From an uncultured Ruminococcus sp. (GTDB lineage Bacteria > Bacillota > Clostridia > Oscillospirales > Ruminococcaceae): a DNA stretch of 64,000 nucleotides. The position numbers and the translations under genes were made by a program. Below, piece by piece: positions 1 to 64,000 of the stretch. Below the pieces are notes generated by a model that was not told where the DNA came from, made no database searches, and saw only the letters and a list, made by a program, of their open reading frames with translations. The number at the start of each line of letters is the position of its first letter. Within the stretch, counting starts at the first letter, position 1. The DNA lies in the NCBI GenBank assembly GCA_902780505.1, contig CACZFN010000010.1:86823-150822 (forward strand), in the 5' to 3' direction.

Positions 1-8
1 GAGAGGTA

Positions 9-434
9 ATGCGGCTGACATATACGCTTGACAAGCCGCAGGATAGGGTGACGATACCGCTGACTCTGCTTGTTGATTCCGAAAAAGGAACGGGATTTGA
101 GTCACTTGGCGATTTTGAACTTGAATTTGTCAGAAATTCGGATGTATATATATTTGAAAATGACAAGGGTGAACAGATACATCTGAGCGCAAACAGTGTT
201 ACGGGAAACAACGTTACAATAGAAACGGCACAGGATACGCTGCCGCTCAGGGAGGTGGAAGTACAGTTAAAGGACGGAAATACAGAAAAAATAAAGGTAT
301 ATAGCTGCACAGACGAAGAACCTGATGAAAACGGCTGTTATAAAAATGTAGAGATCACTTTCAATGATTATCTGGATATTGATGATGTGAGCAGTATAAC
401 AATAGGCGCTACAAGGTTTGAACGCAAAGGCTAA
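9..434 (+). CDS. Hypothetical beta-rich protein, possibly the 3' part of a longer gene
   Basis: The frame is open from the left edge, so the protein may extend upstream. The ATG at 9 follows GAGAGG, a possible but very close ribosome site. The 141 residues have no signal peptide or membrane segment and alternate charged and hydrophobic residues like a beta-sandwich. The last 30 residues (LDIDDVSSITIG, then a short tail) resemble the ends of extracytoplasmic domains of Clostridial anti-sigma (DUF4179-type) proteins, where an 'IDVDSI..VTIG' strand is common. That comparison is from memory and is inference. If it holds, a sigma factor gene would lie just outside the window. A hairpin terminator follows directly, so this is the last gene of its transcript. 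Confidence 0.6.
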   Translation: MRLTYTLDKPQDRVTIPLTLLVDSEKGTGFESLGDFELEFVRNSDVYIFENDKGEQIHLSANSVTGNNVTIETAQDTLPLREVEVQLKDGNTEKIKVYSCTDEEPDENGCYKNVEITFNDYLDIDDVSSITIGATRFERKG

Positions 435-440
435 AACGGG

Positions 441-471
441 CACCCGACGGGAAAATATGTACCGTCGGGTG
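441..471 (+). terminator. Hairpin terminator
   Basis: CACCCGACGG (441-450) pairs with CCGTCGGGTG (462-471) around an 11-base loop. The T tract after it is poor, so efficiency is uncertain. Confidence 0.6.
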
Positions 472-499
472 TGAATTTGTAAAAATTCTCTGCCGGTAC

Positions 500-528
500 T
501 TGATTTTTTTGAAATAATAGTATATAAT
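500..528 (+). promoter_or_regulatory. Sigma-A type promoter
   Basis: TTGATT (500-505), a 17-base spacer and TATAAT (523-528) stand upstream of the membrane protein gene at 567. Confidence 0.75.
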
Positions 529-566
529 ATAGTTTGGTATATTTTTTCAATCGGAGGAGTATTTTT

Positions 567-1415
567 ATGATGGGTTTTTTATCCAATATCTGGGTAAAGC
601 GAACCGTTGCAGTATTTAATATAATGTATGTGGGCGCTATAACCATGCTCACATATGCGACGTTTCTTTATACACTGGAGATAAATCAGGGTTCAGAAAG
701 CAAGTTTTATGCCATTTACACAGTGGCAAGCGTGCTGTTTATGCTGCTGATGATCTATACAAGGGAACAAAAGGTGACTTGCCTGCTGGGGCTTTTGATG
801 CTGCCTGTGGTGTTCTGTATGCTTTTGTTCAATATGGGCAACTGGCTGCTTATTATACCGCCGTTTGTGGTGGGGCTCGTGGTGTTCTTCGTCTGCGGGA
901 TAGGGGATACCACAAAGGTTATAATGGGCACTATATACCTGCTTATGTATGTACTTGGCATTGTGGCTTATATCGTTATGAATATGCTTATGACGGGCAA
1001 CTCTACCGAAACGCTTATCGACATAAACCTTGAACCGGGGACGGAGGTATATGACCTTTACAAATCCTCGGCGGAGAAGATAAACATAATGACAGACTAT
1101 AAGAACACAGTATCGCCTGACGGGAAATACAGGTTCTATATAGCTGATGTCCAGAACAGTTCAAAGGGTTCGGTGAACATATATGTTGTTCCCTATGGAC
1201 AGGATAAGGATCTCGGGTTTTTCAAGTTAAGGCAGAAGGGCATTAAGAAAACAGTTTCGAGCCAGGGCAAGAGGGGGCATATACCTGATGTCGGCTGGCT
1301 CAACGAAAGCCAGATCTTCTACAGGCTGACAGACGGCGGTGAAGAACACGTTAGTGAAATAACTGAAGCTAATATGCCTAAGAAGCAGTATCTTGAATTC
1401 TTGGGACTGAGCTGA
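567..1415 (+). CDS. Hypothetical polytopic membrane protein with C-terminal extracytoplasmic domain
   Basis: The ATG at 567 is preferred over the upstream in-frame codon at 534 because GGAGGAG lies 7-12 bases before it. The N-terminal half has four to five hydrophobic segments (for example around LYTLEINQ, FMLLMIY, LLMLPVVFCMLLF, FVVGLVVFFVCGI and YLLMYVLGIVAYIV). The last 110 residues are soluble and read like one blade of a beta-propeller or WD40-like segment (SPDGKYRFYIADV, then a strand ending GHIPDVGWLNESQIFY). No family was recognised with certainty. It is monocistronic, with its own promoter and a strong terminator. A membrane sensor is possible but not shown. Confidence 0.8.
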   Translation: MMGFLSNIWVKRTVAVFNIMYVGAITMLTYATFLYTLEINQGSESKFYAIYTVASVLFMLLMIYTREQKVTCLLGLLMLPVVFCMLLFNMGNWLLIIPPFVVGLVVFFVCGIGDTTKVIMGTIYLLMYVLGIVAYIVMNMLMTGNSTETLIDINLEPGTEVYDLYKSSAEKINIMTDYKNTVSPDGKYRFYIADVQNSSKGSVNIYVVPYGQDKDLGFFKLRQKGIKKTVSSQGKRGHIPDVGWLNESQIFYRLTDGGEEHVSEITEANMPKKQYLEFLGLS

Positions 1416-1420
1416 TGATC

Positions 1421-1459
1421 AGCCGCAGCAGGCATTACAGCACTGCTGCGGCTTTTATT
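1421..1459 (+). terminator. Rho-independent terminator
   Basis: AGCCGCAGCAG (1421-1431) pairs perfectly with CTGCTGCGGCT (1443-1453), followed by TTTATTT. Confidence 0.85.
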
Positions 1460-1469
1460 TGCAAAACTC

Positions 1470-1483
1470 TGTAAACGTTTACA
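1470..1483. promoter_or_regulatory. LacI-family / cre-like operator palindrome
   Basis: TGTAAACGTTTACA is a perfect 14-bp palindrome with the central CG of LacI/CcpA-family operators, and it fits the Bacillus cre pattern TGWAANCGNTNWCA. It ends 10 bases before the -35 box of the promoter at 1493, a position suited to activation or partial repression. No LacI-type gene is in the window. Confidence 0.65.
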
Positions 1484-1492
1484 AATGACCTA

Positions 1493-1521
1493 TTGACAAA
1501 TCTTTAAAAAAGTAGTAAAAT
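1493..1521 (+). promoter_or_regulatory. Sigma-A type promoter
   Basis: TTGACA (1493-1498), 17-base spacer, TAAAAT (1516-1521). It drives the surface-protein gene at 1558 and lies immediately downstream of the LacI-type palindrome. Confidence 0.85.
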
Positions 1522-1557
1522 ATATTATCAGATGTTTTATATTGAAAGGAAACTGCT

Positions 1558-2502
1558 ATGCTGATAAAGAAGATCACGGGGCTTGTTTTTGCGGCTGTAA
1601 TGGCGGCGGCTGTTTGTGCACCTGCCTTTGCCGAGGAGAAGGAGCCTATAAAGTTTGAATATGACAAAAATATGGTAGTAAGTGAGGCTGACAGGTTCGG
1701 TTATACATTTTCGTTTGATAAGGACGACTGGAAGAATTATGTCAAGCTGACACCCGACGCTTCAAAGGCGGGGATAAAAATAGCTGCAAACACAAAGCGT
1801 GCTTATCAGGGGGCAACGCTGAAAGTTTCAGCTGAAAACAAAGCTGATATAACCGAGCAGCAGAATTTCTGCTGGGAGCTTGCGGGCGCTGATGCTGACA
1901 GCGATACCGAGGGGCTTATTACAATGGGGTTTGAGATAAATGCAAAGGATGTCGGGATAACTACATTTGACGGCTCAACGGTAATATTCCAGTACAGGTT
2001 TGATGAAAACGGCGTAAACGCATTGCTTGGCAACTCGATAATGGCTTTTGCGGCTGATGATAACTATAAGGATACGGGCGGCTACAGCAAGGCTGAGAAA
2101 AATGAAACGCTTAGCAACAATATCACGCAGTACAGGGACGTTGTTCTTAGTATACCTAAGGGCGGGAACTCTACAAAGATAATTGTTGAGATACCTGTGC
2201 AGAAAGCTTATTCGGGCGAGGTATTGTCGCTTGATAACCTTGATATAGCTCTGCCTGACAATGTCGGGTATATAAAGAACCTTGACGGCTACAATCAGAA
2301 CGCAACCCCGAAGGAAACAGTCGAGGAGCTTGAAATAAAGGAAAAGACCAGCAATGATACAGGTATAACCCCCGCTGAAAAGGATGATACAGCAGACAAG
2401 GGGACAAATGTTCTTGTTGTGGTCATTATTGTGATAGTAGGGCTTGCTGTGGCGGCGGGGCTTGTGTTCCTGTTTATAAAGCTGAAAACAAAATTCTATT
2501 AA
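1558..2502 (+). CDS. Secreted surface protein with C-terminal membrane anchor
   Basis: The 314-residue protein starts with a classic signal peptide (MLIKKITGLVFAAVMAAA, cleavage near AFA-EE) and ends with a hydrophobic helix of about 22 residues (around VLVVVIIVIVGLAVAAGLVF) followed by KLKTKFY. It is therefore exported and held by a C-terminal transmembrane anchor. The region between is acidic and beta-rich, with no cysteine pairs beyond one FCWEL motif. The domain (residues about 50-240) is not recognised; its length and strand pattern would suit a cohesin-like or binding module, which is only a guess. The AAAGGA ribosome site precedes the ATG. It is transcribed alone and may be under sugar control through the palindrome at 1470. 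Confidence 0.8.
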   Translation: MLIKKITGLVFAAVMAAAVCAPAFAEEKEPIKFEYDKNMVVSEADRFGYTFSFDKDDWKNYVKLTPDASKAGIKIAANTKRAYQGATLKVSAENKADITEQQNFCWELAGADADSDTEGLITMGFEINAKDVGITTFDGSTVIFQYRFDENGVNALLGNSIMAFAADDNYKDTGGYSKAEKNETLSNNITQYRDVVLSIPKGGNSTKIIVEIPVQKAYSGEVLSLDNLDIALPDNVGYIKNLDGYNQNATPKETVEELEIKEKTSNDTGITPAEKDDTADKGTNVLVVVIIVIVGLAVAAGLVFLFIKLKTKFY

Positions 2503-2506
2503 GGCA

Positions 2507-2540
2507 AAAGAGTTAATGCAAAAACGCATTAACTCTTTTT
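2507..2540. terminator. Bidirectional terminator between convergent genes
   Basis: AAAAGAGTTAATGC (2506-2519) pairs with GCATTAACTCTTTT (2526-2539). Runs of A on one side and T on the other let it serve both the gene ending at 2502 and the minus-strand gene ending at 2550. Confidence 0.85.
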
Positions 2541-2549
2541 TACGAAATG

Positions 2550-2786
2550 CTATTTCAAAATATCGTCCACTACGCTCTCGGTCTTGTCAAGACCTTTGCC
2601 GATGCCGTCGGCGATATCGTCGCCTAAATCATCTGAACTGTTTACACGGTCACGGTCTGTCATACGTGTGGTGGTGCCTGCGCCGGCGCCGCTGCCGTTA
2701 TCCACATCACCGTCTGATGCGGAACAGCCTGTAAATGCGGCAGATACAGCACAGATACCAAGCATGATCGCCAGAAGCTTTTTCAT
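2550..2786 (-). CDS. Small secreted lipoprotein
   Basis: A 78-residue precursor with a type II signal peptide: MKKLLAIMLGICAVSAAF followed by the lipobox FTGC, so Cys21 should be lipidated. The mature part is short, Gly/Asp-rich and probably flexible (SSDDLGDDIADGIGKGLDKT). The TMTDRDRV-like segment recalls YhcN/YlaJ spore lipoproteins in composition only, and I would not transfer that name. A good ribosome site (AAGGAATG) precedes the start. It is monocistronic and convergent with the preceding surface protein. Function unknown. Confidence 0.8.
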   Translation of the reverse strand: MKKLLAIMLGICAVSAAFTGCSASDGDVDNGSGAGAGTTTRMTDRDRVNSSDDLGDDIADGIGKGLDKTESVVDDILK

Positions 2787-2952
2787 TTTTTTATCATTCC
2801 TTTTGTTAGATTGTGATTTTTTTACTGACCGCCTTTATTATGCTCAGCTTTGATGTGAATTATTCTTTATGGCTGAATATTACCAAATAAAAGAAAAAAT
2901 GTAAATAAAATGTATACATTTACTGTGGATACTTTAAAAATCTGTGAGTTTG

Positions 2953-2961
2953 TGTTATAAT
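2953..2961 (+). promoter_or_regulatory. Extended -10 promoter of the atp operon
   Basis: TGTTATAAT is an extended -10 element (TGN-TATAAT). The matching -35 region is weak (TTTAAA at 2933-2938). It is the only good promoter seen upstream of atpI. Confidence 0.6.
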
Positions 2962-3011
2962 GTATCTGTAGCTGTGGAACGCAAAAGCTTGACAAAAATC
3001 AGCCGTTTTGA

Positions 3012-3455
3012 TTGGGCGTGAAAATCTTGGGCAAACTCAGACAAATGTTAAAACGCCTGCTCGGGACAAGGGCACTGAATGAAAGCGGCATAGGTGAAAT
3101 GATACTTGAACTAATCCCTAAAATGGGGGTGCTGAGTATGGTGTGCCTGTGTGCGGCTATGATCATTGATTTTGATCTGAGGAATATCCCGGGGTTCGCG
3201 ATCGGCTACATATATGCGTGCTTCTGCCTTATTTACCTTGCAAGGACCTGCGCTGATGCTGCGGGGTGCGGGAATATAAAAAAGGCAAAGGCCATGATGC
3301 GCAGGTGCTACCTTTATAGGTTCTTCGGGCTGTTTATGCTCGGGGCGGCGGCGCTTTTATTCAGGATATTCAGCTTTGCGGGGGTGCTTATCCCGCAGCT
3401 TTTCCCTAAAATCCTGCTGTCTGTCGGGCAGCTTTCTGAAAGGAGAAGGAAATGA
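3012..3455 (+). CDS. atpI: ATP synthase subunit I-like protein
   Basis: This small membrane protein (up to 147 residues) precedes atpB by one base, the usual place of AtpI, an assembly factor for the c-ring that may also take part in magnesium uptake. Four hydrophobic segments are visible (around LSMVCLCAAMII, FAIGYIYACFCLIYL, FFGLFMLGAAALLF and FAGVLIPQLF). Sequence conservation of AtpI is low, so the call rests on position and topology. The start is unsure: TTG at 3012, GTG at 3018 and ATG at 3045 are all in frame and none has a strong ribosome site. Confidence 0.7.
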   Translation: MGVKILGKLRQMLKRLLGTRALNESGIGEMILELIPKMGVLSMVCLCAAMIIDFDLRNIPGFAIGYIYACFCLIYLARTCADAAGCGNIKKAKAMMRRCYLYRFFGLFMLGAAALLFRIFSFAGVLIPQLFPKILLSVGQLSERRRK

Positions 3456-3456
3456 T

Positions 3457-4179
3457 ATGGACGGAGTAGGTCAGGGGCCTAAGATCGTTTTTGAGATATT
3501 CGGCTGGCATTGTACGGAAACGGTCGTTATGGGCTGGCTCGTTATAGTTATTGCGGTTATCCTCTGTAAGGTTCTTACAAGTAACCTTAAAAAGGTGCCA
3601 GAAACGAAAAGACAGGTCGTGGCGGAAATGCTTGTCAATTTCGTCAATAAGACTGTGAAGGAAAATATGGGTGAGAGCATGATGCACTATGCGCCGTATA
3701 TCTGTGCGCTGCTTGTGTATGCTCTTATGGGTTCGCTTATCAGTCTTTTCGGGCTGAGGTCTGTGACGGCTGACCTTAACACTACCCTTTCAATGGCAAT
3801 TATAACGTTTATACTTATAACATACAACAAGATAAAATATCACGGCTTAGGCGGGTATTTGAAGGGCTTTGCACAGCCTGTGGCGTTCATATTCCCGCTT
3901 AATATCATAAGTGAGGTCGCAACACCTGCATCAATGGCGTTCCGTCTGTTCGGCAATATTGCGGGCGGCATGGTTATCACAGGGCTGCTTTATGGATGCC
4001 TTGGCTATCTGTCACAGGTCGTGGGGCTTTCCTTTGCGGCGGGTTCGTGGCAGTTTGACGTGTTCCAGGTGGGTATACCCGCGGTGCTGTCTATTTACTT
4101 TGACCTGTTTTCGGGTACGATACAGGCGTATATCTTTGCAATGCTTACAATGGTAAATGTGGGTGCTGCAAAGGACTGA
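3457..4179 (+). CDS. atpB: F0F1 ATP synthase subunit a
   Basis: Subunit a forms the ion half-channels beside the c-ring in the membrane. The ATG at 3457 is chosen because AGGAGAAGGA lies just upstream, giving a 240-residue protein. Five to six transmembrane helices are visible. The key helix contains FRLFGNIAGGMVITG, whose Arg corresponds to the essential Arg210 of E. coli, followed by the conserved GN. The stretch AQPVAFIFPLNIISEVATP is typical of the family. The previous gene ends with a TGA that overlaps an unused ATG, leaving a one-base gap and suggesting coupled translation. Confidence 0.95.
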   Translation: MDGVGQGPKIVFEIFGWHCTETVVMGWLVIVIAVILCKVLTSNLKKVPETKRQVVAEMLVNFVNKTVKENMGESMMHYAPYICALLVYALMGSLISLFGLRSVTADLNTTLSMAIITFILITYNKIKYHGLGGYLKGFAQPVAFIFPLNIISEVATPASMAFRLFGNIAGGMVITGLLYGCLGYLSQVVGLSFAAGSWQFDVFQVGIPAVLSIYFDLFSGTIQAYIFAMLTMVNVGAAKD

Positions 4180-4246
4180 TGATCGTTCGCTGCGCACGAA
4201 AGAGTGCGTTTGATAAAAAAATAACCCCGTCTGGGGATCATAATGA

Positions 4247-4519
<273 letters not shown>

Positions 4520-4563
4520 TAAGTTATAAACTAAAGTAAACTTAGATTTCGGAGGGATAGAAT

Positions 4564-5079
4564 ATGCATTTCGCAGCAGGCGATATTACCGATTTTCTAA
4601 GCATTGATCTGCATACAATAATTCCGAACTGGATCAATCTCCTGATACTGTTTCTGGTGTTCAAACATTTTCTGTTCAAACCTGTAAACAAGATACTTGA
4701 AAGCAGGAAGCAGGAAGTAGCAAATACATATAAGGAAGCTGACGAGGCCAAGGAAAACGCAAAGGCGCTTGAGACCGAGTACAGCGAAAAGCTTGCTAAC
4801 GCCAAGGAGGAAAGTGCGGAGATAGTCAAGGCTGCAACCAGGAAGGCACAGCTGAGAAGCGATGAGATAATCGCGGATGCAAAGGCTGAGGCAAAGGCTG
4901 TAGTGGATAATGCACACGACCAGATCGAACGTGAGAAGAAGATCGCGGTAAACCAGATAAAGGACGAAATAACCGATATTGCCCTTAGTGCTGCCAGCGC
5001 AGTTGTCGAAAAGGAAATAAACAGGCAGGATAATGAAAGGCTTATTGAAAGCTTTATCGACGGCGTGGGTGATCTGTAA
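4564..5079 (+). CDS. atpF: F0F1 ATP synthase subunit b
   Basis: Subunit b is the peripheral stalk that stops the catalytic head turning with the rotor. The 171-residue protein has one N-terminal membrane helix (around WINLLILFLVFKHFLF) followed by a long charged, Ala/Glu/Lys-rich helix (residues about 45-150) that forms the coiled-coil dimer. CGGAGGGA precedes the ATG. Its stop TAA overlaps the atpH ATG by one base (TAATG), so the two stalk subunits are probably made by coupled translation. Confidence 0.95.
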   Translation: MHFAAGDITDFLSIDLHTIIPNWINLLILFLVFKHFLFKPVNKILESRKQEVANTYKEADEAKENAKALETEYSEKLANAKEESAEIVKAATRKAQLRSDEIIADAKAEAKAVVDNAHDQIEREKKIAVNQIKDEITDIALSAASAVVEKEINRQDNERLIESFIDGVGDL

Positions 5080-5621
5080 TGGCTAAGGCGGTTGAAAGGG
5101 TATATGCCGACGCTTTGTTTGAACTGAGTGTCGAGGAAGGTACACTTGATGTGACCTTTGAGGAACTAAAAGCACTCAAAGAGATATTTGATGAAAATAA
5201 AGAGCTTGTATCGCTTCTTGCGTCACCTGTGGTGAGTGAGGATGAAAAACACGATATTATCAAAAATATCTTTGAGGGCAGAGTGTCGGAAACGACGTTT
5301 AATTTTCTCTGTGTTCTGGCGGATAAGGGCAGGGCAGGCTTCTTTGATAAGATAGTTGATGCTTTCCATTCGCTTTATAACACACAAAAGGGTATACTTG
5401 ATGTCGAAGTCGTGACGAGCGAGCCGCTTAACGAAGCGCTTGAAAAGAAGCTTGCGGCTAAGCTTGAAGAAAGCACGGGCAAAAAGGTAAATATCCGTAA
5501 GACGGTCGATAAGTCTATACTTGGCGGTATTGTGGTAAGATATGAAAATACCGAGATAGACGGCAGCGTTAAAAAGCGCCTTGCGGATATCAGAAAGAGT
5601 ATTGATTCTTATATAGCATAA
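5079..5621 (+). CDS. atpH: F0F1 ATP synthase subunit delta
   Basis: Delta (the OSCP equivalent) joins the peripheral stalk to the top of the alpha/beta head. At 180 residues it has the normal length. The N-terminal helical domain opens with AVERVYADALFELSVEEG, the family signature (YAxALFELA). The C-terminal part has ILGGIVVRYENTEIDGSVKKR, matching the conserved 'GGxxxxxxxxxxDxSxxxxL' region. It is fused by a one-base overlap to atpF. Confidence 0.95.
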   Translation: MAKAVERVYADALFELSVEEGTLDVTFEELKALKEIFDENKELVSLLASPVVSEDEKHDIIKNIFEGRVSETTFNFLCVLADKGRAGFFDKIVDAFHSLYNTQKGILDVEVVTSEPLNEALEKKLAAKLEESTGKKVNIRKTVDKSILGGIVVRYENTEIDGSVKKRLADIRKSIDSYIA

Positions 5622-5648
5622 AAATTACGAAAGGCATGGAAAAAGCTT

Positions 5649-7163
5649 ATGAATTTACGGCCTGATGAAATAACCGGCATTATAAAGTCGCAGATAAAGA
5701 ATTATCAGTCAAAGCTTGAACTTGCGGATACGGGTACTGTTGTTACTGTAGGTGACGGTATAGCAAGGGTGCACGGGCTTGACAACTGTATGTCGGGTGA
5801 GCTGCTTGAATTTGAAACAGGGATATTCGGCATGGCTCTTAATCTGGAGCAGGACTTTGTAGGTACGGTTCTGCTTGGTAATGACGAGGGGATAAAGGAA
5901 GGCAGCGGCGTTAAGAGAACGGGAAATATAGTTTCTGTTCCTGTTGGCGACGAGCTGCTCGGCAGAGTTGTGAACTCGCTCGGCCAGCCTATAGACGGCA
6001 AGGGCGCTATCCTTTCAAAAGAAACAAGACCTATCGAAAGCCCGGCTTTCGGTATAATAACAAGACAGTCGGTAAACAGACCGCTTCAGACGGGTATCAA
6101 GGCTATCGACTCTATGATACCTATCGGCAGGGGACAGCGTGAGCTTATTATCGGCGACAGACAGACAGGCAAGACGACTATCGCACTTGATACGATAATA
6201 AACCAGAAGGGGCAGAACGTTATCTGCGTCTATGTGGCTATCGGGCAGAAGCGCTCGACAGTTGCAAATGTCGTGGAAACACTCGATAAGGCAGGCGCTA
6301 TGGATTATACTATAGTGGTATCTGCGACTGCATCCGAGCTTGCACCGCTGCAGTATATAGCACCATATACGGGCGTTGCAATGGCAGAGCATTTCATGCT
6401 TCAGGGCAAGGATGTACTGTGTGTATATGATGACCTTTCAAAGCACGCCGTGGCTTACAGAACAATGTCACTGCTGCTCAAAAGGCCTACAGGCCGTGAA
6501 GCTTACCCGGGTGATGTATTCTATCTCCATTCAAGACTTCTTGAACGTGCCTGCAACCTGAATAAGGACTACGGCGGCGGTTCTATCACGGCACTGCCTA
6601 TTATCGAAACACAGGCGGGCGACGTTTCGGCGTACATACCTACAAATGTTATATCCATTACCGACGGACAGATATTCCTTGAAACAGAACTTTTCTTCTC
6701 AGGTATCAGACCTGCGGTAAACCCCGGTATATCTGTATCCCGTGTCGGCGGTTCAGCGCAGATAAAGGCTATGAAGAAGGTTTCAGGTTCTTTGAAGCTT
6801 CTCTATTCGCAGTACAGAGAACTTCAGAGCTTCTCTCAGTTCGGTTCAGACCTTGATAAGGACACAAAGGACAGACTCGCGCAGGGCGAGCGTATCGTTG
6901 AGGTTCTCAAACAGGGCAGAAATTCACCGCTTAAAGTTGAGCATCAGGTCCTTATAATTTATGCGGTAGTAAACAACTATCTTAAAGATATAAAGGTAGA
7001 GGATATTGCAGAGTTCCAGAACGAACTGTTTGACTATGTAGAATCTGCTCACCCAAGTGTGACGGGTGCTATAAGGGAAACGGGAGACCTTTCGGAGGAA
7101 ACCGAAAACGAACTCAAAGAAGCACTTGACGAGTGCGTTTCTAAGTTTTTAAAGACTAAGTAG
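5649..7163 (+). CDS. atpA: F0F1 ATP synthase subunit alpha
   Basis: Alpha alternates with beta in the catalytic hexamer and binds nucleotide at non-catalytic sites. The 504-residue length is standard. The Walker A motif GDRQTGKT is at about residues 169-176, and the ATP synthase signature [14 protein letters not shown] is near residue 360. [13 protein letters not shown] and the alpha-type beta-barrel N-terminus are also present. A ribosome site (GAAAGGCATGG) precedes the ATG. It is the fifth structural gene of the operon. Confidence 0.98.
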
Positions 7164-7199
7164 GCGTAAATAAACTCTTGAAAAGGGGGAGGCTTTTAT

Positions 7200-8066
7200 A
7201 TGGCTACGGCAAACATGAAGGACGTTAAGCGCCGTATAAAAAGCGTTGAAAGTACAAGACAGATAACTAAGGCTATGGAGCTTGTCGCCTCCTCGAAGCT
7301 GAGAAGGGCTAAAGAGAGAGCGCTTGCGGCGCAGCCGTTCTTTGCGGCGGTGTATGATACTATGGCTGATGTTTCGAGAGACCATGTGTTCAGCTCGATA
7401 TATACTAAAAAGGAAATGCTCAAAACCACGCTGCTTATTGTTATTGCAGGTGACAGAGGGCTTGCGGGCGGCTTTAACCACAATGTTCTGAAGCTTGCAC
7501 TTGAAAAGGCAAACGAGCATAGGGCGGAAGGCTATACAGTCAAGATAATAACTATAGGCAAAAAGGCTGTTGAGTATTTCAAAAAGCGTGATTTCGAGGT
7601 GCTTGATGAATACCCCGGGATAGCAGAAAACCTCGATGTATATGATTCACTTGATATTGCGGAAAATGTTATAACACGCTTCAGACTCGGTGAGTTTGAC
7701 AAGGTGGAAATAGTATATACGACATTTGTGTCGGCGCTGACACAGGAGCCTGTACATATGCCGGTGCTGCCGGTCAAGCAGATGATAAGCGGTTCCGGTG
7801 AAAAGAAATCGCTTATGATATATGATCCGTCGCCGGAGGAGGTTTTTGACGGGCTTATACCGCAGTATATGTCGGGAATACTGTATGCGGCAATAGTTGA
7901 TTCGTTTGCTTCCGAGCAGGCGGCAAGAAGAACAGCTATGGAATCTGCAAGTGATAACGCAGATGAAATGATAGAGAGCCTGTCACTTATGTATAACAGA
8001 GCAAGACAGAGCCAGATAACTCAGGAGCTTACTGAAATAGCTTCTGGTTCATTAAGAGATGAATAA
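7200..8066 (+). CDS. atpG: F0F1 ATP synthase subunit gamma
   Basis: Gamma is the central rotating shaft. The protein has 288 residues with the two expected long helices at the ends. The N-terminal one includes MKDVKRRIKSVESTRQITKA; the C-terminal one contains ESASDNADEMI and a region (RARQSQITQELTEI) that matches the family signature 'NxxRQxxITxEIxEI'. AGGGGGAGG upstream of the ATG is a very strong ribosome site. Confidence 0.97.
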   Translation: MATANMKDVKRRIKSVESTRQITKAMELVASSKLRRAKERALAAQPFFAAVYDTMADVSRDHVFSSIYTKKEMLKTTLLIVIAGDRGLAGGFNHNVLKLALEKANEHRAEGYTVKIITIGKKAVEYFKKRDFEVLDEYPGIAENLDVYDSLDIAENVITRFRLGEFDKVEIVYTTFVSALTQEPVHMPVLPVKQMISGSGEKKSLMIYDPSPEEVFDGLIPQYMSGILYAAIVDSFASEQAARRTAMESASDNADEMIESLSLMYNRARQSQITQELTEIASGSLRDE

Positions 8067-8086
8067 TGACAAAGGGTGTGAAATAG

Positions 8087-9484
<1,398 letters not shown>

Positions 9485-9509
9485 AGCGTAAAAGAGGAGT
9501 AATAAGCTT

Positions 9510-9917
9510 ATGAAGCCTTTTAAGCTTAAAATTATAACCCCTGAAAAGACCTTTTTCGAGGGCGAAACTGAACAGCTTATCGCTAAGACACCTGCGGGCA
9601 ACGTGGGTTTTTTAGCAGGGCATACGCCTTATGCCGCAAACCTTGTGGCATCACCTTTAAAGGTAAGGCAGGCAGACGGAAGTTTTCGCGTAGCGGCAGT
9701 TTCGGCGGGTATGATAAAGGTCAGGAACAGCGAGTGTGTAGTTGTTGCTTCGGCAGTTGAATGGTCTGACGAGATAGACGTTGAAAGGGCTAAGCGCTCA
9801 AAGGAGGATGCTGAAAAGCGCCTTAAAGAGCAGAATAGCCAGAAGGAATTTGAACGTGCCGAGCAGAAGCTCAAACGTGCACTCAACCGTCTGACGGTTT
9901 CGGGCGGAAAATATTAG
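9510..9917 (+). CDS. atpC: F0F1 ATP synthase subunit epsilon
   Basis: Epsilon is the rotor subunit that also inhibits ATP hydrolysis. The N-terminal beta-sandwich (KLKIITPEKTFFEGE, then GNVGFLAGHTPYAANL with the expected 'G.lGvLpgHtP' signature) is followed by a two-helix C-terminal domain rich in Lys/Glu (KEDAEKRLKEQNSQKEFERA). Length 135 is normal. It is the last gene of the operon, with a bidirectional terminator just after it. Confidence 0.96.
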   Translation: MKPFKLKIITPEKTFFEGETEQLIAKTPAGNVGFLAGHTPYAANLVASPLKVRQADGSFRVAAVSAGMIKVRNSECVVVASAVEWSDEIDVERAKRSKEDAEKRLKEQNSQKEFERAEQKLKRALNRLTVSGGKY

Positions 9918-9925
9918 TATAATAT

Positions 9926-9966
9926 AAAGCCACAGTCTTTAGCGTATTGCCAAAGGCTGTGGCTTT
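9926..9966. terminator. Bidirectional terminator of the atp operon
   Basis: AAAGCCACAG with TCTTT (9926-9940) pairs with AAAGG plus CTGTGGCTTT (9952-9966). The A and T ends serve both the atp operon and the convergent oxidoreductase gene. Confidence 0.85.
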
Positions 9967-9972
9967 AAAGCT

Positions 9973-10956
9973 TTATTCACCCGGGTATTTCATGCCCCAC
10001 TGGGTACGGCAGGTGTCCATTATTTTCATAACGGCGCGTGTACTGCTGTGGGGGACAAGTCTGCTTTCGGTAAGGCCGCGTTCAAGGCAGTGAATTACTT
10101 CGTTTATCTCGTACTCGTAACCATTTACAATGTTTGGTATCTCTGAACGTTCTATAAGCTCTGTCTTGTCATTGTAAAGCTCGACAACGCTTGAACAGAA
10201 AAACCAGTCATTAAATACAATGCTGCCTTTATTTCCTGAAATAACTGCGCGGTTGATACAGGGCAGTTCAAAGCCTGAGTCTATAGATGCAAATGCACTG
10301 CCGTAATCAAGAAGTATACTGTTTGAAAGGTCAACACCGTCCTTGCCGATATGTGCGCGTGATGTTATCTGCAAAGGTTCTGAACCGAGGAAGTCGCTTG
10401 CAAGTGTAAGTGGGTAGACCGCAAGGTCAAGCAGCGCACCGCCGCCGCATTCGGGGGCAAAAAGCCTGTCTGACCTGTCATATTTTACAAGGTTGCAGAA
10501 GTCGGCTTTTATGTATTCAGGGCTGCCTATCTGCCCGGAATGAAGCCATTCGAGTGCTTTTAGGTAAGTCGGGCGGCATTTCATCCACATGGCTTCCATA
10601 AAGAAAAGCCCTTTTTCTTTGGCTTTTGCAAGCATAAGGTCAAGTTCTTTTACACTCAGAGCCGCGGATTTTTCACAAAGCACATTAAGCCCGTTATCAA
10701 GGCAGAGCATAGTGTTTTCAAAATGTGCAGACATTGGGGTTGCAATGTACACAACATCTATGTTTTTGTCCTTTACAAGTTCATTGTAGCTGCCGAAAGA
10801 CTTTGTAAAGCCGAACTTTTCGGCAAATGCATGAGCTTTATCTTCACTTCTTGAACCGACTGCATAAGCGCAGGCGCCTTCGGTCCCTGCAAGAGCTTCG
10901 GCAAAGGTATGGGCGATCCTGCCAGTGCCTAACACTGCAAAATTTACTGTTTTCAT
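9973..10956 (-). CDS. Gfo/Idh/MocA-family oxidoreductase
   Basis: A 327-residue NAD(P)-dependent dehydrogenase. The start at 10956 is chosen because AGGAGGTC sits directly upstream; the open frame continues further but without support. The N-terminal Rossmann fold begins NFAVLGTGRIAHTF, and VVYIATPMSAHFE and NVLCEKSAAL follow, the last being the conserved 'EKP'-like motif with the catalytic Lys. The C-terminal alpha/beta domain has GALLDLAVYPLTLA, where the family usually has 'GGG.l.DiG.Y'. The substrate is probably a sugar or sugar derivative; trans-dihydrodiol dehydrogenase-like members share this layout. It has its own promoter (11048-11076) with a MITE-derived hairpin in the leader. Confidence 0.9.
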   Translation of the reverse strand: MKTVNFAVLGTGRIAHTFAEALAGTEGACAYAVGSRSEDKAHAFAEKFGFTKSFGSYNELVKDKNIDVVYIATPMSAHFENTMLCLDNGLNVLCEKSAALSVKELDLMLAKAKEKGLFFMEAMWMKCRPTYLKALEWLHSGQIGSPEYIKADFCNLVKYDRSDRLFAPECGGGALLDLAVYPLTLASDFLGSEPLQITSRAHIGKDGVDLSNSILLDYGSAFASIDSGFELPCINRAVISGNKGSIVFNDWFFCSSVVELYNDKTELIERSEIPNIVNGYEYEINEVIHCLERGLTESRLVPHSSTRAVMKIMDTCRTQWGMKYPGE

Positions 10957-10986
10957 GCTAAAGACCTCCTCAGATAATGTATAAAA

Positions 10987-11033
10987 CAACACCGCACAAA
11001 GACCGCCCGTGGACTTTGTGCGGCATATCCTTA
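10987..11033. repeat. Short deleted copy of the MITE-like repeat
   Basis: CAACACCGCAC matches the terminal repeat of the full copies at 19504 and 33531, and CCGCACAAAG (10992-11001) pairs with CTTTGTGCGG (11014-11023), followed by CCTTAAT. It lies in the 5' leader of the oxidoreductase mRNA and would form a stable hairpin there. Confidence 0.6.
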
Positions 11034-11047
11034 ATAACTTCACTTAC

Positions 11048-11076
11048 ATTATAACAGATGCATCAGGGAAGGTCAA
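11048..11076 (-). promoter_or_regulatory. Minus-strand promoter of the oxidoreductase gene
   Basis: Read on the minus strand: TTGACC (11076-11071), 17-base spacer, TATAAT (11053-11048), with TG one base before the -10. Confidence 0.75.
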
Positions 11077-11091
11077 CTGATAATTGCATGA

Positions 11092-11118
11092 ATAAACATA
11101 CATATCCTCGCATATCAT
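11092..11118 (+). promoter_or_regulatory. Possible sporulation sigma-E promoter for cwlD
   Basis: ATA (11092-11094), a 16-base spacer and CATATCAT (11111-11118) match the B. subtilis sigma-E pattern ATA-N16-18-CATANNNT. It ends 29 bases before the cwlD start. No sigma-A promoter is visible here. The pattern is short, so this is inference supported by the gene's family. Confidence 0.45.
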
Positions 11119-11146
11119 TAAGTAGAAAATACTGGAGGGAATGTGT

Positions 11147-11866
11147 ATGGGTAATAAAAGAAACAGACTTATAATGTTGTTTGGCGCGATAATATGTATT
11201 TGTGCGGCAGTCGTTTTTTCTGATGAACCAAAGCCGCAGCAGACATCGGCGGGTGTTGTGTCAACAGCATTTGAACGGCAGCTGATCGTGCTTGATGCAG
11301 GGCACGGCGGCGCAGACGGCGGCTGTGTAAGTATTGGTGGAACACCGGAAAAGGGGATAAACCTGAGCATTATGCAGACTATACGTGACACTGCGGCAAT
11401 AATGGGATATGATGTTATATGCACAAGGGAAAGCGATATATCGATCCATGACGAGGGTGTAACAGGGCTTGCAAAGCAGAAAAAATCGGATATGGATAAC
11501 AGGCTTGCTATAATCAATAAGTATGAAGGCGCTGTAGCATTGTCTATACACCAGAACCAGTTTACAGATCCGCAGTACAGCGGAACGCAGGTGTTTTACC
11601 CGAAGGACAGCGAGCAGTCACACCTTCTGGCAGAGTCGATAAAGGGCAGGGTGGTTTCTACACTTCAGCCTGAAAATGAAAGGGAAACAAAGCCTGTGGG
11701 AGATGAACTGTTTTTGCTTAATAATGCAAAGTGCCCGATCGTAATGGTAGAATGCGGGTTCCTTTCAAATGCAGGCGAGGCTGCAAGGCTTGAAACGCCT
11801 GAATATCAGAAGCATATGGCGATCACAGTGTTTATGGGGCTTTGTGACTATATAAGGCAAATGTAA
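11147..11866 (+). CDS. cwlD: N-acetylmuramoyl-L-alanine amidase, CwlD-type
   Basis: A zinc amidase that removes the peptide from muramic acid; CwlD makes muramic-delta-lactam in spore cortex. The start at 11147 is preferred over 11141 because GGAGGG is 7 bases upstream. Of 239 residues, the first 30 form a signal-anchor (LIMLFGAIICICAAVVF). The Amidase_3 domain follows with zinc ligands in VLDAGHGGADGG (His), EKGINL (Glu) and SIHQNQF (His), and the catalytic Glu in MVECGFLSNAGEA. The DISIHDEG and AKQKKSDMDNR segments are typical of CwlD. The possible sigma-E promoter fits a sporulation role, suggesting the organism can or could form spores. Confidence 0.85.
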   Translation: MGNKRNRLIMLFGAIICICAAVVFSDEPKPQQTSAGVVSTAFERQLIVLDAGHGGADGGCVSIGGTPEKGINLSIMQTIRDTAAIMGYDVICTRESDISIHDEGVTGLAKQKKSDMDNRLAIINKYEGAVALSIHQNQFTDPQYSGTQVFYPKDSEQSHLLAESIKGRVVSTLQPENERETKPVGDELFLLNNAKCPIVMVECGFLSNAGEAARLETPEYQKHMAITVFMGLCDYIRQM

Positions 11867-11871
11867 CCCAC

Positions 11872-12051
11872 GGAAATCAATTTTAAAAAAATTGATTTCC
11901 TTAGATGCAGGATTATCAGAGGCAAGAAGCAAGACAAGGAGTGCCTGCGGCACGATTTTTAAAACTTTCGTCCGCTTTGCGGACACATTATCTAACTTCT
12001 GACCTCTAATTTCTAACCTCTCGGAAATAAATTTTGTAAAAATTGATTTCC
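11872..12051. repeat. Element bounded by two 29-bp quasi-palindromes
   Basis: A near-perfect palindrome (GGAAATCAATTTT / AAAATTGATTTCC, 11872-11900) recurs almost identically at 12023-12051. The 122 bases between contain short hairpins (TGCCTGCGGCA; TCCGCTTTGCGGA) and a run of related short words (TAACTTCTGACCTCTAATTT, then CTAACCTC). No open frame of note. The first palindrome may also terminate cwlD. This looks like a small non-coding repeat element rather than ordinary spacer. Confidence 0.5.
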
Positions 12052-12072
12052 CTGAATGTAACCAAAATTTAA

Positions 12073-12101
12073 TTGACTTATAGATGTAAATGCTGTATAA
12101 T
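12073..12101 (+). promoter_or_regulatory. Sigma-A type promoter
   Basis: TTGACT (12073-12078), 17-base spacer, TATAAT (12096-12101), upstream of the SH3-domain protein. Confidence 0.85.
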
Positions 12102-12138
12102 AAATATATATTTATAATTTGCGAGGAATGATAAAATA

Positions 12139-12681
12139 ATGGCAGATAAAAAGAAGAACAGCAGCAAAAAGGCTTCCACTAAGCCTGCAGGGGCTGATTA
12201 TGACGATTATGAAGAAGATGATGCCAATTTTGCCACCACGGTAAAGGGCGTTATAGCGGTAATGGTAACACTTATGCTTGTTATCATTGTGCTTATGTAT
12301 ACAGCAAGGAGTATGTTTGTGCTTGAGGGCAATGAAGTGGAAACTATACTCGGAAGTATAACATCAACTATGCCGACTGTTTATGATTCTCCTGAAGTGC
12401 CCGCTGAGAATAATGAAGAAACTAAGAAAGCGACTACCACAACAAAGCCTGCAAACGGCGGTGGTGAAACAACGACCACAAAGCTTGGGAACACTACACA
12501 GTATAGATGCACAAGTGCAGTTTACCTGCACCCCGAGCCGTCGGCTGAGTCGGAAAACCTTCTGGTTATCCCGCTGGGTGCTGTTGTTGAGGTACAGAAG
12601 GAAGAATACGGCTGGTATTACCTTGATTATAACGGTACTATAGGCTGGGCATACGGCAGCTTCTTTACGATCAATCAGTAA
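12139..12681 (+). CDS. Membrane-anchored protein with extracellular SH3b domain
   Basis: A 180-residue protein: a charged cytoplasmic tail (Lys-rich, then the acidic YDDYEEDD), one membrane helix (residues about 38-58, VIAVMVTLMLVIIVLMY), a Thr/Lys/Pro-rich linker (TTTTKPANGGGETTTTK) and a C-terminal bacterial SH3 domain (residues about 120-180). The SH3b signature is seen in the spacing of TSAVYLHPEPSAESENLL, VIPLGAVVEVQKEEYGWYYL and GTIGWAYGSFF. Such domains usually bind peptidoglycan. The protein is exported with the SH3 domain outside. It is monocistronic with its own promoter and terminator. Confidence 0.85.
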   Translation: MADKKKNSSKKASTKPAGADYDDYEEDDANFATTVKGVIAVMVTLMLVIIVLMYTARSMFVLEGNEVETILGSITSTMPTVYDSPEVPAENNEETKKATTTTKPANGGGETTTTKLGNTTQYRCTSAVYLHPEPSAESENLLVIPLGAVVEVQKEEYGWYYLDYNGTIGWAYGSFFTINQ

Positions 12682-12687
12682 AAAATG

Positions 12688-12724
12688 ATCCGATACAGTA
12701 GATTTCTGTATCGGATGTTTTTTA
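12688..12724. terminator. Bidirectional terminator
   Basis: ATCCGATACAG (12688-12698) pairs with CTGTATCGGAT (12706-12716), followed by GTTTTTTATT and preceded by AAAAAT. It separates the convergent SH3-protein and PFK genes. Confidence 0.85.
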
Positions 12725-13933
12725 TTTTCTGAGCTTGAAATGAACGGGCATACCGTTTTTCATTTTTATCTTTACTTCGCCCTGTATAAGCGGGAGGAAG
12801 TATTTTATAGCTTCAGCTGAAACGTTGTTCTTTCTTTCGTTTATCCAGCTTGACGGAAGGAACTTTTCTTTGTTTGCAACAAGTGAAGTATCGGCAGCTT
12901 CTATCTTGACCACGTATGGTATATCGCTTATTCTCTTGAAAACCATTGTCTTGCCTGTTTCACCTGAAAGCGCCGCCCTGACCGCTGCTGCACCTATCTG
13001 CTCGGCTTCGTCGATATCAGTCTTTGAGCATATATGAGATGAGCAGCGCTGCATAACGTTTAGCTCTATTGAACGTACCTTGCAGCCTATTTTTTCACGA
13101 ACTATAGTTTCAAGTGCCTTTCCTATGCCCGAAAGGTACTTATGCCCGAAATTATCTGTGACATTTGACTGATAGTCGCCGCTCAGCTGGTCTTCGGGTA
13201 TCGTTACACCCTCCGACACGGCTATGACTACTGCATAGTGCTTTGCCTGTTCTGCCCTTACGTCATCAAGGAACCTGTTTATATCAAAATCCGTTTCCGG
13301 CAGGTAGATAAGGTGCGGGGCTTCCTCGTCGTTTGCTTTAAGCACGCAGGTAGAGGCTGTCAGCCACCCTGCATTTCTGCCCATTATCTCTATGATAGTA
13401 ACGCTTTCTATAGAATAAACCGAGCAATCCCTGATGATCTCCTGAACAGTTGCCGCAACGTATTTGGCTGCCGAACCAAAGCCCGGAGTATGGTCTGTTA
13501 CGGGCAGGTCATTGTCGATAGTTTTGGGGATGCCTATTATTTTGATATCCTTGCCCATTTTCTTCATAAAGCGGGAAAGCTTTTCGACTGTATCCATAGA
13601 GTCGTTGCCGCCAATATAGAAAAAGGCGGATATACGGTGCTTTTCAAAGCAAGTCAGTATTTTTTCAAAGGTTTCATCATCATTTTCATCAAGCTTATAT
13701 CTGCAAGAGCCGAGAACCGTTGAGGGCGTCTGCCGCAGAAGTTCCATATCTTCATTGGTGGTTATCTTGGATTTCAGGTTTACAAGCTCGTCCTTGATTA
13801 TACCCTCAATACCGTTTACAGAACCGAAGATCGCGTCGATATCAGGGGTTTTGAGCGCTTCCTTAAATACCCCGACGAGGGAGGCGTTTATAGCACAGGT
13901 CGGTCCGCCCGACTGGGCAACAGCAATATTCAT
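12722..13933 (-). CDS. pfp: Pyrophosphate-dependent 6-phosphofructokinase
   Basis: Interconverts fructose-6-phosphate and fructose-1,6-bisphosphate in glycolysis. The 403-residue protein starts MNIAVAQSGGPTCAIN at 13933, with AAAGGACG upstream. Two residues decide the phosphoryl donor: YIGGNDSMDT has Asp where ATP enzymes have Gly (GGDGS), and PKTIDNDLP has Lys where ATP enzymes have Gly (GTIDND). Both point to pyrophosphate. TPGFGSAAKY and IMGRNAGWLTAS are standard. Use of PPi saves ATP and is common in Ruminococcus. It stands alone behind a good minus-strand promoter. Confidence 0.93.
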   Translation of the reverse strand: MNIAVAQSGGPTCAINASLVGVFKEALKTPDIDAIFGSVNGIEGIIKDELVNLKSKITTNEDMELLRQTPSTVLGSCRYKLDENDDETFEKILTCFEKHRISAFFYIGGNDSMDTVEKLSRFMKKMGKDIKIIGIPKTIDNDLPVTDHTPGFGSAAKYVAATVQEIIRDCSVYSIESVTIIEIMGRNAGWLTASTCVLKANDEEAPHLIYLPETDFDINRFLDDVRAEQAKHYAVVIAVSEGVTIPEDQLSGDYQSNVTDNFGHKYLSGIGKALETIVREKIGCKVRSIELNVMQRCSSHICSKTDIDEAEQIGAAAVRAALSGETGKTMVFKRISDIPYVVKIEAADTSLVANKEKFLPSSWINERKNNVSAEAIKYFLPLIQGEVKIKMKNGMPVHFKLRK

Positions 13934-13967
13934 AAAAGCATACGTCCTTTCGCATATCTTTAAGTAT

Positions 13968-13996
13968 ATTATAGCATTATTCTTACATAATTTCAA
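13968..13996 (-). promoter_or_regulatory. Minus-strand promoter of pfp
   Basis: TTGAAA (13996-13991), 17-base spacer, TATAAT (13973-13968) on the minus strand, 35 bases before the start codon. Confidence 0.8.
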
Positions 13997-14033
13997 ATGT
14001 TTTTTAATATGACTTGTATATTTTTGTAAACCT

Positions 14034-14220
14034 ATATAAATAGCATATCGGCGTATACGTTTTTATTGGCCGTATCGACCAATAGCAAAGAAATGATATT
14101 TTAAAAATCTGTTAAGGCAATACCGCACAAATAAGGGAAGTCAATCGTTTTCGCATCTATTAGTTATTAGTAACAACAAATTGCACAAAAAGTATTATTT
14201 TATTTAAACATTTTAAATGA
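14034..14220. repeat. Intergenic spacer with inverted repeat and MITE remnant
   Basis: The 387-base gap between pfp and the prepilin gene has no gene. It contains TATTGG/CCAATA inverted repeats (14064-14069 and 14079-14084) and GTTAAGGCAATACCGCACAA (14111-14130), which matches one terminus of the MITE-like family; no second terminus was found, so it is a fragment. Confidence 0.45.
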
Positions 14221-14249
14221 TTGACAATTATATGGAAAAATAGTATAAT
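14221..14249 (+). promoter_or_regulatory. Consensus sigma-A promoter
   Basis: TTGACA (14221-14226), 17-base spacer, TATAAT (14244-14249): a perfect match, implying strong transcription of the prepilin-like gene. Confidence 0.9.
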
Positions 14250-14320
14250 ATTAGTGTAAGCAACTATAAGTTTTCGGGTTTGGGATCCTGAAAAGTAAAC
14301 GTTTAAGGGGGCGGAATAAA

Positions 14321-14821
14321 ATGAAAAAAACGAGAAGCGGCTTTACTCTTGTAGAATTGATTGTGGTAATTGCAATAATCGGCGTGCTCGCAGCAATACT
14401 TATACCCTCGCTTATCGGCTATGTGGGTGATTCTAAGCTTTCAGCGGCAAATACCAATGCAAAGAGTATTTACACAGCTGTATCAAGAATATCCGCTAAG
14501 CAGGAAAAGGCAGGGGAAAGCCTTGGTACCGGCAGGATATTCAAGCAGACGACAAGCGGCAGCGGTGCTTCAAGCGTGACATATTCGGGCTTTATATTCA
14601 AGGATATTGATGCTGAGCTTGGCTCGGGATCAAAGTGGGTATATTATGTTCAGGTCGATGCGGGGCTTCCCGTTACTGTATATGCGGCAAAGACGGAGAA
14701 TGACCTCTTTATAGGTTCATACCCCAAGCCTGCCGAAAAGAAGTGTACATCAAAATTCATTGATCTTAACAACGGCGGCCCTTACACAAGCTCACAGGCG
14801 GCTGATGATATTTTAGGATAA
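14321..14821 (+). CDS. Type IV prepilin-like / pseudopilin protein
   Basis: A 166-residue protein with the class III signal: short basic leader MKKTRSG, cleavage before Phe, then FTLVELIVVIAIIGVLAAI with the conserved Glu at mature position 5 and a hydrophobic helix. The rest is a small globular domain ending with SSQAADDILG. AGGGGGCGG precedes the ATG. No prepilin peptidase, pilus ATPase or platform gene is nearby, so it must use machinery encoded elsewhere. The perfect promoter suggests an abundant, possibly major, pilin or a competence/secretion pseudopilin. Confidence 0.9.
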   Translation: MKKTRSGFTLVELIVVIAIIGVLAAILIPSLIGYVGDSKLSAANTNAKSIYTAVSRISAKQEKAGESLGTGRIFKQTTSGSGASSVTYSGFIFKDIDAELGSGSKWVYYVQVDAGLPVTVYAAKTENDLFIGSYPKPAEKKCTSKFIDLNNGGPYTSSQAADDILG

Positions 14822-14826
14822 AGAAT

Positions 14827-14896
14827 GACCTGCGTGGTTTTATGCCATGCAGGTCTTTATTGTTAAAAGCCCGGGGAAAACCCTCGGGCTTTTTTG
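14827..14896. terminator. Two consecutive terminator hairpins
   Basis: GACCTGC (14827-14833) pairs with GCAGGTC (14849-14855), followed by TTTATTG. Then AAAAGCCCG (14865-14873) pairs with CGGGCTTTTT (14885-14894). The second also works for the minus-strand gene ending at 14897. Confidence 0.85.
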
Positions 14897-17356
14897 TTAT
14901 GAAATGTATTTTTTCTCAAACTCGGGTACAGGTATTGCTTTGTCAAACAGCCAGCCCTGCGCCATGTTGTAGCCAATGCCGCTCAGGAATGTAGCCTGTT
15001 CTTCGGTTTCAACACCCTCGAATATGACCTCCTTATGGGTAGTGGCAATAAGTGAGCATATCTGTTTTACATATTCGCGTTCAAGCAGATTTGTGGCAAT
15101 GTTGTCTATAAACACCTTATCAACTTTGACTATGTCAACAGGTGCATTGAGCAGTACACTAAGTGATGAATACCCCATGCCGAAATCATCAATGTCTATC
15201 TTGAAGCCGAATTCACGCAGTTTGCTCAGGTAGCGTATCATAATGTTTACGTCCTCAACAAAGGCACTTTCTGTTATTTCTATCTCGATAAGGCTCTTAT
15301 CAACACCGTATTTGTCAGCAAGGGAATTGACTCTGTCAACAAAATTATCCTTATTTGAATGAACACGGGAGAAGTTCACGCTTATCGGCACAAGCTTTCT
15401 GCCTTCCTGCTTCCACTTTACAAAGCATTTGAGCACCTGTTCGTACATATAGAAGTCAAATTCTATTATAAGCCCTACTCTTTCAAGAACGCTTATGAAT
15501 TCATACGGCATTTTATAGCTGCCGTCGGTATTTCGCCAGCGTGCAAGAGCTTCCGCACCGATTATTTCCCTTGTCACAAGGTCGAACTTCGGCTGAAGGA
15601 ACAGTTCTATTTTGCCTTGTTCCATTGCAGTTTTCACTTCGGAAGCTATCGACTGGTCGCGAAGCCTTTCCTTACGCATACGCTCACTGTAAATACCGCA
15701 GAGAACATCATCAGAGCCTTTGATATTGCGCCTTGCAAGGTTTGCATTATCCATAGCAACGGTAATATCGACATTCTTATCGGTTATAAAGTACATACCG
15801 CTTGAAATATTTATGTCGCTTGCGGGATAGCGCTCTTTCTGAAGCTCGGTAAAATCCGTGTTGCGCTTGTTTATTGCCTTTATAAGCTTATCCCTTGTTT
15901 CTGCTACATAAAGCCCGACATAGAAATCAGAATAGATACGACAGGAGAACACAAGCACACCGCTTCCCCTTATGATATCAGCAAAGTCAAGCAGCATTCT
16001 GTTGCCTGCATCATAGCCGAAGTTTTCATTAACATAGCTGAAATCGTTGATATCTGAATAAACAACGGCATAGCATCGTTTATCATCTATTTCTTTGATA
16101 TACTTTGCAGCCTTTTCTTTAAAGGTATGCCTGTTGTAAAGCCCTGTTACAAGGTCAGTTTCGGAAAGCTTTTCGATAAGCTTTCTGTCTGAATCTATAC
16201 GCTTTTTGAGCATCTGTTCGGTTTCTATCGAGGCTATACGCCCGTACACATTTGAAACCCTGCCGTTTTCATCTGCAACACTCTTATACTGCATTTTATA
16301 CCATGCGTAATCATCATCGTAGGCGTTAGTCCTGTATTCAAGTGCACCGACTGTGGGCGATTCTACAGCTTTTTTGAATTCAAGCCCCATTCTTTCAACA
16401 TCTTCGGGCGCCATGAATTCTTTATACTTGCCCATATAGTAGTAGCCTTCTATCACACTATTATAGCGGCTTATATAATTATCGCTGTTAGGGAAGGTGA
16501 GCCTGTCGTTTTTAACATCATAGTCAAAGAATATCTCACCTGTGCTTCTTGCTATCAGTTCAAAGCGTTCGTTCTGTCTTTTTATTTCGTTTTCCTGCTG
16601 TTTTGATCTGGTGATATCGTTTATGATAACGAATATGAGCTGTTTTTTATCAAAGCTTATAAACGGCTTTGCCCTTGTTTCAAACCAACGCATAACGCCG
16701 TCTGCACACGGCACACCAAATTCACCGAAAACGGTTTTGTTTTCATTGACGCAGGTCTTTATCTTTTCAAAAAGCACATCATTCTTTTCGGGGGCAAAAT
16801 GTGCGCCGACAAATGTCGGGGTATTATCCCTGCTTCCGAAGCCGAGTGTCTTATAATAGCTGTCTGATGCTTTTATTACCTTGAGCGAATCATTGTCATA
16901 TTCATAAATAGCAACAGCACCGGGTATACCCGAAAGGATAGTATCAAGTATCTTCAGCGAGGTTATATCTATAACGCCTGAACCGTCCTCACCTATACCT
17001 ACAGGGCGGTTTATGTGAAAAACAGCACCGTTGCCCTGACCTTTGGAATAGACAAGGTTGGTTATGCCCATACGCTTGCCGTTCTTTGCAAACATACAGT
17101 GTTCATAGCACTGATAGTCAGGGGCGTCCTTTGTGAACTTGAAAAATTCGACAAATGCCTTTATCGAATCTTTATCAAACAGTTTATCAAGTGCAATACC
17201 GTCCGATATTTCATCAGCTGTATAGCCTGTAAGCGCACAGAAGCCGGCGTCGCACCCTGTAGTTGCAAGACTGCTGTCATCAACGTTCAGTACGCCGTAA
17301 TCTATACTGTAAAAGTTTTCAAATCTGTTATCGTTTCCCATGACTTCCACCGCCAT
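14897..17356 (-). CDS. PAS-PAS-degenerate GGDEF-EAL protein, predicted c-di-GMP phosphodiesterase
   Basis: An 819-residue soluble signalling protein. PAS-like domains occupy about residues 15-370 (ALTGYTADEISDGIALDKLF; RWFETRAKPFISF; AWYKMQYKSVADENGRVSNV). A GGDEF fold follows (TDLVTGLYNRHTF), but its signature at about residue 475 reads RIYSDFYVG instead of GGDEF, so it cannot make c-di-GMP. The EAL domain (about 560-815) keeps GAEALARW, the catalytic Asn of ISVNFS, EIEITES, DDFGMGYSSL, VKVDK and EGVETEEQ, so it should degrade c-di-GMP. The ATG at 17356 has a weak site and codon 6 (17341) is an alternative. The gene is monocistronic. Confidence 0.9.
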   Translation of the reverse strand: MAVEVMGNDNRFENFYSIDYGVLNVDDSSLATTGCDAGFCALTGYTADEISDGIALDKLFDKDSIKAFVEFFKFTKDAPDYQCYEHCMFAKNGKRMGITNLVYSKGQGNGAVFHINRPVGIGEDGSGVIDITSLKILDTILSGIPGAVAIYEYDNDSLKVIKASDSYYKTLGFGSRDNTPTFVGAHFAPEKNDVLFEKIKTCVNENKTVFGEFGVPCADGVMRWFETRAKPFISFDKKQLIFVIINDITRSKQQENEIKRQNERFELIARSTGEIFFDYDVKNDRLTFPNSDNYISRYNSVIEGYYYMGKYKEFMAPEDVERMGLEFKKAVESPTVGALEYRTNAYDDDYAWYKMQYKSVADENGRVSNVYGRIASIETEQMLKKRIDSDRKLIEKLSETDLVTGLYNRHTFKEKAAKYIKEIDDKRCYAVVYSDINDFSYVNENFGYDAGNRMLLDFADIIRGSGVLVFSCRIYSDFYVGLYVAETRDKLIKAINKRNTDFTELQKERYPASDINISSGMYFITDKNVDITVAMDNANLARRNIKGSDDVLCGIYSERMRKERLRDQSIASEVKTAMEQGKIELFLQPKFDLVTREIIGAEALARWRNTDGSYKMPYEFISVLERVGLIIEFDFYMYEQVLKCFVKWKQEGRKLVPISVNFSRVHSNKDNFVDRVNSLADKYGVDKSLIEIEITESAFVEDVNIMIRYLSKLREFGFKIDIDDFGMGYSSLSVLLNAPVDIVKVDKVFIDNIATNLLEREYVKQICSLIATTHKEVIFEGVETEEQATFLSGIGYNMAQGWLFDKAIPVPEFEKKYIS

Positions 17357-17697
17357 ATTCCTAAATTACACCGTAAGGGCATAGATACCCTTAATACATT
17401 TTACCACAAAAGCGAAAAAATAGCAATAATACTATAAAATCTTTGGCAAATCGGATATTAAGTTTATACATTTTGCACAAAACTATAAATAAGCGAATTA
17501 TAACCTTTCTCTGTTTACAAGGGGCATTAAGTATGGTATAATATGTTTTGACCGAAGCACAAGCCACACTTGTAGCACGAAATTTGACATTCAGATTAAA
17601 TTTCTTATATTTTTTCTTTCCCGAAGATGTTATAATACATACAACACAAATGAAGCATAATTACACATTATCGGCATAATTGTAAGGAGGAAAAGTT
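17357..17697. other. Divergent intergenic region
   Basis: The 341 bases between the EAL gene and the GH16 gene hold the promoter at 17514-17542 and two weaker -10-like sites (TATATT at 17607-17612 behind TTGACA at 17585; TGTTATAAT at 17629-17637). No coding capacity or repeats were seen. Several promoters for the glucanase operon are possible. Confidence 0.5.
17514..17542 (+). promoter_or_regulatory. Sigma-A promoter of the glucanase operon
   Basis: TTTACA (17514-17519), 17-base spacer, TATAAT (17537-17542) with TG one base before the -10. It leaves a leader of about 150 bases before the GH16 start. Confidence 0.7.
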
Positions 17698-18507
17698 ATG
17701 AAAAAGAACATTATTGCGGCATTGCTTTTATCGGCGCTTATGCTTGCTTCCTGCGGCGGGGCTGAAAGTTCATCGGAAACAACGGCGTCAGAAAATGCAG
17801 GTGCATCTTCAGGTACTTCATCACAGACCGAACTCAAAAGCTATAAAAACGACACGGGGATGTATGCAGACCTTTCGGAGGGCTGCCCCGGGTTTTTTGA
17901 AAGCTCAAACGGCTGGACGAACGGCAGTATGTTCAATGTTTTCTGGCGGGCTGAGAATACGACTTTTGAAAACGGCAGAATGCAGCTTATAATTGATCAT
18001 GATCCGCGTGAGGAGCAGGGAATACCATATTCGGGCGGCGAGTTCCGTTCTAAGGATTTCTACGGCTACGGCAGGTATGAAGCGAGTATAAAGGCTATAA
18101 AGAATGACGGCGTTGTTACATCACTTTTCACATACACAGGGCCTGCCGATTCAAACCCGTGGGACGAGATAGATATTGAGATCCTCGGCAAGGATACGAC
18201 GAAGGTGCAGTTCAATTATTTTACGGACGGAAAGGGTAATCACGAATACCTTTATGATCTGGGATTTGATGCGAGTGAGGGCTTCCACACATATGCCTTT
18301 GAATGGCATAAGGATAAGATAGTATGGTTTGTTGACGGCAGGGAGGCATATACTGCAACGGAAACACTCCCTGTAACACCGGGCAAGATAATGGCAAATG
18401 CATGGTGCGGCAAGGGGGTAGACGGCTGGCTCAATGCGTTTGATGATAAGAATATCCCGCTTACGGCAGAATACGAATGGGTGAAGTTCACCCCGTTTGA
18501 TGAATAA
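17698..18507 (+). CDS. GH16 beta-1,3-1,4-glucanase (lichenase) lipoprotein
   Basis: A 269-residue glycoside hydrolase family 16 enzyme that cuts mixed-linkage beta-glucan. The signal peptide ends in a lipobox (LMLASC), so it is anchored outside by Cys19; a Ser/Thr-rich linker follows. The catalytic signature DEIDIEILG (about residues 156-164) gives the nucleophile and acid/base glutamates flanking Asp, in the lichenase form. TAFEW-like (YAFEWHKDKIVWFVDG) and MANAWCGKGVDGWL segments match bacterial lichenases. AAGGAGG precedes the ATG. It shares an operon with the GH5 gene 12 bases downstream. Confidence 0.93.
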   Translation: MKKNIIAALLLSALMLASCGGAESSSETTASENAGASSGTSSQTELKSYKNDTGMYADLSEGCPGFFESSNGWTNGSMFNVFWRAENTTFENGRMQLIIDHDPREEQGIPYSGGEFRSKDFYGYGRYEASIKAIKNDGVVTSLFTYTGPADSNPWDEIDIEILGKDTTKVQFNYFTDGKGNHEYLYDLGFDASEGFHTYAFEWHKDKIVWFVDGREAYTATETLPVTPGKIMANAWCGKGVDGWLNAFDDKNIPLTAEYEWVKFTPFDE

Positions 18508-18519
18508 GGAGGTAGTTAT

Positions 18520-19482
18520 ATGCTTAAAGAAAAAGGATTTTACAAGGGGATCAATTTCGGCGGCTGGCTTTCCCAGTGTGATTACAGTGATGAAAGATTA
18601 AACGGCTTTATTAAGGAAGAAGACTTTAAAAAAGCGGCATCATGGGGGATAGACCATATACGTGTACCCTTTGATTACAATATAATAGAAAACGAAGAAG
18701 GCACCGAATATAAGGAGGAAGGCTTTGCTCACCTTGCAAGGGCGGCAGAGCTTGCAGGGAAATACGGGCTTAATATTGTGCTTGACCTGCACAAGACAGC
18801 GGGCTTCAGCTTTGACAGCTACAGCGAAAACGAGCATGGCTTCTTTGAGGACGAAAAGTACCAGCAGCGCTTCTACAGGCTGTGGGAACAGATGGCAAAA
18901 CGCTTTGGCAGTGACAGTGAGCACATAGCTTTCGAGCTGCTCAATGAAGTTACAGATGATAAATATATTGAAGTATGGAACAAAATTATAAAAAACTGCA
19001 TATCTATAATAAGGAAGTATGCGCCCGATACCATTATTCTTGTGGGTAGTTACTGGAACAACCATGCATCGGCGGTAAAGGCACTTGAATCGCCTTATGA
19101 TGACAAGGTGGTTTACAACTTCCATAGCTATGATCCGCTTGAATTCACGCATCAGGGGGCGCCGTGGGTGCAAAACGAAGACTTTGATGTAAACAGGCGC
19201 ATAAGCTTTGAAGAATCGGGCGTTGATGCAGAGTTCTTTGAGGGGCAGTTCATATCGGCTATCGAAAAGGCTAAGGCTGAGGGTGCTGAGCTTTACTGCG
19301 GCGAATACGGAGTAATTGACAGAGCCGCACCCGAAGATGTTGTAAAGTGGTTCAGGACTATAAACGGTGTATTTGAAAAATACGGCATTTCCAGAAGCGC
19401 ATGGACTTACAAGGAAATGGACTTCGGCTTTACTGACACCCGTCTTGACGGGGTAAGGGAAGAACTCGTTAAATACCTGTAA
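18520..19482 (+). CDS. GH5 endoglucanase-like hydrolase, no signal peptide
   Basis: A 320-residue glycoside hydrolase family 5 enzyme. It opens with the family motif GINFGGWLSQCD and has WGIDHIRVPFDY, DLHKTAG, the acid/base Glu in AFELLNEVTD (about residue 143) and the nucleophile Glu in YCGEYGVI (about residue 262). YNFHSYDPLEFTHQGA is also typical. There is no signal peptide, so it acts in the cytoplasm, probably on short glucan oligomers released by the neighbouring lichenase and imported. AAGGAGG before ATG 18520 fixes the start. Confidence 0.93.
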   Translation: MLKEKGFYKGINFGGWLSQCDYSDERLNGFIKEEDFKKAASWGIDHIRVPFDYNIIENEEGTEYKEEGFAHLARAAELAGKYGLNIVLDLHKTAGFSFDSYSENEHGFFEDEKYQQRFYRLWEQMAKRFGSDSEHIAFELLNEVTDDKYIEVWNKIIKNCISIIRKYAPDTIILVGSYWNNHASAVKALESPYDDKVVYNFHSYDPLEFTHQGAPWVQNEDFDVNRRISFEESGVDAEFFEGQFISAIEKAKAEGAELYCGEYGVIDRAAPEDVVKWFRTINGVFEKYGISRSAWTYKEMDFGFTDTRLDGVREELVKYL

Positions 19483-19503
19483 AAGATCTTTGTTAATCAT
19501 TAA

Positions 19504-19675
19504 GGCAACACCGCACGACTACCGCCTGACGGCTTTGCACGTCATAAACTTGCATATTTTCCGTCATAGCAACCAAAAACTCCTTGACTTACGTTAGTAA
19601 GCCTGCGTCGTTTTTAGTCACTCTGACGAAAAATCCGACTGCGTTTCTGACGTACAATAGTCGTGCGGTGTTGCC
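19504..19675. repeat. MITE-like inverted-repeat element, copy A
   Basis: A 172-bp element bounded by the 18-base inverted repeat GGCAACACCGCACGACTA. It is flanked on both sides by TTAA (19500-19503 and 19676-19679), a likely 4-bp target duplication. The arms continue as imperfect complements, so the whole element can fold into one long hairpin. It has no open frame. Copy B at 33531-33690 is the same element in opposite orientation, differing by four substitutions and a 12-base indel by eye. Confidence 0.85.
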
Positions 19676-19701
19676 TTAATTTCCTATCCAAATTCATGAA
19701 G

Positions 19702-19728
19702 GGCAGCCGTGTGACCGGCTGCCTTTTG
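19702..19728 (+). terminator. Rho-independent terminator
   Basis: GGCAGCCG (19702-19709) pairs with CGGCTGCC (19716-19723), followed by TTTT. It ends the GH16-GH5 transcript, beyond MITE copy A. Confidence 0.75.
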
Positions 19729-19772
19729 TGTTTGCACCGTAAAAGGCGCTTTTTTCATTCATAAAAAATACC

Positions 19773-19801
19773 TTGATTAATAATAAATAATGTGGTATAA
19801 T
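19773..19801 (+). promoter_or_regulatory. Sigma-A promoter of the CobW operon
   Basis: TTGATT (19773-19778), 17-base spacer, TATAAT (19796-19801) with TG one base before the -10. No clear Zur palindrome was found beside it. Confidence 0.75.
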
Positions 19802-19825
19802 AATTATTTGTAAGAATTGTATACT

Positions 19826-19877
19826 ATTTAAGGCAGTACCGCACAACTCCCGTGTGTTTTGCGGCGCTGGCTTAAAT
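19826..19877. repeat. Short degenerate MITE-like hairpin in the CobW leader
   Basis: ATTTAAGGC (19826-19834) and TACCGCA pair with TGCGG and GCTTAAAT (19870-19877). It keeps the ends of the MITE-like family around a short loop and lies within the 5' leader, 27 bases before the start codon. Confidence 0.55.
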
Positions 19878-19903
19878 ATTGTTTTGGAAAGGAAGTTTTT
19901 TAA

Positions 19904-20995
19904 ATGACAAAAATAACCATATTTTCGGGCTTTCTCGGGGCGGGTAAGACGACACTTATAAAAAAGCTGATAGCTGACGGCTTTAATAACGAGCAGCTTG
20001 TGCTTATAGAAAATGAATTCGGCGAGATAGGTATAGACGGCGGCTTTTTGCAGGAAGCAGGCGTACAGATAACCGAAATGAACTCCGGCTGCATATGCTG
20101 CTCACTGGTGGGCGATTTCGGTAAGGCGCTTGAACAGGTACTTGAACAGTATCACCCTGACAGGATACTTATCGAGCCTTCGGGTGTCGGCAAGCTTTCA
20201 GATGTTATCAGGGCGGTGCAGAATATCGACTCAAAGGACGTTGAGCTTGACGGCTTTACTACGGTTGTAGATGCCAAGAAGTGCAAGATGTATCAGAAGA
20301 ACTTCGGCGAGTTTTTTGACAATCAGATAACCTACGCAAGCTGCCTTATACTCAGCCATACAGCGGGGCTTTCCCAGGAAAAGCTTGATGATGCTGTTGC
20401 AAGGCTCAGGGCGCTCAATGACAAGGCAACTATTGTAACGACTGACTGGGACGAACTTTCGGGCAGTGCGATAGTTGAAGCCATGACCATGAAGAACACC
20501 CTTGATGATGAGCTTGCAGAGCTTCTTGAACAGGCTAAAAAGGAAAGTGAGGAGCATGAACATCATCACCATCACCATGATCATGATGACGAACATGAGC
20601 ACCACCACCATGACCACGACGACGAGCACGAGCACCACCACCATGACCATGACGACGAACATGAGCACCACCATGACCATGACCATGAACATCATCATCA
20701 CCACCACGCTGATGATGTGTTCACAAGCTGGGGCGCAGAGAGTGCCAAGAAGTTCACTAAGGAGGAGATAACCGCCTGCCTTGAAGCGCTCGGTGACGAG
20801 GAAAAATACGGCATGATACTTCGTGCAAAGGGTATCGTTCCCGCAGCGGACGGCAGCTGGATCCACTACGACTATATCCCCGGCACACCCGACGTAAGGA
20901 CCGGTGCCGCAGGTGTTACAGGCAGACTTTGCGTGATCGGCGCGAAGATAAACGAAAAGGCTATTTCTGAGCTTTTCGGCGTAGAGGAGGCTTAA
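19904..20995 (+). CDS. CobW/COG0523 GTPase with long His-rich metal-binding loop
   Basis: A 363-residue metal chaperone GTPase of the CobW/ZNG1 family, which delivers zinc or another metal to client proteins. It has Walker A FLGAGKTTL (residues 10-18), the metal-binding CxCC motif in NSGCICCSL (about residue 65), and a Walker B/IEPSGVGK region. Between the GTPase and C-terminal domains (about residues 218-268) is a run of about 50 residues of His, Asp and Glu in tandem 11-residue units, which should bind several metal ions. The C-terminal domain (AKGIVPAADGSWIHYDYIPG) is the CobW_C type. GGAAAGGAAG precedes the start. The next gene begins three bases later. Confidence 0.92.
   Translation: MTKITIFSGFLGAGKTTLIKKLIADGFNNEQLVLIENEFGEIGIDGGFLQEAGVQITEMNSGCICCSLVGDFGKALEQVLEQYHPDRILIEPSGVGKLSDVIRAVQNIDSKDVELDGFTTVVDAKKCKMYQKNFGEFFDNQITYASCLILSHTAGLSQEKLDDAVARLRALNDKATIVTTDWDELSGSAIVEAMTMKNTLDDELAELLEQAKKESEEHEHHHHHHDHDDEHEHHHHDHDDEHEHHHHDHDDEHEHHHDHDHEHHHHHHADDVFTSWGAESAKKFTKEEITACLEALGDEEKYGMILRAKGIVPAADGSWIHYDYIPGTPDVRTGAAGVTGRLCVIGAKINEKAISELFGVEEA
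20552..20709 (+). repeat. In-frame tandem repeat encoding His/Asp/Glu tract
   Basis: A 33-base unit (roughly HHHHDHDDEHE) repeats about three times with edge variants inside the CobW gene. The nucleotide repetition makes length variation between strains likely. Confidence 0.8.
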
Positions 20996-20998
20996 TAT

Positions 20999-21958
20999 AT
21001 GCCCGAACAACCCGAGATAAGAATGCCCGTCTACCTGTTCACCGGCTTCCTTGAAGCGGGCAAGACGAGGTTTATACAGCAGACGCTTGAAGACAAGCGC
21101 TTTGATACAGGCGAAAAGACACTTGTTGTGCTTTGTGAGGAGGGCGAGGAGGAACTTGACACCTCCAAAATGGCTTCAAAGGGCGTTGAAATACGTGTCA
21201 TCGAGGATAAAGAGCAGCTTACAGAAGCGACTTTCAACCGCCTTGCTGATGAAACGGGCGCGCAGCGCATACTTATCGAATATAACGGTATGTGGCAGAT
21301 GAACGAACTTTTTGAAGCGCTTCCCGCCGATTTTGGCATATATCAGGAGATCTGCATTGCCGATTCCACGACGTTTTTAAGCTTCAATGCAAATATCAGG
21401 AGTCTTGTTGTCGATAAGCTGTCCTCTGCCGAACTGATAGTTTTCAACAGGTACGATGATGCCATTGATATGCTTGAACTGCACAAGATATGCAGGGGTG
21501 TGAGCAGGGGGATAAATATAGCATATGAATACAGCGACGGCAGGGTGAAGTATGATGATATAGAAGATCCTCTGCCTTTTGATGTGAATGCGGCTTCGAT
21601 AAAGCTTGAAGATACTGATTATGCCCTATGGTACCGTGATATTATGGAAGATCCGAAGAAATACGACGGCAAGGAGGTATGCTTTAAGGGCATTGTGGCT
21701 GTTGATCCGAGATTTCCCGATAATAATTTTGCGGTCGGCAGGCACGTTATGACCTGCTGTGTTGAGGATATACAGTATATGGGCATAGCAGCTGAATGGG
21801 GCGGCGTTAAAACGCTTAAATCGCGTGACTGGATAAAAGTTACCGGCAAAATAGCTTTTGAAAAGAGCAAGATGTACCGCGGCAAAGGACCTGTGCTGAA
21901 AGTTACAGACGTTGCAATGACAAGCCCGCCGAAACAGGAAGTTGCAACATTTTATTAA
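20999..21958 (+). CDS. CobW-like P-loop protein fused to a YcgQ/DUF1980-like domain
   Basis: A 319-residue protein. The N-terminal part (1-200) is CobW-like: Walker A FTGFLEAGKTRF, a strand ending LIEYNGMWQM in place of the IEPSG motif, and IVFNRYDD where GTPases have NKxD. The CxCC motif is absent. The C-terminal part (about 215-310) reads GKEVCFKGIVAVDP, then NFAVGRHVMTCCVEDIQYMG and WIKVTGKI, closely like the C-terminal domain of YcgQ (DUF1980/TIGR03943), a partner of the DUF318 permease YcgR. The overlap of metal-chaperone and YcgQ parts in one soluble protein is unusual. It is translated right after the His-rich CobW gene, so they probably act together in metal handling. Confidence 0.8.
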   Translation: MPEQPEIRMPVYLFTGFLEAGKTRFIQQTLEDKRFDTGEKTLVVLCEEGEEELDTSKMASKGVEIRVIEDKEQLTEATFNRLADETGAQRILIEYNGMWQMNELFEALPADFGIYQEICIADSTTFLSFNANIRSLVVDKLSSAELIVFNRYDDAIDMLELHKICRGVSRGINIAYEYSDGRVKYDDIEDPLPFDVNAASIKLEDTDYALWYRDIMEDPKKYDGKEVCFKGIVAVDPRFPDNNFAVGRHVMTCCVEDIQYMGIAAEWGGVKTLKSRDWIKVTGKIAFEKSKMYRGKGPVLKVTDVAMTSPPKQEVATFY

Positions 21959-21987
21959 ATTTTTGTAAAGAACTTGAATAATATTCC

Positions 21988-22027
21988 AAAAGGACGATAT
22001 CTATTATATAAGGATATTGTCCTTTTT
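21988..22027 (+). terminator. Rho-independent terminator
   Basis: AAAAGGACGATATC (21988-22001) pairs with GATATTGTCCTTTTT (22013-22027). Confidence 0.85.
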
Positions 22028-22089
22028 CTATTTAGTTGTAAAAAAGACAGGCGTGAATTTGTTTAATGTAACAAACTTTTTAAATAGCA

Positions 22090-22118
22090 TTGACAAAAAA
22101 CGTAAAATGATTTATAAT
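22090..22118 (+). promoter_or_regulatory. Consensus sigma-A promoter of the TasA-like gene
   Basis: TTGACA (22090-22095), 17-base spacer, TATAAT (22113-22118): a perfect match, implying high expression. Confidence 0.9.
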
Positions 22119-22144
22119 AGTAGTGTAAATAAGTGTTTGTGAAA

Positions 22145-22167
22145 GCGGCGGGTGCCGCAAAAGACCT
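22145..22167 (+). promoter_or_regulatory. Possible RNA pseudoknot in the TasA-like leader
   Basis: GCGGC (22145-22149) pairs with GCCGC (22154-22158); the loop GGGT can pair with ACCT (22164-22167), giving an H-type pseudoknot 27 bases before the start codon. It matches no riboswitch I know. Confidence 0.35.
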
Positions 22168-22194
22168 ATAGAATTAAATATAAAGGGAAAGGAA

Positions 22195-23271
22195 ATGAAT
22201 GCTATGAAAAAGACAAATGCAAAGAAAAAGCTTATACCCGCAGCCGCAATGCTTGCAATATCCGCAGCAATGCTCTCAACGGCTACTTATGCGTGGTTTA
22301 CGATGTCGAGAGAAGTTGAAGTTAAAGGCATTAATATGACTGCAACTGTTCCGGCAGGTTTGCAGATCTCACTTGGTAATAATATGGGAAGTTCGACAAC
22401 TGGTGCCAAATTGACGGCTATTAACAGCACTACAGCCGACGGTGTTGGGTTGGTTAAAGCTCCCCTTAATACCGATACATCTACAGACTGGGCTAATTCT
22501 GTACAATTTAATAGGTGGTATGTATGCAGCAAATTGAATCCTGCATCTTCTGATACAGGAAATGATATTTTTTATACGGATGATGTTACTGTTGTAGGAA
22601 AGACTCTGGAAGAGAATGCGGAAGCTTTTTCGGCTGTAACTGCAAGTAAAGCCGCTACCTTAACTCTTAGTGGAGCGCAAACTTCTGCGCCTGATGATAC
22701 ATCAGCTGCCGGCTATTATGTAGATTTTCCTGTATGGTTTAGGTCTGCTGAAAGCAGCGATGTTGATTTGGGAATTGTTGCAAGGGTTTCTAAGGGGGAT
22801 AATACTACCGGTACACCTGCAAATACCCTATATAAAGCTGCACGTGTTTCAATATTGAACTATGATAGCGCTAATTCAGAATTTGGTGTATCAGAAGGCG
22901 TTATAATTCCTTATGATGGCAACACTACAACTCAGGGTACGTACTATGTAAGATCAGATAAAGGAACAGGAGATAGCAGAGCTATCAAAACTACAGGAAC
23001 CAATGATGGTGCAGGTTCTATTTTTGGTAATGTGGATAAGGTTGTTCAGAATCACTCGACTGGTGCAGAAACAATTGTGACTGTACCTGGTAAGGACAGC
23101 GATACAGATGTTTATCAAGGATTATCAACTGATGATTCAACAAACTATGGCAAAGCAATTTGCGTTATGGTCAGAGTATGGCTTGAAGGCGAAGACGAAA
23201 GCTGCTGGAATGCAACCGCAGGTCAGGATTTCAATATTGAGCTTCATTTTGAATCTGTATCGAACACATAA
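22195..23271 (+). CDS. TasA/camelysin-like secreted filament protein candidate
   Basis: A 358-residue secreted protein. A basic N-terminus (KKTNAKKKLIP) is followed by a hydrophobic helix and the junction MLSTATYAWFTMSREVEVKG. This resembles SipW-type signal peptides of TasA/camelysin proteins, in which 'A..AyFt' is followed by a strand. The mature region is Ser/Thr/Asn/Asp-rich with few charged clusters and no cysteines apart from three scattered ones, consistent with a beta-sandwich that polymerises. It has a perfect promoter and its own terminator, so it is made in excess over the downstream peptidase operon. SD AAAGGG favours ATG 22195; ATG 22204 is possible. Confidence 0.75.
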   Translation: MNAMKKTNAKKKLIPAAAMLAISAAMLSTATYAWFTMSREVEVKGINMTATVPAGLQISLGNNMGSSTTGAKLTAINSTTADGVGLVKAPLNTDTSTDWANSVQFNRWYVCSKLNPASSDTGNDIFYTDDVTVVGKTLEENAEAFSAVTASKAATLTLSGAQTSAPDDTSAAGYYVDFPVWFRSAESSDVDLGIVARVSKGDNTTGTPANTLYKAARVSILNYDSANSEFGVSEGVIIPYDGNTTTQGTYYVRSDKGTGDSRAIKTTGTNDGAGSIFGNVDKVVQNHSTGAETIVTVPGKDSDTDVYQGLSTDDSTNYGKAICVMVRVWLEGEDESCWNATAGQDFNIELHFESVSNT

Positions 23272-23283
23272 TATGATTTTCTA

Positions 23284-23310
23284 CCCCCCTCTCCTCAGAG
23301 GGGGGATTTT
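23284..23310 (+). terminator. Rho-independent terminator
   Basis: CCCCCCTCT (23284-23292), loop CCTC, AGAGGGGGG (23297-23305), then ATTTTTAT. It separates the abundant filament gene from the operon starting at 23346. Confidence 0.9.
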
Positions 23311-23345
23311 TATGCCATTTTTTACAAACAAATAGTGATAATTAA

Positions 23346-23374
23346 TTGACATTTAGGCAAAAATGTTGTATAAT
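23346..23374 (+). promoter_or_regulatory. Consensus sigma-A promoter of the SipW/McrB-like operon
   Basis: TTGACA (23346-23351), 17-base spacer, TATAAT (23369-23374). No other promoter or terminator is evident until 31961, so ten genes appear to share this transcript. Confidence 0.9.
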
Positions 23375-23412
23375 ATAATAGAGTATCTATTTGTACAGAA
23401 AGGAGCATTGAT

Positions 23413-24180
23413 ATGGCTGGTGAACAAACGCTGGTGGGCGGTCTGCGGGCTGTTGAACTTTATTACAGAAGTGTACGCGAGATCTCAAGCGGCTCTGCGG
23501 CATTCATACAGTCACAGACAAGGCTCAATACCCCTGATATGGGCGTTCTTATGCCCGAAGCATACAGGGAGCTTTGCGATTATACTAATCAGTGCACTGC
23601 TCTTTTCGGGCTTGAACTTGTTCAGGCGCTTGATGCTATAAACAGGTTTATTGACCGTGAGGTGGCTTTCCAATGGCTTTCGGTCTATATGCCTGTCAAT
23701 TTCCTGCGGGACGAAAAGGCCGAAAAGGGCATTATGGGCTATGCAGAGCGTTATAAGATTCAGCCTAACCAGATATGCTTTGAACTGCCCGAAAAGCTGC
23801 TTGATGAAAAAAACGGCGCGGCTTCGGAAAACATTAAAAAGCTGAGAAACCGCGGCTTTCACTTTATGCTTGACAATTTCGGGGCGGCGTCAACGCCTAT
23901 GATGCGGCTGTCGGATTTCGCGGTGGACTATGTACTTATGTCGGCGGAGGTCACAAATTACCTCGGGCGTGATGAAAGGTCTGACAATGCCGTCAAGTCG
24001 ATGATACAGTTTGCAAACGATATGGGTGCTGAGCCTATCGCTGACGGTGTTGTGAATATCAAGCAGGCAGAAACGCTTTTTGAATTTGAATGTAACTACT
24101 GCACAGGAAGTCTTGCAGGAAAGTACACTCAGGAACGCTACATAAGGCGCAGGGGCGATGACGATGAACCTGATAAATAA
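23413..24180 (+). CDS. Degenerate EAL-domain protein
   Basis: A 255-residue cytoplasmic protein with the EAL fold but without its catalytic residues. PNQICFELPEKLL corresponds to the 'IEiTEs' strand, MLDNFGAASTPMMRL to 'DDFGtGySsL', VDYVLMSAEV to 'vdiiKiD' and PIADGVVNIKQAETL to 'iaEGVEt.eq...L'. The EAL motif itself, the second Asp of DDFG and the Glu of EGVET are all missing, so it should not hydrolyse c-di-GMP. It may bind c-di-GMP or act as a protein-protein adaptor. AAAGGAG precedes the ATG. It is the first gene of the peptidase/ATPase operon, which suggests signalling control of filament assembly. Confidence 0.8.
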   Translation: MAGEQTLVGGLRAVELYYRSVREISSGSAAFIQSQTRLNTPDMGVLMPEAYRELCDYTNQCTALFGLELVQALDAINRFIDREVAFQWLSVYMPVNFLRDEKAEKGIMGYAERYKIQPNQICFELPEKLLDEKNGAASENIKKLRNRGFHFMLDNFGAASTPMMRLSDFAVDYVLMSAEVTNYLGRDERSDNAVKSMIQFANDMGAEPIADGVVNIKQAETLFEFECNYCTGSLAGKYTQERYIRRRGDDDEPDK

Positions 24181-24192
24181 AGGAGAATTTCC

Positions 24193-24906
24193 ATGGACGA
24201 AAAGATCAGAGATGTCTTGGAACTGAGACGAACCGCCAAAGAGGTCAAGCGGCACGTTGTTATAATGCGTGTGCTCGGTCTTCTGGTGATAATACTGATA
24301 GCTATTGTGTCTATAGCATATGCGATATCATATTTCTATGACAAGTACGGCAGCTTTACTGTTAGGATAAACAAATACGATATGGTAAAGCAGGGGCTTA
24401 CGCTTTCGGAAAACCCCGAATGGGACAAGACCGTTTCGGTGCTGAATGCGGATATAGTTTATGATATGACGAATATTTCGGGGGAGGATCTTCCTGCGAA
24501 TATTGATATGGTAAACGGCTCACATAACGGTGACAGTTATATAGCGTATACCTTCTACCTTATCAATTCGGGTGACGACACACTTACCTATACGGGTGAG
24601 ATGACACTTGAAAATGTTACAAACCACCTTGATGAAGCTATAAGGATAGCCGTTTATATAAACGGGGAAAAGACGGTTTATGGCAAGACAAAATCAACGG
24701 GTGCGGGAATAGAGAGTGACTGTGATAAGGAGTTTGAAACATCAAATATCGTTATGACCTGCAAGACTGAGGGCTTTAAACCTAAGGCAAAGGATAAATA
24801 TACAGTTGTAGTATGGCTTGAGGGCAATGATCCTGACTGCACTGACGAGCTTATCGGTGGGACGCTGAAGCTTGGAATGGATTTCAAGATCACCGAGTCG
24901 ACCTGA
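24193..24906 (+). CDS. Membrane-anchored TasA-like protein
   Basis: A 237-residue protein with a 30-residue charged cytoplasmic tail, one membrane helix (about residues 26-50: VLGLLVIILIAIVSIAYAI) and an extracytoplasmic domain starting DKYGSFTVRINKYDM. The domain has the pattern of camelysin/TasA proteins: IAYTFYLINSGDDTLTYTGEM, AIRIAVYINGEKTVYG and TVVVWLEGNDPDCTDELIGG. That last segment is echoed in the first TasA-like protein (VWLEGEDESCWNAT), so the two are likely related partners. It could be the base or anchor of a filament, as TapA is for TasA in Bacillus. It is 12 bases after the EAL-like gene. Confidence 0.75.
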   Translation: MDEKIRDVLELRRTAKEVKRHVVIMRVLGLLVIILIAIVSIAYAISYFYDKYGSFTVRINKYDMVKQGLTLSENPEWDKTVSVLNADIVYDMTNISGEDLPANIDMVNGSHNGDSYIAYTFYLINSGDDTLTYTGEMTLENVTNHLDEAIRIAVYINGEKTVYGKTKSTGAGIESDCDKEFETSNIVMTCKTEGFKPKAKDKYTVVVWLEGNDPDCTDELIGGTLKLGMDFKITEST

Positions 24907-24933
24907 TAACACATTTAAAAGGGGAAACGAGAT

Positions 24934-25617
24934 ATGAAAAAGGCGCTTTCAATAATACTGAATATTATAGCGTGGATAATACTGCTTTTTGCACTGCTTG
25001 TGACAATAATAGTGTTTTCGACTTCAAGAAACGGTGATACGGCAAACCTGTTCGGGTACATACCGCTTTCGGTAGAGTCGGATTCAATGAAGCCGACATT
25101 TGCAACGGGGGATCTTATAATCATAAAGGAAGTTGATGACCTGTACAAGCTTGAAAAAGGCGATGTCATAACTTACTGGACGATAATTGACGGGCAGAGA
25201 GTCAAAAACACCCACCGTATCGTGGATATCAACGAATTTGAGGCCACGAGAAGCTTCGTGATGAAGGGCGACAATAACGCCGAGAACGATACAGATCCCG
25301 CACTGCCGAGCGATATCGTCGGCAAGTGGACAGAAACGAAGATAACGGGTTTTGGCAAGGTAATGGACTTTTTAAGGACTAAGAAGGGGTTCTTTATCTG
25401 CATTGTGATACCTATGATAATCTTCTTCCTGTTTGAACTTTATAAGTTTATTATAACACTTGTAGAGGTCAAGAAGCCCACACTGACCGAAGCGGACGAG
25501 GAAGAGATCAAAAAGCGCGCTATCGAGGAATACCTTGCTGAGCAGAAGAAAAATGAACAAGAGCCCGCCGGTGAAGTGCCGCCGCAGGCAGAAAATGACG
25601 ATAAAAAGGAAGAATAA
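24934..25617 (+). CDS. SipW-type signal peptidase I
   Basis: A 227-residue serine protease of the archaeal/ER branch. An N-terminal membrane helix (LNIIAWIILLFALLVTIIVF) leads to the catalytic Ser in VESDSMKPTF (about residue 51); GDLIIIKEVDD follows. The catalytic base is His in KNTHRIVDI (about residue 94), not the Lys of bacterial Sip enzymes, which defines the SipW class. FVMKGDNNAENDTDP is the usual box E region. A C-terminal membrane helix (FFICIVIPMIIFFLFELYKF) is followed by a 50-residue charged cytoplasmic tail, longer than in Bacillus SipW. It probably processes the adjacent TasA-like proteins. Confidence 0.9.
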   Translation: MKKALSIILNIIAWIILLFALLVTIIVFSTSRNGDTANLFGYIPLSVESDSMKPTFATGDLIIIKEVDDLYKLEKGDVITYWTIIDGQRVKNTHRIVDINEFEATRSFVMKGDNNAENDTDPALPSDIVGKWTETKITGFGKVMDFLRTKKGFFICIVIPMIIFFLFELYKFIITLVEVKKPTLTEADEEEIKKRAIEEYLAEQKKNEQEPAGEVPPQAENDDKKEE

Positions 25618-25636
25618 GAGAGTGTAGGGGAAAGCT

Positions 25637-27217
25637 ATGAATGCGTTTTTAAAATGGTTTTTTGTTTTCATATCCGAAATGCTCAAGGGCTTCGGCGATA
25701 TATTCGGCGGCCTGTGGCGAGGTGTGAAGCAGATATTCAACATCAAAAATTATATAGACATTTTCAAGACCTATTCAACGGAATTCGGAGCGCTCGGGTG
25801 GATACTTTCTATTTTGGCAATTGTGATAGTTGCGGCTATCTATGTGCTTATAGTTGTTATGATAGTTCTGGCAGTCAGAAAGTATGTGAGGTTTCGCCAT
25901 TCTATCGTTTCAAATGAAGATCTGCTTGAAGAAATAGCGCTTTTACAGCGCCGTGTCCTTAAAATGACTAAGGAAAAGGACGAGATCATGGCTATGAAGG
26001 TCGCGCAGATGGGGCTGCCTGTTTCCGGTGCGCTGTCGCTTGGCGACGGTCAGATGATGCTTGAAGGTGAAGCCGCCGGTGCTGAGGGTATGGCACAGGA
26101 GGGCGCTGTTACTGACGACGGCGTTGTGCAGACAACGGACAGGCGTTTCTCAAAACTTATGGAGGTCGATGCTTTCTATAAGACCTACACGCCGCCAGAG
26201 TATGATAATGAGATCACACTTGAACAGTTCTGCGACAGGTACAGAAACTTCGCCTGCTCGCGTATGCACCTGTATTATGAGCCTAAGACGATACGCCTGT
26301 TTGTAGCGGGTATGGCATCTACAAAGCTTATTATCCTACAGGGTATTTCAGGTACAGGTAAGACTTCACTGCCGTATTCATTCGGGAAGTTTTTGCAAAA
26401 TGATACGACGATAGCTTCCGTTCAGCCTTCATGGCGTGACAGAACTGAGCTTTTCGGTTACTTCAATGAATTTACCAAAAACTTCAATGAAACGGAAACG
26501 CTCAAACGAATATATTCGGCAAGCTACAATAATGATATCAACCTTATACTCCTCGATGAAATGAACATTGCACGTATTGAGTATTATTTTGCGGAAATGC
26601 TTTCAATACTTGAAATGCCTAACCCCGAGGAGTGGGAACTTGACATAGTACCCAATGCATGGAGTACGGATCCTGTCAACTTAGACCACGGCAAGATAAA
26701 GATACCGCAGAATATCTGGTATATCGGCACAGCTAACAACGACGATTCGACATATGCTATTTCGGATAAGGTTTATGACCGTGCTCAGCCGATAAACCTT
26801 GATGCAAAGGGCGTGGCGTTTGATGCGCCCGATACACCGCCTATAAATATCGGCTTCGATCACCTTGACAAGCTGTTTAAAGAGGCGTTTGAAAAGTACC
26901 CGATATCACAGGAAAACTTAAAGAAGATACAACAGCTTGACCTTTGGGTAATTGAAAAACTCAGGGTGGCATTCGGTAACCGTATTCTTAAACAGATGAA
27001 TCTCTTTGTGCCTGTTTACGTAGCCTGCGGCGGCGAGGAACTTGACGGTATCGACTATGTACTTGCAACAAAGATATTCAGAAAGTTTGAAAGCCTTAAC
27101 CTTGCAATGCTTCGTGACGAGTTAAGAGAGCTTTGTGTTTACATCAATAAATCTTTCGGTAAGAATAAGATGAATGAATCTATCGCTTACCTTGAAAGAC
27201 TACAGAAATTGTTCTGA
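25637..27217 (+). CDS. Membrane-tethered McrB-like AAA+ ATPase
   Basis: A 526-residue protein. Residues 1-50 are amphipathic, about 52-77 form a membrane helix (LSILAIVIVAAIYVLIV), and a coiled coil with Lys/Glu follows (LLEEIALLQRRVLKMTKEKDE, about 95-115). The AAA+ domain (about 205-480) resembles McrB: Walker A GISGTGKTSL at about 235, VQPSWRDRTELFGYFN (McrB-type strand), Walker B LILLDEMNIARIEYYFAEML at about 304, and sensor GTANNDDSTY followed by YDRA. No DNA-binding or nuclease domain is visible. Membrane tethering and its place between signal peptidase and coiled-coil genes argue against restriction and for a role at the cell surface machinery. Confidence 0.85.
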   Translation: MNAFLKWFFVFISEMLKGFGDIFGGLWRGVKQIFNIKNYIDIFKTYSTEFGALGWILSILAIVIVAAIYVLIVVMIVLAVRKYVRFRHSIVSNEDLLEEIALLQRRVLKMTKEKDEIMAMKVAQMGLPVSGALSLGDGQMMLEGEAAGAEGMAQEGAVTDDGVVQTTDRRFSKLMEVDAFYKTYTPPEYDNEITLEQFCDRYRNFACSRMHLYYEPKTIRLFVAGMASTKLIILQGISGTGKTSLPYSFGKFLQNDTTIASVQPSWRDRTELFGYFNEFTKNFNETETLKRIYSASYNNDINLILLDEMNIARIEYYFAEMLSILEMPNPEEWELDIVPNAWSTDPVNLDHGKIKIPQNIWYIGTANNDDSTYAISDKVYDRAQPINLDAKGVAFDAPDTPPINIGFDHLDKLFKEAFEKYPISQENLKKIQQLDLWVIEKLRVAFGNRILKQMNLFVPVYVACGGEELDGIDYVLATKIFRKFESLNLAMLRDELRELCVYINKSFGKNKMNESIAYLERLQKLF

Positions 27218-27256
27218 TAAACCGGTATATCAATAAAGGGGAGGTGAGTCGGCACT

Positions 27257-29509
27257 TTGGCAGGTTCAAATCAGGAATGGTTGAAGGAATTCAAAAGCTT
27301 TGTAAAGGAATTCAATGATGATGAGCTTTTTGCTTCGCTCGATTCACTTCTTCGTTCAAGCAGGAATAATTTTGCCTTTAACAAAAAGATAATGGAAAAG
27401 GCAATAGATATATCGTGGGTAGAGGCTATTGAAAACGGGCTTTACCACGTTGATAATGTTATAAGAAACCCGAGGCGTACCATCGAGGACGTCGAGGAGG
27501 TAGTGCCGATAGCGCTTTCACGCAAGATAACGGTTGAAAGCGTAAAGCACCTTGCCCAGCATACAGACCTTATACAGAGCATTGACAAGAAAACCGGAAA
27601 GATAACACCTTCAAAGATACTTAATGTCCACAAGGAAGAAAGCTTGCAGACGTATGAAAACAAGTTTGTGAACACACTTGTTGACAGGCTGTATATATTT
27701 ATAAACCGCAGATATGAAAAACTTGCTCAGGTAGCAAAGGATGAGGAAGTTCTCACTTTAGGCTACGATACCGACATTGATGACGGTATGGGCGGGAAGA
27801 TGAAGATAAACATAAATATCGAAACTATCGACAGCCTTGACACTGTCAACGAAAGCGGACTTACGATATGGCAGAGGGTGGAAAAGCTCAAAAAAGTAAT
27901 AGAGGGCTATAAAGGCTCTGAACTTTGCATGACGCTTGGAAACACATTTATCAGGCCGCCTGTTATGCGTACAAACGCTATAATGAAAAACGTTGACCTC
28001 AAAGCCTGCCTGACGTTATGGCAGTATATAGAAAGCTATGATAAAGTCGGGTACGAGATAAACGTCGAAAACACAGCGGTAAAGCCTGACATCAGGTATG
28101 TTGATGATTTCTATAAGCTTGTTGTGCTGAGCCTTCTGCTTTTCCGTTCTTATAATTCGGACGGCGGCAATAAGAAGCTTGAAGAAATGAAGACCGTCAA
28201 GCAGAGATCGCTCATGCCGAGGTTCTTAAAGCACTTTGACAAAGAGCTTGCAAGCTCATATGATGTGCAGACTGATGCGGCGGCAGGGTATTTAGCGGCT
28301 GACAGCGACTTAAAGCTTATAAAGAAAATGCCGGAGGATGTCAGCGGCGTTATTGATCAGGTAGCGAAAGTAATAAATATAGAGCGCAATTATATGCGTG
28401 AACAGGAAAGGATAAGGCTTGAACAGCTGAAGGCCGAGGAGGAAGCAGAGCGCAGACGGCAGGAAGAAATTGCAAGGCAGGAAGAACTGCGCAGGATAGA
28501 GGAAGCAAAGGAAGCCGAGCGAGAGCGTATCAGGCAGCAGCAGCAGGAAGAAGAAAGACAGCTGCGTGAAATGCTTGAGCAGAAGCGGCGTGAGCAGGAA
28601 GCCGAAGAACGGGAGCGCGAACGGCTTGAACAGGTACGCCTTGCGAAACTTGAAGAAGAAAGAAAGCGCAGGGAAGAAGAACGCATAAAGCGCGAAAAGG
28701 AAGAAGCCGAAGCTGCCGAACGCGAGAGGATAAAACAGGAGAAGCTTCAGGTAATGACCGAACTCGGCGAAGCGGAAGGCATAGATGCCGAGGATATAGA
28801 GGATTCTGCACAGGCGGCGGAGGAGGCCGAGGAACAGAAGGCATACGAGGAAGTGACCGAGGCCGAGATAGAAGAAGTAAAGAACGAAATAGAGGAAGCT
28901 GTCGAGGAGGGCGAAGCGCCGCCTGAGGAGGAAGAAGATCCGAGGGCGATCGTTGCGAGAATGAAGCTCGAACAGCAGAAAAAGGAGAAAGAGCGTGCCG
29001 AACGAGAGCGCGCCGAGCGCCTTAAAGCTGACAGGCAGCGCTTTGAAAGCAAGCCTTTCAGGGAGATATACAAGGAGTATTCAAAGAACCCGATCTACGC
29101 GATACCGAGGTTTATCCGGTTTATACTCGCGTTTGTATTCGGGCTTATACCCGAAGATACTGACAACCCCGATCTGAAAGCCAGGCTTGCCAAGAGAAAG
29201 GCAGATGCCGAGGCAAAAGAGATCGCCGAGCAGAAGCGTATCGAAATGGAAGGCTACTACAAAAAGTATGCACAGACTTTCAAATACCGCTTTATGCGTA
29301 AGATAGGCGATATCAAGTTCAAGCGTAAGAAGCGCAAGGAACTTAAAAACAAGCCGAGGCCGCCGTATACCCCGCCTGTACGCACACCTGAGCAGCAGCG
29401 TGAGATAGATCAGATGATGAAGAAGCTTTATAAGCAGTATCACGTAACGGTCTTTGAGAAATTCAGGCGTTGGCTTGAGGATTTCAGGTTCAGGCACCGG
29501 AGGAAATAG
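27257..29509 (+). CDS. Large coiled-coil protein with DUF2357/McrC-like N-terminal region
   Basis: A 750-residue cytoplasmic protein starting at TTG 27257 behind GGGGAGGTGA; an in-frame TGA at 27245 rules out an earlier start. Residues 1-340 are globular, with LQTYENKFVNTLVDRLYIF resembling the 'tpENrfvk' segment of DUF2357 proteins that pair with McrB ATPases (from memory, tentative). Residues about 375-500 and 560-600 are an almost pure Glu/Arg/Lys/Gln coiled coil. About 600-750 is very basic, with one moderately hydrophobic stretch (IPRFIRFILAFVFGLIP). It follows the AAA+ gene by 39 bases and is probably its partner. Confidence 0.75.
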   Translation: MAGSNQEWLKEFKSFVKEFNDDELFASLDSLLRSSRNNFAFNKKIMEKAIDISWVEAIENGLYHVDNVIRNPRRTIEDVEEVVPIALSRKITVESVKHLAQHTDLIQSIDKKTGKITPSKILNVHKEESLQTYENKFVNTLVDRLYIFINRRYEKLAQVAKDEEVLTLGYDTDIDDGMGGKMKININIETIDSLDTVNESGLTIWQRVEKLKKVIEGYKGSELCMTLGNTFIRPPVMRTNAIMKNVDLKACLTLWQYIESYDKVGYEINVENTAVKPDIRYVDDFYKLVVLSLLLFRSYNSDGGNKKLEEMKTVKQRSLMPRFLKHFDKELASSYDVQTDAAAGYLAADSDLKLIKKMPEDVSGVIDQVAKVINIERNYMREQERIRLEQLKAEEEAERRRQEEIARQEELRRIEEAKEAERERIRQQQQEEERQLREMLEQKRREQEAEERERERLEQVRLAKLEEERKRREEERIKREKEEAEAAERERIKQEKLQVMTELGEAEGIDAEDIEDSAQAAEEAEEQKAYEEVTEAEIEEVKNEIEEAVEEGEAPPEEEEDPRAIVARMKLEQQKKEKERAERERAERLKADRQRFESKPFREIYKEYSKNPIYAIPRFIRFILAFVFGLIPEDTDNPDLKARLAKRKADAEAKEIAEQKRIEMEGYYKKYAQTFKYRFMRKIGDIKFKRKKRKELKNKPRPPYTPPVRTPEQQREIDQMMKKLYKQYHVTVFEKFRRWLEDFRFRHRRK

Positions 29510-29511
29510 CT

Positions 29512-30228
29512 TTGGCAGAGCAGAAAACATCACAGCCCGAAAGCAAAAAGGGCAGGTTAATAAGGATAACTGATATAGCACTTACTGTCCTTATTTTGGT
29601 ACTCGTGGTACTTGTGGCATATATTATGATAAATGCTTCAAGGGGCAGGGCAGTAAGTGTTTTCGGCAAAAGTATACTGAGTGTGGTCACGGGGAGTATG
29701 GAACCGTCTATCCACGAGGGAGATTATATAATCGTTGAAAAGGCTGATGCCGATGACCTTAAAAAAAATGATATCATATCATTTTATTCAAGAGATGAAG
29801 ATATCAGGGGCAGGCTTGTAACACACAGGATAATCGAGCGATACGGCGACGGCACATTCCTGACGAAGGGTGATGCCAATGAAACAGCCGATACAGAGCG
29901 TGTCAGGCCTGAGGATATTGTAGGAAAATACACGGGCAGGGCAAGGCTTTTTGAACTGATAGGTTCGTTTGCAGACTTTAAGAAGCTTATAATGATATTT
30001 GTTATCATTCCGATGGCACTGGTAAGTTTGTATGAAGTAAAAACGCTTGCAAAGCTGTTTGTGCAGAGCAGGCAGGATGATAAGCTTTCACAGCAGGAAA
30101 TGCGTGAACAGCTTATCAGGAAAGAAATAGAAAAGCACAAGGAGCTTCTTCGCCGTGAAGAAGAAAGCTCACAGAAAACTGACAAAGAGGTGAAGGACTG
30201 TGAACCAGGAAGGGATAATGAAACGTAG
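29512..30228 (+). CDS. Second SipW-type signal peptidase I
   Basis: A 238-residue enzyme beginning at TTG 29512, two bases after the coiled-coil gene, with GGAGGA inside the end of that gene. One membrane helix (IALTVLILVLVVLVAYIM) precedes the catalytic Ser in VVTGSMEPSIHEGDYI (about residue 62). The base is His in LVTHRIIERYG (about 105), again SipW class. GTFLTKGDANETADTERV is box E. A second membrane helix (LIMIFVIIPMALVSLYEV) leads to a 55-residue charged tail predicted to be coiled coil. Two different SipW enzymes in one operon imply different substrates or steps. Confidence 0.9.
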   Translation: MAEQKTSQPESKKGRLIRITDIALTVLILVLVVLVAYIMINASRGRAVSVFGKSILSVVTGSMEPSIHEGDYIIVEKADADDLKKNDIISFYSRDEDIRGRLVTHRIIERYGDGTFLTKGDANETADTERVRPEDIVGKYTGRARLFELIGSFADFKKLIMIFVIIPMALVSLYEVKTLAKLFVQSRQDDKLSQQEMREQLIRKEIEKHKELLRREEESSQKTDKEVKDCEPGRDNET

Positions 30229-30652
30229 AATGGTGACAGCCATTGTACTTTGTATCATAGCAATGATAGCCTGCCTTGTATTCATAGGGCTTTATATCGA
30301 TGAGTCAAACCGCGTGCAGGAAACGTTTCGTTCGCAGTATTACACAAGTTTGCAGCACGTATCTGATGATGTTACCTCCTACCTTGAAAGTGAGGGCGAC
30401 AGGGATATGCGATATACAAGGCTTGTGAGCGATATGAACACAGCAAGTTCTTACGCATTCCTGATAGACAATTTTACGGATAAGCAGATAATAGTAAACG
30501 AGCTTGCCACCTGTCTTCTAAAATACCCCGAGCAGATGACGGGAAAGCTTGAAGATGTAAAAAAAGCCGCCGACGATATGGCAGCAGGGCTTGACAAGGG
30601 GTATGATGAAGCCAGGGAAATAGTTGAGTCTATAAACAAAAAGGGTAATTAA
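30218..30652 (+). CDS. Small single-pass membrane protein
   Basis: A 144-residue protein: short basic start (MKRRM), a membrane helix (VTAIVLCIIAMIACLVFIGLY) and a helical extracytoplasmic domain (about 30-144) rich in Asp, Ser and Lys, ending with a likely amphipathic helix (KKAADDMAAGLDKGYDEARE). The ATG at 30218 has AGGAAGGG upstream; a GTG at 30200 with GAGGTGAAG is a fair alternative. It overlaps the preceding peptidase by 11 bases, so translation is coupled. The hydrophobic segment is followed by 'DESN', not a SipW cleavage motif, so it probably stays anchored. Function unknown. Confidence 0.75.
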   Translation: MKRRMVTAIVLCIIAMIACLVFIGLYIDESNRVQETFRSQYYTSLQHVSDDVTSYLESEGDRDMRYTRLVSDMNTASSYAFLIDNFTDKQIIVNELATCLLKYPEQMTGKLEDVKKAADDMAAGLDKGYDEAREIVESINKKGN

Positions 30653-30675
30653 TTAAGCAAGGGTGATGATAGATT

Positions 30676-30903
30676 ATGAGTGAAAAAAGCAAGCTTAAAA
30701 AGGAAATCAAGATATGCCAGCAGACTATAGAAGAAATAGAGCGCAAGCGTTCAAGGTCACAGTCGGCACTTGTTCAGGCGGTGCTTTTGCAGGAAACGCC
30801 TAACGAAAACGACGTTGAGTGGTTCAACAAGTATACAGGCGAGATAACCGCCTGCCGTAACCATATGATAGAGCTGCAAAAGAAGCTCAACTCCCTCAAA
30901 TAA
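30676..30903 (+). CDS. Small cytoplasmic coiled-coil protein
   Basis: A 75-residue protein, Lys/Glu-rich, with two helical stretches (KKEIKICQQTIEEIERKRSR and an equally charged one at the end) around VEWFNKYTGE. No membrane segment or known domain. It is embedded in the operon 23 bases after the previous gene, and its TAA overlaps the next ATG (TAATG). It could be an adaptor for one of the larger coiled-coil proteins. Function unknown. Confidence 0.7.
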   Translation: MSEKSKLKKEIKICQQTIEEIERKRSRSQSALVQAVLLQETPNENDVEWFNKYTGEITACRNHMIELQKKLNSLK

Positions 30904-31283
30904 TGGACAGGGCACAGACAGCAGTAGCTTTGAAGCATGGCGGCTGCAACTGCGCGCAGGCAGTGCTTTTAAGCTTTAAGGACAAAACAGACCTTGACGA
31001 AATGACTCTAAAGAAGCTTGGCGCGGGTTTTGGCGTTGGCATGGGCTGCCTGAACTCGACCTGCGGGGCTTTATGTGCGGCACAGATGCTTCAGGGGCTT
31101 ATGAAATATAAAGGCACACCGATCATGGCGGATGCAAAAATGCTGAACAAAAGCTTTTCAGAGCTTTGCGGCGCTGTAGAATGTGCAGACCTTAAAGGTG
31201 TAAAAACGGGCAGGGTACTGTGCGAATGTGATGACTGTGTTGCAAACGCAGTAAGACTTCTTGAAAGCATGACAGGTGGTTGA
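30903..31283 (+). CDS. C_GCAxxG_C_C family redox/metal protein
   Basis: A 126-residue protein of the C_GCAxxG_C_C family, small Cys-rich proteins thought to bind metal or take part in redox reactions. Visible motifs are GGCNCAQAVLLSF, GVGMGCLNSTCGALCAAQM and the C-terminal CECDDCVANAV, in the family order. It overlaps the previous stop by one base. Its role in this operon is not obvious, and it may simply be co-transcribed. Confidence 0.85.
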   Translation: MDRAQTAVALKHGGCNCAQAVLLSFKDKTDLDEMTLKKLGAGFGVGMGCLNSTCGALCAAQMLQGLMKYKGTPIMADAKMLNKSFSELCGAVECADLKGVKTGRVLCECDDCVANAVRLLESMTGG

Positions 31284-31284
31284 T

Positions 31285-31962
31285 ATGGCAGGAATACTTG
31301 ATTATCTTGGATTTGAATACAAAATGATACCCGACGATACTGATGCAAACGGGCTTATGGAGTTGTTTGCAGGTGAGTGTGAGCGCGGCAGGAAAGAAGG
31401 CTTTACGCCCGTTATAATACCGCTTGAAGACAATTTAGACGAGTATTTAGAGGATATGGACGATGATGTGTCAGGGCACTTTGAACAACGCGGTGCCGCA
31501 GGATTTTTTTCTCAGAGAGAGCATGAATACGAAGACGACATTGACGAACTTATGTCAGATGTTACAACAGGTGATGCAAGCAACACGCTTGTTTCTGTAT
31601 TTGACTATGAAAGCGGAGAGATAGGGGAAAGTGCGATAGTGTATCTGCCGACAGACAAGCCGTGGGAGGCTGCCGTTTTAGTGCCGTTCGGCGGCTGGAA
31701 CGAATGCCCCGAACCCGAGGACATGGCGGCGGTTTTAAAACACTGGTTTGAAATATACGGCGCTGTACCCGCTGCGATAACACATGACACTTTAGAGATG
31801 GTCGTACCGGATGCCATTGAGAGGAAAAAGGCGCTTGCGCTTGCGCGGGAACACTATCTGTTCTGTCCTGACAGGGTGACACAGTGCACACGTACAGGAA
31901 AACTCGGCGAGCTTGCGGGAGATCTTAGCGTGTCGAAAGTGTGGTATTTCTGGTGGGATTAG
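31285..31962 (+). CDS. DUF4253 domain protein
   Basis: A 225-residue soluble acidic protein. The C-terminal half matches DUF4253: VLVPFGGWNECPEPEDMAAV, then HWFEIYGAVPAAITHDTLEM, and a tail ending SKVWYFWWD. The ATG at 31285 is one base after the stop of the preceding gene with AGGTGG upstream; the GTG at 31276 is less likely. DUF4253 proteins have no established function, and some sit in toxin-immunity settings, which is not suggested here. It is the last gene of the long operon. Confidence 0.85.
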   Translation: MAGILDYLGFEYKMIPDDTDANGLMELFAGECERGRKEGFTPVIIPLEDNLDEYLEDMDDDVSGHFEQRGAAGFFSQREHEYEDDIDELMSDVTTGDASNTLVSVFDYESGEIGESAIVYLPTDKPWEAAVLVPFGGWNECPEPEDMAAVLKHWFEIYGAVPAAITHDTLEMVVPDAIERKKALALAREHYLFCPDRVTQCTRTGKLGELAGDLSVSKVWYFWWD

Positions 31963-31991
31963 CTAAAAACCTCCTTTGTCGGTTTTTGGCT
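31961..31991 (+). terminator. Hairpin at the end of the SipW/McrB-like operon
   Basis: AGCTAAAAACC (31961-31971) pairs with GGTTTTTGGCT (31981-31991), starting inside the stop codon. There is no T tract directly after it, so termination is uncertain. Confidence 0.55.
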
Positions 31992-31993
31992 AT

Positions 31994-32130
31994 CGAGTTT
32001 ATCTTCGACGACAATGTCGTCGATTTTGCTGCGCAAAACCGATAAACTCGGGGGACTCTTACGGAATTGCTGTCGATTTTGCCGTGAAAAACCGGTAAAC
32101 TTGGGGAGGCTGCTCTTGCGGCAATGCCGT
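31994..32130. repeat. Structured region with imperfect tandem repeat upstream of metY
   Basis: CGAGTTTATC (31994-32003) pairs with GATAAACTCG (32041-32050) and encloses CGACGAC/GTCGTCG. Two related units of about 60 bases follow each other, each containing TCGATTTTG, an AAAACCG-TAAACT core and a G-rich stretch. No open frame. It could be a decayed repeat element or a structured RNA leader; it does not match the S-box or T-box. Confidence 0.45.
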
Positions 32131-32165
32131 TGGAACTGCTTTCCTTTATATTGATTTGTAAATAG

Positions 32166-32182
32166 TGCATTGAAACAATGCA
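32166..32182. promoter_or_regulatory. Palindrome before metY
   Basis: TGCATTG-AAA-CAATGCA, 20 bases before the metY start and just before AAAGGAG. It could be an operator or a small hairpin near the ribosome site. Confidence 0.4.
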
Positions 32183-32202
32183 TTGAAAAGGAGTAATAAA
32201 TT

Positions 32203-33477
32203 ATGAACAAGATCGAAACCAAATGTATTCAGGAGGGCTGGAAGCCCGGACAGGGAGAACCGAGGCAGCTGCCTATTTATCAGTCAACAACTTTTAAGTA
32301 TAATACCAGTGACGATATGGGCAAGCTGTTTGATCTGGAGGCTGAAGGCTATTTCTATACCCGTTTACAGAACCCGACAAATGATGCAGTAGCTAACAAG
32401 ATATGTGCACTTGAAGGCGGTGTTGCTGCAATGCTGACATCTTCCGGGCAGGCTGCTAATTTCTTTGCGGTATTCAACATCTGCGAGGCGGGCGATCATT
32501 TTATCGCATCATCATCTATTTACGGCGGCACATTCAATCTTTTCGGTACTACTATGAAGAAAATGGGGATAGAGTGTTCTTTCTTTGATCCTAAGATGTC
32601 TGATGACGAGATCAAGGCACTTATCAAGCCGAACACAAAGGCTGTTTTCGGTGAAACTATCACAAACCCGACTTGCGATGTATTTGATATAGAACGCTTT
32701 GCGAAGATCGCCCACGAAGCGGGTGTTCCGCTTATAGTAGACAACACCTTTGCTACACCTATCAACTGCCGGCCGATAGAGTGGGGCGCTGACATAGTGA
32801 CACATTCCACGACCAAGTATATGGACGGTCACGCAGTCGGAGTAGGCGGTGCTATCGTTGACAGCGGTAATTTTGACTGGGACGCACACGCTGACAGATA
32901 CCCTATGCTTACGCAGCCTGACGAGAGTTATCACGGAATAGTTTACACAAAGAAGTTCGGCAAAGGCGCATACATAACAAAGGCGACATCACAGCTTATG
33001 CGTGACTTTGGCGCTATACAGTCACCGCAGAATGCATTCTACCTTAATTTAGGGCTTGAATCACTTATGGTAAGAATGCCGCGCCACTGTGAGAATGCGC
33101 TGAAGATCGCAAAGTTCCTTGAAGCAAATGACAAGGTCGCTTGGATAAAGTACCCTGACCTTGAATCTGATCCGAACAATGCGCTTGCAAAGAAGTATCT
33201 TCCGAACGGAAGCTGCGGCGTAATGTGCTTCGGCATAAAAGGCGGCAGGGAAGAAAGCATCAAGTTTATGGACAGTCTTAAACTTATAACGATAGTTACC
33301 CATGTAGCTGACAGCAAGACTTGTCTTTTGCACCCTGCAAGCCACACTCACAGGCAGATGTCTGATGAACAGCTTCTTGAAGCGGGCATTGCACCTGACC
33401 TGATAAGGCTTTCAGTCGGCCTTGAAAACGCTGATGATCTTATAGAGGATATCAGTCAGGCACTTGAAAAGGTATAA
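32203..33477 (+). CDS. metY: O-acetylhomoserine sulfhydrylase (PLP enzyme)
   Basis: A 424-residue PLP-dependent enzyme of the Cys/Met metabolism family. It makes homocysteine from O-acetylhomoserine and sulfide, the last-but-one step to methionine. The PLP lysine is in HSTTKYMDGHAVGVGG. YFYTRLQNPTNDAV, MLTSSGQAANFF and VDNTFATP are typical, and the length fits O-acetylhomoserine sulfhydrylases rather than the shorter gamma-lyases. HPASHTHRQMSDEQL and RLSVGLENADDLIEDI close the protein. AAAGGAG precedes the ATG. The structured leader upstream may regulate it, but no known sulfur riboswitch was seen. Confidence 0.93.
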   Translation: MNKIETKCIQEGWKPGQGEPRQLPIYQSTTFKYNTSDDMGKLFDLEAEGYFYTRLQNPTNDAVANKICALEGGVAAMLTSSGQAANFFAVFNICEAGDHFIASSSIYGGTFNLFGTTMKKMGIECSFFDPKMSDDEIKALIKPNTKAVFGETITNPTCDVFDIERFAKIAHEAGVPLIVDNTFATPINCRPIEWGADIVTHSTTKYMDGHAVGVGGAIVDSGNFDWDAHADRYPMLTQPDESYHGIVYTKKFGKGAYITKATSQLMRDFGAIQSPQNAFYLNLGLESLMVRMPRHCENALKIAKFLEANDKVAWIKYPDLESDPNNALAKKYLPNGSCGVMCFGIKGGREESIKFMDSLKLITIVTHVADSKTCLLHPASHTHRQMSDEQLLEAGIAPDLIRLSVGLENADDLIEDISQALEKV

Positions 33478-33485
33478 GTAAGATA

Positions 33486-33527
33486 AAAACCCGCCGCTGT
33501 GGTGTTTACCATTGCGGCGGGGTTTTT
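33486..33527 (+). terminator. Rho-independent terminator of metY
   Basis: AAAACCCGCCGC (33486-33497) pairs with GCGGCGGGGTTTTT (33514-33527). MITE copy B begins 3 bases later. Confidence 0.9.
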
Positions 33528-33530
33528 ATA

Positions 33531-33690
33531 GGCAACACCGCACGACTATTGTACGTCAGAAACGCAGACAGATTTTTCGTCAGAGTGACTAAAAACGACA
33601 CAGGCTTACTAACGTAAGTCAAGGAGTTTTTGGTTACTATGACGGAAAATATGCAAGTTTATGACGTGGCGGTAGTCGTGCGGTGTTGCC
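33531..33690. repeat. MITE-like inverted-repeat element, copy B
   Basis: A 160-bp copy in the opposite orientation to copy A, bounded by GGCAACACCGCACGACTA inverted repeats and flanked by TATA on both sides (33527-33530 and 33691-33694). The different flanks of the two copies (TTAA, TATA) indicate a 4-bp target duplication. Its last base forms the third base of the ung stop codon on the minus strand. Confidence 0.85.
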
Positions 33691-34364
33691 TATATATTGT
33701 GTATCTGCCAGTTTATCGGTGTTATTCCGTTTGAAGACAGGAAATTATTCACGCCCGAAAAATGCCTGCACCCGAAGAACCCGTTATAAGCCGAAAGCGG
33801 GGAGGGGTGTGCGGCTGTAAAGACGGCGTGTACTGGATTAGTTATCAGCGGGAGTTTGGCTTTTGCGTTGCCGCCCCATAGTATAAAAGCTGTGGGGACA
33901 TTCCTTGCGTTTAGCTTTCTGATTATTTCGTCAGTTAGTATTTCCCAGCCCTTGCCCTTATGGCTGTTGGCGGCACCCTCACGCACTGTCAGAACAGTGT
34001 TTAACAGCAGAACACCCTGTTTAGCCCAGTCGGTAAGCTCACCGTTATTTGGAACAGGCAGGCCAAGGTCGGAATTAAGTTCCTTGAAAATATTTTTAAG
34101 GCTCGGAGGCGGTTCAACACCCGCCCTGACGGAAAAGCAAAGCCCATGTGCCTGTCCCTCGCCGTGATAAGGATCCTGCCCGAGGATAACGGCTTTTACA
34201 CTGTTATAATCTGTATATTTAAGCGAATTGAATATATCATACATATCAGGGTAAATACGCCGTGTTCTGTATTCGTTCTTTAAAAACTCACGAAGTTTTA
34301 AATAGTAATCCTTTTTGAACTCGTCGGCTAAAACCTCGTCCCAGCTGTTGCCTATATGTACCAT
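33690..34364 (-). CDS. ung: Uracil-DNA glycosylase
   Basis: Removes uracil from DNA to start base-excision repair. The 224-residue family 1 enzyme has the catalytic motif AVILGQDPYHGEGQAHGL with the water-activating Asp, GVLLLNTVLTV with the uracil-binding Asn, and the His-containing loop AAHPSPLSAYNGFFG. The start at 34364 has no good ribosome site of its own, but its ATG overlaps the stop of a 38-codon gene (TAATG), so translation is coupled. The stop codon TAG takes its G from MITE copy B, which inserted at the very 3' end just after the conserved INW region. Confidence 0.95.
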   Translation of the reverse strand: MVHIGNSWDEVLADEFKKDYYLKLREFLKNEYRTRRIYPDMYDIFNSLKYTDYNSVKAVILGQDPYHGEGQAHGLCFSVRAGVEPPPSLKNIFKELNSDLGLPVPNNGELTDWAKQGVLLLNTVLTVREGAANSHKGKGWEILTDEIIRKLNARNVPTAFILWGGNAKAKLPLITNPVHAVFTAAHPSPLSAYNGFFGCRHFSGVNNFLSSNGITPINWQIHNI

Positions 34365-34480
34365 TATACTGCTACGCCTGCTATTGCTGATGCAACTATG
34401 CCCACAAGCATAAGTGCACAAAGTGCAATAACGATTATTCGCATGATAAGCGGCTTTTTATTGGGATCTTTATACTTCAT
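34364..34480 (-). CDS. 38-residue membrane peptide, translationally coupled to ung
   Basis: A short minus-strand gene: MKYKDPNKKPLIMR followed by a hydrophobic segment (IIVIALCALMLVGIVASAIA) and GVAV. The ribosome site AAAGGAGAAAG, 5-10 bases before the ATG, is strong, and the stop TAA overlaps the ung ATG by one base. Single-helix peptides with a basic cytoplasmic end of this kind (similar in build to DUF4044 proteins) are found in Firmicutes, but no family is claimed. The strong SD and coupling argue that it is really translated. Confidence 0.7.
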   Translation of the reverse strand: MKYKDPNKKPLIMRIIVIALCALMLVGIVASAIAGVAV

Positions 34481-34501
34481 ATTTCTTTCTCCTTTCGGGT
34501 A

Positions 34502-35515
34502 TCAAAGGCCGTTCGGGTTTTTCTGCGTGAAATTCCACCCGTCGCGGCACATATCATCAAGGTCATACTCGGCCTTCCAGCCGAAAAGTTCAAGTGCCTT
34601 CTTAGGCTCAGAATAGCACCATGCTATATCGCCTGCACGTCTTGGCATGATCTTATACGGCAGTTCCTTGCCGCAGGCGCGTTCAAATGCATGAAGAACA
34701 TCAAGAACGCTTGAACCTTTGCCTGTGCCTAAGTTTACAGCTTCAACGCCCTTGTGTTCAATAACATACTTAACGGCGCAGATATGTCCCCTTGCAAGGT
34801 CAACTACGTGGATATAGTCACGCACACCTGTGCCGTCGGGGGTATCGTAATCGTCACCGAATACGCCTAAATACTCCCTTTTGCCGATAGCTACCTGCTG
34901 AATATACGGGAAAAGGTTATTGGGTATGCCGTTGGGATCTTCACCGATAAGGCCGCTTGAATGTGCGCCGATAGGGTTAAAGTAGCGGAGCAGTGCGACA
35001 GACCATTCATCATCTGCAACAGCAACATCTTTGAGTATCTGTTCGATCATTACCTTTGTATAGCCGTAAGGGTTTGTAGATGTATGTGTGGGCATAGTTT
35101 CAACATATGGCACAGGGTTATCCATACCGTAAACAGTAGCGGAGGAGGAGAAAACTATCCTCTTGCACCCGTGTGAGCGCATTGCTTCTATTAGTATAAG
35201 TGTGCCGGTAATATTGTTATGGTAGTATTCAACAGGCTTTGCAACGCTCTCGCCCACTGCTTTAAGTCCTGCAAAGTGAATGACCGCATCTATTTCGTTT
35301 TCACAAAATACCTTCTCAACGTCGTCTTTATTCAGGAGATCACCTTCATAGAAGGCAAAATCCTTACCTGTTATCTTTTTTATCCTGGCAAGTGCTTCAG
35401 GTTTTGAATTAGAAAAGTTATCAAACACTACTATTTCATATCCGTTTTCAAGAAGTTCAACGCAGGTGTGGCTTCCTATAAAGCCTGCACCGCCTGTTAC
35501 AAGTATCTTACCCAT
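34502..35515 (-). CDS. galE: UDP-glucose 4-epimerase
   Basis: Interconverts UDP-glucose and UDP-galactose (Leloir pathway and cell-surface sugar supply). The 337-residue enzyme has the NAD site ILVTGGAGFIGSH at the N-terminus, VFSSSATVYG with the catalytic Ser, and the YxxxK motif in NPYGYTKVMIEQ. GDYDTPDGTGVRDYIHVVDLA and VNLGTGKGSSVLDV are typical. The ATG at 35515 has AAGGAAG upstream and is preferred over 35533. It overlaps the end of the methyltransferase gene by eight bases and is followed by the small membrane peptide and ung in one transcript. Confidence 0.96.
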   Translation of the reverse strand: MGKILVTGGAGFIGSHTCVELLENGYEIVVFDNFSNSKPEALARIKKITGKDFAFYEGDLLNKDDVEKVFCENEIDAVIHFAGLKAVGESVAKPVEYYHNNITGTLILIEAMRSHGCKRIVFSSSATVYGMDNPVPYVETMPTHTSTNPYGYTKVMIEQILKDVAVADDEWSVALLRYFNPIGAHSSGLIGEDPNGIPNNLFPYIQQVAIGKREYLGVFGDDYDTPDGTGVRDYIHVVDLARGHICAVKYVIEHKGVEAVNLGTGKGSSVLDVLHAFERACGKELPYKIMPRRAGDIAWCYSEPKKALELFGWKAEYDLDDMCRDGWNFTQKNPNGL

Positions 35516-36134
35516 TATTAGTCTTCCTTTCATTTTTGTGAATTGTTATTACAGCTATCGCACACGGCATTTTACCGTCTGCAAGCTCAAATACTGTATC
35601 ATCATAGCCCTTTGCTTCAATAAATGCTTTATAGGAAAAAAGGTCAAACTGGCGTTTAAAATCAGCCCCCATTTTGTTTACAACACCCGCTGCAAAGCGC
35701 GAACTGCCCTTTGACATATTGATGTATGTGGGGAGTATGAGCCTGCCGCCGTCCCTGCATACACGTTCAAGCTCGTCAAGTGCCTTATAAGGATCATCAA
35801 GCAGGTGAAGAACATTGCCCGCGACCACAACATCAAAGCGGTCATCACTGCATTTTAGCGCTGTCATATCTGCACGTCTGAAGGAAACATTACAAAAGCC
35901 AGAGCATTTTTTCTCAGCCTGCCTGAGCATTTTTGGGGAAAAGTCCGTTGATATGAGTTTTTTGCATTCCGGTGCGATACATACACTTATAGCGCCCGTC
36001 CCACAGGCACATTCAAGCACAGTGTCGTCTTTATTTACGTATTTTGCAACTATCCTGCCCGTTTCGTTAAACACTTTGCCGTTGTATACATTTTCAAACA
36101 GATCATAGATCCCTGCAATTCTATCCCAGTACAT
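35508..36134 (-). CDS. SAM-dependent class I methyltransferase
   Basis: A 208-residue methyltransferase. The ATG at 36134 is chosen for TAGGAGGG just upstream. It starts MYWDRIAGIYDLFENVYNG, like the UbiE/phosphatidylethanolamine N-methyltransferase-like group. The SAM-binding motif I is TVLECACGTGAIS, motif II ISTDFSPKMLRQAE, and FDVVVAGNVLHLLDDP follows. A Cys replaces the usual Gly in 'EcGcGTG'. The substrate is unknown. It is the first gene of the operon with galE, the small peptide and ung. Confidence 0.88.
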   Translation of the reverse strand: MYWDRIAGIYDLFENVYNGKVFNETGRIVAKYVNKDDTVLECACGTGAISVCIAPECKKLISTDFSPKMLRQAEKKCSGFCNVSFRRADMTALKCSDDRFDVVVAGNVLHLLDDPYKALDELERVCRDGGRLILPTYINMSKGSSRFAAGVVNKMGADFKRQFDLFSYKAFIEAKGYDDTVFELADGKMPCAIAVITIHKNERKTNNG

Positions 36135-36162
36135 AAGCCCTCCTAAAAATACACTTACATAT

Positions 36163-36190
36163 ATTATAACACATTTTGAAAATATTGCAA
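36163..36190 (-). promoter_or_regulatory. Minus-strand promoter of the methyltransferase-galE-ung operon
   Basis: TTGCAA (36190-36185), 16-base spacer, TATAAT (36168-36163) on the minus strand. Confidence 0.65.
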
Positions 36191-36273
36191 GTACAAAAAA
36201 CAAAACTGTCCGCAAAAAATAAGAATATGATGATAAAGCTATGCAAAACGGCATAAATTTCAGAATTTATTTG

Positions 36274-36302
36274 TTGACTTTTATATGATTTTGTAATATA
36301 AT
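36274..36302 (+). promoter_or_regulatory. Sigma-A promoter of ppk
   Basis: TTGACT (36274-36279), 17-base spacer, TATAAT (36297-36302). Confidence 0.85.
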
Positions 36303-36340
36303 TAAATGTTGTGAAGTGATAATGAAAGGCGGTGATACCT

Positions 36341-38518
36341 TTGCCGAAAAAATATTTTGAAAACAGGGAAGTTTCATGGCTTAAATTCAATTACCGTGTG
36401 CTTGAGGAGGCAAGGGATAATTCTGTGCCGCTTCTTGAAAGGCTTACATTTGCTTCAATATTCCTGACAAACCTCGATGAATTCTATCGTGTGCGTGTGG
36501 GGGCACTTGTAAGGCAGGCACTTGATGATGACAGCAAGCGTGATGCAAGAACAGGTATGCGCCCGTCAAAGCAGCTTGTTGAAGTATACAAGCGAACAAG
36601 AACACTGTTTGAACTTTTTGACAGGACGTTTGAGGATATTGAAGCAGGCCTTGCTTTCAAGGGGATTGTCAGAAAACAGTTTTCAAAGCTGACAGACGGT
36701 GAAAAGACTTTTTGTGCTTCATTTGCAGATCACGAGATAAAGCGCCAGGTCAAAGTACACGAAAACGGCAAGAGTTTCTTTGCGGAAAACGGCAAGGTGT
36801 ACTATGCGTTCCTGTGCGAGGGGAATATATATATACTTGACTATACAGGCGCACATTCACGTATGGTGACTATAAACGGGAGTGAGAGTTCATATATACT
36901 TCTTGATGAACTTATCATAAAATACGCTTCCGATATCATAAAGAAAAAGGTGACTTCAAGTTGTACTTTCAGGCTGACAAGAAGTGCAGCGCTTGACCTT
37001 GATACCGACTATGCTTCCGACAGGGGCAGGCGTGAAGAAATGTTAAAGCTTGTTGAGCGCCGCAGAAAGCTGCCGCCTGTAAGGGTTGAGATCGGCGGGT
37101 GTAAGGATAAGGCGTTCAGGGATCAGCTTTGCAGGCTTTTAAGGGTTTCGGATGAGATAACATTTGAAAGGATATCCCCCCTTTGCCTTGATTACACAGG
37201 CGGGCTGAGGGACAGCTGCAAGGGCAGGGAGGAACTTTTCTATGCCCCGCAGTCGCCGCAGCAGTCGAGATATATCGACAGGGACAGTACAATGATAAGC
37301 CAGATAGAAAAGCGTGATATACTGCTTTTCTATCCTTATGAAGATATAGCCGATTTTATAAGACTTCTTGATGAAGCGGGAGAGGATAAGGACGTAAAAA
37401 GCATAAGCATTACCCTTTACCGTGCAGCACATGAATCAAGGATAATAGAATCGCTGTGCAAGGCCGCGCAAAATGGCAAGCAGGTGCTTGCACTTGTTGA
37501 GCTTCGTGCAAGATTTGATGAAGAAAACAACATTATCAAGGCGGATAAGCTTGAAGCTGCGGGCTGTCAGGTCATATTTGGCAGGCCGCACGTAAAGGTG
37601 CACTCAAAGCTCTGCCTGATAAGTTATGAAAAAGACGGGCAGACAAGATATATAACCCAGATAGGGACAGGTAATTACAACGAAAAGACATCACGTATCT
37701 ATACAGACCTTTCCCTTATGACGGCTGATAATACTATTGCCGAAGATGCGGAGGCGGTGTTTGAAGCACTTAAAGAAAGCCGGCTTGTGGAAAGCTCGAA
37801 TGAACTGCTTATCTCACCCCTGTGTATTAAGAGCAGGCTTATCGACCTTATGGATGCCGAGATAACCGCTGCAAAAGCAGGCGGTGAGGGGTATATAGGT
37901 GCTAAAGTCAATTCGCTTACCGACAAGCAGATGATAAAGAAGCTTGTTGAGTGCGGCAGGGCAGGCGTTAAGGTGGAACTTGTAATAAGGGGCATTTGCT
38001 GCCTTATCCCGGGGATAGAGGGGAAGACCGACAATATAAAAGTTGTTTCGATAGTCGGCAGATATCTTGAACATTCAAGGATATACATTTTCGGGAGTGC
38101 TGCAAGGAGGAAGGTATATATATCGTCGGCTGATTTTATGACGAGAAACCTTTCGAGGCGTGTAGAAGCTGCCGCACCTGTCAGGGACGAGGAACTGCGG
38201 GACAGGGTAGTTGCATATTTTGAAGCACAGATAAACGACAGAGTACGCGGCAGGGTGCTTTGCCCTGACGGCATATACAGACGTGAACAGTATGATGAAG
38301 CTGAGAAGGACAGCCAGCAGCTTTCATACGAGGAGGCTGTTAAAAACGTTCCTTTGAAACCGACACCTGCCTTGCAGGTTCAAAAGGCGGAGCAGCTGAC
38401 TCAAACAGAGATCCGGCAAAGCTATGACGAGGTGCAGACAGTGCCTTTGGATATACAGCCCGAAAAGCCGCACAAGCGCGGGTTTATCGCATGGCTCAGA
38501 GGACTGTTCGGAAAATAA
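36341..38518 (+). CDS. ppk1: Polyphosphate kinase 1
   Basis: Builds polyphosphate from ATP. The TTG at 36341 is chosen because AAAGGCGGTG lies 7 bases upstream and it gives MPKKYFENREVSWLKFNYRVL, the normal PPK N-terminus; GTG 36332 is less likely. Domains in order: N-terminal helical (LDEFYRVRVGAL), head, and two PLD-like C domains. The phosphorylated His is in IFGRPHVKVHSKL; the second His is in LEHSRIYIFGSA. TQIGTGNYNEKTSRIYTDLSL is conserved. The last 60 residues (from about 665) are a Gln-rich extension ending PHKRGFIAWLRGLFGK, not usual for the family; its amphipathic end might bind membrane. Confidence 0.95.
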   Translation: MPKKYFENREVSWLKFNYRVLEEARDNSVPLLERLTFASIFLTNLDEFYRVRVGALVRQALDDDSKRDARTGMRPSKQLVEVYKRTRTLFELFDRTFEDIEAGLAFKGIVRKQFSKLTDGEKTFCASFADHEIKRQVKVHENGKSFFAENGKVYYAFLCEGNIYILDYTGAHSRMVTINGSESSYILLDELIIKYASDIIKKKVTSSCTFRLTRSAALDLDTDYASDRGRREEMLKLVERRRKLPPVRVEIGGCKDKAFRDQLCRLLRVSDEITFERISPLCLDYTGGLRDSCKGREELFYAPQSPQQSRYIDRDSTMISQIEKRDILLFYPYEDIADFIRLLDEAGEDKDVKSISITLYRAAHESRIIESLCKAAQNGKQVLALVELRARFDEENNIIKADKLEAAGCQVIFGRPHVKVHSKLCLISYEKDGQTRYITQIGTGNYNEKTSRIYTDLSLMTADNTIAEDAEAVFEALKESRLVESSNELLISPLCIKSRLIDLMDAEITAAKAGGEGYIGAKVNSLTDKQMIKKLVECGRAGVKVELVIRGICCLIPGIEGKTDNIKVVSIVGRYLEHSRIYIFGSAARRKVYISSADFMTRNLSRRVEAAAPVRDEELRDRVVAYFEAQINDRVRGRVLCPDGIYRREQYDEAEKDSQQLSYEEAVKNVPLKPTPALQVQKAEQLTQTEIRQSYDEVQTVPLDIQPEKPHKRGFIAWLRGLFGK

Positions 38519-38524
38519 AAAACA

Positions 38525-38552
38525 CGGGACAAACACCTTGCGTTTTGTCCCG
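38525..38552. terminator. Hairpin between convergent ppk and PP2C genes
   Basis: CGGGACAAA (38525-38533) pairs with TTTGTCCCG (38544-38552). A-rich sequence before it also suits termination of the minus-strand gene. Confidence 0.7.
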
Positions 38553-38565
38553 CGATTTGTATTCT

Positions 38566-39495
38566 TTATTCTACCCCGCCCGAAAACATCTTTCTCAGGC
38601 GTTCGATATCGTTGTTTGATATTTCTTCAAGGTCAGCATTTTTGCGCTTTCTGGCATCATGCATGATACGTGCAAGTTCTTTCTCGCGTTCATGACGCCT
38701 GGCTATTGCTTTGTCGTGTTCGGATATCTGGGCTTCTGATATTACCCCGATAACGGACATATTGTCGGTGCTGCCGTTTTTTTCGGCAAGGCGCAGTATC
38801 ATATGAAGTTTATCGTCAAAGAGCGTGTTCATTGAAAGGATTATCTGAAGTTCATCAATGCTGACGTAATCGCTTATCCCGTCAGAGCAGATAAGTATGA
38901 CATCAAAGGAATTATTCTCACCGATCTTCGTTACAAGTGGCACATACTGGGCTTTTGGTGCCTTATAGACGCTTCCGAGTGACGAGGTTATAGTTGCACG
39001 CATCTGCGGGGTGAGCTCGTCAAAGCCGTCTATAGCGCCGTCGTCGTACAAAAACTGTGCAAGCGACTGATCTGTGGATATCTGTCTGATCTCACCGTCG
39101 GTGTAGCGGTACATCCTGCTGTCGCCTATGTTTACACAAGTGGAAACGCCCTGTTCGTCAGTAAACAGCGCACAGAGGGTGGTCTGCATATTCACGGCTG
39201 TCTTTAAGCGTATGCCGCGCTGTTTTATTTTATTGTGCATTATGCCTATCTCACGGTCTATATCCATCTGCGATGTGTAGTGCAGGAGTGAAAGCTGTCT
39301 GAGCGCCTGATCGGATGCTATCTCGCCCGCATTTTCACCGCCAACGCCGTCGCAGACTGCGGTAATGAACGGAGTACGCACAACGGCGCCGTAGCTCCCG
39401 CTGTTGAGTACCTCGTGGTCTATTAATATGCCGTCCTCGTTGACGGGGCGGTGGTCACCGCAGTCGGTCAGACCGTAAATGTAATACTCTTTCAT
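38566..39495 (-). CDS. PP2C-type Ser/Thr protein phosphatase
   Basis: A 309-residue metal-dependent phosphatase. The PPM motifs are present in order: DCGDHRPVNEDGILI, ITAVCDGVGGENAGEIAS (metal-binding DG), TCVNIGDSRMYRY, LICSDGISDYVS and NGSTDNMSVIGV. The last 50 residues are a charged helix (EHDKAIARRHEREKELARI) beyond the catalytic core. Firmicutes usually pair PP2C (PrpC) with a PASTA kinase, but no kinase is adjacent. The ATG at 39495 has AAGGGG upstream. It diverges from the next gene with only 31 bases between the start codons. Confidence 0.92.
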   Translation of the reverse strand: MKEYYIYGLTDCGDHRPVNEDGILIDHEVLNSGSYGAVVRTPFITAVCDGVGGENAGEIASDQALRQLSLLHYTSQMDIDREIGIMHNKIKQRGIRLKTAVNMQTTLCALFTDEQGVSTCVNIGDSRMYRYTDGEIRQISTDQSLAQFLYDDGAIDGFDELTPQMRATITSSLGSVYKAPKAQYVPLVTKIGENNSFDVILICSDGISDYVSIDELQIILSMNTLFDDKLHMILRLAEKNGSTDNMSVIGVISEAQISEHDKAIARRHEREKELARIMHDARKRKNADLEEISNNDIERLRKMFSGGVE

Positions 39496-39526
39496 AGATA
39501 TACCCCTTGAAATGGAGATGATAAAA

Positions 39527-39892
39527 ATGTTTGGCTTGTTCAAAAGAAACAGGACACCAAAAAGCGAACTTGAAAAGCACCTTGACGAGCTTAAACTGAG
39601 AAAGATAAGCTATGTAGATACCGATTTTGAGGAGTTTGCCCGTGATATGCGTACAGACTCAAAAAACTGGCTGAAGCTCAAACCGGTTAATTATTATGCT
39701 GTAAAGCGTGAGTACATAATGGGAAGTGTTTACACAAATGATGACTACAGCGAAAACTATGTGTCTTTTGAGCGCTACGAGCAGGAAAGGCGAACAGACA
39801 AAAGCGAAATATACAAGGTCGATTTCCCGCTGCTTGCAAAGGCGCTTGCAAAGGTAGGTATAATCATCACTCTTCCCGGTGAGAAGCAGTAA
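39527..39892 (+). CDS. Hypothetical small soluble protein
   Basis: A 121-residue charged protein. The ATG at 39527 is preferred over 39512 because GGAGATG is 8 bases upstream. It begins MFGLFKRNRTPKSELEKHL, a pattern of short cytoplasmic proteins, and contains NWLKLKPVNYYAVKREYIMG and VYTNDDYSENYVSFERYEQE. No family was recognised. Its 3' end overlaps the convergent PAP2 gene by 26 bases. Promoter elements would have to lie within the PP2C coding region. Confidence 0.65.
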   Translation: MFGLFKRNRTPKSELEKHLDELKLRKISYVDTDFEEFARDMRTDSKNWLKLKPVNYYAVKREYIMGSVYTNDDYSENYVSFERYEQERRTDKSEIYKVDFPLLAKALAKVGIIITLPGEKQ

Positions 39893-40496
39893 CAGTCAAG
39901 GTATCTTCAGGGCTGTCCTGACAGTTGTTTTCGCTTTCAGCGGTCAGGGCGTTCTTTTTTGCATCATGCCGCTTTAGCATATATATAGTAAGCTTGTCCA
40001 TAAGTATTCCGACAATAACGCCTATCACCGCACCTGTAAGAACGTCTGTCGGGTAATGCACGTAAAAGTATAGCCGTGAAAAGCCTATCAGAACTGACGT
40101 TATAAGCGATATTGCCCCATAAAGACGTTTATGCCTTGCTATGACCGTTGATACAACAAATGATGCCGCCGCGTGCCCCGAGGGAAAGGAATAATCGTTC
40201 GGCACCCTGACTATCGTGTCTATAGTTCTGCTTGTATTTGCAAAGCAGGGGCGCACACGTTTGACTACAGGCTTTATAGTTACATTGACGATAAGTGCTT
40301 CGACTGTCAGTGCCGCCGCCGCACAGATACCTACCCGCCTTGTTTTGGGTATTATTATAAGAACAATGACAACGCTTATCCAGAACACCCCGCCTTCACC
40401 GAGTATGGTGAAAAATCTCATTATCCAGTCAAGCGGTGCACATCTCAATTTATAGATCGTATCAAGGATATCAAATTCTGTAATATAATACATCAT
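39867..40496 (-). CDS. PAP2-family membrane phosphatase
   Basis: A 209-residue integral membrane phosphatase with five to six hydrophobic helices. The three PAP2 motifs are clear: KPVVKRVRP, PSGHAAASF and SRLYFYVHYPTDVLTG, which supply the catalytic His residues and phosphate-binding Arg. Likely substrates are undecaprenyl pyrophosphate (BcrC-like) or phosphatidyl phosphates. The charged tail after the last helix is not conserved. AAGGAAC precedes the ATG. It has its own promoter (40540-40568). Confidence 0.92.
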   Translation of the reverse strand: MMYYITEFDILDTIYKLRCAPLDWIMRFFTILGEGGVFWISVVIVLIIIPKTRRVGICAAAALTVEALIVNVTIKPVVKRVRPCFANTSRTIDTIVRVPNDYSFPSGHAAASFVVSTVIARHKRLYGAISLITSVLIGFSRLYFYVHYPTDVLTGAVIGVIVGILMDKLTIYMLKRHDAKKNALTAESENNCQDSPEDTLTVTASHREE

Positions 40497-40539
40497 TTAT
40501 TGTTCCTTTTTGAATATTCAGCAAAACTGCTGTATAATA

Positions 40540-40568
40540 ATTATAGCATAACATTTACAGATTTGCAA
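40540..40568 (-). promoter_or_regulatory. Minus-strand promoter of the PAP2 gene
   Basis: TTGCAA (40568-40563), 17-base spacer, TATAAT (40545-40540) on the minus strand. Confidence 0.7.
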
Positions 40569-40646
40569 CAATAAACGGTATTAATATTACCAAAAATGTT
40601 TTATAATTTTTATTGATGATTTCAGCAATTTTTATAAGTGGGTGAT

Positions 40647-42386
40647 ATGTTGTTCACGCTTGCAAGATTTTTAAGGCATTACAAGATACAAAGCATATTC
40701 GGGCCGCTGTTTAAAATGACAGAGGCTGTTTTTGAACTGCTTGTGCCGATAGTTATGGCAAGAATGATAGATACAGGCGTTGCAGAGGGTGACAGAAGCT
40801 ATATTTATCACAGCGGTATTATTCTCGTGGGGCTTGGCATACTTGGGCTTACCTGTTCGCTGACGGCACAGTATTTTGCGGCAAGGGCATCAACGGGCTT
40901 TGGTACTGAACTGCGAAACGCCTTGTTTTCGCATATAAGCTCACTATCATTTAAAGAAATAGACAAGTTCGGGACACCGTCGCTTGTTACACGAATGACC
41001 AACGACTGCAATCAGGTGCAGACGGGTGTGAATATGATACTAAGGCTTTTTTTAAGAAGCCCGTTTATTGTTATAGGTGCGGTGGTAATGGGGCTTACCA
41101 TAAGTGTAAAGCTGACGCTTATCTTTCTTGTGGCGTCGCCTGTTCTGGCGCTTATCATCTATGCTATAATAAAAAAGACGTTAAAGCTTTATAAGACCAC
41201 ACAGCGTAAGCTTGACCGTTCCTCAAAGATAGTACGGGAGAATTTAAACGGTGCAAGGGCTATCCGCGCATTTGGCAGACAGCAGGACGAGATAAAGGAG
41301 TTTGAGCAAAATTCCGACGAACTTTATGAAAATCAGCTCATAGCAGGCAAGATATCGGCACTTATGAACCCGTTTACATATGTGGTTGTGAACCTTGCTA
41401 TAATCGCTATAATATGGTTCGGCGGCAGAAGTGTCTACAGCGGCAGTATCACACAGGGCGAGGTGATAGCCCTTGTAAACTATATGAACCAGATACTTTT
41501 AGCACTTGTTGCGCTTGCAAACCTTATTGTCATAATCACGAAGGCGCAGGCTTCGGCAGTAAGGATAAATGATGTATTCGCTGTCAATTCTTCTGTTACG
41601 GACGGTGCAGGTACAACGCCTGACAGAAACGCCGCTGCCGTGGAATTTGATGATGTAAGCTTTTCTTATTACAACTCGGGCGATGATGCACTTTCGCATA
41701 TAAGCTTTTGTGCGTATAAGGGAGAAACTGTCGGCATTATCGGGGCTACAGGTTCGGGAAAATCAACTATTGTGAACCTTATCCCGAGGTTTTATGATGT
41801 ACAAAGCGGAAGTGTAAAAGTAAACGGCAGGGACGTTCGGGAATATGCCATTAAAGACCTGCGCAAAGGCATTGGTATAGTACCGCAGAAGGCTGTGCTG
41901 TTTAAGGGAACTGTCAGGGATAACATGAAATGGCGTGACAAAAACGCTTCCGATGAAGAAATAGAAAAGGCACTTGAGATATCCCAGTCGATTGATTTTA
42001 TAAAGGAAAAACGCGGGTATCTTGATTATGAGATATTGCAGGAGGGCAGGAATCTTTCGGGCGGGCAGCGGCAGCGACTTACCGTTGCAAGGGCGCTTGT
42101 GGGCAGCCCGGATATTCTTATTCTTGACGATTCGTCTTCTGCACTTGACCTTGCAACTGATGCACGCCTCAGAAAAGCAATAAAGGATAATACCGAAGGC
42201 ATGACAGTGTTTATAGTTTCTCAGCGTATATCTTCAGTGCGCGGGGCGGATAAGATACTTGTTCTTGACGACGGAACGCTTGCAGGCTGCGGCACACATG
42301 AAGAACTTGTGAGAAGCTGTGAGGTATACCGTGAGATATGCCACTCTCAGCGTGTTGATACAGAGCAGGGGGGTGCAAAGGCATGA
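40647..42386 (+). CDS. ABC exporter half-transporter with degenerate ATP site
   Basis: A 579-residue type IV ABC exporter half: six membrane helices (about 1-310) and one ATPase domain. Walker A is GATGSGKST and the signature NLSGGQRQRL is intact, but Walker B reads LILDDSSSALD with Asp in place of the catalytic Glu, and the H-loop His is Gln (VSQRISS). This is the pattern of the non-hydrolysing site in heterodimeric exporters such as BmrCD or TM287/288. It overlaps the next ABC gene by four bases (ATGA), which is clearly its partner. Exports a drug, lipid or peptide; substrate unknown. Confidence 0.93.
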   Translation: MLFTLARFLRHYKIQSIFGPLFKMTEAVFELLVPIVMARMIDTGVAEGDRSYIYHSGIILVGLGILGLTCSLTAQYFAARASTGFGTELRNALFSHISSLSFKEIDKFGTPSLVTRMTNDCNQVQTGVNMILRLFLRSPFIVIGAVVMGLTISVKLTLIFLVASPVLALIIYAIIKKTLKLYKTTQRKLDRSSKIVRENLNGARAIRAFGRQQDEIKEFEQNSDELYENQLIAGKISALMNPFTYVVVNLAIIAIIWFGGRSVYSGSITQGEVIALVNYMNQILLALVALANLIVIITKAQASAVRINDVFAVNSSVTDGAGTTPDRNAAAVEFDDVSFSYYNSGDDALSHISFCAYKGETVGIIGATGSGKSTIVNLIPRFYDVQSGSVKVNGRDVREYAIKDLRKGIGIVPQKAVLFKGTVRDNMKWRDKNASDEEIEKALEISQSIDFIKEKRGYLDYEILQEGRNLSGGQRQRLTVARALVGSPDILILDDSSSALDLATDARLRKAIKDNTEGMTVFIVSQRISSVRGADKILVLDDGTLAGCGTHEELVRSCEVYREICHSQRVDTEQGGAKA

Positions 42387-44140
42387 AAGGCAGAAAGTAT
42401 TCGGACGCGCCGCTAAAGTCCGTAATTTTGTACGCAAAGCCTTATATGGCATATCTTGTTATCGCATTGCTGCTTGCGGTGGTTTCGGTTTCACTTACAC
42501 TTTATGCGCCTATACTTACAGGGCAGGGGATAGACCTTATCATCAAAAAGGGCAAAGTCGATTTTTCTGCCCTTAAACCGATACTTATAAAGCTTGGTGT
42601 GACAGCGGGCATGACGGCACTTTCTCAGTGGCTTATGTCGCTTTGTACCAATAAGGTGACGTATCTGACAATACGTGACATACGTAACGAGGCCTTTGCC
42701 CGGCTTGAAAAGCTTCCGCTTAAATACATAGATTCACACCCTCACGGAGATATTCTTTCCCGCCTTATAACGGATATGGAACAGATTTCCGACGGGCTGA
42801 TCATGGGCTTTGCACAGCTGTTCACGGGAGTCGTCACCATCTTCGGTACACTCGGCTTTATGCTTTCGGTAAATGTAAAGATAACGATGATCGTGGTGAT
42901 AATAACGCCTCTTTCGCTCTTTGTGGCAAGGTTTATATCGAAAAACACGTTTTTGCTGTTCAAAGATCAGTCGCAGATAAGGGGCGAGCTGACTTCTCTT
43001 GTCGAGGAAATGACAGGCAACCAGAAGACAGTGTCGGCTTTTTGCCACGAGGAGGAAGCATACAAGCAGTTTTGCGAGATAAACGAACGCCTGAGAGTAA
43101 AAAGTGCTAAGGCGATATTCTTTTCCTCCCTTACAAACCCGTCAACAAGGTTTGTGAACGGTCTTGTGTATTCATTTGTAGGGATATTCGGCGCGCTGTC
43201 TGTCATCAGCGGGGGAGGGTTCACTGTGGGGCAGCTTTCCTGCTTTCTCACCTATGCAAACCAGTACACCAAGCCTTTTAATGAGATATCGGGCGTTATT
43301 ACAGAGCTTCAGAGCGCTATTGCATCTGCTAAGCGTGTGTTTGAAGTGATAGATGAAAAACAGGAACAGAGTGATGATAATAACCGTATCATTACCCGGG
43401 CAAAAGGCAATGTAGGAATAGAAAACGTAAGCTTTTCCTATACACCGGATATAAGCCTTATAGAAAACCTGAACCTGAATGTCAAAAGCGGTCAGCGCAT
43501 AGCAATAGTAGGACCGACAGGTTGCGGAAAGACGACCATAATAAATCTGCTTATGCGCTTTTATGATGTAAATGATGGCTGTATAAGAGTTGACGGCATG
43601 GATATAAGAGATTTGAAGCGTAATTCTCTGCGCGCACAATATGGAATGGTATTGCAGGAAACATGGCTCAAATCCGCAACGATTTATGAAAATATCGCAT
43701 ATTCAAAGCCTGATGCCACCCGTGAGGAGGTAATAGCCGCAGCAAAAAGCGCCCATGCCGACAGCTTTATACGCAGGCTGCCGCAGGGCTACGATACTGT
43801 GATATCCGACGACGGCATGAACCTTTCACAGGGGCAGAAGCAGCTTTTATGTATAGCAAGGGTAATGCTTATGGTGCCGCCTATGCTTATTCTTGACGAG
43901 GCAACATCTTCTATAGATACTATGACTGAAATACGCATACAGCGGGCATTTAAAAGACTTATAGAGGGCAGGACGAGCTTTATCGTAGCACACAGGCTTT
44001 CAACTATAGTTGAAAGTGATTGTATCCTTGTAATGGATAAAGGGCATATAATCGAGCAGGGTACACACGAACAGCTGTTAAAAAACAAGGGCTTTTACTA
44101 TGACCTTTATATGTCGCAGTACAATACATCTGATCCCTGA
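42383..44140 (+). CDS. ABC exporter half-transporter, catalytic partner
   Basis: A 585-residue partner of the preceding gene. Six membrane helices precede an ATPase domain with GPTGCGKTT, Q-loop MVLQETWL, Walker B LILDEATSSID with the catalytic Glu, and H-loop IVAHRLSTI. Its signature motif reads NLSQGQKQL, with Gln replacing the second Gly, which is common in the other half of the composite sites. Hydrolysis probably occurs at the site using this Walker A/B and the signature of the first protein. The HAD phosphatase gene 38 bases later may share the transcript. Confidence 0.94.
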   Translation: MKGRKYSDAPLKSVILYAKPYMAYLVIALLLAVVSVSLTLYAPILTGQGIDLIIKKGKVDFSALKPILIKLGVTAGMTALSQWLMSLCTNKVTYLTIRDIRNEAFARLEKLPLKYIDSHPHGDILSRLITDMEQISDGLIMGFAQLFTGVVTIFGTLGFMLSVNVKITMIVVIITPLSLFVARFISKNTFLLFKDQSQIRGELTSLVEEMTGNQKTVSAFCHEEEAYKQFCEINERLRVKSAKAIFFSSLTNPSTRFVNGLVYSFVGIFGALSVISGGGFTVGQLSCFLTYANQYTKPFNEISGVITELQSAIASAKRVFEVIDEKQEQSDDNNRIITRAKGNVGIENVSFSYTPDISLIENLNLNVKSGQRIAIVGPTGCGKTTIINLLMRFYDVNDGCIRVDGMDIRDLKRNSLRAQYGMVLQETWLKSATIYENIAYSKPDATREEVIAAAKSAHADSFIRRLPQGYDTVISDDGMNLSQGQKQLLCIARVMLMVPPMLILDEATSSIDTMTEIRIQRAFKRLIEGRTSFIVAHRLSTIVESDCILVMDKGHIIEQGTHEQLLKNKGFYYDLYMSQYNTSDP

Positions 44141-44178
44141 CTGCGCAGAGGTGACATTATCACAAAGGAGAATGAAAT

Positions 44179-44832
44179 ATGCTAAGAGCTGTTATTTTTG
44201 ATATGGACGGTCTGCTTGTGGACACCGAAAAGCTGTTACAGCGCTTCTGGGTGGAAGCGGCGCAGTTTTACGGCTACCCTATGAAAAGTGAGCACGTTTT
44301 GCAGATACGTTCACTATCTGCTTCCCTTGCGGCACCGCTGCTTCAAAAGATAGTATGTGAGGATTTTGATTATAAAAAAGTACGTCTGAAGCGCCTTGAA
44401 CTTATGAACGCATACATTGCTGAAAATGGGATAGAAAAGAAAAAAGGCATAGATGATCTGCTTGATTACCTTGATACCACACCGCTGAAAAAAGCAGTCT
44501 GCACAGCAACGGATGACAAGCGCACAAAGCTATACCTTGGAAGTATTGGCATATACCATCGCTTTGACAGGCATATAAGCGGGAATATGATAAAAAACGG
44601 CAAGCCTGCCCCCGATATATACCTTTATGCCTGTGAACAGCTTGGACTTGAACCGGGTGAGTGTATAGCCCTTGAAGACAGCCCGAACGGGATAACCTCA
44701 GCATACGATGCGGGCTGTATGCCGATAATGGTGCCTGACCTTACCCCGCCTGATGAAATCACAAAGCCAAAGACTATCGCCGTCTGTGACAGCCTTGACG
44801 GGGTGATAGATGTTGTAAAGTCTATGCTGTGA
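44179..44832 (+). CDS. HAD-superfamily sugar phosphatase / beta-phosphoglucomutase-like
   Basis: A 217-residue HAD subfamily IA hydrolase. Motif I IFDMDGLLVDTE supplies the nucleophile and acid Asp, with the helical cap following. Motif II is AVCTATDD, where Thr-Ala-Thr replaces the usual T-S/N. Motif III is the Lys in IKNGKPAPDIYL, and motif IV LEDSPNGITSAYDAG. This set fits 2-deoxyglucose-6-phosphate or beta-phosphoglucomutase-like enzymes acting on small sugar phosphates; the exact substrate cannot be told. AAAGGAG precedes the ATG. A decayed gene tail follows immediately. Confidence 0.9.
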   Translation: MLRAVIFDMDGLLVDTEKLLQRFWVEAAQFYGYPMKSEHVLQIRSLSASLAAPLLQKIVCEDFDYKKVRLKRLELMNAYIAENGIEKKKGIDDLLDYLDTTPLKKAVCTATDDKRTKLYLGSIGIYHRFDRHISGNMIKNGKPAPDIYLYACEQLGLEPGECIALEDSPNGITSAYDAGCMPIMVPDLTPPDEITKPKTIAVCDSLDGVIDVVKSML

Positions 44833-44835
44833 AAA

Positions 44836-44961
44836 AGCCGGCCTTCTCAGGTGGGGTTAGACGGATTTGGATCAGCAAATGCATATAAGGTTGCAGGCAG
44901 CAATGTCGGTATTAATGGTGTAAAGCTCACTATACCTCATTATATGGTAATGTTTTTATAG
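44836..44961 (+). pseudogene. Remnant of the C-terminal end of a secreted protein
   Basis: After the HAD stop an open stretch without a start reads, in part, DGFGSANAYKVAGSNVGI then NGVKLTIPHYMVMFL and a TAG at 44959-44961. The pattern (GSNVxINGVKxTIP...L-stop) looks like the final beta strands of a glycoside hydrolase or other extracellular enzyme. No start codon or upstream domains remain, so it is probably what a deletion left behind. Confidence 0.45.
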
Positions 44962-45030
44962 CATCATGATCCCGATCTGATTATATGCTGCTGCAAAGAC
45001 CTGAATTATATGACTACAGAGGACTTTACT

Positions 45031-46287
45031 ATGTATGATATATTTGACTTATTCCACCAAACGGAAAACTATTTTGACATAGTTTACAACGACATATTCA
45101 AGATGAAAGCCGACGTGCTTGTGTTTTCGGATACGCATCCTCATCTGAAGATGGAAGGATCGCTTTGCAGGGAGATATACCGCCGCGCAGGTTTGGACAG
45201 AAGTGAACTGAAAAAAAACATATACGATCTTCATACTGCACAGCAGGACGGTCTGTTTTTATTCGTGACCGAAGGGAAAAAACTTGGTTATAAATGGCTG
45301 TTTCATATCGATGTCCCGAATTATTATGAAAATATCAGGGGCGAAAACAAACGGCTGGAGAATTGCTATAAGCTTGCTTTACAATGCGCCGGCGAACTGA
45401 ATGCAGAGTCGATAGTATTTCCTCTGCTGGGTACGGGCAGCAGCGAGTATTCCTTTGATCCAGTGGAAGCTTTCGACATAGTAAGCAGCTATATAAATGA
45501 TAATGCCGGCCACGATTTCGATTATATGAACATTACTTTTGCAATAAATGACAGGGCACTGTATGACAAGCTTAAAAGGTTCGAGGAATTCAGAGATAGA
45601 TTTATCTGGGTGCGACGGTACGAGATAGATTCCGATATATTCAACCTCAGTGGTGATACCGGTCCGGGCATTTACTATCCGTTTCGCAGCAGCGATCTCA
45701 GAGAGATCGATAAGAGCAGAATGTTCAGGGATTTTGAAAAAGCAGAGCAGGAAAGAGAACAGAGCTATTTCAGGATATGTCAGGAGATAAAAGATCAGCG
45801 CATAAAGTATCTCAAACAGAACCCTCAGAAGACAGACAAGGATTTCTCCATGCAAATGATATCTGACGTCATCAATGAATGGCTAAGAGCCCCAAAGGAG
45901 GATTACACAGGTGTTCATTACGAACGGAAGGACAGAAGTGCCTCGGAGCTTGCGGAAATGATCTGCGCAGTACCGTCAACGGTGACTACACTTAGCATGG
46001 GCAAGGGCAAGTTCCCTTCCCGTGATCTTCTGATAGCTCTCGCTATCGCAATGAAACTGAACCGCGAGGAACGGGTGAGATTTATCCTCTACCGCAATGA
46101 GGACGAGCGCTATCCTCACGGTACAAAGGAAGATGTCATCGAAGGGATACTTAACGATTATAATGATTTTCCCGACTATGATACAGTCAACCAAAAGCTA
46201 TATGAAATGACCGGTATGACAATACGAAAGCAGCCGGGCGGGATAACAAAGCAGAAGGATAAGGAAAAAGAGATAGAACATTTCTGA
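45031..46287 (+). CDS. Macro-domain protein with C-terminal HTH-like helical domain
   Basis: A 418-residue protein. The N-terminal domain (about 10-190) looks like a divergent macro (ADP-ribose-binding) domain: FDIVYNDIFKMKADVLVFSD, HLKMEGSLCREIYRRAG, and CAGELNAESIVFPLLGTGSS with the glycine-rich phosphate loop. The canonical 'NaaN' is replaced by 'SDTH'. The C-terminal part (about 285-400) has SASELAEMICAVPSTVTTLS and RDLLIALAIAMKLNREERV, resembling the HTH-like domain seen after macro domains in other Clostridia. The ATG at 45031 is favoured over 45010 by AGAGGA 8 bases upstream. It may sense ADP-ribose-linked stress. A terminator follows. Confidence 0.7.
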   Translation: MYDIFDLFHQTENYFDIVYNDIFKMKADVLVFSDTHPHLKMEGSLCREIYRRAGLDRSELKKNIYDLHTAQQDGLFLFVTEGKKLGYKWLFHIDVPNYYENIRGENKRLENCYKLALQCAGELNAESIVFPLLGTGSSEYSFDPVEAFDIVSSYINDNAGHDFDYMNITFAINDRALYDKLKRFEEFRDRFIWVRRYEIDSDIFNLSGDTGPGIYYPFRSSDLREIDKSRMFRDFEKAEQEREQSYFRICQEIKDQRIKYLKQNPQKTDKDFSMQMISDVINEWLRAPKEDYTGVHYERKDRSASELAEMICAVPSTVTTLSMGKGKFPSRDLLIALAIAMKLNREERVRFILYRNEDERYPHGTKEDVIEGILNDYNDFPDYDTVNQKLYEMTGMTIRKQPGGITKQKDKEKEIEHF

Positions 46288-46370
46288 CTTATGCAAACAG
46301 CAATACATTTTCTTGAAAAGTTTTAAGATATTTTCTGCATTATCAATTGATCCATCTTTACAGCTATCAG

Positions 46371-46398
46371 AAAGCGTCGCACTTGCGGCGCTTTTTTT
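46371..46398 (+). terminator. Rho-independent terminator
   Basis: AAAGCGTCGC (46371-46380) pairs with GCGGCGCTTT (46385-46394), allowing one G-U pair, followed by a T run. It ends the macro-domain transcript. Confidence 0.8.
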
Positions 46399-46508
46399 AT
46401 GCAAACTTTTTGTTTCTGAAGGAAAAACAAAGTCCTCAAATAATATGCTACAATATGATCACAGCAACAACAATAACAACAATTTCAACCTTGAAAGGAC
46501 GTGCAAAC

Positions 46509-47114
46509 ATGGAAAACATCAAAATGAGCGCCCCTGCCTATATCCACAAGGGCGCAAACTCAACCTCATCTATCTCGCTGAAGGACGAGCTTTTATCAAA
46601 GCGTATAATCCTCATCACCGGCGAGATAAACGACGAAACGGCTGTGAATGCGTTTATGAGCTTTGGCTATCTCACCCGGTCGCCCGAGCCTATAAAAATA
46701 GTAATAAACTCGGGCGGCGGAAAGGTAAACTCGGGGCAGGTCATCTACGATCTTATGCAGGGGTGCAAAAACGAAGTTCACACCATCTGCTTAGGTAATT
46801 GTTCGAGCATGGCGGCAACGCTGCTTGCAGCAGGCACTAAGGGGCACAGATATATCCTGCCGCATTCAGAGGTCATGATCCACGAAGTGCTCATAGGAAA
46901 CGGCATAGGCGGCTCGGCAACGAGCATATCAAAAATATCCCAGTCGATCAACGAAACGAGGGATATAATGAACGGTATCCTTGCCAAGCACACTGGCAAA
47001 ACGATCGAGGAGATAAACGAGGCTACATCGTTTGACAACTTTATGAATGCAGAGCAGGCAGTAGAGTTTGGCATATGCGACAAAATCATTACAAACATCT
47101 TTGAGGAGGTATAA
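46509..47114 (+). CDS. ClpP-like serine protease, mobile-element type
   Basis: A 201-residue ClpP/crotonase-fold protease. The triad is intact: Ser in GNCSSMAATLL (about 99), His in MIHEV (about 124) and Asp in FDNFMNAEQAVEFGICDKI. IKIVINSGGGKVNSGQVIYD is the oxyanion region. No Clp ATPase is near. This form differs from housekeeping ClpP (for example the missing 'ERxl' N-terminus) and resembles ClpP-like proteins in phages and integrative elements. The ATG at 46509 has AAAGGACG upstream; a longer frame to 46347 lacks support. The VirD4-like gene begins two bases after its stop, so they form a pair. Confidence 0.85.
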   Translation: MENIKMSAPAYIHKGANSTSSISLKDELLSKRIILITGEINDETAVNAFMSFGYLTRSPEPIKIVINSGGGKVNSGQVIYDLMQGCKNEVHTICLGNCSSMAATLLAAGTKGHRYILPHSEVMIHEVLIGNGIGGSATSISKISQSINETRDIMNGILAKHTGKTIEEINEATSFDNFMNAEQAVEFGICDKIITNIFEEV

Positions 47115-47116
47115 CA

Positions 47117-48382
47117 ATGGACGGAAAAGAATTAAAGAAGCTTGCAAGCAACATATTTGCACAAAGCGAGTTCAGAAACGGAGTTTTCATAGCCGCCGAG
47201 GGCTGCGAATACAGTCTTGATGACTATGAAACGAACCTTAACAACAATGTGCTGATAGTCGGCGGCTCGGGGACGGGGAAGACAAGGAAAATAGTCACGC
47301 CAAACATAAAGCAAGCGCTGGGCTCATACTTTATCTGCGATCCTAAGGGGCAGCTTTACAAGGTGTGGGGCAAGTACCTTGTTGACAAGGGCTACAAGAT
47401 AAGACTGGTAGATTTCATCCACCCCGATATGTCGGACGGCTACAACCCTATGGACTACCTTAAAATATCACAGGACATAGCAAAGCTCGCATCGGTGATA
47501 GCCAACAGCAAGGAATCGGAGGGCACACGCTGTGACCCATACTGGGACAGAATGACGATACTGCTTTTATGTGCGATCATCGGTTACTTGAAGGAAACGA
47601 ACAGCAAGGAGATGACCTTCCGTGAGATACTGCGGCTTGTAAGGCTTGGCGAGCGGGAGGACAGCGATGACAAGAGCTCGGAGCTTAGAAAGCTGTTTGA
47701 CAGCCACAAGAGGAAGCACCCCGACAGCTGGGCGTGCGAAAAGTTTGAAGCGGTTGACACCGCTCCCTACAAGACATATGACACTATCAGGAGCACGCTT
47801 GCCGCTAAGTTTTCGCAGTTTGACACCGAGGAGCTGAGGCTTATGATGAAAAAGGGCGGCTTTGACTTCACATCTGTTGCAAGGGAAAAGACAGCGGTTT
47901 TTGTAACGGTAAGCGACACGGACAGGACAATGGACACACTTGTAAACATCTTCTTCACGCAGGCGATGAACGAGCTTTGTACCTACGCTGACGACAAATG
48001 CAGCGGCGGCAGGCTGCCGATACCGGTAAGGTTTATCCTTGATGACTTTGCCACAAACTGCCGCATAGATGAGTTCCCGAGAATGATCTCATCTATCAGG
48101 TCAAGGGCTTTATCGGTGATGCTGATGATACAGTCGGAGGCACAGCTAAGGCAGGGGTATGAACACGATGCACAGACGATAATCTCCAACTGTGACACCT
48201 ACATCTACTTAGGCGGCAATGACGTACAGACAGCAAAGGCAGTCGGTGAGCGCTGCGACAAGCCGCTGAATGAAGTGCTGTATATGCCGGTCGGACACTG
48301 CTGGGTGTTCAGGCGTGGTTCACAGCCTAAGTTTGCAAGGCTTGCTGATCCTGATAAGAAGGACAGGGGCATGGACAAATAA
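47117..48382 (+). CDS. VirD4/TraG-like coupling ATPase, soluble form
   Basis: A 421-residue type IV coupling-protein ATPase. Walker A is VGGSGTGKTRK (about 49-58), followed by SYFICDPKGQLYK (TraG/VirD4 signature). GYNPMDYL and the Walker B-like VRFILDDFATNCRIDEFPRM are also typical. ALSVMLMIQSEAQLRQGY and NCDTYIYLGGND close the RecA-like core. There is no N-terminal membrane anchor, unlike full VirD4. No relaxase, VirB4 or pilus gene is present, so it is either a fragment of a conjugative element kept for another use or works with machinery elsewhere. It is coupled to the ClpP-like gene. Confidence 0.88.
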   Translation: MDGKELKKLASNIFAQSEFRNGVFIAAEGCEYSLDDYETNLNNNVLIVGGSGTGKTRKIVTPNIKQALGSYFICDPKGQLYKVWGKYLVDKGYKIRLVDFIHPDMSDGYNPMDYLKISQDIAKLASVIANSKESEGTRCDPYWDRMTILLLCAIIGYLKETNSKEMTFREILRLVRLGEREDSDDKSSELRKLFDSHKRKHPDSWACEKFEAVDTAPYKTYDTIRSTLAAKFSQFDTEELRLMMKKGGFDFTSVAREKTAVFVTVSDTDRTMDTLVNIFFTQAMNELCTYADDKCSGGRLPIPVRFILDDFATNCRIDEFPRMISSIRSRALSVMLMIQSEAQLRQGYEHDAQTIISNCDTYIYLGGNDVQTAKAVGERCDKPLNEVLYMPVGHCWVFRRGSQPKFARLADPDKKDRGMDK

Positions 48383-48389
48383 AATAACA

Positions 48390-48417
48390 GGTCTGCCGGG
48401 GACACACCCGGCAGACC
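48390..48417. terminator. Strong hairpin after the VirD4-like gene
   Basis: GGTCTGCCGGG (48390-48400) pairs perfectly with CCCGGCAGACC (48407-48417). It has no T run on the plus side; it may serve both converging transcripts weakly. Confidence 0.65.
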
Positions 48418-48425
48418 AGTAAATA

Positions 48426-48665
48426 TCAGCGTTCGTCTTTGTTTTTTTCTTTTTCGGGCGGATAATATTTCACGATATCCGTCAGATCACATTCAAGAAA
48501 ATCGCAGATGCGCGTAAGAACATCAAGATCAATACGCGACATTTTGTTATTGCAGTAGGCATTGAGCTGCGTCTGCTGCAAATTGCAGGCACGGCATATC
48601 TTGTATTTCGATACTCCCTTTGATTTTCTGAAATCATCAAGGGTTATAACTATCTTTCCTGACAT
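48426..48665 (-). CDS. Small Cro/CI-type (XRE) HTH regulator
   Basis: A 79-residue DNA-binding protein that is almost entirely one HTH domain: LDDFRKSKGVSKYKICRACN, then LQQTQLNAYCNNKM as the recognition helix region and LDVLTRICDFLECDLTDIVKY, the standard XRE ending. A charged tail follows. AAGGAGGG before the ATG gives a good start. It diverges from the zinc-ribbon genes and is a plausible regulator of them or of the VirD4/ClpP pair. Confidence 0.9.
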   Translation of the reverse strand: MSGKIVITLDDFRKSKGVSKYKICRACNLQQTQLNAYCNNKMSRIDLDVLTRICDFLECDLTDIVKYYPPEKEKNKDER

Positions 48666-48782
48666 AAATGTTCCCTCCTTGTATTATATGCAGCTTTATA
48701 CATATTATACAAAAGCAGAGAACATTTATAAAGATATATTTATATGCAATGTAGAAATATACATATATTTTTGTCAGTTTAG

Positions 48783-48811
48783 TTGTTTATTGTTTCTATT
48801 TTTGTTATAAT
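48783..48811 (+). promoter_or_regulatory. Sigma-A promoter of the zinc-ribbon genes
   Basis: TTGTTT (48783-48788), 17-base spacer, TATAAT (48806-48811) preceded by TGT (extended -10). Confidence 0.7.
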
Positions 48812-48873
48812 AATTAAGAGCATATATATAATATGCATATACATACATATACAATCATAACGGAGGAATGATC

Positions 48874-49578
48874 ATGTTTTGTAAAAAATGCGGGTTCAGG
48901 CTTGACGATGATGCTAATTTCTGCCCCAAGTGCGGCACTACTGTGAGTGATGATATAAAAAACCGGTTTTCACAGCAAACAGACACGGCTGAAAAAGGAA
49001 ACACCTATACATATGAACTTAGCCGCAAAGATATGTACGACTTTAATGTTAGTTTGTATAATAATTACATAAGCGGTGAACAGGAAATGATTGATAGCTA
49101 TGATGATTTTGTAAATGCGATCCTCAGCGCAGTCAAGTCAACAACTGTTCCTGATAGGGAATATAATAAATATGAGAGATCAATCAACAATATTTTTGGA
49201 GTTATTACCAATTTGATTAACTGCATCAAAGATGCGCAGCATACTTTAGTCAGATGCCTGGACTCAAGTTCTGTGCTTGATAATGAGTTAAATTCTTTAT
49301 GGTCAAGTTATTTTGAATGCTTAGACTCTATCAAGAATAGTTTCTTATCACTATTGTATAAAGCTACATATCAAGTGATTGATTATAATAGTGCTGAGGA
49401 TTTTAAGAGCAAATACAGAGAAACAGTTCACAAAAGATCAAAGCTGCTGCACGAGGCCTCAGACAAATCAGGAAAGCTGTTCAGCCTTATTCTGACAGAC
49501 TCATTTGACGCATTGCGTTACAGCGTTGAGCAAATGAAGCTTGCTGCTCGTCTTGAAAACCAAACCCCCGAAGTGTAA
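48874..49578 (+). CDS. Zinc-ribbon protein with helical domain
   Basis: A 234-residue protein. The N-terminus is a zinc ribbon, CKKCGFRLDDDANFCPKCG, with two CxxC knuckles binding Zn. The remaining 190 residues are helical, AT-rich in codons and rich in Asn/Ser/Asp, with no membrane segment. The ATG at 48874 follows GGAGG by 7 bases. The next gene has the same zinc ribbon at its start plus a membrane domain, suggesting a related pair. Function unknown; similar zinc-ribbon heads often sit on membrane or stress proteins. Confidence 0.8.
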   Translation: MFCKKCGFRLDDDANFCPKCGTTVSDDIKNRFSQQTDTAEKGNTYTYELSRKDMYDFNVSLYNNYISGEQEMIDSYDDFVNAILSAVKSTTVPDREYNKYERSINNIFGVITNLINCIKDAQHTLVRCLDSSSVLDNELNSLWSSYFECLDSIKNSFLSLLYKATYQVIDYNSAEDFKSKYRETVHKRSKLLHEASDKSGKLFSLILTDSFDALRYSVEQMKLAARLENQTPEV

Positions 49579-49596
49579 TGATAGAAGGATGATAAA

Positions 49597-50823
49597 ATGA
49601 TTTGTACAAAATGTAGATTTATAACAGATGATGACAGCGCTTTCTGCCCTAAATGCGGTGAGAAAATGGCATCTTCGGCAGAGGGCAGCGAGGCTGTTGC
49701 AAGGCTTTTCAAAAGCTTTAATAATACAGTCCCTGTAAACGGGATAAAGCTCGGGAAGGACGTATCTTCCTCTCAAAGCAAAACTGTAGATACTGGCAGT
49801 CGATCGGATCATACAAGCATTGCCGGACCACCCCCGATCAGTACCAGTGCGTATGTCAAGGATCCAAACAAGATAAAGCACAACAGCGAGTCTGAAAAGC
49901 GTATAGCGGTAAGCAATACGCTTGATAAACTAAAGGTTCTCACGGACAATGTGCTTGGTTCATTAAACTCTGATTTTAATTCCGTTGATAAAGGCTTGAC
50001 CAGAGCAGAGAGCCAAAAGCTTTCAAGTAATCTGCGAAAAGAGCTCAAAAAAACACATGATGCTCTGAAAAAGACGATAGCTACGTCGGTGGGCACAGAG
50101 AAGTCACTTGAACAGATGCTTGGCAGCTTTGGCGGGGAAAGCAAGCTTTTGCTTGATAATGTTGACAGCATATGGAAAGAGTACGATAAGCTGTATCAGG
50201 ATCTTGATAATGCAATAAATGAAATCATTCCGCTTTTTAAGATGGGCCCACTGGGAAGCAGTGAGTGTCAGTACAGAAAACAGCAGTTTGATGCTTTACA
50301 CAGCAAGATCATAACTGCGATAAACTCGGTAGCTATGGCAGAGAATAAACTGGCAAGATGTATGATGTCATACGATTTTGACACAAAGGTCTATATGAAA
50401 GCATTCAATAAGGTCAGTGTCCCCGGGTATAAAAAAGACTCCTCGGGAACAAGGTCCAGTCATGGCAATAAGCATTGTCTGTTTTTTACAGTTATCAGCT
50501 GGCTATTATTTATCTATCTCGTAACAACGGTAAAAAGAGATACCGGTTACTTTTTACACTATGCTTTAGGTGCGATGCTTGGCGGTATACCACTTGGTAT
50601 ATTCCATATGTATCATGTCAATTGGATACGCCATGCTATATATTCAATTCTTGGCCGTTTGCCCTATATAATTATACCGCCGTTTTTTGTGATCATATGC
50701 TTCCCAAGCATTATTGTGGTTATGATAGGCTTTACGGGCAGTTGGCTGTTAGGCTGGTTATATATGCTGATCGATCCTATAAGGATACTGCTGGGCTTTC
50801 AGTGTGTTAAGGATGATGATTAA
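49597..50823 (+). CDS. Zinc-ribbon membrane protein
   Basis: A 408-residue protein. Residues 1-22 are a zinc ribbon (CTKCRFITDDDSAFCPKCG). A Ser/Thr-rich linker (about 30-100), a helical domain (about 105-275, KKTHDALKKTIATSVGTEKS) and a C-terminal block of three to four membrane helices follow (HCLFFTVISWLLFIYL; YALGAMLGGIPLGIFHM; LPYIIIPPFFVIICFP; VVMIGFTGSWLLGWLYM). The long helical domain faces the cytoplasm. It begins 18 bases after the previous zinc-ribbon gene, so they share an operon. Not recognised as a named family. Confidence 0.8.
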   Translation: MICTKCRFITDDDSAFCPKCGEKMASSAEGSEAVARLFKSFNNTVPVNGIKLGKDVSSSQSKTVDTGSRSDHTSIAGPPPISTSAYVKDPNKIKHNSESEKRIAVSNTLDKLKVLTDNVLGSLNSDFNSVDKGLTRAESQKLSSNLRKELKKTHDALKKTIATSVGTEKSLEQMLGSFGGESKLLLDNVDSIWKEYDKLYQDLDNAINEIIPLFKMGPLGSSECQYRKQQFDALHSKIITAINSVAMAENKLARCMMSYDFDTKVYMKAFNKVSVPGYKKDSSGTRSSHGNKHCLFFTVISWLLFIYLVTTVKRDTGYFLHYALGAMLGGIPLGIFHMYHVNWIRHAIYSILGRLPYIIIPPFFVIICFPSIIVVMIGFTGSWLLGWLYMLIDPIRILLGFQCVKDDD

Positions 50824-50953
50824 CTACCGGGTTAACGAAAACAGTTTTGATACTATACGTTTCTTGCAGCAGAGTAATGCATCAGGCAGAATCAATAAAA
50901 ACATCGTTATTTATGCCAAAAGGCTATAATATTAAAACAAAGGAGAAATAACT

Positions 50954-51619
50954 ATGAACAGTGAAATCAAAAACAAAATCGAAAAGCTTAGTGTACCGGA
51001 GTTTGTGAGCAATTACTTTTACTTTGAGAATCTTGCTTTTAATGGTATGCTGTATGCGGGAGTTCTTGAGGAATATAACGGCTATAAGAGCGTTATAAAA
51101 AACGTTGATGACGCCGTAATGTTCCTCGAAAACAACACCTGTGCAAATTTCGATATGACAACGTTTGAATTCAACGGCGGAAAGACCGTTGCCGAATACA
51201 AAAAGGCAAAGGAGATGTACTCTGCTCTTACCTGTGACGGCAACAGGGAGTTCAGAGAATTCCTTGACGCAGAGGCTATGCCCGATATGCAGACAATTGA
51301 TATAGGCAATAATAAAATCCTCTATCTGCCCGATTATGAGAGTGACAGAGAACTGACACAGAACATCGTTGAGACTAAGGGCAACGAGTATCTGCTTGCT
51401 GTACGCAACGAGGATACACTCTCCTCTCTTGATAATTATTCTATGAAGGATATGCTCGAAGCGGCGGATGAAGTAAAACTGATCATGAGATCCCTTGAAG
51501 TTAAAAACCCGAGAATGCCTGTTATCGGCTTTCTTCCCAATGAGAAGATATATATTATCAATCAGAAGGAAATCGACGAGATTGAAAAGAGAATAATCAA
51601 GGAGCAGGAATCCATATAA
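50954..51619 (+). CDS. Hypothetical acidic soluble protein
   Basis: A 221-residue acidic protein without signal peptide, membrane segment or motif that I recognise. Features that can be seen are EFVSNYFYFENLAFNGMLYA at the start, a Lys/Glu-rich C-terminal helix (DEIEKRIIKEQESI) and few cysteines. AAAGGAG precedes the ATG, and TATAAT at 50925-50930 could be its -10. It is likely genuine, being well supported by codon pattern and ribosome site, but its role is unknown. Confidence 0.7.
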   Translation: MNSEIKNKIEKLSVPEFVSNYFYFENLAFNGMLYAGVLEEYNGYKSVIKNVDDAVMFLENNTCANFDMTTFEFNGGKTVAEYKKAKEMYSALTCDGNREFREFLDAEAMPDMQTIDIGNNKILYLPDYESDRELTQNIVETKGNEYLLAVRNEDTLSSLDNYSMKDMLEAADEVKLIMRSLEVKNPRMPVIGFLPNEKIYIINQKEIDEIEKRIIKEQESI

Positions 51620-51698
51620 GAAAAGGATCACCGATAAAAGCTAAGAAATAGAGTAAAGGTTATAAAAGCGATCAAACAAATGAAAGGCAGTGATAAAT

Positions 51699-52592
51699 AT
51701 GGGTTTATTTAAGAAAAAGCCCAAACAGGCAAAACCGACGTATGATGAACTCATCAAAACGTCGATTATGCCGCCTTATGAATATGTCCCAGAAGACCAT
51801 CTGTGGGCATTCCTTGAAGCATATAATATTGAACTGACCAGAGTAAAGAACGGTGAATACACCGTCACTCTTGCAGACGGTCAGTCTGTTGAGGTGTCTA
51901 ATACAACTGAAATGGTACAGGCTATGAAACCTGTTATTGATGAAAAAGTGTTGAAAATGCTTGATATATATGATAAAAATGACGTTACACTGGAATTTTG
52001 CCTTAAAGACAGAATGGCTCTTTATGGCAGAACAGAAAAATATCTGAATCAAGAAGATATAGCTGATAGAAACAAACTTTTCGATATAGGCTTACTTTTC
52101 TACGAATTTGCAGACCTGTTCGTAAACAAAGCAAACGGTATCAATCTTGATGAATTTTATCAGAGCAAATACGAAGTTCCCTCTTTGTTCGAGGAACTAA
52201 ACGTTCTTGAGAACGATGAGGTCTTCTGCTTATACAATTTTAACGACAATCCCGATGAAATGGTCGAATTCTACACTCATAAGGGCGAAGATTTAGAGGG
52301 TAAGTCCACTACCGAGTATTCACTCTCCCTTAATCATACATATCACAGATTTCCAGAGGATAAATGGAGATTTTGTATGGTGGGGAGTATTGACGGTGTA
52401 AGCATTGAGAATGTTGAAGCCGAGCTGGAACATCTAAAGGACGACAAGACATTTGTAAAAAACCCTTATTACAAAGGGGATTTCAACGGCAGGTATCCTA
52501 TTTCGGAACTCAAGGAATGGATAAAGACCTGCAACTATGAGAAAGCTATGAAAGAAACAGCCAAAAAGATGATGAAGAGATTTGGAAAATAA
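51699..52592 (+). CDS. Hypothetical soluble protein
   Basis: A 297-residue protein starting MGLFKKKPKQAKPTYDELI; the ATG at 51699 is favoured over GTG 51690 because AAAGGCAG sits upstream. The body is acidic and mixed alpha/beta (VTLADGQSVEVSNTTEM; DEVFCLYNFNDNPDEMVEFY; ENVEAELEHLKDDKTFVKN). The short basic N-terminus is shared in style with the hypothetical at 39527 (MFGLFKRNRTPKSEL), but I see no further similarity. No family recognised. Genes downstream of it are broken. Confidence 0.7.
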   Translation: MGLFKKKPKQAKPTYDELIKTSIMPPYEYVPEDHLWAFLEAYNIELTRVKNGEYTVTLADGQSVEVSNTTEMVQAMKPVIDEKVLKMLDIYDKNDVTLEFCLKDRMALYGRTEKYLNQEDIADRNKLFDIGLLFYEFADLFVNKANGINLDEFYQSKYEVPSLFEELNVLENDEVFCLYNFNDNPDEMVEFYTHKGEDLEGKSTTEYSLSLNHTYHRFPEDKWRFCMVGSIDGVSIENVEAELEHLKDDKTFVKNPYYKGDFNGRYPISELKEWIKTCNYEKAMKETAKKMMKRFGK

Positions 52593-52606
52593 AAGGGGAG
52601 TTATTT

Positions 52607-52630
52607 ATGGACTGCACCGTACATATGTGA
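52607..52630 (+). pseudogene. Seven-codon stub with a strong ribosome site
   Basis: AAAAGGGGAG precedes ATG 52607, but the frame stops after MDCTVHM. A good ribosome site with no gene behind it suggests a start left after deletion. Confidence 0.35.
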
Positions 52631-52670
52631 GTTTTAAGCTTTAGCCAGGGTTGTAAAGGAGAATGGTTTT

Positions 52671-52805
52671 ATGAAAAACAATATGAAAACATCTGTTATG
52701 TTTATGGCAGCTGTAATGGCTCTGACAATGACTGGCTGCGGCAAAGCTGACAGTCCGGAATCAGCTTCACGAGGTTCACGCTTGGTATTTGGTTTTTTGC
52801 AGTAA
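52671..52805 (+). pseudogene. Truncated lipoprotein precursor
   Basis: AAAGGAG (52656-52662) precedes an ATG that encodes a lipoprotein signal peptide with lipobox (MALTMTGC, Cys near residue 23) and then only 20 residues (ending LVFGFLQ) before a stop. The signal peptide is normal while the mature part is too short and unlike a domain, so this is probably the front of a deleted lipoprotein gene; a tiny working lipoprotein cannot be excluded. Confidence 0.5.
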
Positions 52806-52844
52806 AGCAGATATTTCATAATCAAAGAAAGGAACAGATAGTCT

Positions 52845-53036
52845 ATGAAGAAATTCAGAGCGGCGAGGGACATTCCTTCGTCGCTCTTGCTTGTTTTGCG
52901 GTCGGATATGTACCTCGTGGTTTATTGTTCGTCATTAGCGGTTTCCACTGATGTTTTAGGCTGGCTGAATAAAACAAACAGCGGTCCGAAGCACCTTGAT
53001 GATATCAACATCAGGGTGCTTTTTCTATGCAAATGA
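52845..53036 (+). CDS. Doubtful small ORF
   Basis: A 63-codon frame with a ribosome site (AAAGGAAC) before the ATG: MKKFRAARDIPSSLLLVLRS and a mixed tail. A terminator hairpin (52990-53024) lies inside its 3' end, which argues against a complete gene. Part of the decayed zone between 52.6 and 53.0 kb. Confidence 0.25.
   Translation: MKKFRAARDIPSSLLLVLRSDMYLVVYCSSLAVSTDVLGWLNKTNSGPKHLDDINIRVLFLCK
52990..53024 (+). terminator. Rho-independent terminator
   Basis: AGCACCTTGATG (52990-53001) pairs with CATCAGGGTGCT (53009-53020), followed by TTTT. It probably terminated the lost gene of this zone. Confidence 0.75.
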
Positions 53037-53042
53037 TATTGC

Positions 53043-53075
53043 GGCACCCCCGCACAAAGCAGGTATGCCGCAAGC
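53043..53075 (-). terminator. Hairpin after the ECF sigma gene
   Basis: On the minus strand GCGGCATACC pairs partly with GGTGCCGC. A similar hairpin with GCCGCAAGCTGT is found after glpK (54760-54797), so the two genes carry related 3' ends. Confidence 0.45.
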
Positions 53076-53077
53076 TG

Positions 53078-54613
53078 TTACTTATTCAGATACATCACCG
53101 TTGTTCCGGACATACCATTCTTCATTGGCAGAAGCCAGCTGCTTTCGCAAAGGTTCTGTATGATCTGCTCGATCTCACGGGAACAAAGCAGCATGGGCAT
53201 TTTGCTCACATACTCCGCAAGGTGCTGAGGGGTGTGGTCAATGAGTATCTTTTTTATGCTGTCGGTGCGTATGATAAGGCTCTTGCAGATCTCATCGCAG
53301 ATATCCCCGATCATGCCGTTTATTTCATCTCCCTGTTCCTTGGTAAGACAAGGGAAATTGGGCTTTATTCCGTCCTCGGTCTTTACGGCAAGCCCCAGCT
53401 CCAGAAGCTCAGAGCAGACCAGCTTTTCGTTTTCTGTCTGCGGCTGACGGGAAAGAAGCGTGCAGAGCATATCCGATCTTGTATCTGTCACCCTCGGGTG
53501 CAGCCTGTCTCCGTTTATAAGCACGTCCCAGAAAAGTATCGTGCCGCCGCCGCCCGATCTTAATGAAGTACCCACGCTGTAAGGATCACTTGTGCTTTTT
53601 TCAACAAAAAAGCGGAAGCATTTCTCTCCGAACACATCTGTCGGGAGATCAAGGGGCATTTCCCCCTGCGCCTTGTCGATATACGCCAGGTGCAATATCA
53701 GCGATGTGAGCATCCATTTGAGCGTATTATCGGGCGCATCACTGCCGTAAAAGCCCAACGCCCTTACATCGCTCATGAAAGCATCTGTCTTAGCTGATAT
53801 GAGGTTTGAAACATCTGCAACGGCTGTCTTGTTAGCTTTTTCTATCTCGGCAAAAATATCATTTGTGATGATCGGCACATTGGTCTGATAAAAACCGTTT
53901 TTCACATTCAGCAGATCATATTCCGTCAGCTTTTTAAGTTCGTCCTCAAGATACGCAGTCGGCACGCCCAGCTGCAAGGCGATCTGCTCCTCGGTCTGCT
54001 TGTCAAAATAGCAGCACATCAGAATATTCTGTGCGAGCTTGTCGTCCGTCCCATAATAGTTATTGGTCGTTCCCCAGAATGCCAGTGACAGTTCAACGGG
54101 ATCATAGCTTAACTTTCCGAAATCTCTTTCCATAACAGTACCCTCCCGGATCTTCTTTCGTGACTGAAAGAGGAGATATTTGACCATACTCTGCGTGATA
54201 CCGAAGTGCTCGGATATCTTCCTCACCGACATTCCGTCAACGTAATATGCCACCATAGCCTTGCGGTAGTTGGAGTTTAAAAGCGACAGTTCCCTTGTGA
54301 TAAGCCTTAGCTGCTCGTTTTCCTGTGCCTGTTCTTCAAGTGCCTCCCAGCTGCCGTCTGATATGGTATCGTCAAGCTCATCAGTTTCACGGCGGCTGCG
54401 GTACCAGCCTTTGAGGATATTATCGGCAGTGCGCCACACAAAGGCATAGAAGGCTTTTTCGTTTGCAAAGTTCTGCTCGCCCTTGCAGCTTATAAGCATT
54501 ATCTCCTGCGCCAGGTCCTCGGCATCGTGGTACGAGCCTGTGCGTGAAAGGCAGTAGCGGAACATTGATTTTGACATCATTTCTATCTGCTCGCGGTATT
54601 CATAAGCTGTCAA
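53078..54613 (-). CDS. ECF sigma factor with a long C-terminal extension
   Basis: A 511-residue protein if translation starts at TTG 54613, which follows GGAGGTGA by 5 bases; ATG 54628 lacks a ribosome site. Sigma-70 region 2 (about 10-80: GSYHDAEDLAQEIMLISCKG, AFYAFVWRTADNIL) and region 4 (about 105-160: VAYYVDGMSVRKISEHFGI, VKYLLFQSRKKIREG) are complete. About 340 further residues follow, several times longer than the sigma part, beginning with a winged-helix-like segment (EEQIALQLGVPTAYLEDELK). No anti-sigma gene is adjacent. The extension may hold the regulator or a sensor in the same chain. Confidence 0.85.
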   Translation of the reverse strand: MTAYEYREQIEMMSKSMFRYCLSRTGSYHDAEDLAQEIMLISCKGEQNFANEKAFYAFVWRTADNILKGWYRSRRETDELDDTISDGSWEALEEQAQENEQLRLITRELSLLNSNYRKAMVAYYVDGMSVRKISEHFGITQSMVKYLLFQSRKKIREGTVMERDFGKLSYDPVELSLAFWGTTNNYYGTDDKLAQNILMCCYFDKQTEEQIALQLGVPTAYLEDELKKLTEYDLLNVKNGFYQTNVPIITNDIFAEIEKANKTAVADVSNLISAKTDAFMSDVRALGFYGSDAPDNTLKWMLTSLILHLAYIDKAQGEMPLDLPTDVFGEKCFRFFVEKSTSDPYSVGTSLRSGGGGTILFWDVLINGDRLHPRVTDTRSDMLCTLLSRQPQTENEKLVCSELLELGLAVKTEDGIKPNFPCLTKEQGDEINGMIGDICDEICKSLIIRTDSIKKILIDHTPQHLAEYVSKMPMLLCSREIEQIIQNLCESSWLLPMKNGMSGTTVMYLNK

Positions 54614-54724
54614 ATCGTTCACCTCCATCAAAGTTTCTCAGAAGCTTCTGTCTGTATAATGCAGGAATGGGGAGTTGGTTAGGGGTGCCGGAAGATCTTT
54701 TTTTGAAAAATCAATTCTGAAATA

Positions 54725-54753
54725 ATTATATCTGATATTTTGAGGTCTGGCAA
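54725..54753 (-). promoter_or_regulatory. Minus-strand promoter of the ECF sigma gene
   Basis: TTGCCA (54753-54748), 17-base spacer, TATAAT (54730-54725) on the minus strand, giving a leader of about 105 bases. Confidence 0.65.
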
Positions 54754-54800
54754 TAAGAATGCGGCATACCCACATATGGCAGGCACGCCGCAAGCTGTCT

Positions 54801-56282
54801 TTATTTCACGCTTCTTGCTCTTTCTACGGCTTTTGCCCAGCCGTTCAAGAGTTCTTTTCTTCTGCTTTCTTCCATAGACGGGGTGAATATCTCAAACTTA
54901 CCGCCGAGCCTTGTTATTTCGGATATATCCTTATAGTATCCGCATCCGAGCCCTGCAAGCATAAATGCGCCCGTTGCAGTGGATTCTACATTATAAGGTC
55001 TTACAACTGTTCTTGCAAGCACATCAGCCTGAAACTGCATAAGAAAATCGTTTGATGACGCACCGCCGTCTGCTTTTATGGTTTTAAGTGTGCCGACATC
55101 TTTTTCCATAGCATCAAGTACATCGCAGGTCTGGTAAGCTATGGCTTCAAGCGCGGCGCGTATTATATGCTTTCTTGATGCCCCGCGTGTAAGCCCTGTT
55201 ATGATGCCCCGGGCGTCGCTGTCCCAGTACGGTGCGCCAAGCCCTACAAATGCAGGTACTATATAAACGCCGTTTGTGTCCTCGGCTGATGCTGCTATCT
55301 CGGCAGTTTCGGCGGCAGTATTTATCATTTCAAGTTCATCTCTGAGCCATTTGATCACTGCACCCGCTATGAATACCGAGCCTTCAAGAGCATAGGTCAC
55401 TTTACCGTCTATACCCCATGCGATAGTTGAGAGAAGCCCGCTTGATGACCTGATAACTTCACTTCCTGTATTTATAAGCAGGAAACCGCCTGTGCCGTAG
55501 GTGTTCTTGACATCTCCGCGTTCTGTGCAGCACTGGCCGAACAGTGCTGCCTGCTGGTCGCCCGCGCAGCCTGATATTACTATAGAGCCGCCGAAGAACT
55601 CCGGCGCTGTTTCACATATATACCCCGAAGAATCAACTACCTCCGGCATCATTGAAGCGGGTATGCCCAGAAGCCCTAATATCTCGCTGTCCCATTCAAG
55701 TGTGTTTATATTAAAAAGCATCGTCCTTGAAGCGTTTGAATAGTCAGTAACGTGTGCCTTGCCGCCTGAAAGCTTCCACATAAGCCAGCAGTCTACTGTC
55801 CCGAAAAGCAGGTCGCCGCTTTGAGCCTTTTCCCTTGCACCCTCAACGTTATCAAGTATCCACCTTAGTTTGGTTGCGGAAAAGTACGGATCGATAAGCA
55901 GACCTGTCTTATCCCTGAAAAACTGTGTAAGTCCCTGATTTTTGAGGTTTGCGCAGAAATCAGCTGTTCTTCTGCACTGCCACACTATGGCGTTGTAAAC
56001 AGGCTTACCCGTATTTTTATCCCAGACTATAGTGGTCTCACGCTGATTTGTAATACCTATTGCCGCAATATCGGCAGCGGTAAGCCCTGCCTTTTCAAGT
56101 GCGTGCCTGCATACTTCAAGCTGTGAAGAAAATATCTCCTCAGCGTCATGCTCTACATAGCCGTCACCTGTATAATACTGCGTGAATTCCTTCTGTGCAA
56201 TGGCGACAATGCTGCCGCCCTTGTCAAATATAACTGCCCGTGAAGATGTTGTGCCCTGATCTATTGACATTATATATTTCAT
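54801..56282 (-). CDS. glpK: Glycerol kinase
   Basis: Phosphorylates glycerol to glycerol-3-phosphate with ATP. The 493-residue FGGY kinase has the phosphate-1 motif [44 protein letters not shown] (phosphate 2), and the signature [27 protein letters not shown] sits just before ATG 56282. It starts 10 bases after the LCP gene, so the two are co-transcribed although their functions differ. No glpF or glpD is nearby. Confidence 0.96.
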
Positions 56283-56292
56283 AGTATTCTCC

Positions 56293-57561
56293 TTAACCAT
56301 AAATGCTGCTTCTGAGCTTTTCCTTTGCGGCATCAAAGTCTATATCAAGTGTTGAACCTACGTCGTGGTCACCGTAGGTATACTTACCGTCCTCGGGTAT
56401 TCTCTGCGATACCACATCATACCCCATAATGAACGGCACGCGGTATGACAGCCTGTAAAGTTCGGTTTGTGTGTAGTTAGTGGTCAGTGCGGAAAGTGAT
56501 GTTTCCATAAAGCGGTCAAGTTCTATCGGGCTTAACGTCTTTGCCTTTTCTATTATTTTGGTTATGACAGTTCTCTGGCGCTCGGTACGTTCAAAATCAG
56601 CGTTGCCGACATATCTGAGCCTTGCATAGGCAAGTGCCTGGTTGCCGTTTACCAAAAGCCCATTGCCGCCGCTTTCAAGGAAGTCGGTGCCCTGCTTGTT
56701 TTCAAATATCTTGTTCTGCTCTGCCATAGGCGCACGCATGCCTTCTGCTTCTTCGTCGGAAATATCAAGTTCTATACCGCCCACGGCATCAACTATCTTT
56801 GCGAAGGAAAAGAAATCAACATAGAAATACTTGTCCACCGATATATCGAAATTATACTCTATCGTGTCAAGGAGAAGTTCAGCCCCGCCGTAGACATTTG
56901 CGGCATTGAGCTTGCCTTTGTCGTCTGTCCCGTCGCCGTCGTTGTCAAGGTTCGGGAAGGTAACATAGCAGTCACGCATAAATGAAGTCATAGTAGTCCT
57001 GTTATGCGCCTTGTCGATAGAAAGCAGTATCATAGAGTCTGTACGCCCGCGTTCTTCCATACTTCGTGAATCCGAACCTATAAGAAGAATGTTAAGAACC
57101 TCGTCGCTTTCCATAGAGCCATCGGTATACCCGCGCTGACCTGTAGATACGGTATTGATATCGCCTATGTAGCGCCATATAAGCAGCTGCAAAAGCACAA
57201 ATACCACAAGCAGCAGAAGTATTAGTATTATAAAAAACTTCTTTACGGGGCTTGTTTTCTTTTTCTTCTTTTTATTCTTATCCTCTTTATGCGAGCCGAA
57301 GTTCTGCCCGACATTACGTTTTCGCTCGTAGGTGCTTGCACTTTTTCTTTGCTGTGTGCTTTTCTTTTTCGGGGGAACATACTGCGGCTGTTCGTCGGTA
57401 TCTTCGTCGAAGTCTTCGTCGTAATCGTCATCTTCGTCATACCCCGAAGCGTTTGAAAGTTCGTTATACCTCTGAAGCTGTCGCCTGTATGCTTCCTCGT
57501 AATCTATCCTGTTGCCCGAAACATCATCATAGATGTCGTCATCATAAATATCCTTTTTCAT
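56293..57561 (-). CDS. LytR-CpsA-Psr (LCP) family cell-wall ligase
   Basis: LCP enzymes attach teichoic acids or other glycopolymers to peptidoglycan. The 422-residue protein has a long acidic and then basic cytoplasmic tail (1-115, including a [12 protein letters not shown] stretch and KNKKKKKK), a membrane helix ([17 protein letters not shown]) and the extracellular LCP domain: [43 protein letters not shown] and YARLRY. These include the Arg and Asp residues that bind pyrophosphate and metal. The tail is far longer than in most LCP proteins and may be regulated or bind partners. AGGAAA precedes the ATG. Confidence 0.94.
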
Positions 57562-57622
57562 ATTTTTCCTCTTTTTTTATACAGTCGTTTAATGATATAT
57601 TCACATTTTTATGTATTATTAT

Positions 57623-57790
57623 TATACTATATGGTTAGCCCTTTGACACACAAAGCTCTGACAGCCGTATATCAGCGCTCTTTGCAGGGGGGACAACCCC
57701 CACCCCCGGCTCTGCCTTTACGAAGGGGCGGGGGCTATGGCAAGCTGCTGTCAAAAGCGCGGTGTGTCAAGTATATAACCATATTATATT
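57623..57790. repeat. Second type of inverted-repeat element (about 165 bp)
   Basis: The arm at 57629-57665 (ATATGGTTA, TTGACACAC, CTGACAGC in order) is matched in reverse by 57747-57787 (GCTGTC, GTGTGTCAA, TAACCATAT). Between them is a GC-rich core that itself forms a hairpin (CCCCCACCCCCGGC with GGGGCGGGGG). No gene is encoded; a 75-codon frame through it is not convincing. It fills most of the gap between LCP and prfC. Confidence 0.6.
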
Positions 57791-57865
57791 ATATTTCCCC
57801 GCAAATGTCAATAAAATAACCAAAGTGCCTGCTTAAAATCCTGCTTCTTTGTTAAAATAGGTGTA

Positions 57866-57894
57866 TTGAAAAAAGATGAGAAATAGTGTATAAT
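57866..57894 (+). promoter_or_regulatory. Sigma-A promoter of prfC
   Basis: TTGAAA (57866-57871), 17-base spacer, TATAAT (57889-57894). TTAAGGCAGTAT (57897-57908), directly downstream, resembles a MITE end and lies near the start of the transcript. Confidence 0.75.
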
Positions 57895-57931
57895 ATTTAA
57901 GGCAGTATATAAAGAATTGAGGTATTATATT

Positions 57932-59530
57932 TTGAGTGATCTTAACAGTGAAATAAAAAGAAGGCGCACATTTGCGATAATCTCCCACCCTGATGCGGGT
58001 AAAACCACACTTACCGAAAAGTTCCTGCTTTACGGCGGGGCTATACAGCAGGCGGGTATGGTAAAGGGCAAGAAGAATATGCGCCATGCTGTATCCGACT
58101 GGATGGAAATTGAAAAACAGCGTGGTATTTCGGTAACATCATCTGTTTTGCAGTTTGAGTATGAAAACTTCTGCATAAATATCCTTGATACACCGGGACA
58201 TCAGGATTTTTCGGAGGATACCTACCGTACCCTTATGGCGGCAGATTCGGCAGTAATGGTAATAGATGCTTCCAAGGGTGTAGAAGCGCAGACAAGGAAG
58301 CTTTTCAAGGTATGTGTTATGCGCCATATACCGATATTTACCTTTATAAACAAGATGGACAGGGATTCAAGAAACCCGTTTGACCTTATCGACCAGATAG
58401 AAAACGAGCTTGGCATAAGTACCTGCCCGGTAAACTGGCCGATAGGCTCAGGCAAGGATTTCAAAGGTGTATTTGACAGGTTTGAAAGGCATATTATAAG
58501 CTTTGAATCAAATGGTGCCGCACATCAGGCGGGCGCAAAGATATCAGACCTTTCAGATCCGGCGCTTTCCGAAATACTGGGCGATGAGAACCACAATAAC
58601 CTTATAGATGATATCGAGCTTTTAGACGGCGCAAGTGATGAATTTGACCTTGAAGCCGTTCACAGGGGGCAGCTGTCGCCCGTGTTCTTCGGTTCGGCGC
58701 TTACCAATTTCGGTGTTGAGCCGTTCCTTGAAAGCTTCCTTAAAATGACACCGCCGCCAATGCCGCGTATGTCGTCTGAAGGCGAGGTGGATCCGTTTGA
58801 TGAAAACTTCTCGGCATTCGTTTTCAAGATACAGGCAAATATGAACAAGGCCCACCGCGACAGGCTTACATTTATGCGTATAGTATCGGGTAAGTTTGAT
58901 AAGGATATGGAGGTGCTGCACGTTCAGGGGGATAAAAAGATGCGCCTATCCCAGCCGCAGCAGATAATGGCAGAACAGCGGGAGATAGTTGATACTGCCT
59001 ATGCAGGCGATATAATCGGTGTGTTTGATCCGGGTATATTCTCTATCGGTGACACAGTATGTTCACCTAAGAAGAAGTTTGAATTTGAGGGCATACCTAC
59101 ATTTGCACCCGAACATTTTGAGCGTGTACGCCCCAAGGATACCATGAAAAGAAAGCAGTTTGTAAAGGGTGCTGAGCAGATAGCGCAGGAGGGTGCTATA
59201 CAGATCTTCCACGAGCCTATGATGGGTATGGAGGAGGTCATAGTCGGCGTTGTCGGCGTGCTTCAGTTTGATGTGTTCCAGTACAGAATGAAAAACGAAT
59301 ACAATGTTGACCTTGTGATAGAGGGCTTGCCGTATTCATACATCAGGTGGATAGACAAGATGAATGTTTTGGAAGTAAAGGATCTGAAGATAAGTTCCGA
59401 CACAAAGATAGTACAGGATTTCAGGGGCAATTATCTTTTGCTGTTTTCAAGCGAGTGGAATATCCGCTGGGCGCTTGAAAGAAACGAAGGGCTTGAACTT
59501 TCTGAGTTCAACAGGGGAGAATTGCAGTAA
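57932..59530 (+). CDS. prfC: Peptide chain release factor 3
   Basis: A translational GTPase that recycles release factors 1 and 2. The start is TTG 57932 behind GAGGT, giving MSDLNSEIKRRRTFAIISHP. G motifs: SHPDAGKTTL (G1), ISVTSSV (G2), DTPGHQDFSED (G3) and INKMDRD (G4). The RF3-specific GKDFKGVFDR and the C-terminal VVGVLQFDVFQYRMKNEY are present. The 532-residue length is normal. The rpiB gene follows after 27 bases. Confidence 0.96.
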   Translation: MSDLNSEIKRRRTFAIISHPDAGKTTLTEKFLLYGGAIQQAGMVKGKKNMRHAVSDWMEIEKQRGISVTSSVLQFEYENFCINILDTPGHQDFSEDTYRTLMAADSAVMVIDASKGVEAQTRKLFKVCVMRHIPIFTFINKMDRDSRNPFDLIDQIENELGISTCPVNWPIGSGKDFKGVFDRFERHIISFESNGAAHQAGAKISDLSDPALSEILGDENHNNLIDDIELLDGASDEFDLEAVHRGQLSPVFFGSALTNFGVEPFLESFLKMTPPPMPRMSSEGEVDPFDENFSAFVFKIQANMNKAHRDRLTFMRIVSGKFDKDMEVLHVQGDKKMRLSQPQQIMAEQREIVDTAYAGDIIGVFDPGIFSIGDTVCSPKKKFEFEGIPTFAPEHFERVRPKDTMKRKQFVKGAEQIAQEGAIQIFHEPMMGMEEVIVGVVGVLQFDVFQYRMKNEYNVDLVIEGLPYSYIRWIDKMNVLEVKDLKISSDTKIVQDFRGNYLLLFSSEWNIRWALERNEGLELSEFNRGELQ

Positions 59531-59557
59531 TATATCAATAGAAAAAGGTGAGATGAT

Positions 59558-59995
59558 ATGAAAATTATAATCGGTAATGACCATGCTGCGCCTGCACTGA
59601 AGGCATCAGTATGTGAGCACCTGAAGGAAAAAGGAATAGAGTTTGAAGATATGGGTGTCGGGCAGGGTGAAAAGTGCGATTACCCCGATAAGGCAAAGGA
59701 AGTATGCGAAAAGTATCTTTCCGGCGGGTATGATGCGGCAATTCTTATCTGCGGCACAGGCGTCGGAATGTCAATAGCTGCCAACAAGATAAAGGGCATA
59801 CGTGCAGCTTGCTGCTCGGACGTTTTTTCGGCACGCTTCACAAGGCTTCATAATGATGCAAATGTCCTGTGCTTCGGTGAACGTGTGGTAGGTGCAGGGC
59901 TTGCAAACGAGCTTGTCGACGCTTTTCTCGCAGCACCGTTTGAGGGCGGCAGGCATCAGGTAAGGGTGGATAAAATAAAAGCCCTTGAAGAATAA
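59558..59995 (+). CDS. rpiB: Ribose-5-phosphate isomerase B / RpiB-LacA family
   Basis: Interconverts ribose-5-phosphate and ribulose-5-phosphate. The 145-residue protein opens IIIGNDHAAPALK (family 'GsDHaG' motif with Asn and Ala changes), followed by CDYPDKAKEV and the active-site loop ILICGTGVGMSIAANKIKGI with the catalytic Cys. HNDANVLCFGERVVG and EGGRHQVRVDKI match RpiB. AAAAGGTGAG precedes the ATG. The gene probably shares the prfC transcript and ends at a strong terminator. Confidence 0.94.
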   Translation: MKIIIGNDHAAPALKASVCEHLKEKGIEFEDMGVGQGEKCDYPDKAKEVCEKYLSGGYDAAILICGTGVGMSIAANKIKGIRAACCSDVFSARFTRLHNDANVLCFGERVVGAGLANELVDAFLAAPFEGGRHQVRVDKIKALEE

Positions 59996-60002
59996 CAGCT
60001 TT

Positions 60003-60033
60003 CGGCAGTGTATGATGCACTGCCGATTTTTTT
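60003..60033 (+). terminator. Rho-independent terminator
   Basis: CGGCAGTG (60003-60010) pairs with CACTGCCG (60018-60025), followed by ATTTTTTT. Confidence 0.9.
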
Positions 60034-60128
60034 GTAAAACGTGAGTGAAATACAAAGGCACTTACGTATATATAATTGAAGCGGAAAACTTTCATGAAAG
60101 AAACAAATGCTTTAAAGGCGGTGATGAT

Positions 60129-60668
60129 TTGAGCGACGAACTGATACTTGAAAAGCTTTGTGCCGATAACGGCGGGCTTGAACTTGCAAAGGAGAAATAC
60201 TATAAGCTTGTTTTAAAGATATGCACAGGCTTTCTTAAAGACACTTCTGATGCTGAGGAAGCCGCAGCGGATTGCTTTATTAAGCTCTGGCAGGGCAGGC
60301 GGGGGATAGATACTTCAAAAAGTTCACTTAAAACATATATCTGTATGCTTGCAAGGCACTGTGCTGTTGACAAGGCAAGGGCTATGGATAAAAAGGAAAC
60401 CATACCCATTGAAGAAAATGACCTCGGGATAGATGTTGATTACGAAAACGAAGCTGCTAAGCATATCAATATGAAGGTGATAGCGGAGTGTATAAGCTCA
60501 ATGCCCTCGCCCGACAGGGAAATATTCATTGACCGCTACTATTTCAAGAAACCCGTTAAGGAGATCGCCCTGAATCTTGGCTTGAAGCCCAAAAAGGTAG
60601 AAAACACACTTGCACGCAGCAAGAAAAAACTCAGGGAGGCACTTTTGAAAGGAGGCATTATTCTATGA
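60129..60668 (+). CDS. ECF RNA polymerase sigma factor
   Basis: A 179-residue ECF sigma factor starting at TTG 60129, with AAAGGCGGTGAT just upstream (a longer frame from 60045 is unsupported). Region 2 includes SDAEEAAADCFIKLWQGRRG and LKTYICMLARHCAVDKARAM; region 4 has SMPSPDREIFIDRYYFKKPV and LKPKKVENTLARSKKKLREAL. The stop overlaps the next gene by four bases (ATGA), a typical sigma/anti-sigma arrangement. Confidence 0.94.
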   Translation: MSDELILEKLCADNGGLELAKEKYYKLVLKICTGFLKDTSDAEEAAADCFIKLWQGRRGIDTSKSSLKTYICMLARHCAVDKARAMDKKETIPIEENDLGIDVDYENEAAKHINMKVIAECISSMPSPDREIFIDRYYFKKPVKEIALNLGLKPKKVENTLARSKKKLREALLKGGIIL

Positions 60669-62329
60669 AAGAGATAGACAGACTTTTAAGCGAGATACCG
60701 CTTGATGAACTGACCGGTGAGGATAAGACATACGCAAAGCCGATAGTAATTGAAAAAACGGGCGGTGACATCACAGAAGAAAGCAAAGAGATATCGGACA
60801 AAGCAAGGGTAAAAACTCACCGTACAGGATTCTTTGCGGCGGCTGCGGCGGCTCTTGTGCTTGCGGTGGGCGGCGGTATGTACTGGGGCATTACCAACAA
60901 CAAGATAAACCCGCTCAGCTTTTTAAGTAAAAACGGTGTGCACAGCTCTATAGAAAATCAGAACCGTTCACTTATGGAACAGGCAATAGAAAAAAGCGGC
61001 GGTGACGTTTCACTTTGGGGCGACAAACTTGTGGCTTTTGATACGCCGGTAGCACCTGAGAACTATCTTTCGGACAGCATTGATTTTCAGGTGATAGGGT
61101 ATGCATATTCGGGCAGTAAGGCATACCTTTTTACCTGCTTGCAGATAAAGTCTGAACAACAGTCTGACCGATTTGAAGAAGATACCGAGCAACAGCAGTA
61201 TGAACAGGAGATCAGGGAGGCGATAAATGACGAGGACTGGTTAAAGGCAAAGGAACTTATCGAGAATAAGCCTGAGCAAACAGAGCCTTATTTCCCTGAT
61301 TATATACACGGTGACGATTATTATGATGCTGACATAAGAAACAGCAGCGGTGAAAATGTAAAGGCGACAGATCAGTGGATCGCTCAGCAGGTGGGTGATT
61401 ATGCTGTAGGGTATTACACGATAGATATGAACAAAGTAAGCGACAAAACACTTATCTATTCCGCTGCCGGTGACACAGATGCTGACAGTCTGACCGTAAA
61501 GCTTGATAAGTACCAAAACAGCAGCTCTTTAAATATAGACTGTGATATAAGAACAGTTATAGGTGCTGATGAAAACGGGCTTGTATACGCAAATGTAAAA
61601 AGAATAAGCTATACTGAGGGTTCGGCAGAGGCAGAACTTGAACTTGAAAAGGAACTCAAAAAGGATGAAGCTGTTTCAGCTTATCCGCACTATATGCACA
61701 CATCTGACGGCGGTATGTTCTTAGGAAATATACTGACACCTGTATACAATAATAATTCATCGCCGTTTAAGGGGATTATCCATACAGACCTGAACTTCGA
61801 CGAGATGAAGATAACCTTTGAATATGCCTTTACCCCTATGGATATCAAAAAGATTGACCGGTTCATGCTGGGGACAGCTGTTATAAAAGCAAAAGGCAGG
61901 GATACAACAGCACACAGCATAGTATTTGATCCCGCAATTGTTATGAAGGACGATATGTCAGGATATGATGATTTTTACTTTACCGATTATCACCTTGAAT
62001 ACAAAGGTGATATGTATATCCTTGATGATACCGCAGCTGAACTTGATGGGATCATATCTGAAGTAAAGCAAAATGAAAAGGCTGATGCAGATGCCTATGA
62101 TTACCGAAACCCGCAGAATGAAATGACCTTTGTGACATATGATAAGGACGGAAATATGACACAAAGTGCTATGGCGGTATATATGTATAACAGAAAAGGT
62201 GAAAACGGCGATTATAAGGATATCACCCCGACGATATGCATAGACGGTGAATATTACAAAGTGAGCGAAAAGCTTATCAACAGATACAAGACAGCCCTTA
62301 AAGATATAAAGACAAAAGTAAACGGCTGA
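60665..62329 (+). CDS. Membrane anti-sigma factor with large extracytoplasmic domain
   Basis: A 554-residue protein translated together with the ECF sigma factor. The first 50 residues are cytoplasmic and would bind the sigma factor, followed by one membrane helix (about 54-75: GFFAAAAAALVLAVGGGMYW) and an extracytoplasmic region of about 475 residues. Parts of this, such as NFDEMKITFEYAFTPMDIKK and SEKLINRYKTALKDIK, look like DUF4179-type regulators, but the N-terminal zinc-anti-sigma motif (HxxxCxxC) is missing. It probably senses an envelope signal. The gene ends in a clear terminator. Confidence 0.82.
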   Translation: MKEIDRLLSEIPLDELTGEDKTYAKPIVIEKTGGDITEESKEISDKARVKTHRTGFFAAAAAALVLAVGGGMYWGITNNKINPLSFLSKNGVHSSIENQNRSLMEQAIEKSGGDVSLWGDKLVAFDTPVAPENYLSDSIDFQVIGYAYSGSKAYLFTCLQIKSEQQSDRFEEDTEQQQYEQEIREAINDEDWLKAKELIENKPEQTEPYFPDYIHGDDYYDADIRNSSGENVKATDQWIAQQVGDYAVGYYTIDMNKVSDKTLIYSAAGDTDADSLTVKLDKYQNSSSLNIDCDIRTVIGADENGLVYANVKRISYTEGSAEAELELEKELKKDEAVSAYPHYMHTSDGGMFLGNILTPVYNNNSSPFKGIIHTDLNFDEMKITFEYAFTPMDIKKIDRFMLGTAVIKAKGRDTTAHSIVFDPAIVMKDDMSGYDDFYFTDYHLEYKGDMYILDDTAAELDGIISEVKQNEKADADAYDYRNPQNEMTFVTYDKDGNMTQSAMAVYMYNRKGENGDYKDITPTICIDGEYYKVSEKLINRYKTALKDIKTKVNG

Positions 62330-62365
62330 TAAAAAACAGGTAGAACAGGTTATATATAGATAATG

Positions 62366-62397
62366 CAGGGCGGCGTGCTTTACGCTGCCCTGTTTTT
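62366..62397 (+). terminator. Rho-independent terminator
   Basis: CAGGGCGGCG (62366-62375) pairs with CGCTGCCCTG (62383-62392), one G-T pair, then TTTTT. Confidence 0.85.
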
Positions 62398-62411
62398 ATG
62401 TAAAATTGATA

Positions 62412-62440
62412 TTGACAATAGGTGGGACGAGTGGTAAAAT
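62412..62440 (+). promoter_or_regulatory. Sigma-A promoter of glmU
   Basis: TTGACA (62412-62417), 17-base spacer, TAAAAT (62435-62440). Confidence 0.85.
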
Positions 62441-62470
62441 AATAATATTGTATATGAAAGGACAGATTAT

Positions 62471-63883
62471 ATGAATAACTGTATTATACTTGCCGGCGGG
62501 CAGGGAAAGAGAATGAAGACCACTAAGCCGAAAGTGCTTTTAGAGGTACTTGGTGAACCTATGCTTGAATGGGTGATCAAGGCCTGCGAAAGTGCGGGGA
62601 TAGAAAATATATGTGTTGTAAAAGGCTATGAAGGTGAGCAGGTAGAAGCTTATTTATCTCAGCGTAAGGGCAGTGCCGATATAAAGACGGTTTTGCAAAG
62701 TGAACGTCTTGGTACAGGCCATGCTGTTATGATGGCGGCTGACTATCTGAAGGAAAGAAACGGCGGCAATACACTTATCCTCTGCGGTGATGCACCGTTT
62801 ATTGATAAGGAAACTATCGAAGGCTCACTTGCACTTCATACAAAGGAAGGCAATGCGGTCACAGTCGTGACATCTGAAATATCACAGCCCCACGGATACG
62901 GAAGGATAATAAGGAACGAAAACGGTATCAGCGGCATTGTCGAGGAAAAGGACTGCACAGACGAGCAGAGAAAAATAAACGAAATAAACAGCGGATGCTA
63001 CTGGTTCGATACAGCGTCCCTTATTGACGTTCTTTCAGAACTTAAACCGAATAATGCACAGAATGAATACTACCTTACCGATTGTATTTCGCTTTTGCTT
63101 AGCAAGGGGAAGCGGGCTGATGCTTATATTTCACACAACAAGAACGTATCGCTCGGCGCAAACGACAGGCGCGGGCTGCTTATGCTCAATGATATAGCAA
63201 GAATGAATATTATAGACAAGTGGCTCGATTTCGGGATAGAGTTTACCTGCCTTGACGGGGTGTCGATAGGTACACAGGTCGAAATAGGTGCGGGCACTGT
63301 TATAGAAAGCGGTGTAAGGCTTTCCGGCAAAACAAAAATAGGCGAGGGCTGCCATATCATGACCGGCTGTATGCTGAACAATACTGTAGTCGGGAATAAT
63401 ACTGTACTTAATTTTGTACAGTCAAATGATGCGGTAGTGGAAGACAATGTAAAGATAGGCCCGTGGGTACAGCTTCGCCCTGATACTGTCATAAAGAGTG
63501 GTGTCAAGATAGGCGACTTTGTCGAGATAAAGAATTCCGTGATAGGTGAGTGTACAGCAGTCGCACACCTTACATATGTCGGCGACAGCGATGTCGGGGC
63601 AAATGTAAACTTCGGGTGCGGGTGTGTTACTGTAAACTTTGACGGCGAAAAGAAGTTCCGTACAATGATAGGGGATAATTCGTTCATAGGGTGCAATACA
63701 AACCTTGTAGCACCCGTAAAGGTAGGCAGGAGTGCTTACACCGCCGCAGGCACAACCGTCACAAAGGACGTACCCGACGGCGCACTTGCTATAGACCGAA
63801 ACAAGCAGGCAAATATAGCAGGCTATGCCGAAAAGAAGCTAAAGGCAAGGAATGAAAAGATAGCCGCACAGAAAAAGGCATAA
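62471..63883 (+). CDS. glmU: Bifunctional GlmU, N-acetylglucosamine-1-phosphate uridyltransferase
   Basis: Makes UDP-GlcNAc for cell-wall synthesis: acetylates glucosamine-1-phosphate, then adds UMP. The 470-residue protein has the uridyltransferase N-terminal domain (ILAGGQGKRMKTTKPKVL; LILCGDAPFIDKETI; QPHGYGRIIRNENG) and a left-handed beta-helix C-terminal domain of hexapeptide repeats. The acetyl-CoA region is VAHLTYVGDSDVGANVNFG, then FIGCNTNLVAPVKVG. A strong promoter precedes it, and the next element is an insertion sequence. The order and length are standard. Confidence 0.97.
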   Translation: MNNCIILAGGQGKRMKTTKPKVLLEVLGEPMLEWVIKACESAGIENICVVKGYEGEQVEAYLSQRKGSADIKTVLQSERLGTGHAVMMAADYLKERNGGNTLILCGDAPFIDKETIEGSLALHTKEGNAVTVVTSEISQPHGYGRIIRNENGISGIVEEKDCTDEQRKINEINSGCYWFDTASLIDVLSELKPNNAQNEYYLTDCISLLLSKGKRADAYISHNKNVSLGANDRRGLLMLNDIARMNIIDKWLDFGIEFTCLDGVSIGTQVEIGAGTVIESGVRLSGKTKIGEGCHIMTGCMLNNTVVGNNTVLNFVQSNDAVVEDNVKIGPWVQLRPDTVIKSGVKIGDFVEIKNSVIGECTAVAHLTYVGDSDVGANVNFGCGCVTVNFDGEKKFRTMIGDNSFIGCNTNLVAPVKVGRSAYTAAGTTVTKDVPDGALAIDRNKQANIAGYAEKKLKARNEKIAAQKKA

Positions 63884-63903
63884 AAAATAACCGCAGACAA
63901 AAC

Positions 63904-64000
63904 TGAACCGAACCATAAAAAACGTACAATGACAAAAAAGACCTCCTATGGTATAATAGAAACCATAGGAGGTTTTGTTATGGCAAGAAGTTACAGACAT
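63904..64000 (+). mobile_element. Left end of a probable IS3-family insertion sequence
   Basis: TGAACCGAACC at 63904 resembles IS150-type terminal repeats, which begin with TG. A promoter (ATGACA 63929-63934, 17-base spacer, TATAAT 63952-63957) drives an ORF starting at 63980. An inverted repeat, ACCTCCTATGG (63941-63951) and CCATAGGAGGT (63963-63973), spans the -10 box and ribosome site. The right end is outside the window, so the family is a tentative call. Confidence 0.55.
63980..64000 (+). CDS. Start of a transposase OrfA, cut by the window edge
   Basis: The ATG is preceded by AGGAGG and encodes MARSYRH, the opening typical of OrfA in IS3/IS150-type elements ('MxRSYRHI.EYEKE'). Only seven codons are visible. 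Confidence 0.6.

Follow-up and report, generated by a model that had tools for sequence, protein, structure and literature searches.

We have found that one part of a 64,000-nucleotide stretch of contig CACZFN010000010.1 from an uncultured Ruminococcus sp. (assembly GCA_902780505.1; the whole stretch is referred to here as the window, and all positions are those of the window) carries eleven genes, all on the + strand, of which the last ten form a single tight run. The features are as follows.

22090-22118, + strand: sigma-70 promoter-like site for tasA1 (12/12 match)
22195-23271, + strand: tasA1, exported TasA-like protein of 358 amino acids, with a signal ending in TYAWFT and profile homology to tasA2
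23284-23305, + strand: intrinsic-terminator-like hairpin of 9 pairs after tasA1, parting it from the ten-gene run
23346-23374, + strand: sigma-70 promoter-like site for the main operon (12/12 match)
23413-24180, + strand: degenerate EAL-domain protein (PF00563, 5.2e-32), motif positions replaced
24193-24906, + strand: tasA2, membrane-anchored protein of predicted TasA/pilin fold (transmembrane helix 27-45; Foldseek)
24934-25617, + strand: SipW1, signal peptidase of the SipW/ER type whose tail is conserved (NF046067, 9.5e-34; TIGR02228, 2e-27)
25637-27217, + strand: membrane-anchored McrB-like AAA+ NTPase with a GTANNDDST (NxD) motif
27257-29509, + strand: DUF2357 (McrC N-domain) protein with a long charged, coiled-coil-like part and a TTG start (PF09823, 1.8e-8)
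29512-30228, + strand: SipW2, the second SipW-type peptidase; 23 relatives have it fused to the DUF2357 protein
30200-30652, + strand: TM150, single-pass protein with a putative outside domain
30676-30903, + strand: CC75, small, strongly conserved, coiled-coil-like protein
30903-31283, + strand: C_GCAxxG_C_C protein, an operon passenger (PF09719, 2.2e-20)
31276-31962, + strand: DUF4253 protein, a genus-level addition (PF14062, 9.4e-32)

A first-pass annotation had placed an eleven-gene cluster here, and the gene coordinates, the protein families and the gaps (2-39 bases or overlaps throughout the ten-gene run) confirm it. Its two perfect promoters both score 12/12 for sigma-70; a site of the same quality occurs in 38 of 58 stretches upstream of relatives' EAL genes (in 0 of 89 base-shuffled ones) and at 7 of 31 tasA1-type genes of relatives. 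The run also lacks a visible internal terminator, as had been stated, in that the + strand scan gives only weak sites within it (for example 30273-30290, with 3 G-C pairs); another hairpin, at 32005-32023, lies beyond the DUF4253 gene. Scans of the window for tRNA genes and Rfam families found none.

The cluster encodes two signal peptidases that resemble SipW, both above the TIGR02228 cut-off and both with the intact serine, histidine and aspartate of an ER/archaeal-type centre, which upholds their earlier description. In SipW1, residues S51, H94, D113 and D119 and tail positions within E189-L201 are unchanged in 70 or more of the 75 sequences aligned, and in SipW2, S62, H105 and D127 are kept in all 68. 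Neither reaches the 190 bits set as cut-off for the Bacillus SipW equivalog, so both are SipW-type enzymes rather than B. subtilis SipW itself. They are the only SipW-type peptidases above cut-off in the genome.

The candidate substrates were called TasA-like at first reading, and searches of Pfam and NCBIfam found no TasA family for either tasA1 or tasA2; the name stands on the fold of tasA2 and on the profile that links the two. The AlphaFold model of TasA2 (pLDDT 85) has as its first Foldseek match the TasA fibre (8aur; E 1.1e-4, probability 1.00), with a low TM-score of 0.32, a global rmsd of 19.9 Å and 11% identity, and the archaeal bundling pilin 7ueg (E 6.9e-4) and the Sulfolobus 0406 filament 7pnb (E 0.024) follow at ranks 2 and 20. 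On this model, TasA2 is predicted to have a TasA-type or donor-strand pilin fold. A profile alignment with hhalign makes TasA1 and TasA2 homologues (96.7%; E 3.9e-10, counted for a single comparison). The model of TasA1 by itself found no significant counterpart in the PDB (TasA is at rank 47, E 0.41). Relatives of TasA1 share YAWF and VRVWLEGED..C, and the TYAWFT at the end of its signal is presumably a SipW-type motif. The tasA1 gene is missing from the examined stretch in 13 of 42 loci, with a strong match elsewhere in 11 of those 13 genomes, and the four loci that lack tasA2 bear upstream proteins of 1280-2884 residues, one of which (at L108) has a TYAWL signal. We also note a second locus elsewhere in the window's genome (L181) with SipW-like signal ends and without a peptidase of its own; the genome's one match to TIGR04088, below cut-off, lies there.

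The profile of the ATPase matches solved McrB (E about 1e-5) and hydropathy places a membrane helix at 59-77 of the window protein, so that its first description as a membrane McrB-like AAA+ ATPase is borne out. All 80 named relatives and all 13 further loci have a helix before Walker A, as against 0 of 13 distant cousins measured. The motif GTANNDDST occurs in all 80 named relatives and is invariant with the window in the ATPase alignment; it can be read ungapped as NxxD on solved McrB, and the GTVNMDET of distant cousins favours NxD. FtsB/DivIC is absent from the Pfam matches of nine ATPase members at E values up to 10. The protein downstream, earlier termed a 750-residue coiled-coil partner, does have an E/K/R/Q/A-rich stretch (about 400-600) that is coiled-coil-like by composition, but its identity is that of a DUF2357 protein. 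A PDB sequence search with its alignment gave only weak matches of the charged stretch to unrelated proteins. No nuclease family scores above cut-off among the window's cluster proteins, and PDDEXK_7 is found in none of 24 DUF2357 proteins of the family at E up to 1; it is found in 5 of 8 scanned partners of distant cousins (4 above the curated cut-off). Even for DUF2357, the Pfam model fails to recognise 6 of these 24 proteins, so the silence of Pfam on a nuclease is no proof of its absence.

The gene order is kept in other Clostridia down to 54% ATPase identity. We counted linkage in the 80 named loci nearest the window's ATPase (the best 80 of at least 495), with profiles built from matches in the same loci and with denominators restricted to loci whose contigs reach far enough. 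SipW1 lies within 400 bases upstream of the ATPase gene in 72 of 72 relatives, the DUF2357 gene is downstream in 71 of 71, and SipW2 is next to the DUF2357 gene or joined with it in one protein in 66 of 66, so that the expected cohesion of ATPase, coiled-coil and SipW genes is found. The fusions account for 23 loci; in R. albus 8, for example, a single protein holds DUF2357 (68-168) and Peptidase_S26 (795-857) by Pfam, and the 6 of 15 scanned DUF2357 proteins with Peptidase_S26 are the fused ones. A tasA2-type tethered gene is present in 57 of 61 relatives, the EAL gene in 59 of 61, TM150 in 45 of 53 and CC75 in 50 of 53 (96-97% identity in 4 same-genus loci). The last two genes fall outside this conserved core: the C_GCAxxG_C_C gene has no match in the 4 sufficiently long same-genus loci (L017, L018, L021, L022), and DUF4253, present in 4 of 4 same-genus loci, is found in 2 of the 80 wider loci, both same-genus records. 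On these counts we rejected both as core parts.

Beyond the named loci, all 13 further loci from a class-wide draw have SipW at a distance of at most 6.5 kb (the ATPase core of one, L146, is identical to that of L107), and no SipW match was found in 14 distant-cousin loci or in the 7 loci of a sister branch that has the membrane helix. An ATPase apart from SipW/TasA genes, the outcome that would have spoken against the first-pass annotation, is thus seen in these two groups but not in the 80 near relatives. In 3 of the 4 tandem loci scanned from a sister branch with paired ATPases, the neighbours include transglutaminase-type proteins. SipW linkage amounts to one change (support 76/92) on an ATPase tree of 57 rows, and 0 of 500 shuffles were as low. 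That SipW/TasA genes and a McrBC-like pair are merely neighbours is therefore a reading we reject, given the conserved order, the fusions and the tree; passengers do join this operon, as the C_GCAxxG and DUF4253 genes show, but we consider a chance operon extremely improbable.

The kinship with McrBC and CoCoNuTs, machines that normally cleave invading DNA or RNA, raises the question of whether the cluster is instead an anti-phage system, in which a CoCoNuT-like membrane NTPase would act with exported or membrane effectors that need SipW, causing abortive infection or a surface change on phage entry. The ATPase core matches the PADLOC candidate-defence model PDC-M26A (1.6e-38), and the cluster is scattered across the family (8 of 148). 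Against this, the DUF2357 protein matched no PADLOC model, the promoter is strong and conserved, and all 7 genomes of the genus, the window's own included, carry the cluster. No nuclease domain was detected and the partners resemble surface proteins, on which grounds we rejected restriction or defence as a first choice. Its role is probably the building or control of surface filaments and not defence against viruses, and we regard the anti-phage reading as very unlikely.

The small EAL protein was rightly called degenerate: it matches PF00563, and in the window protein the EAL motif and most other catalytic positions (DD, K, E, Q) are replaced, as they are in the 10 further small EALs shown from an alignment of 59. 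By these residues it appears non-catalytic, and we rejected an active phosphodiesterase. It has no membrane helix and no match among PDB sequences at E 1e-10. A GGDEF-EAL protein joins the set in farther loci; both of its domains are recognised in the 2 scanned, and the EAL motifs are intact in the 6 shown of 12 aligned. Because the small EAL lacks catalytic residues, the suggestion that the system is signal-controlled is weak. In other respects the biology of the earlier picture, that of an energy-using surface filament machine, is largely upheld by the conserved linkage and the predicted TasA-type fold of TasA2; the role given to the NTPase below is a proposal.

We think it likely that the cluster is a nuclease-less, membrane McrBC-type NTPase machine that, with two SipW peptidases, controls how TasA-type (donor-strand) filaments and other surface proteins are processed and assembled. 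The analysis shows gene linkage, the fusions, the catalytic residues, the lack of a detectable nuclease, the TasA2 fold match and the TasA1-TasA2 homology; we infer how the proteins sit in the membrane, that the NTPase forms a ring and hydrolyses NTP, that this is coupled to the peptidases, that filaments form and how the system is regulated. TasA1, transcribed from a strong promoter of its own, would leave the cell by means of a SipW-type signal. The McrB-like protein would sit on a single membrane helix, with the AAA+ domain on the cytoplasmic side, and may form a ring on which the DUF2357 protein docks to activate hydrolysis, as McrC does on McrB. The long coiled coil could link hydrolysis to SipW2 and the SipW1 tail, so that subunit cleavage and release would be gated or paced by NTP hydrolysis. 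Anchored in the membrane, TasA2 would serve as the base or initiator onto which TasA1 is joined through strand exchange, and the degenerate EAL may be a regulatory or scaffold part. Several observations weigh against this explanation, namely the low TM-score of TasA2 against TasA, the TasA1 model without a significant match, the self-polymerisation of BsaA (see below), the loci without tasA1 in the examined stretch, the PDC-M26A match, the membrane-helix branch without SipW and the patchy family distribution.

It is also conceivable, but unlikely in our judgement, that the NTPase and DUF2357 protein are no filament motor and form a device for regulated proteolysis or quality control: a chaperone at the membrane that would pull out, retain or hand over SipW precursors, giant surface proteins among them, with filaments as only one cargo of several. 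Candidate cargo does vary by locus between TasA-like proteins and giants, and both the peptidase-less L181 and the SipW-less sister branch beside transglutaminase-type proteins would suit this; the near-constancy of tasA2, however, favours a filament base. A bolder version of the filament reading, which we put forward only tentatively, is that a McrBC-class machine for nucleic-acid restriction has come to assemble TasA-class (donor-strand) filaments at the membrane, driven by NTP and acting through a signal peptidase. If true, it would be, as far as we know, the first case in Gram-positive bacteria of TasA-type fibres being assembled by an energy-driven platform. The role of a nuclease-less McrBC machine at the membrane is now directly testable, and the cluster is a source of candidate surface filaments by which gut bacteria may attach and live in biofilms.

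Among known systems, archaeal bundling pili (7ueg) and the Sulfolobus 0406 filament (7pnb) share the Foldseek likeness with TasA2, and we know of no link between either and a McrBC-like NTPase. Bacillus tapA-sipW-tasA and Clostridium perfringens sipW-bsaABCRSD likewise pair a SipW peptidase with TasA-type subunits; the cluster, which has two SipW genes, differs in its AAA+ NTPase, DUF2357 protein and EAL protein, which are absent from the C. perfringens gene list (PMC7395162) and are not known from the Bacillus operon (PMC13082335). No AAA+ NTPase is known to take part in the assembly of fibres of this class; recombinant BsaA, for one, polymerises by itself (PMC7395162). With McrBC and CoCoNuT type IV restriction the cluster shares the AAA+ core, DUF2357 and the NxD motif, but it has a membrane helix, surface-protein-like neighbours and no detected PD-(D/E)xK domain; as the CoCoNuT paper (PMC11090510) points out, the nuclease is often missing or inactivated in McrC homologues that accompany McrB fusions with a coiled coil.

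The closest likeness is to CoCoPALM, and the claim of an undescribed system does not survive it. CoCoPALM was named in the 2024 CoCoNuTs paper, which deferred its treatment; as given in the available text (PMC11090510), it comprises a McrB-like GTPase with a transmembrane or coiled-coil part, a coiled-coil McrC and signal peptidases, with pilus assembly suggested and no cargo assigned. Its traits there are NxD, usually followed by D or E, a transmembrane helix before the GTPase domain and an N-domain homologous to FtsB (PMC11090510). The name occurs in the eLife paper and its preprint, and we found no functional follow-up in the literature searched, a scope that leaves out most subscription papers. 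The cluster has the NxD motif, the helix before the GTPase domain, a coiled-coil-like DUF2357 McrC homologue and linked signal peptidase genes. The available main text of that paper is without SipW or TasA, part of which its supplements may hold (PMC11090510), whereas the cluster has SipW-type peptidases, 23 fusions and partners of predicted TasA fold. Our analysis thus ties one large CoCoPALM-like branch in Clostridia to a TasA-fold partner and two SipW peptidases, one of them fused to the McrC-like arm, and to named isolates that bear this cluster type: Ruminococcus albus 8, R. flavefaciens, Eubacterium ruminantium, E. uniforme and E. xylanophilum.

The eleven genes reported in the first-pass annotation lie where it placed them, and there are two perfect sigma-70 sites. 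The features that concern us are as follows.

22195-23271, forward strand: gene 1 (tasA1), flanked by its promoter on the 5′ side and by a strong terminator-like hairpin on the 3′ side
23413-24180, forward strand: gene 2, encoding a small EAL protein
23413-31962, forward strand: the remaining ten genes as one tight run; after gene 2 come those for TasA2, SipW1, the ATPase, the DUF2357 protein and SipW2 (genes 3 to 7), then TM150 (a single-pass protein) and CC75 (a small coiled-coil-like protein)

The promoter of the run is conserved, since a 12/12 sigma-70 site lies at most 300 bases 5′ of the EAL gene in 38 of 58 relatives and in 0 of 89 base-shuffled stretches, drawn from the EAL and tasA1 genes pooled (top control score 10). 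We note that two adjacent GTPase genes, which we take to be G3E/CobW-like, occupy positions 19904-21958, and that a His/Asp-rich repeat stretch in the first suggests a metal chaperone.

Among the genomes searched, the ATPase is found in 7/7 of the genus (own included) and in 13/61 overall. Named genomes, when scanned, contained at least 495 relatives, of which we retained the 80 loci most similar to the window. Among these 80, counting only loci with enough contig and using profiles derived from matches in the same loci, we find SipW1 in 72/72, DUF2357 in 71/71, SipW2 adjoining or fused in 66/66, TasA2 at most 8.5 kb upstream in 57/61, EAL upstream in 57/61 (anywhere in the stretch in 59/61), CC75 in 50/53, TM150 in 45/53 and TasA1 in 29/42. 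The four loci that lack TasA2 (L096, L098, L103 and L108) instead encode upstream proteins of 1280-2884 residues, and 11 of the 13 genomes with no TasA1 in the stretch around the locus carry a strong match outside that stretch (E below 1e-10), the other two having weak matches only. We also note that large proteins with YGWF, YAWL or FAWL signal ends (at least 1317 residues; that of L075 runs off the stretch end) lie near the system in L097, L108, L025 and L075.

Gene 5 encodes an McrB-like AAA+ protein with a single membrane helix N-terminal to its core; its profile matches three distinct McrB PDB sequences (E ~1e-5), and Walker B (LDEMN) and the motif GTANNDDST are invariant in 80/80 relatives. 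Gene 6 has the McrC N-domain DUF2357 (1.8e-8), followed by a long charged stretch. The PDDEXK_7 nuclease was not detected, at E up to 1, in 9 and 15 members of the gene 6 family, of which the DUF2357 model matches 7 and 11, respectively; it is present in 5 of 8 partners of distant-cousin ATPases, four above the curated cut-off.

Genes 4 and 7 encode SipW/ER-type signal peptidases in which Ser, His and Asp are conserved (score-filtered alignments of 75 SipW1 and 68 SipW2 sequences, those of the window among them). They are the sole TIGR02228 matches above cut-off in the genome, and both continue past the point where the 189-residue Bacillus SipW model stops; in SipW1 this tail (E189-L201) is conserved. 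In 23 loci SipW2 and the DUF2357 protein form one fused protein; Pfam detects both domains (DUF2357 and S26) in that of R. albus 8, and finds S26 in 6 of 15 proteins scanned, six of which are fused.

Whether genes 1 and 3 are TasA-like, as first proposed, depends on the kind of evidence. Pfam and NCBIfam TasA/camelysin models match neither gene, nor any of 31 gene-1-type proteins scanned. However, the AlphaFold model of TasA2 (pLDDT 85, 54-row alignment) has the TasA fibre 8aur as its best PDB match (E 1.1e-4, probability 1.00), followed by the Pyrobaculum bundling pilin 7ueg (6.9e-4); no others pass E 0.001. Third in rank is a chaperone-usher pilin domain, and the Sulfolobus 0406 filament is 20th (E 0.024). 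TM-scores of these matches lie near 0.3, and TasA superposes with an rmsd of 19.9 Å. For gene 1, the model (pLDDT 72) has no PDB match under E 0.001, with TasA at rank 47, but profile alignment of the gene 1 and gene 3 families indicates homology (96.7%, E 3.9e-10, a single comparison). Gene 1 relatives share a VRVWLEGED..C strand and the signal end TYAWFTM, presumably a SipW-type signal motif.

Across Clostridia, 35/391 genomes match the ATPase at 1e-10 (own included), and the 34 regions read, covering 40 of 47 places, fall into three tiers. SipW lies within 6.5 kb in all 13 loci of the first (L144-L156), some of which are closely related to the named loci; the distant loci L149, L150 and L151 each have at least three SipW-type peptidase matches around the ATPase. 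The second comprises five ATPase-DUF2357-ATPase loci (L157-L161) and two with one ATPase seen, with a membrane helix in 12/12 ATPases and no SipW match in the seven loci read. Transglut_core (transglutaminase-like) proteins adjoin three of four tandem loci scanned, and this sister branch may be another machine for surface proteins that shares the origin of the first. The 14 low-scoring loci of the third have no SipW match, and a membrane helix precedes Walker A in none of the 13 that were measured, of which two have fewer than 55 residues in that part. On a 57-row ATPase tree, built from 18 of the 80 named loci, those fetched regions in which the ATPase matched, and the window, SipW linkage is a single change (support 76/92, and seen in 78% of bootstrap trees), and 0/500 shuffles gave as low a count. 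At 1e-60, 8/148 genomes of the family match and, among 398 genomes sampled from the phylum, the window's own alone; the spread is therefore patchy.

The suggestion that the cluster is signal-controlled fares less well, as the small EAL protein has lost its catalytic residues. A link to c-di-GMP is plausible in more distant loci, because an extra GGDEF-EAL protein encoded after the operon there keeps intact EAL motifs; for the window's cluster it is a weaker proposition. Elsewhere in the window's genome, L181 (contig 24, G000:C24:24000-38000) encodes three proteins whose signals end in a SipW-like way (SWFTM, FAWFS and YAIYT) and one of at least 1853 residues, homologous to large proteins adjoining the system in L021, L041, L043, L082 and others, with no peptidase within the 14 kb read. 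L181 is thus, from its signal ends, a candidate SipW-substrate locus that may supply cargo in trans.

Signal peptidases of this type have the active site outside and the N-terminus inside, and the order of parts in the fusion, DUF2357-coiled coil-SipW2, agrees with this. In McrBC, the DUF2357 stalk of McrC contacts and activates hexameric McrB GTPases, as described in the main text of PMC11090510. On these two grounds we propose that a tethered NTPase ring, through hydrolysis coupled to the DUF2357 arm, would drive or gate SipW action, and also the hand-over of subunits to a membrane-held TasA2 in a putative filament. The analysis itself establishes the gene linkage, the fusion, the SipW residues, the fold match and the negative result for a nuclease; topology, ring, hydrolysis, coupling and filament belong to the proposal.

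The first-pass annotation called the system a candidate undescribed one, but its features match a kind already named. The main text of PMC11090510 describes CoCoPALM as a McrB-like GTPase of the NxD type, joined to a TM/coiled-coil part that resembles FtsB, together with a coiled-coil McrC and with signal peptidases that probably take part in assembling pili, and defers it to a later paper. Because the window's cluster has the NxD, TM, coiled-coil DUF2357 and signal peptidase features, it is a member of this kind, as far as that text defines it; as to the FtsB-like part, no FtsB/DivIC family is among the Pfam matches of nine members at E up to 10. We found no functional follow-up on CoCoPALM in the literature searched, which omits most subscription papers. 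Relative to the main text on CoCoPALM, the TasA-fold partner, the identity of the peptidases as SipW and the SipW2-DUF2357 fusion are new.
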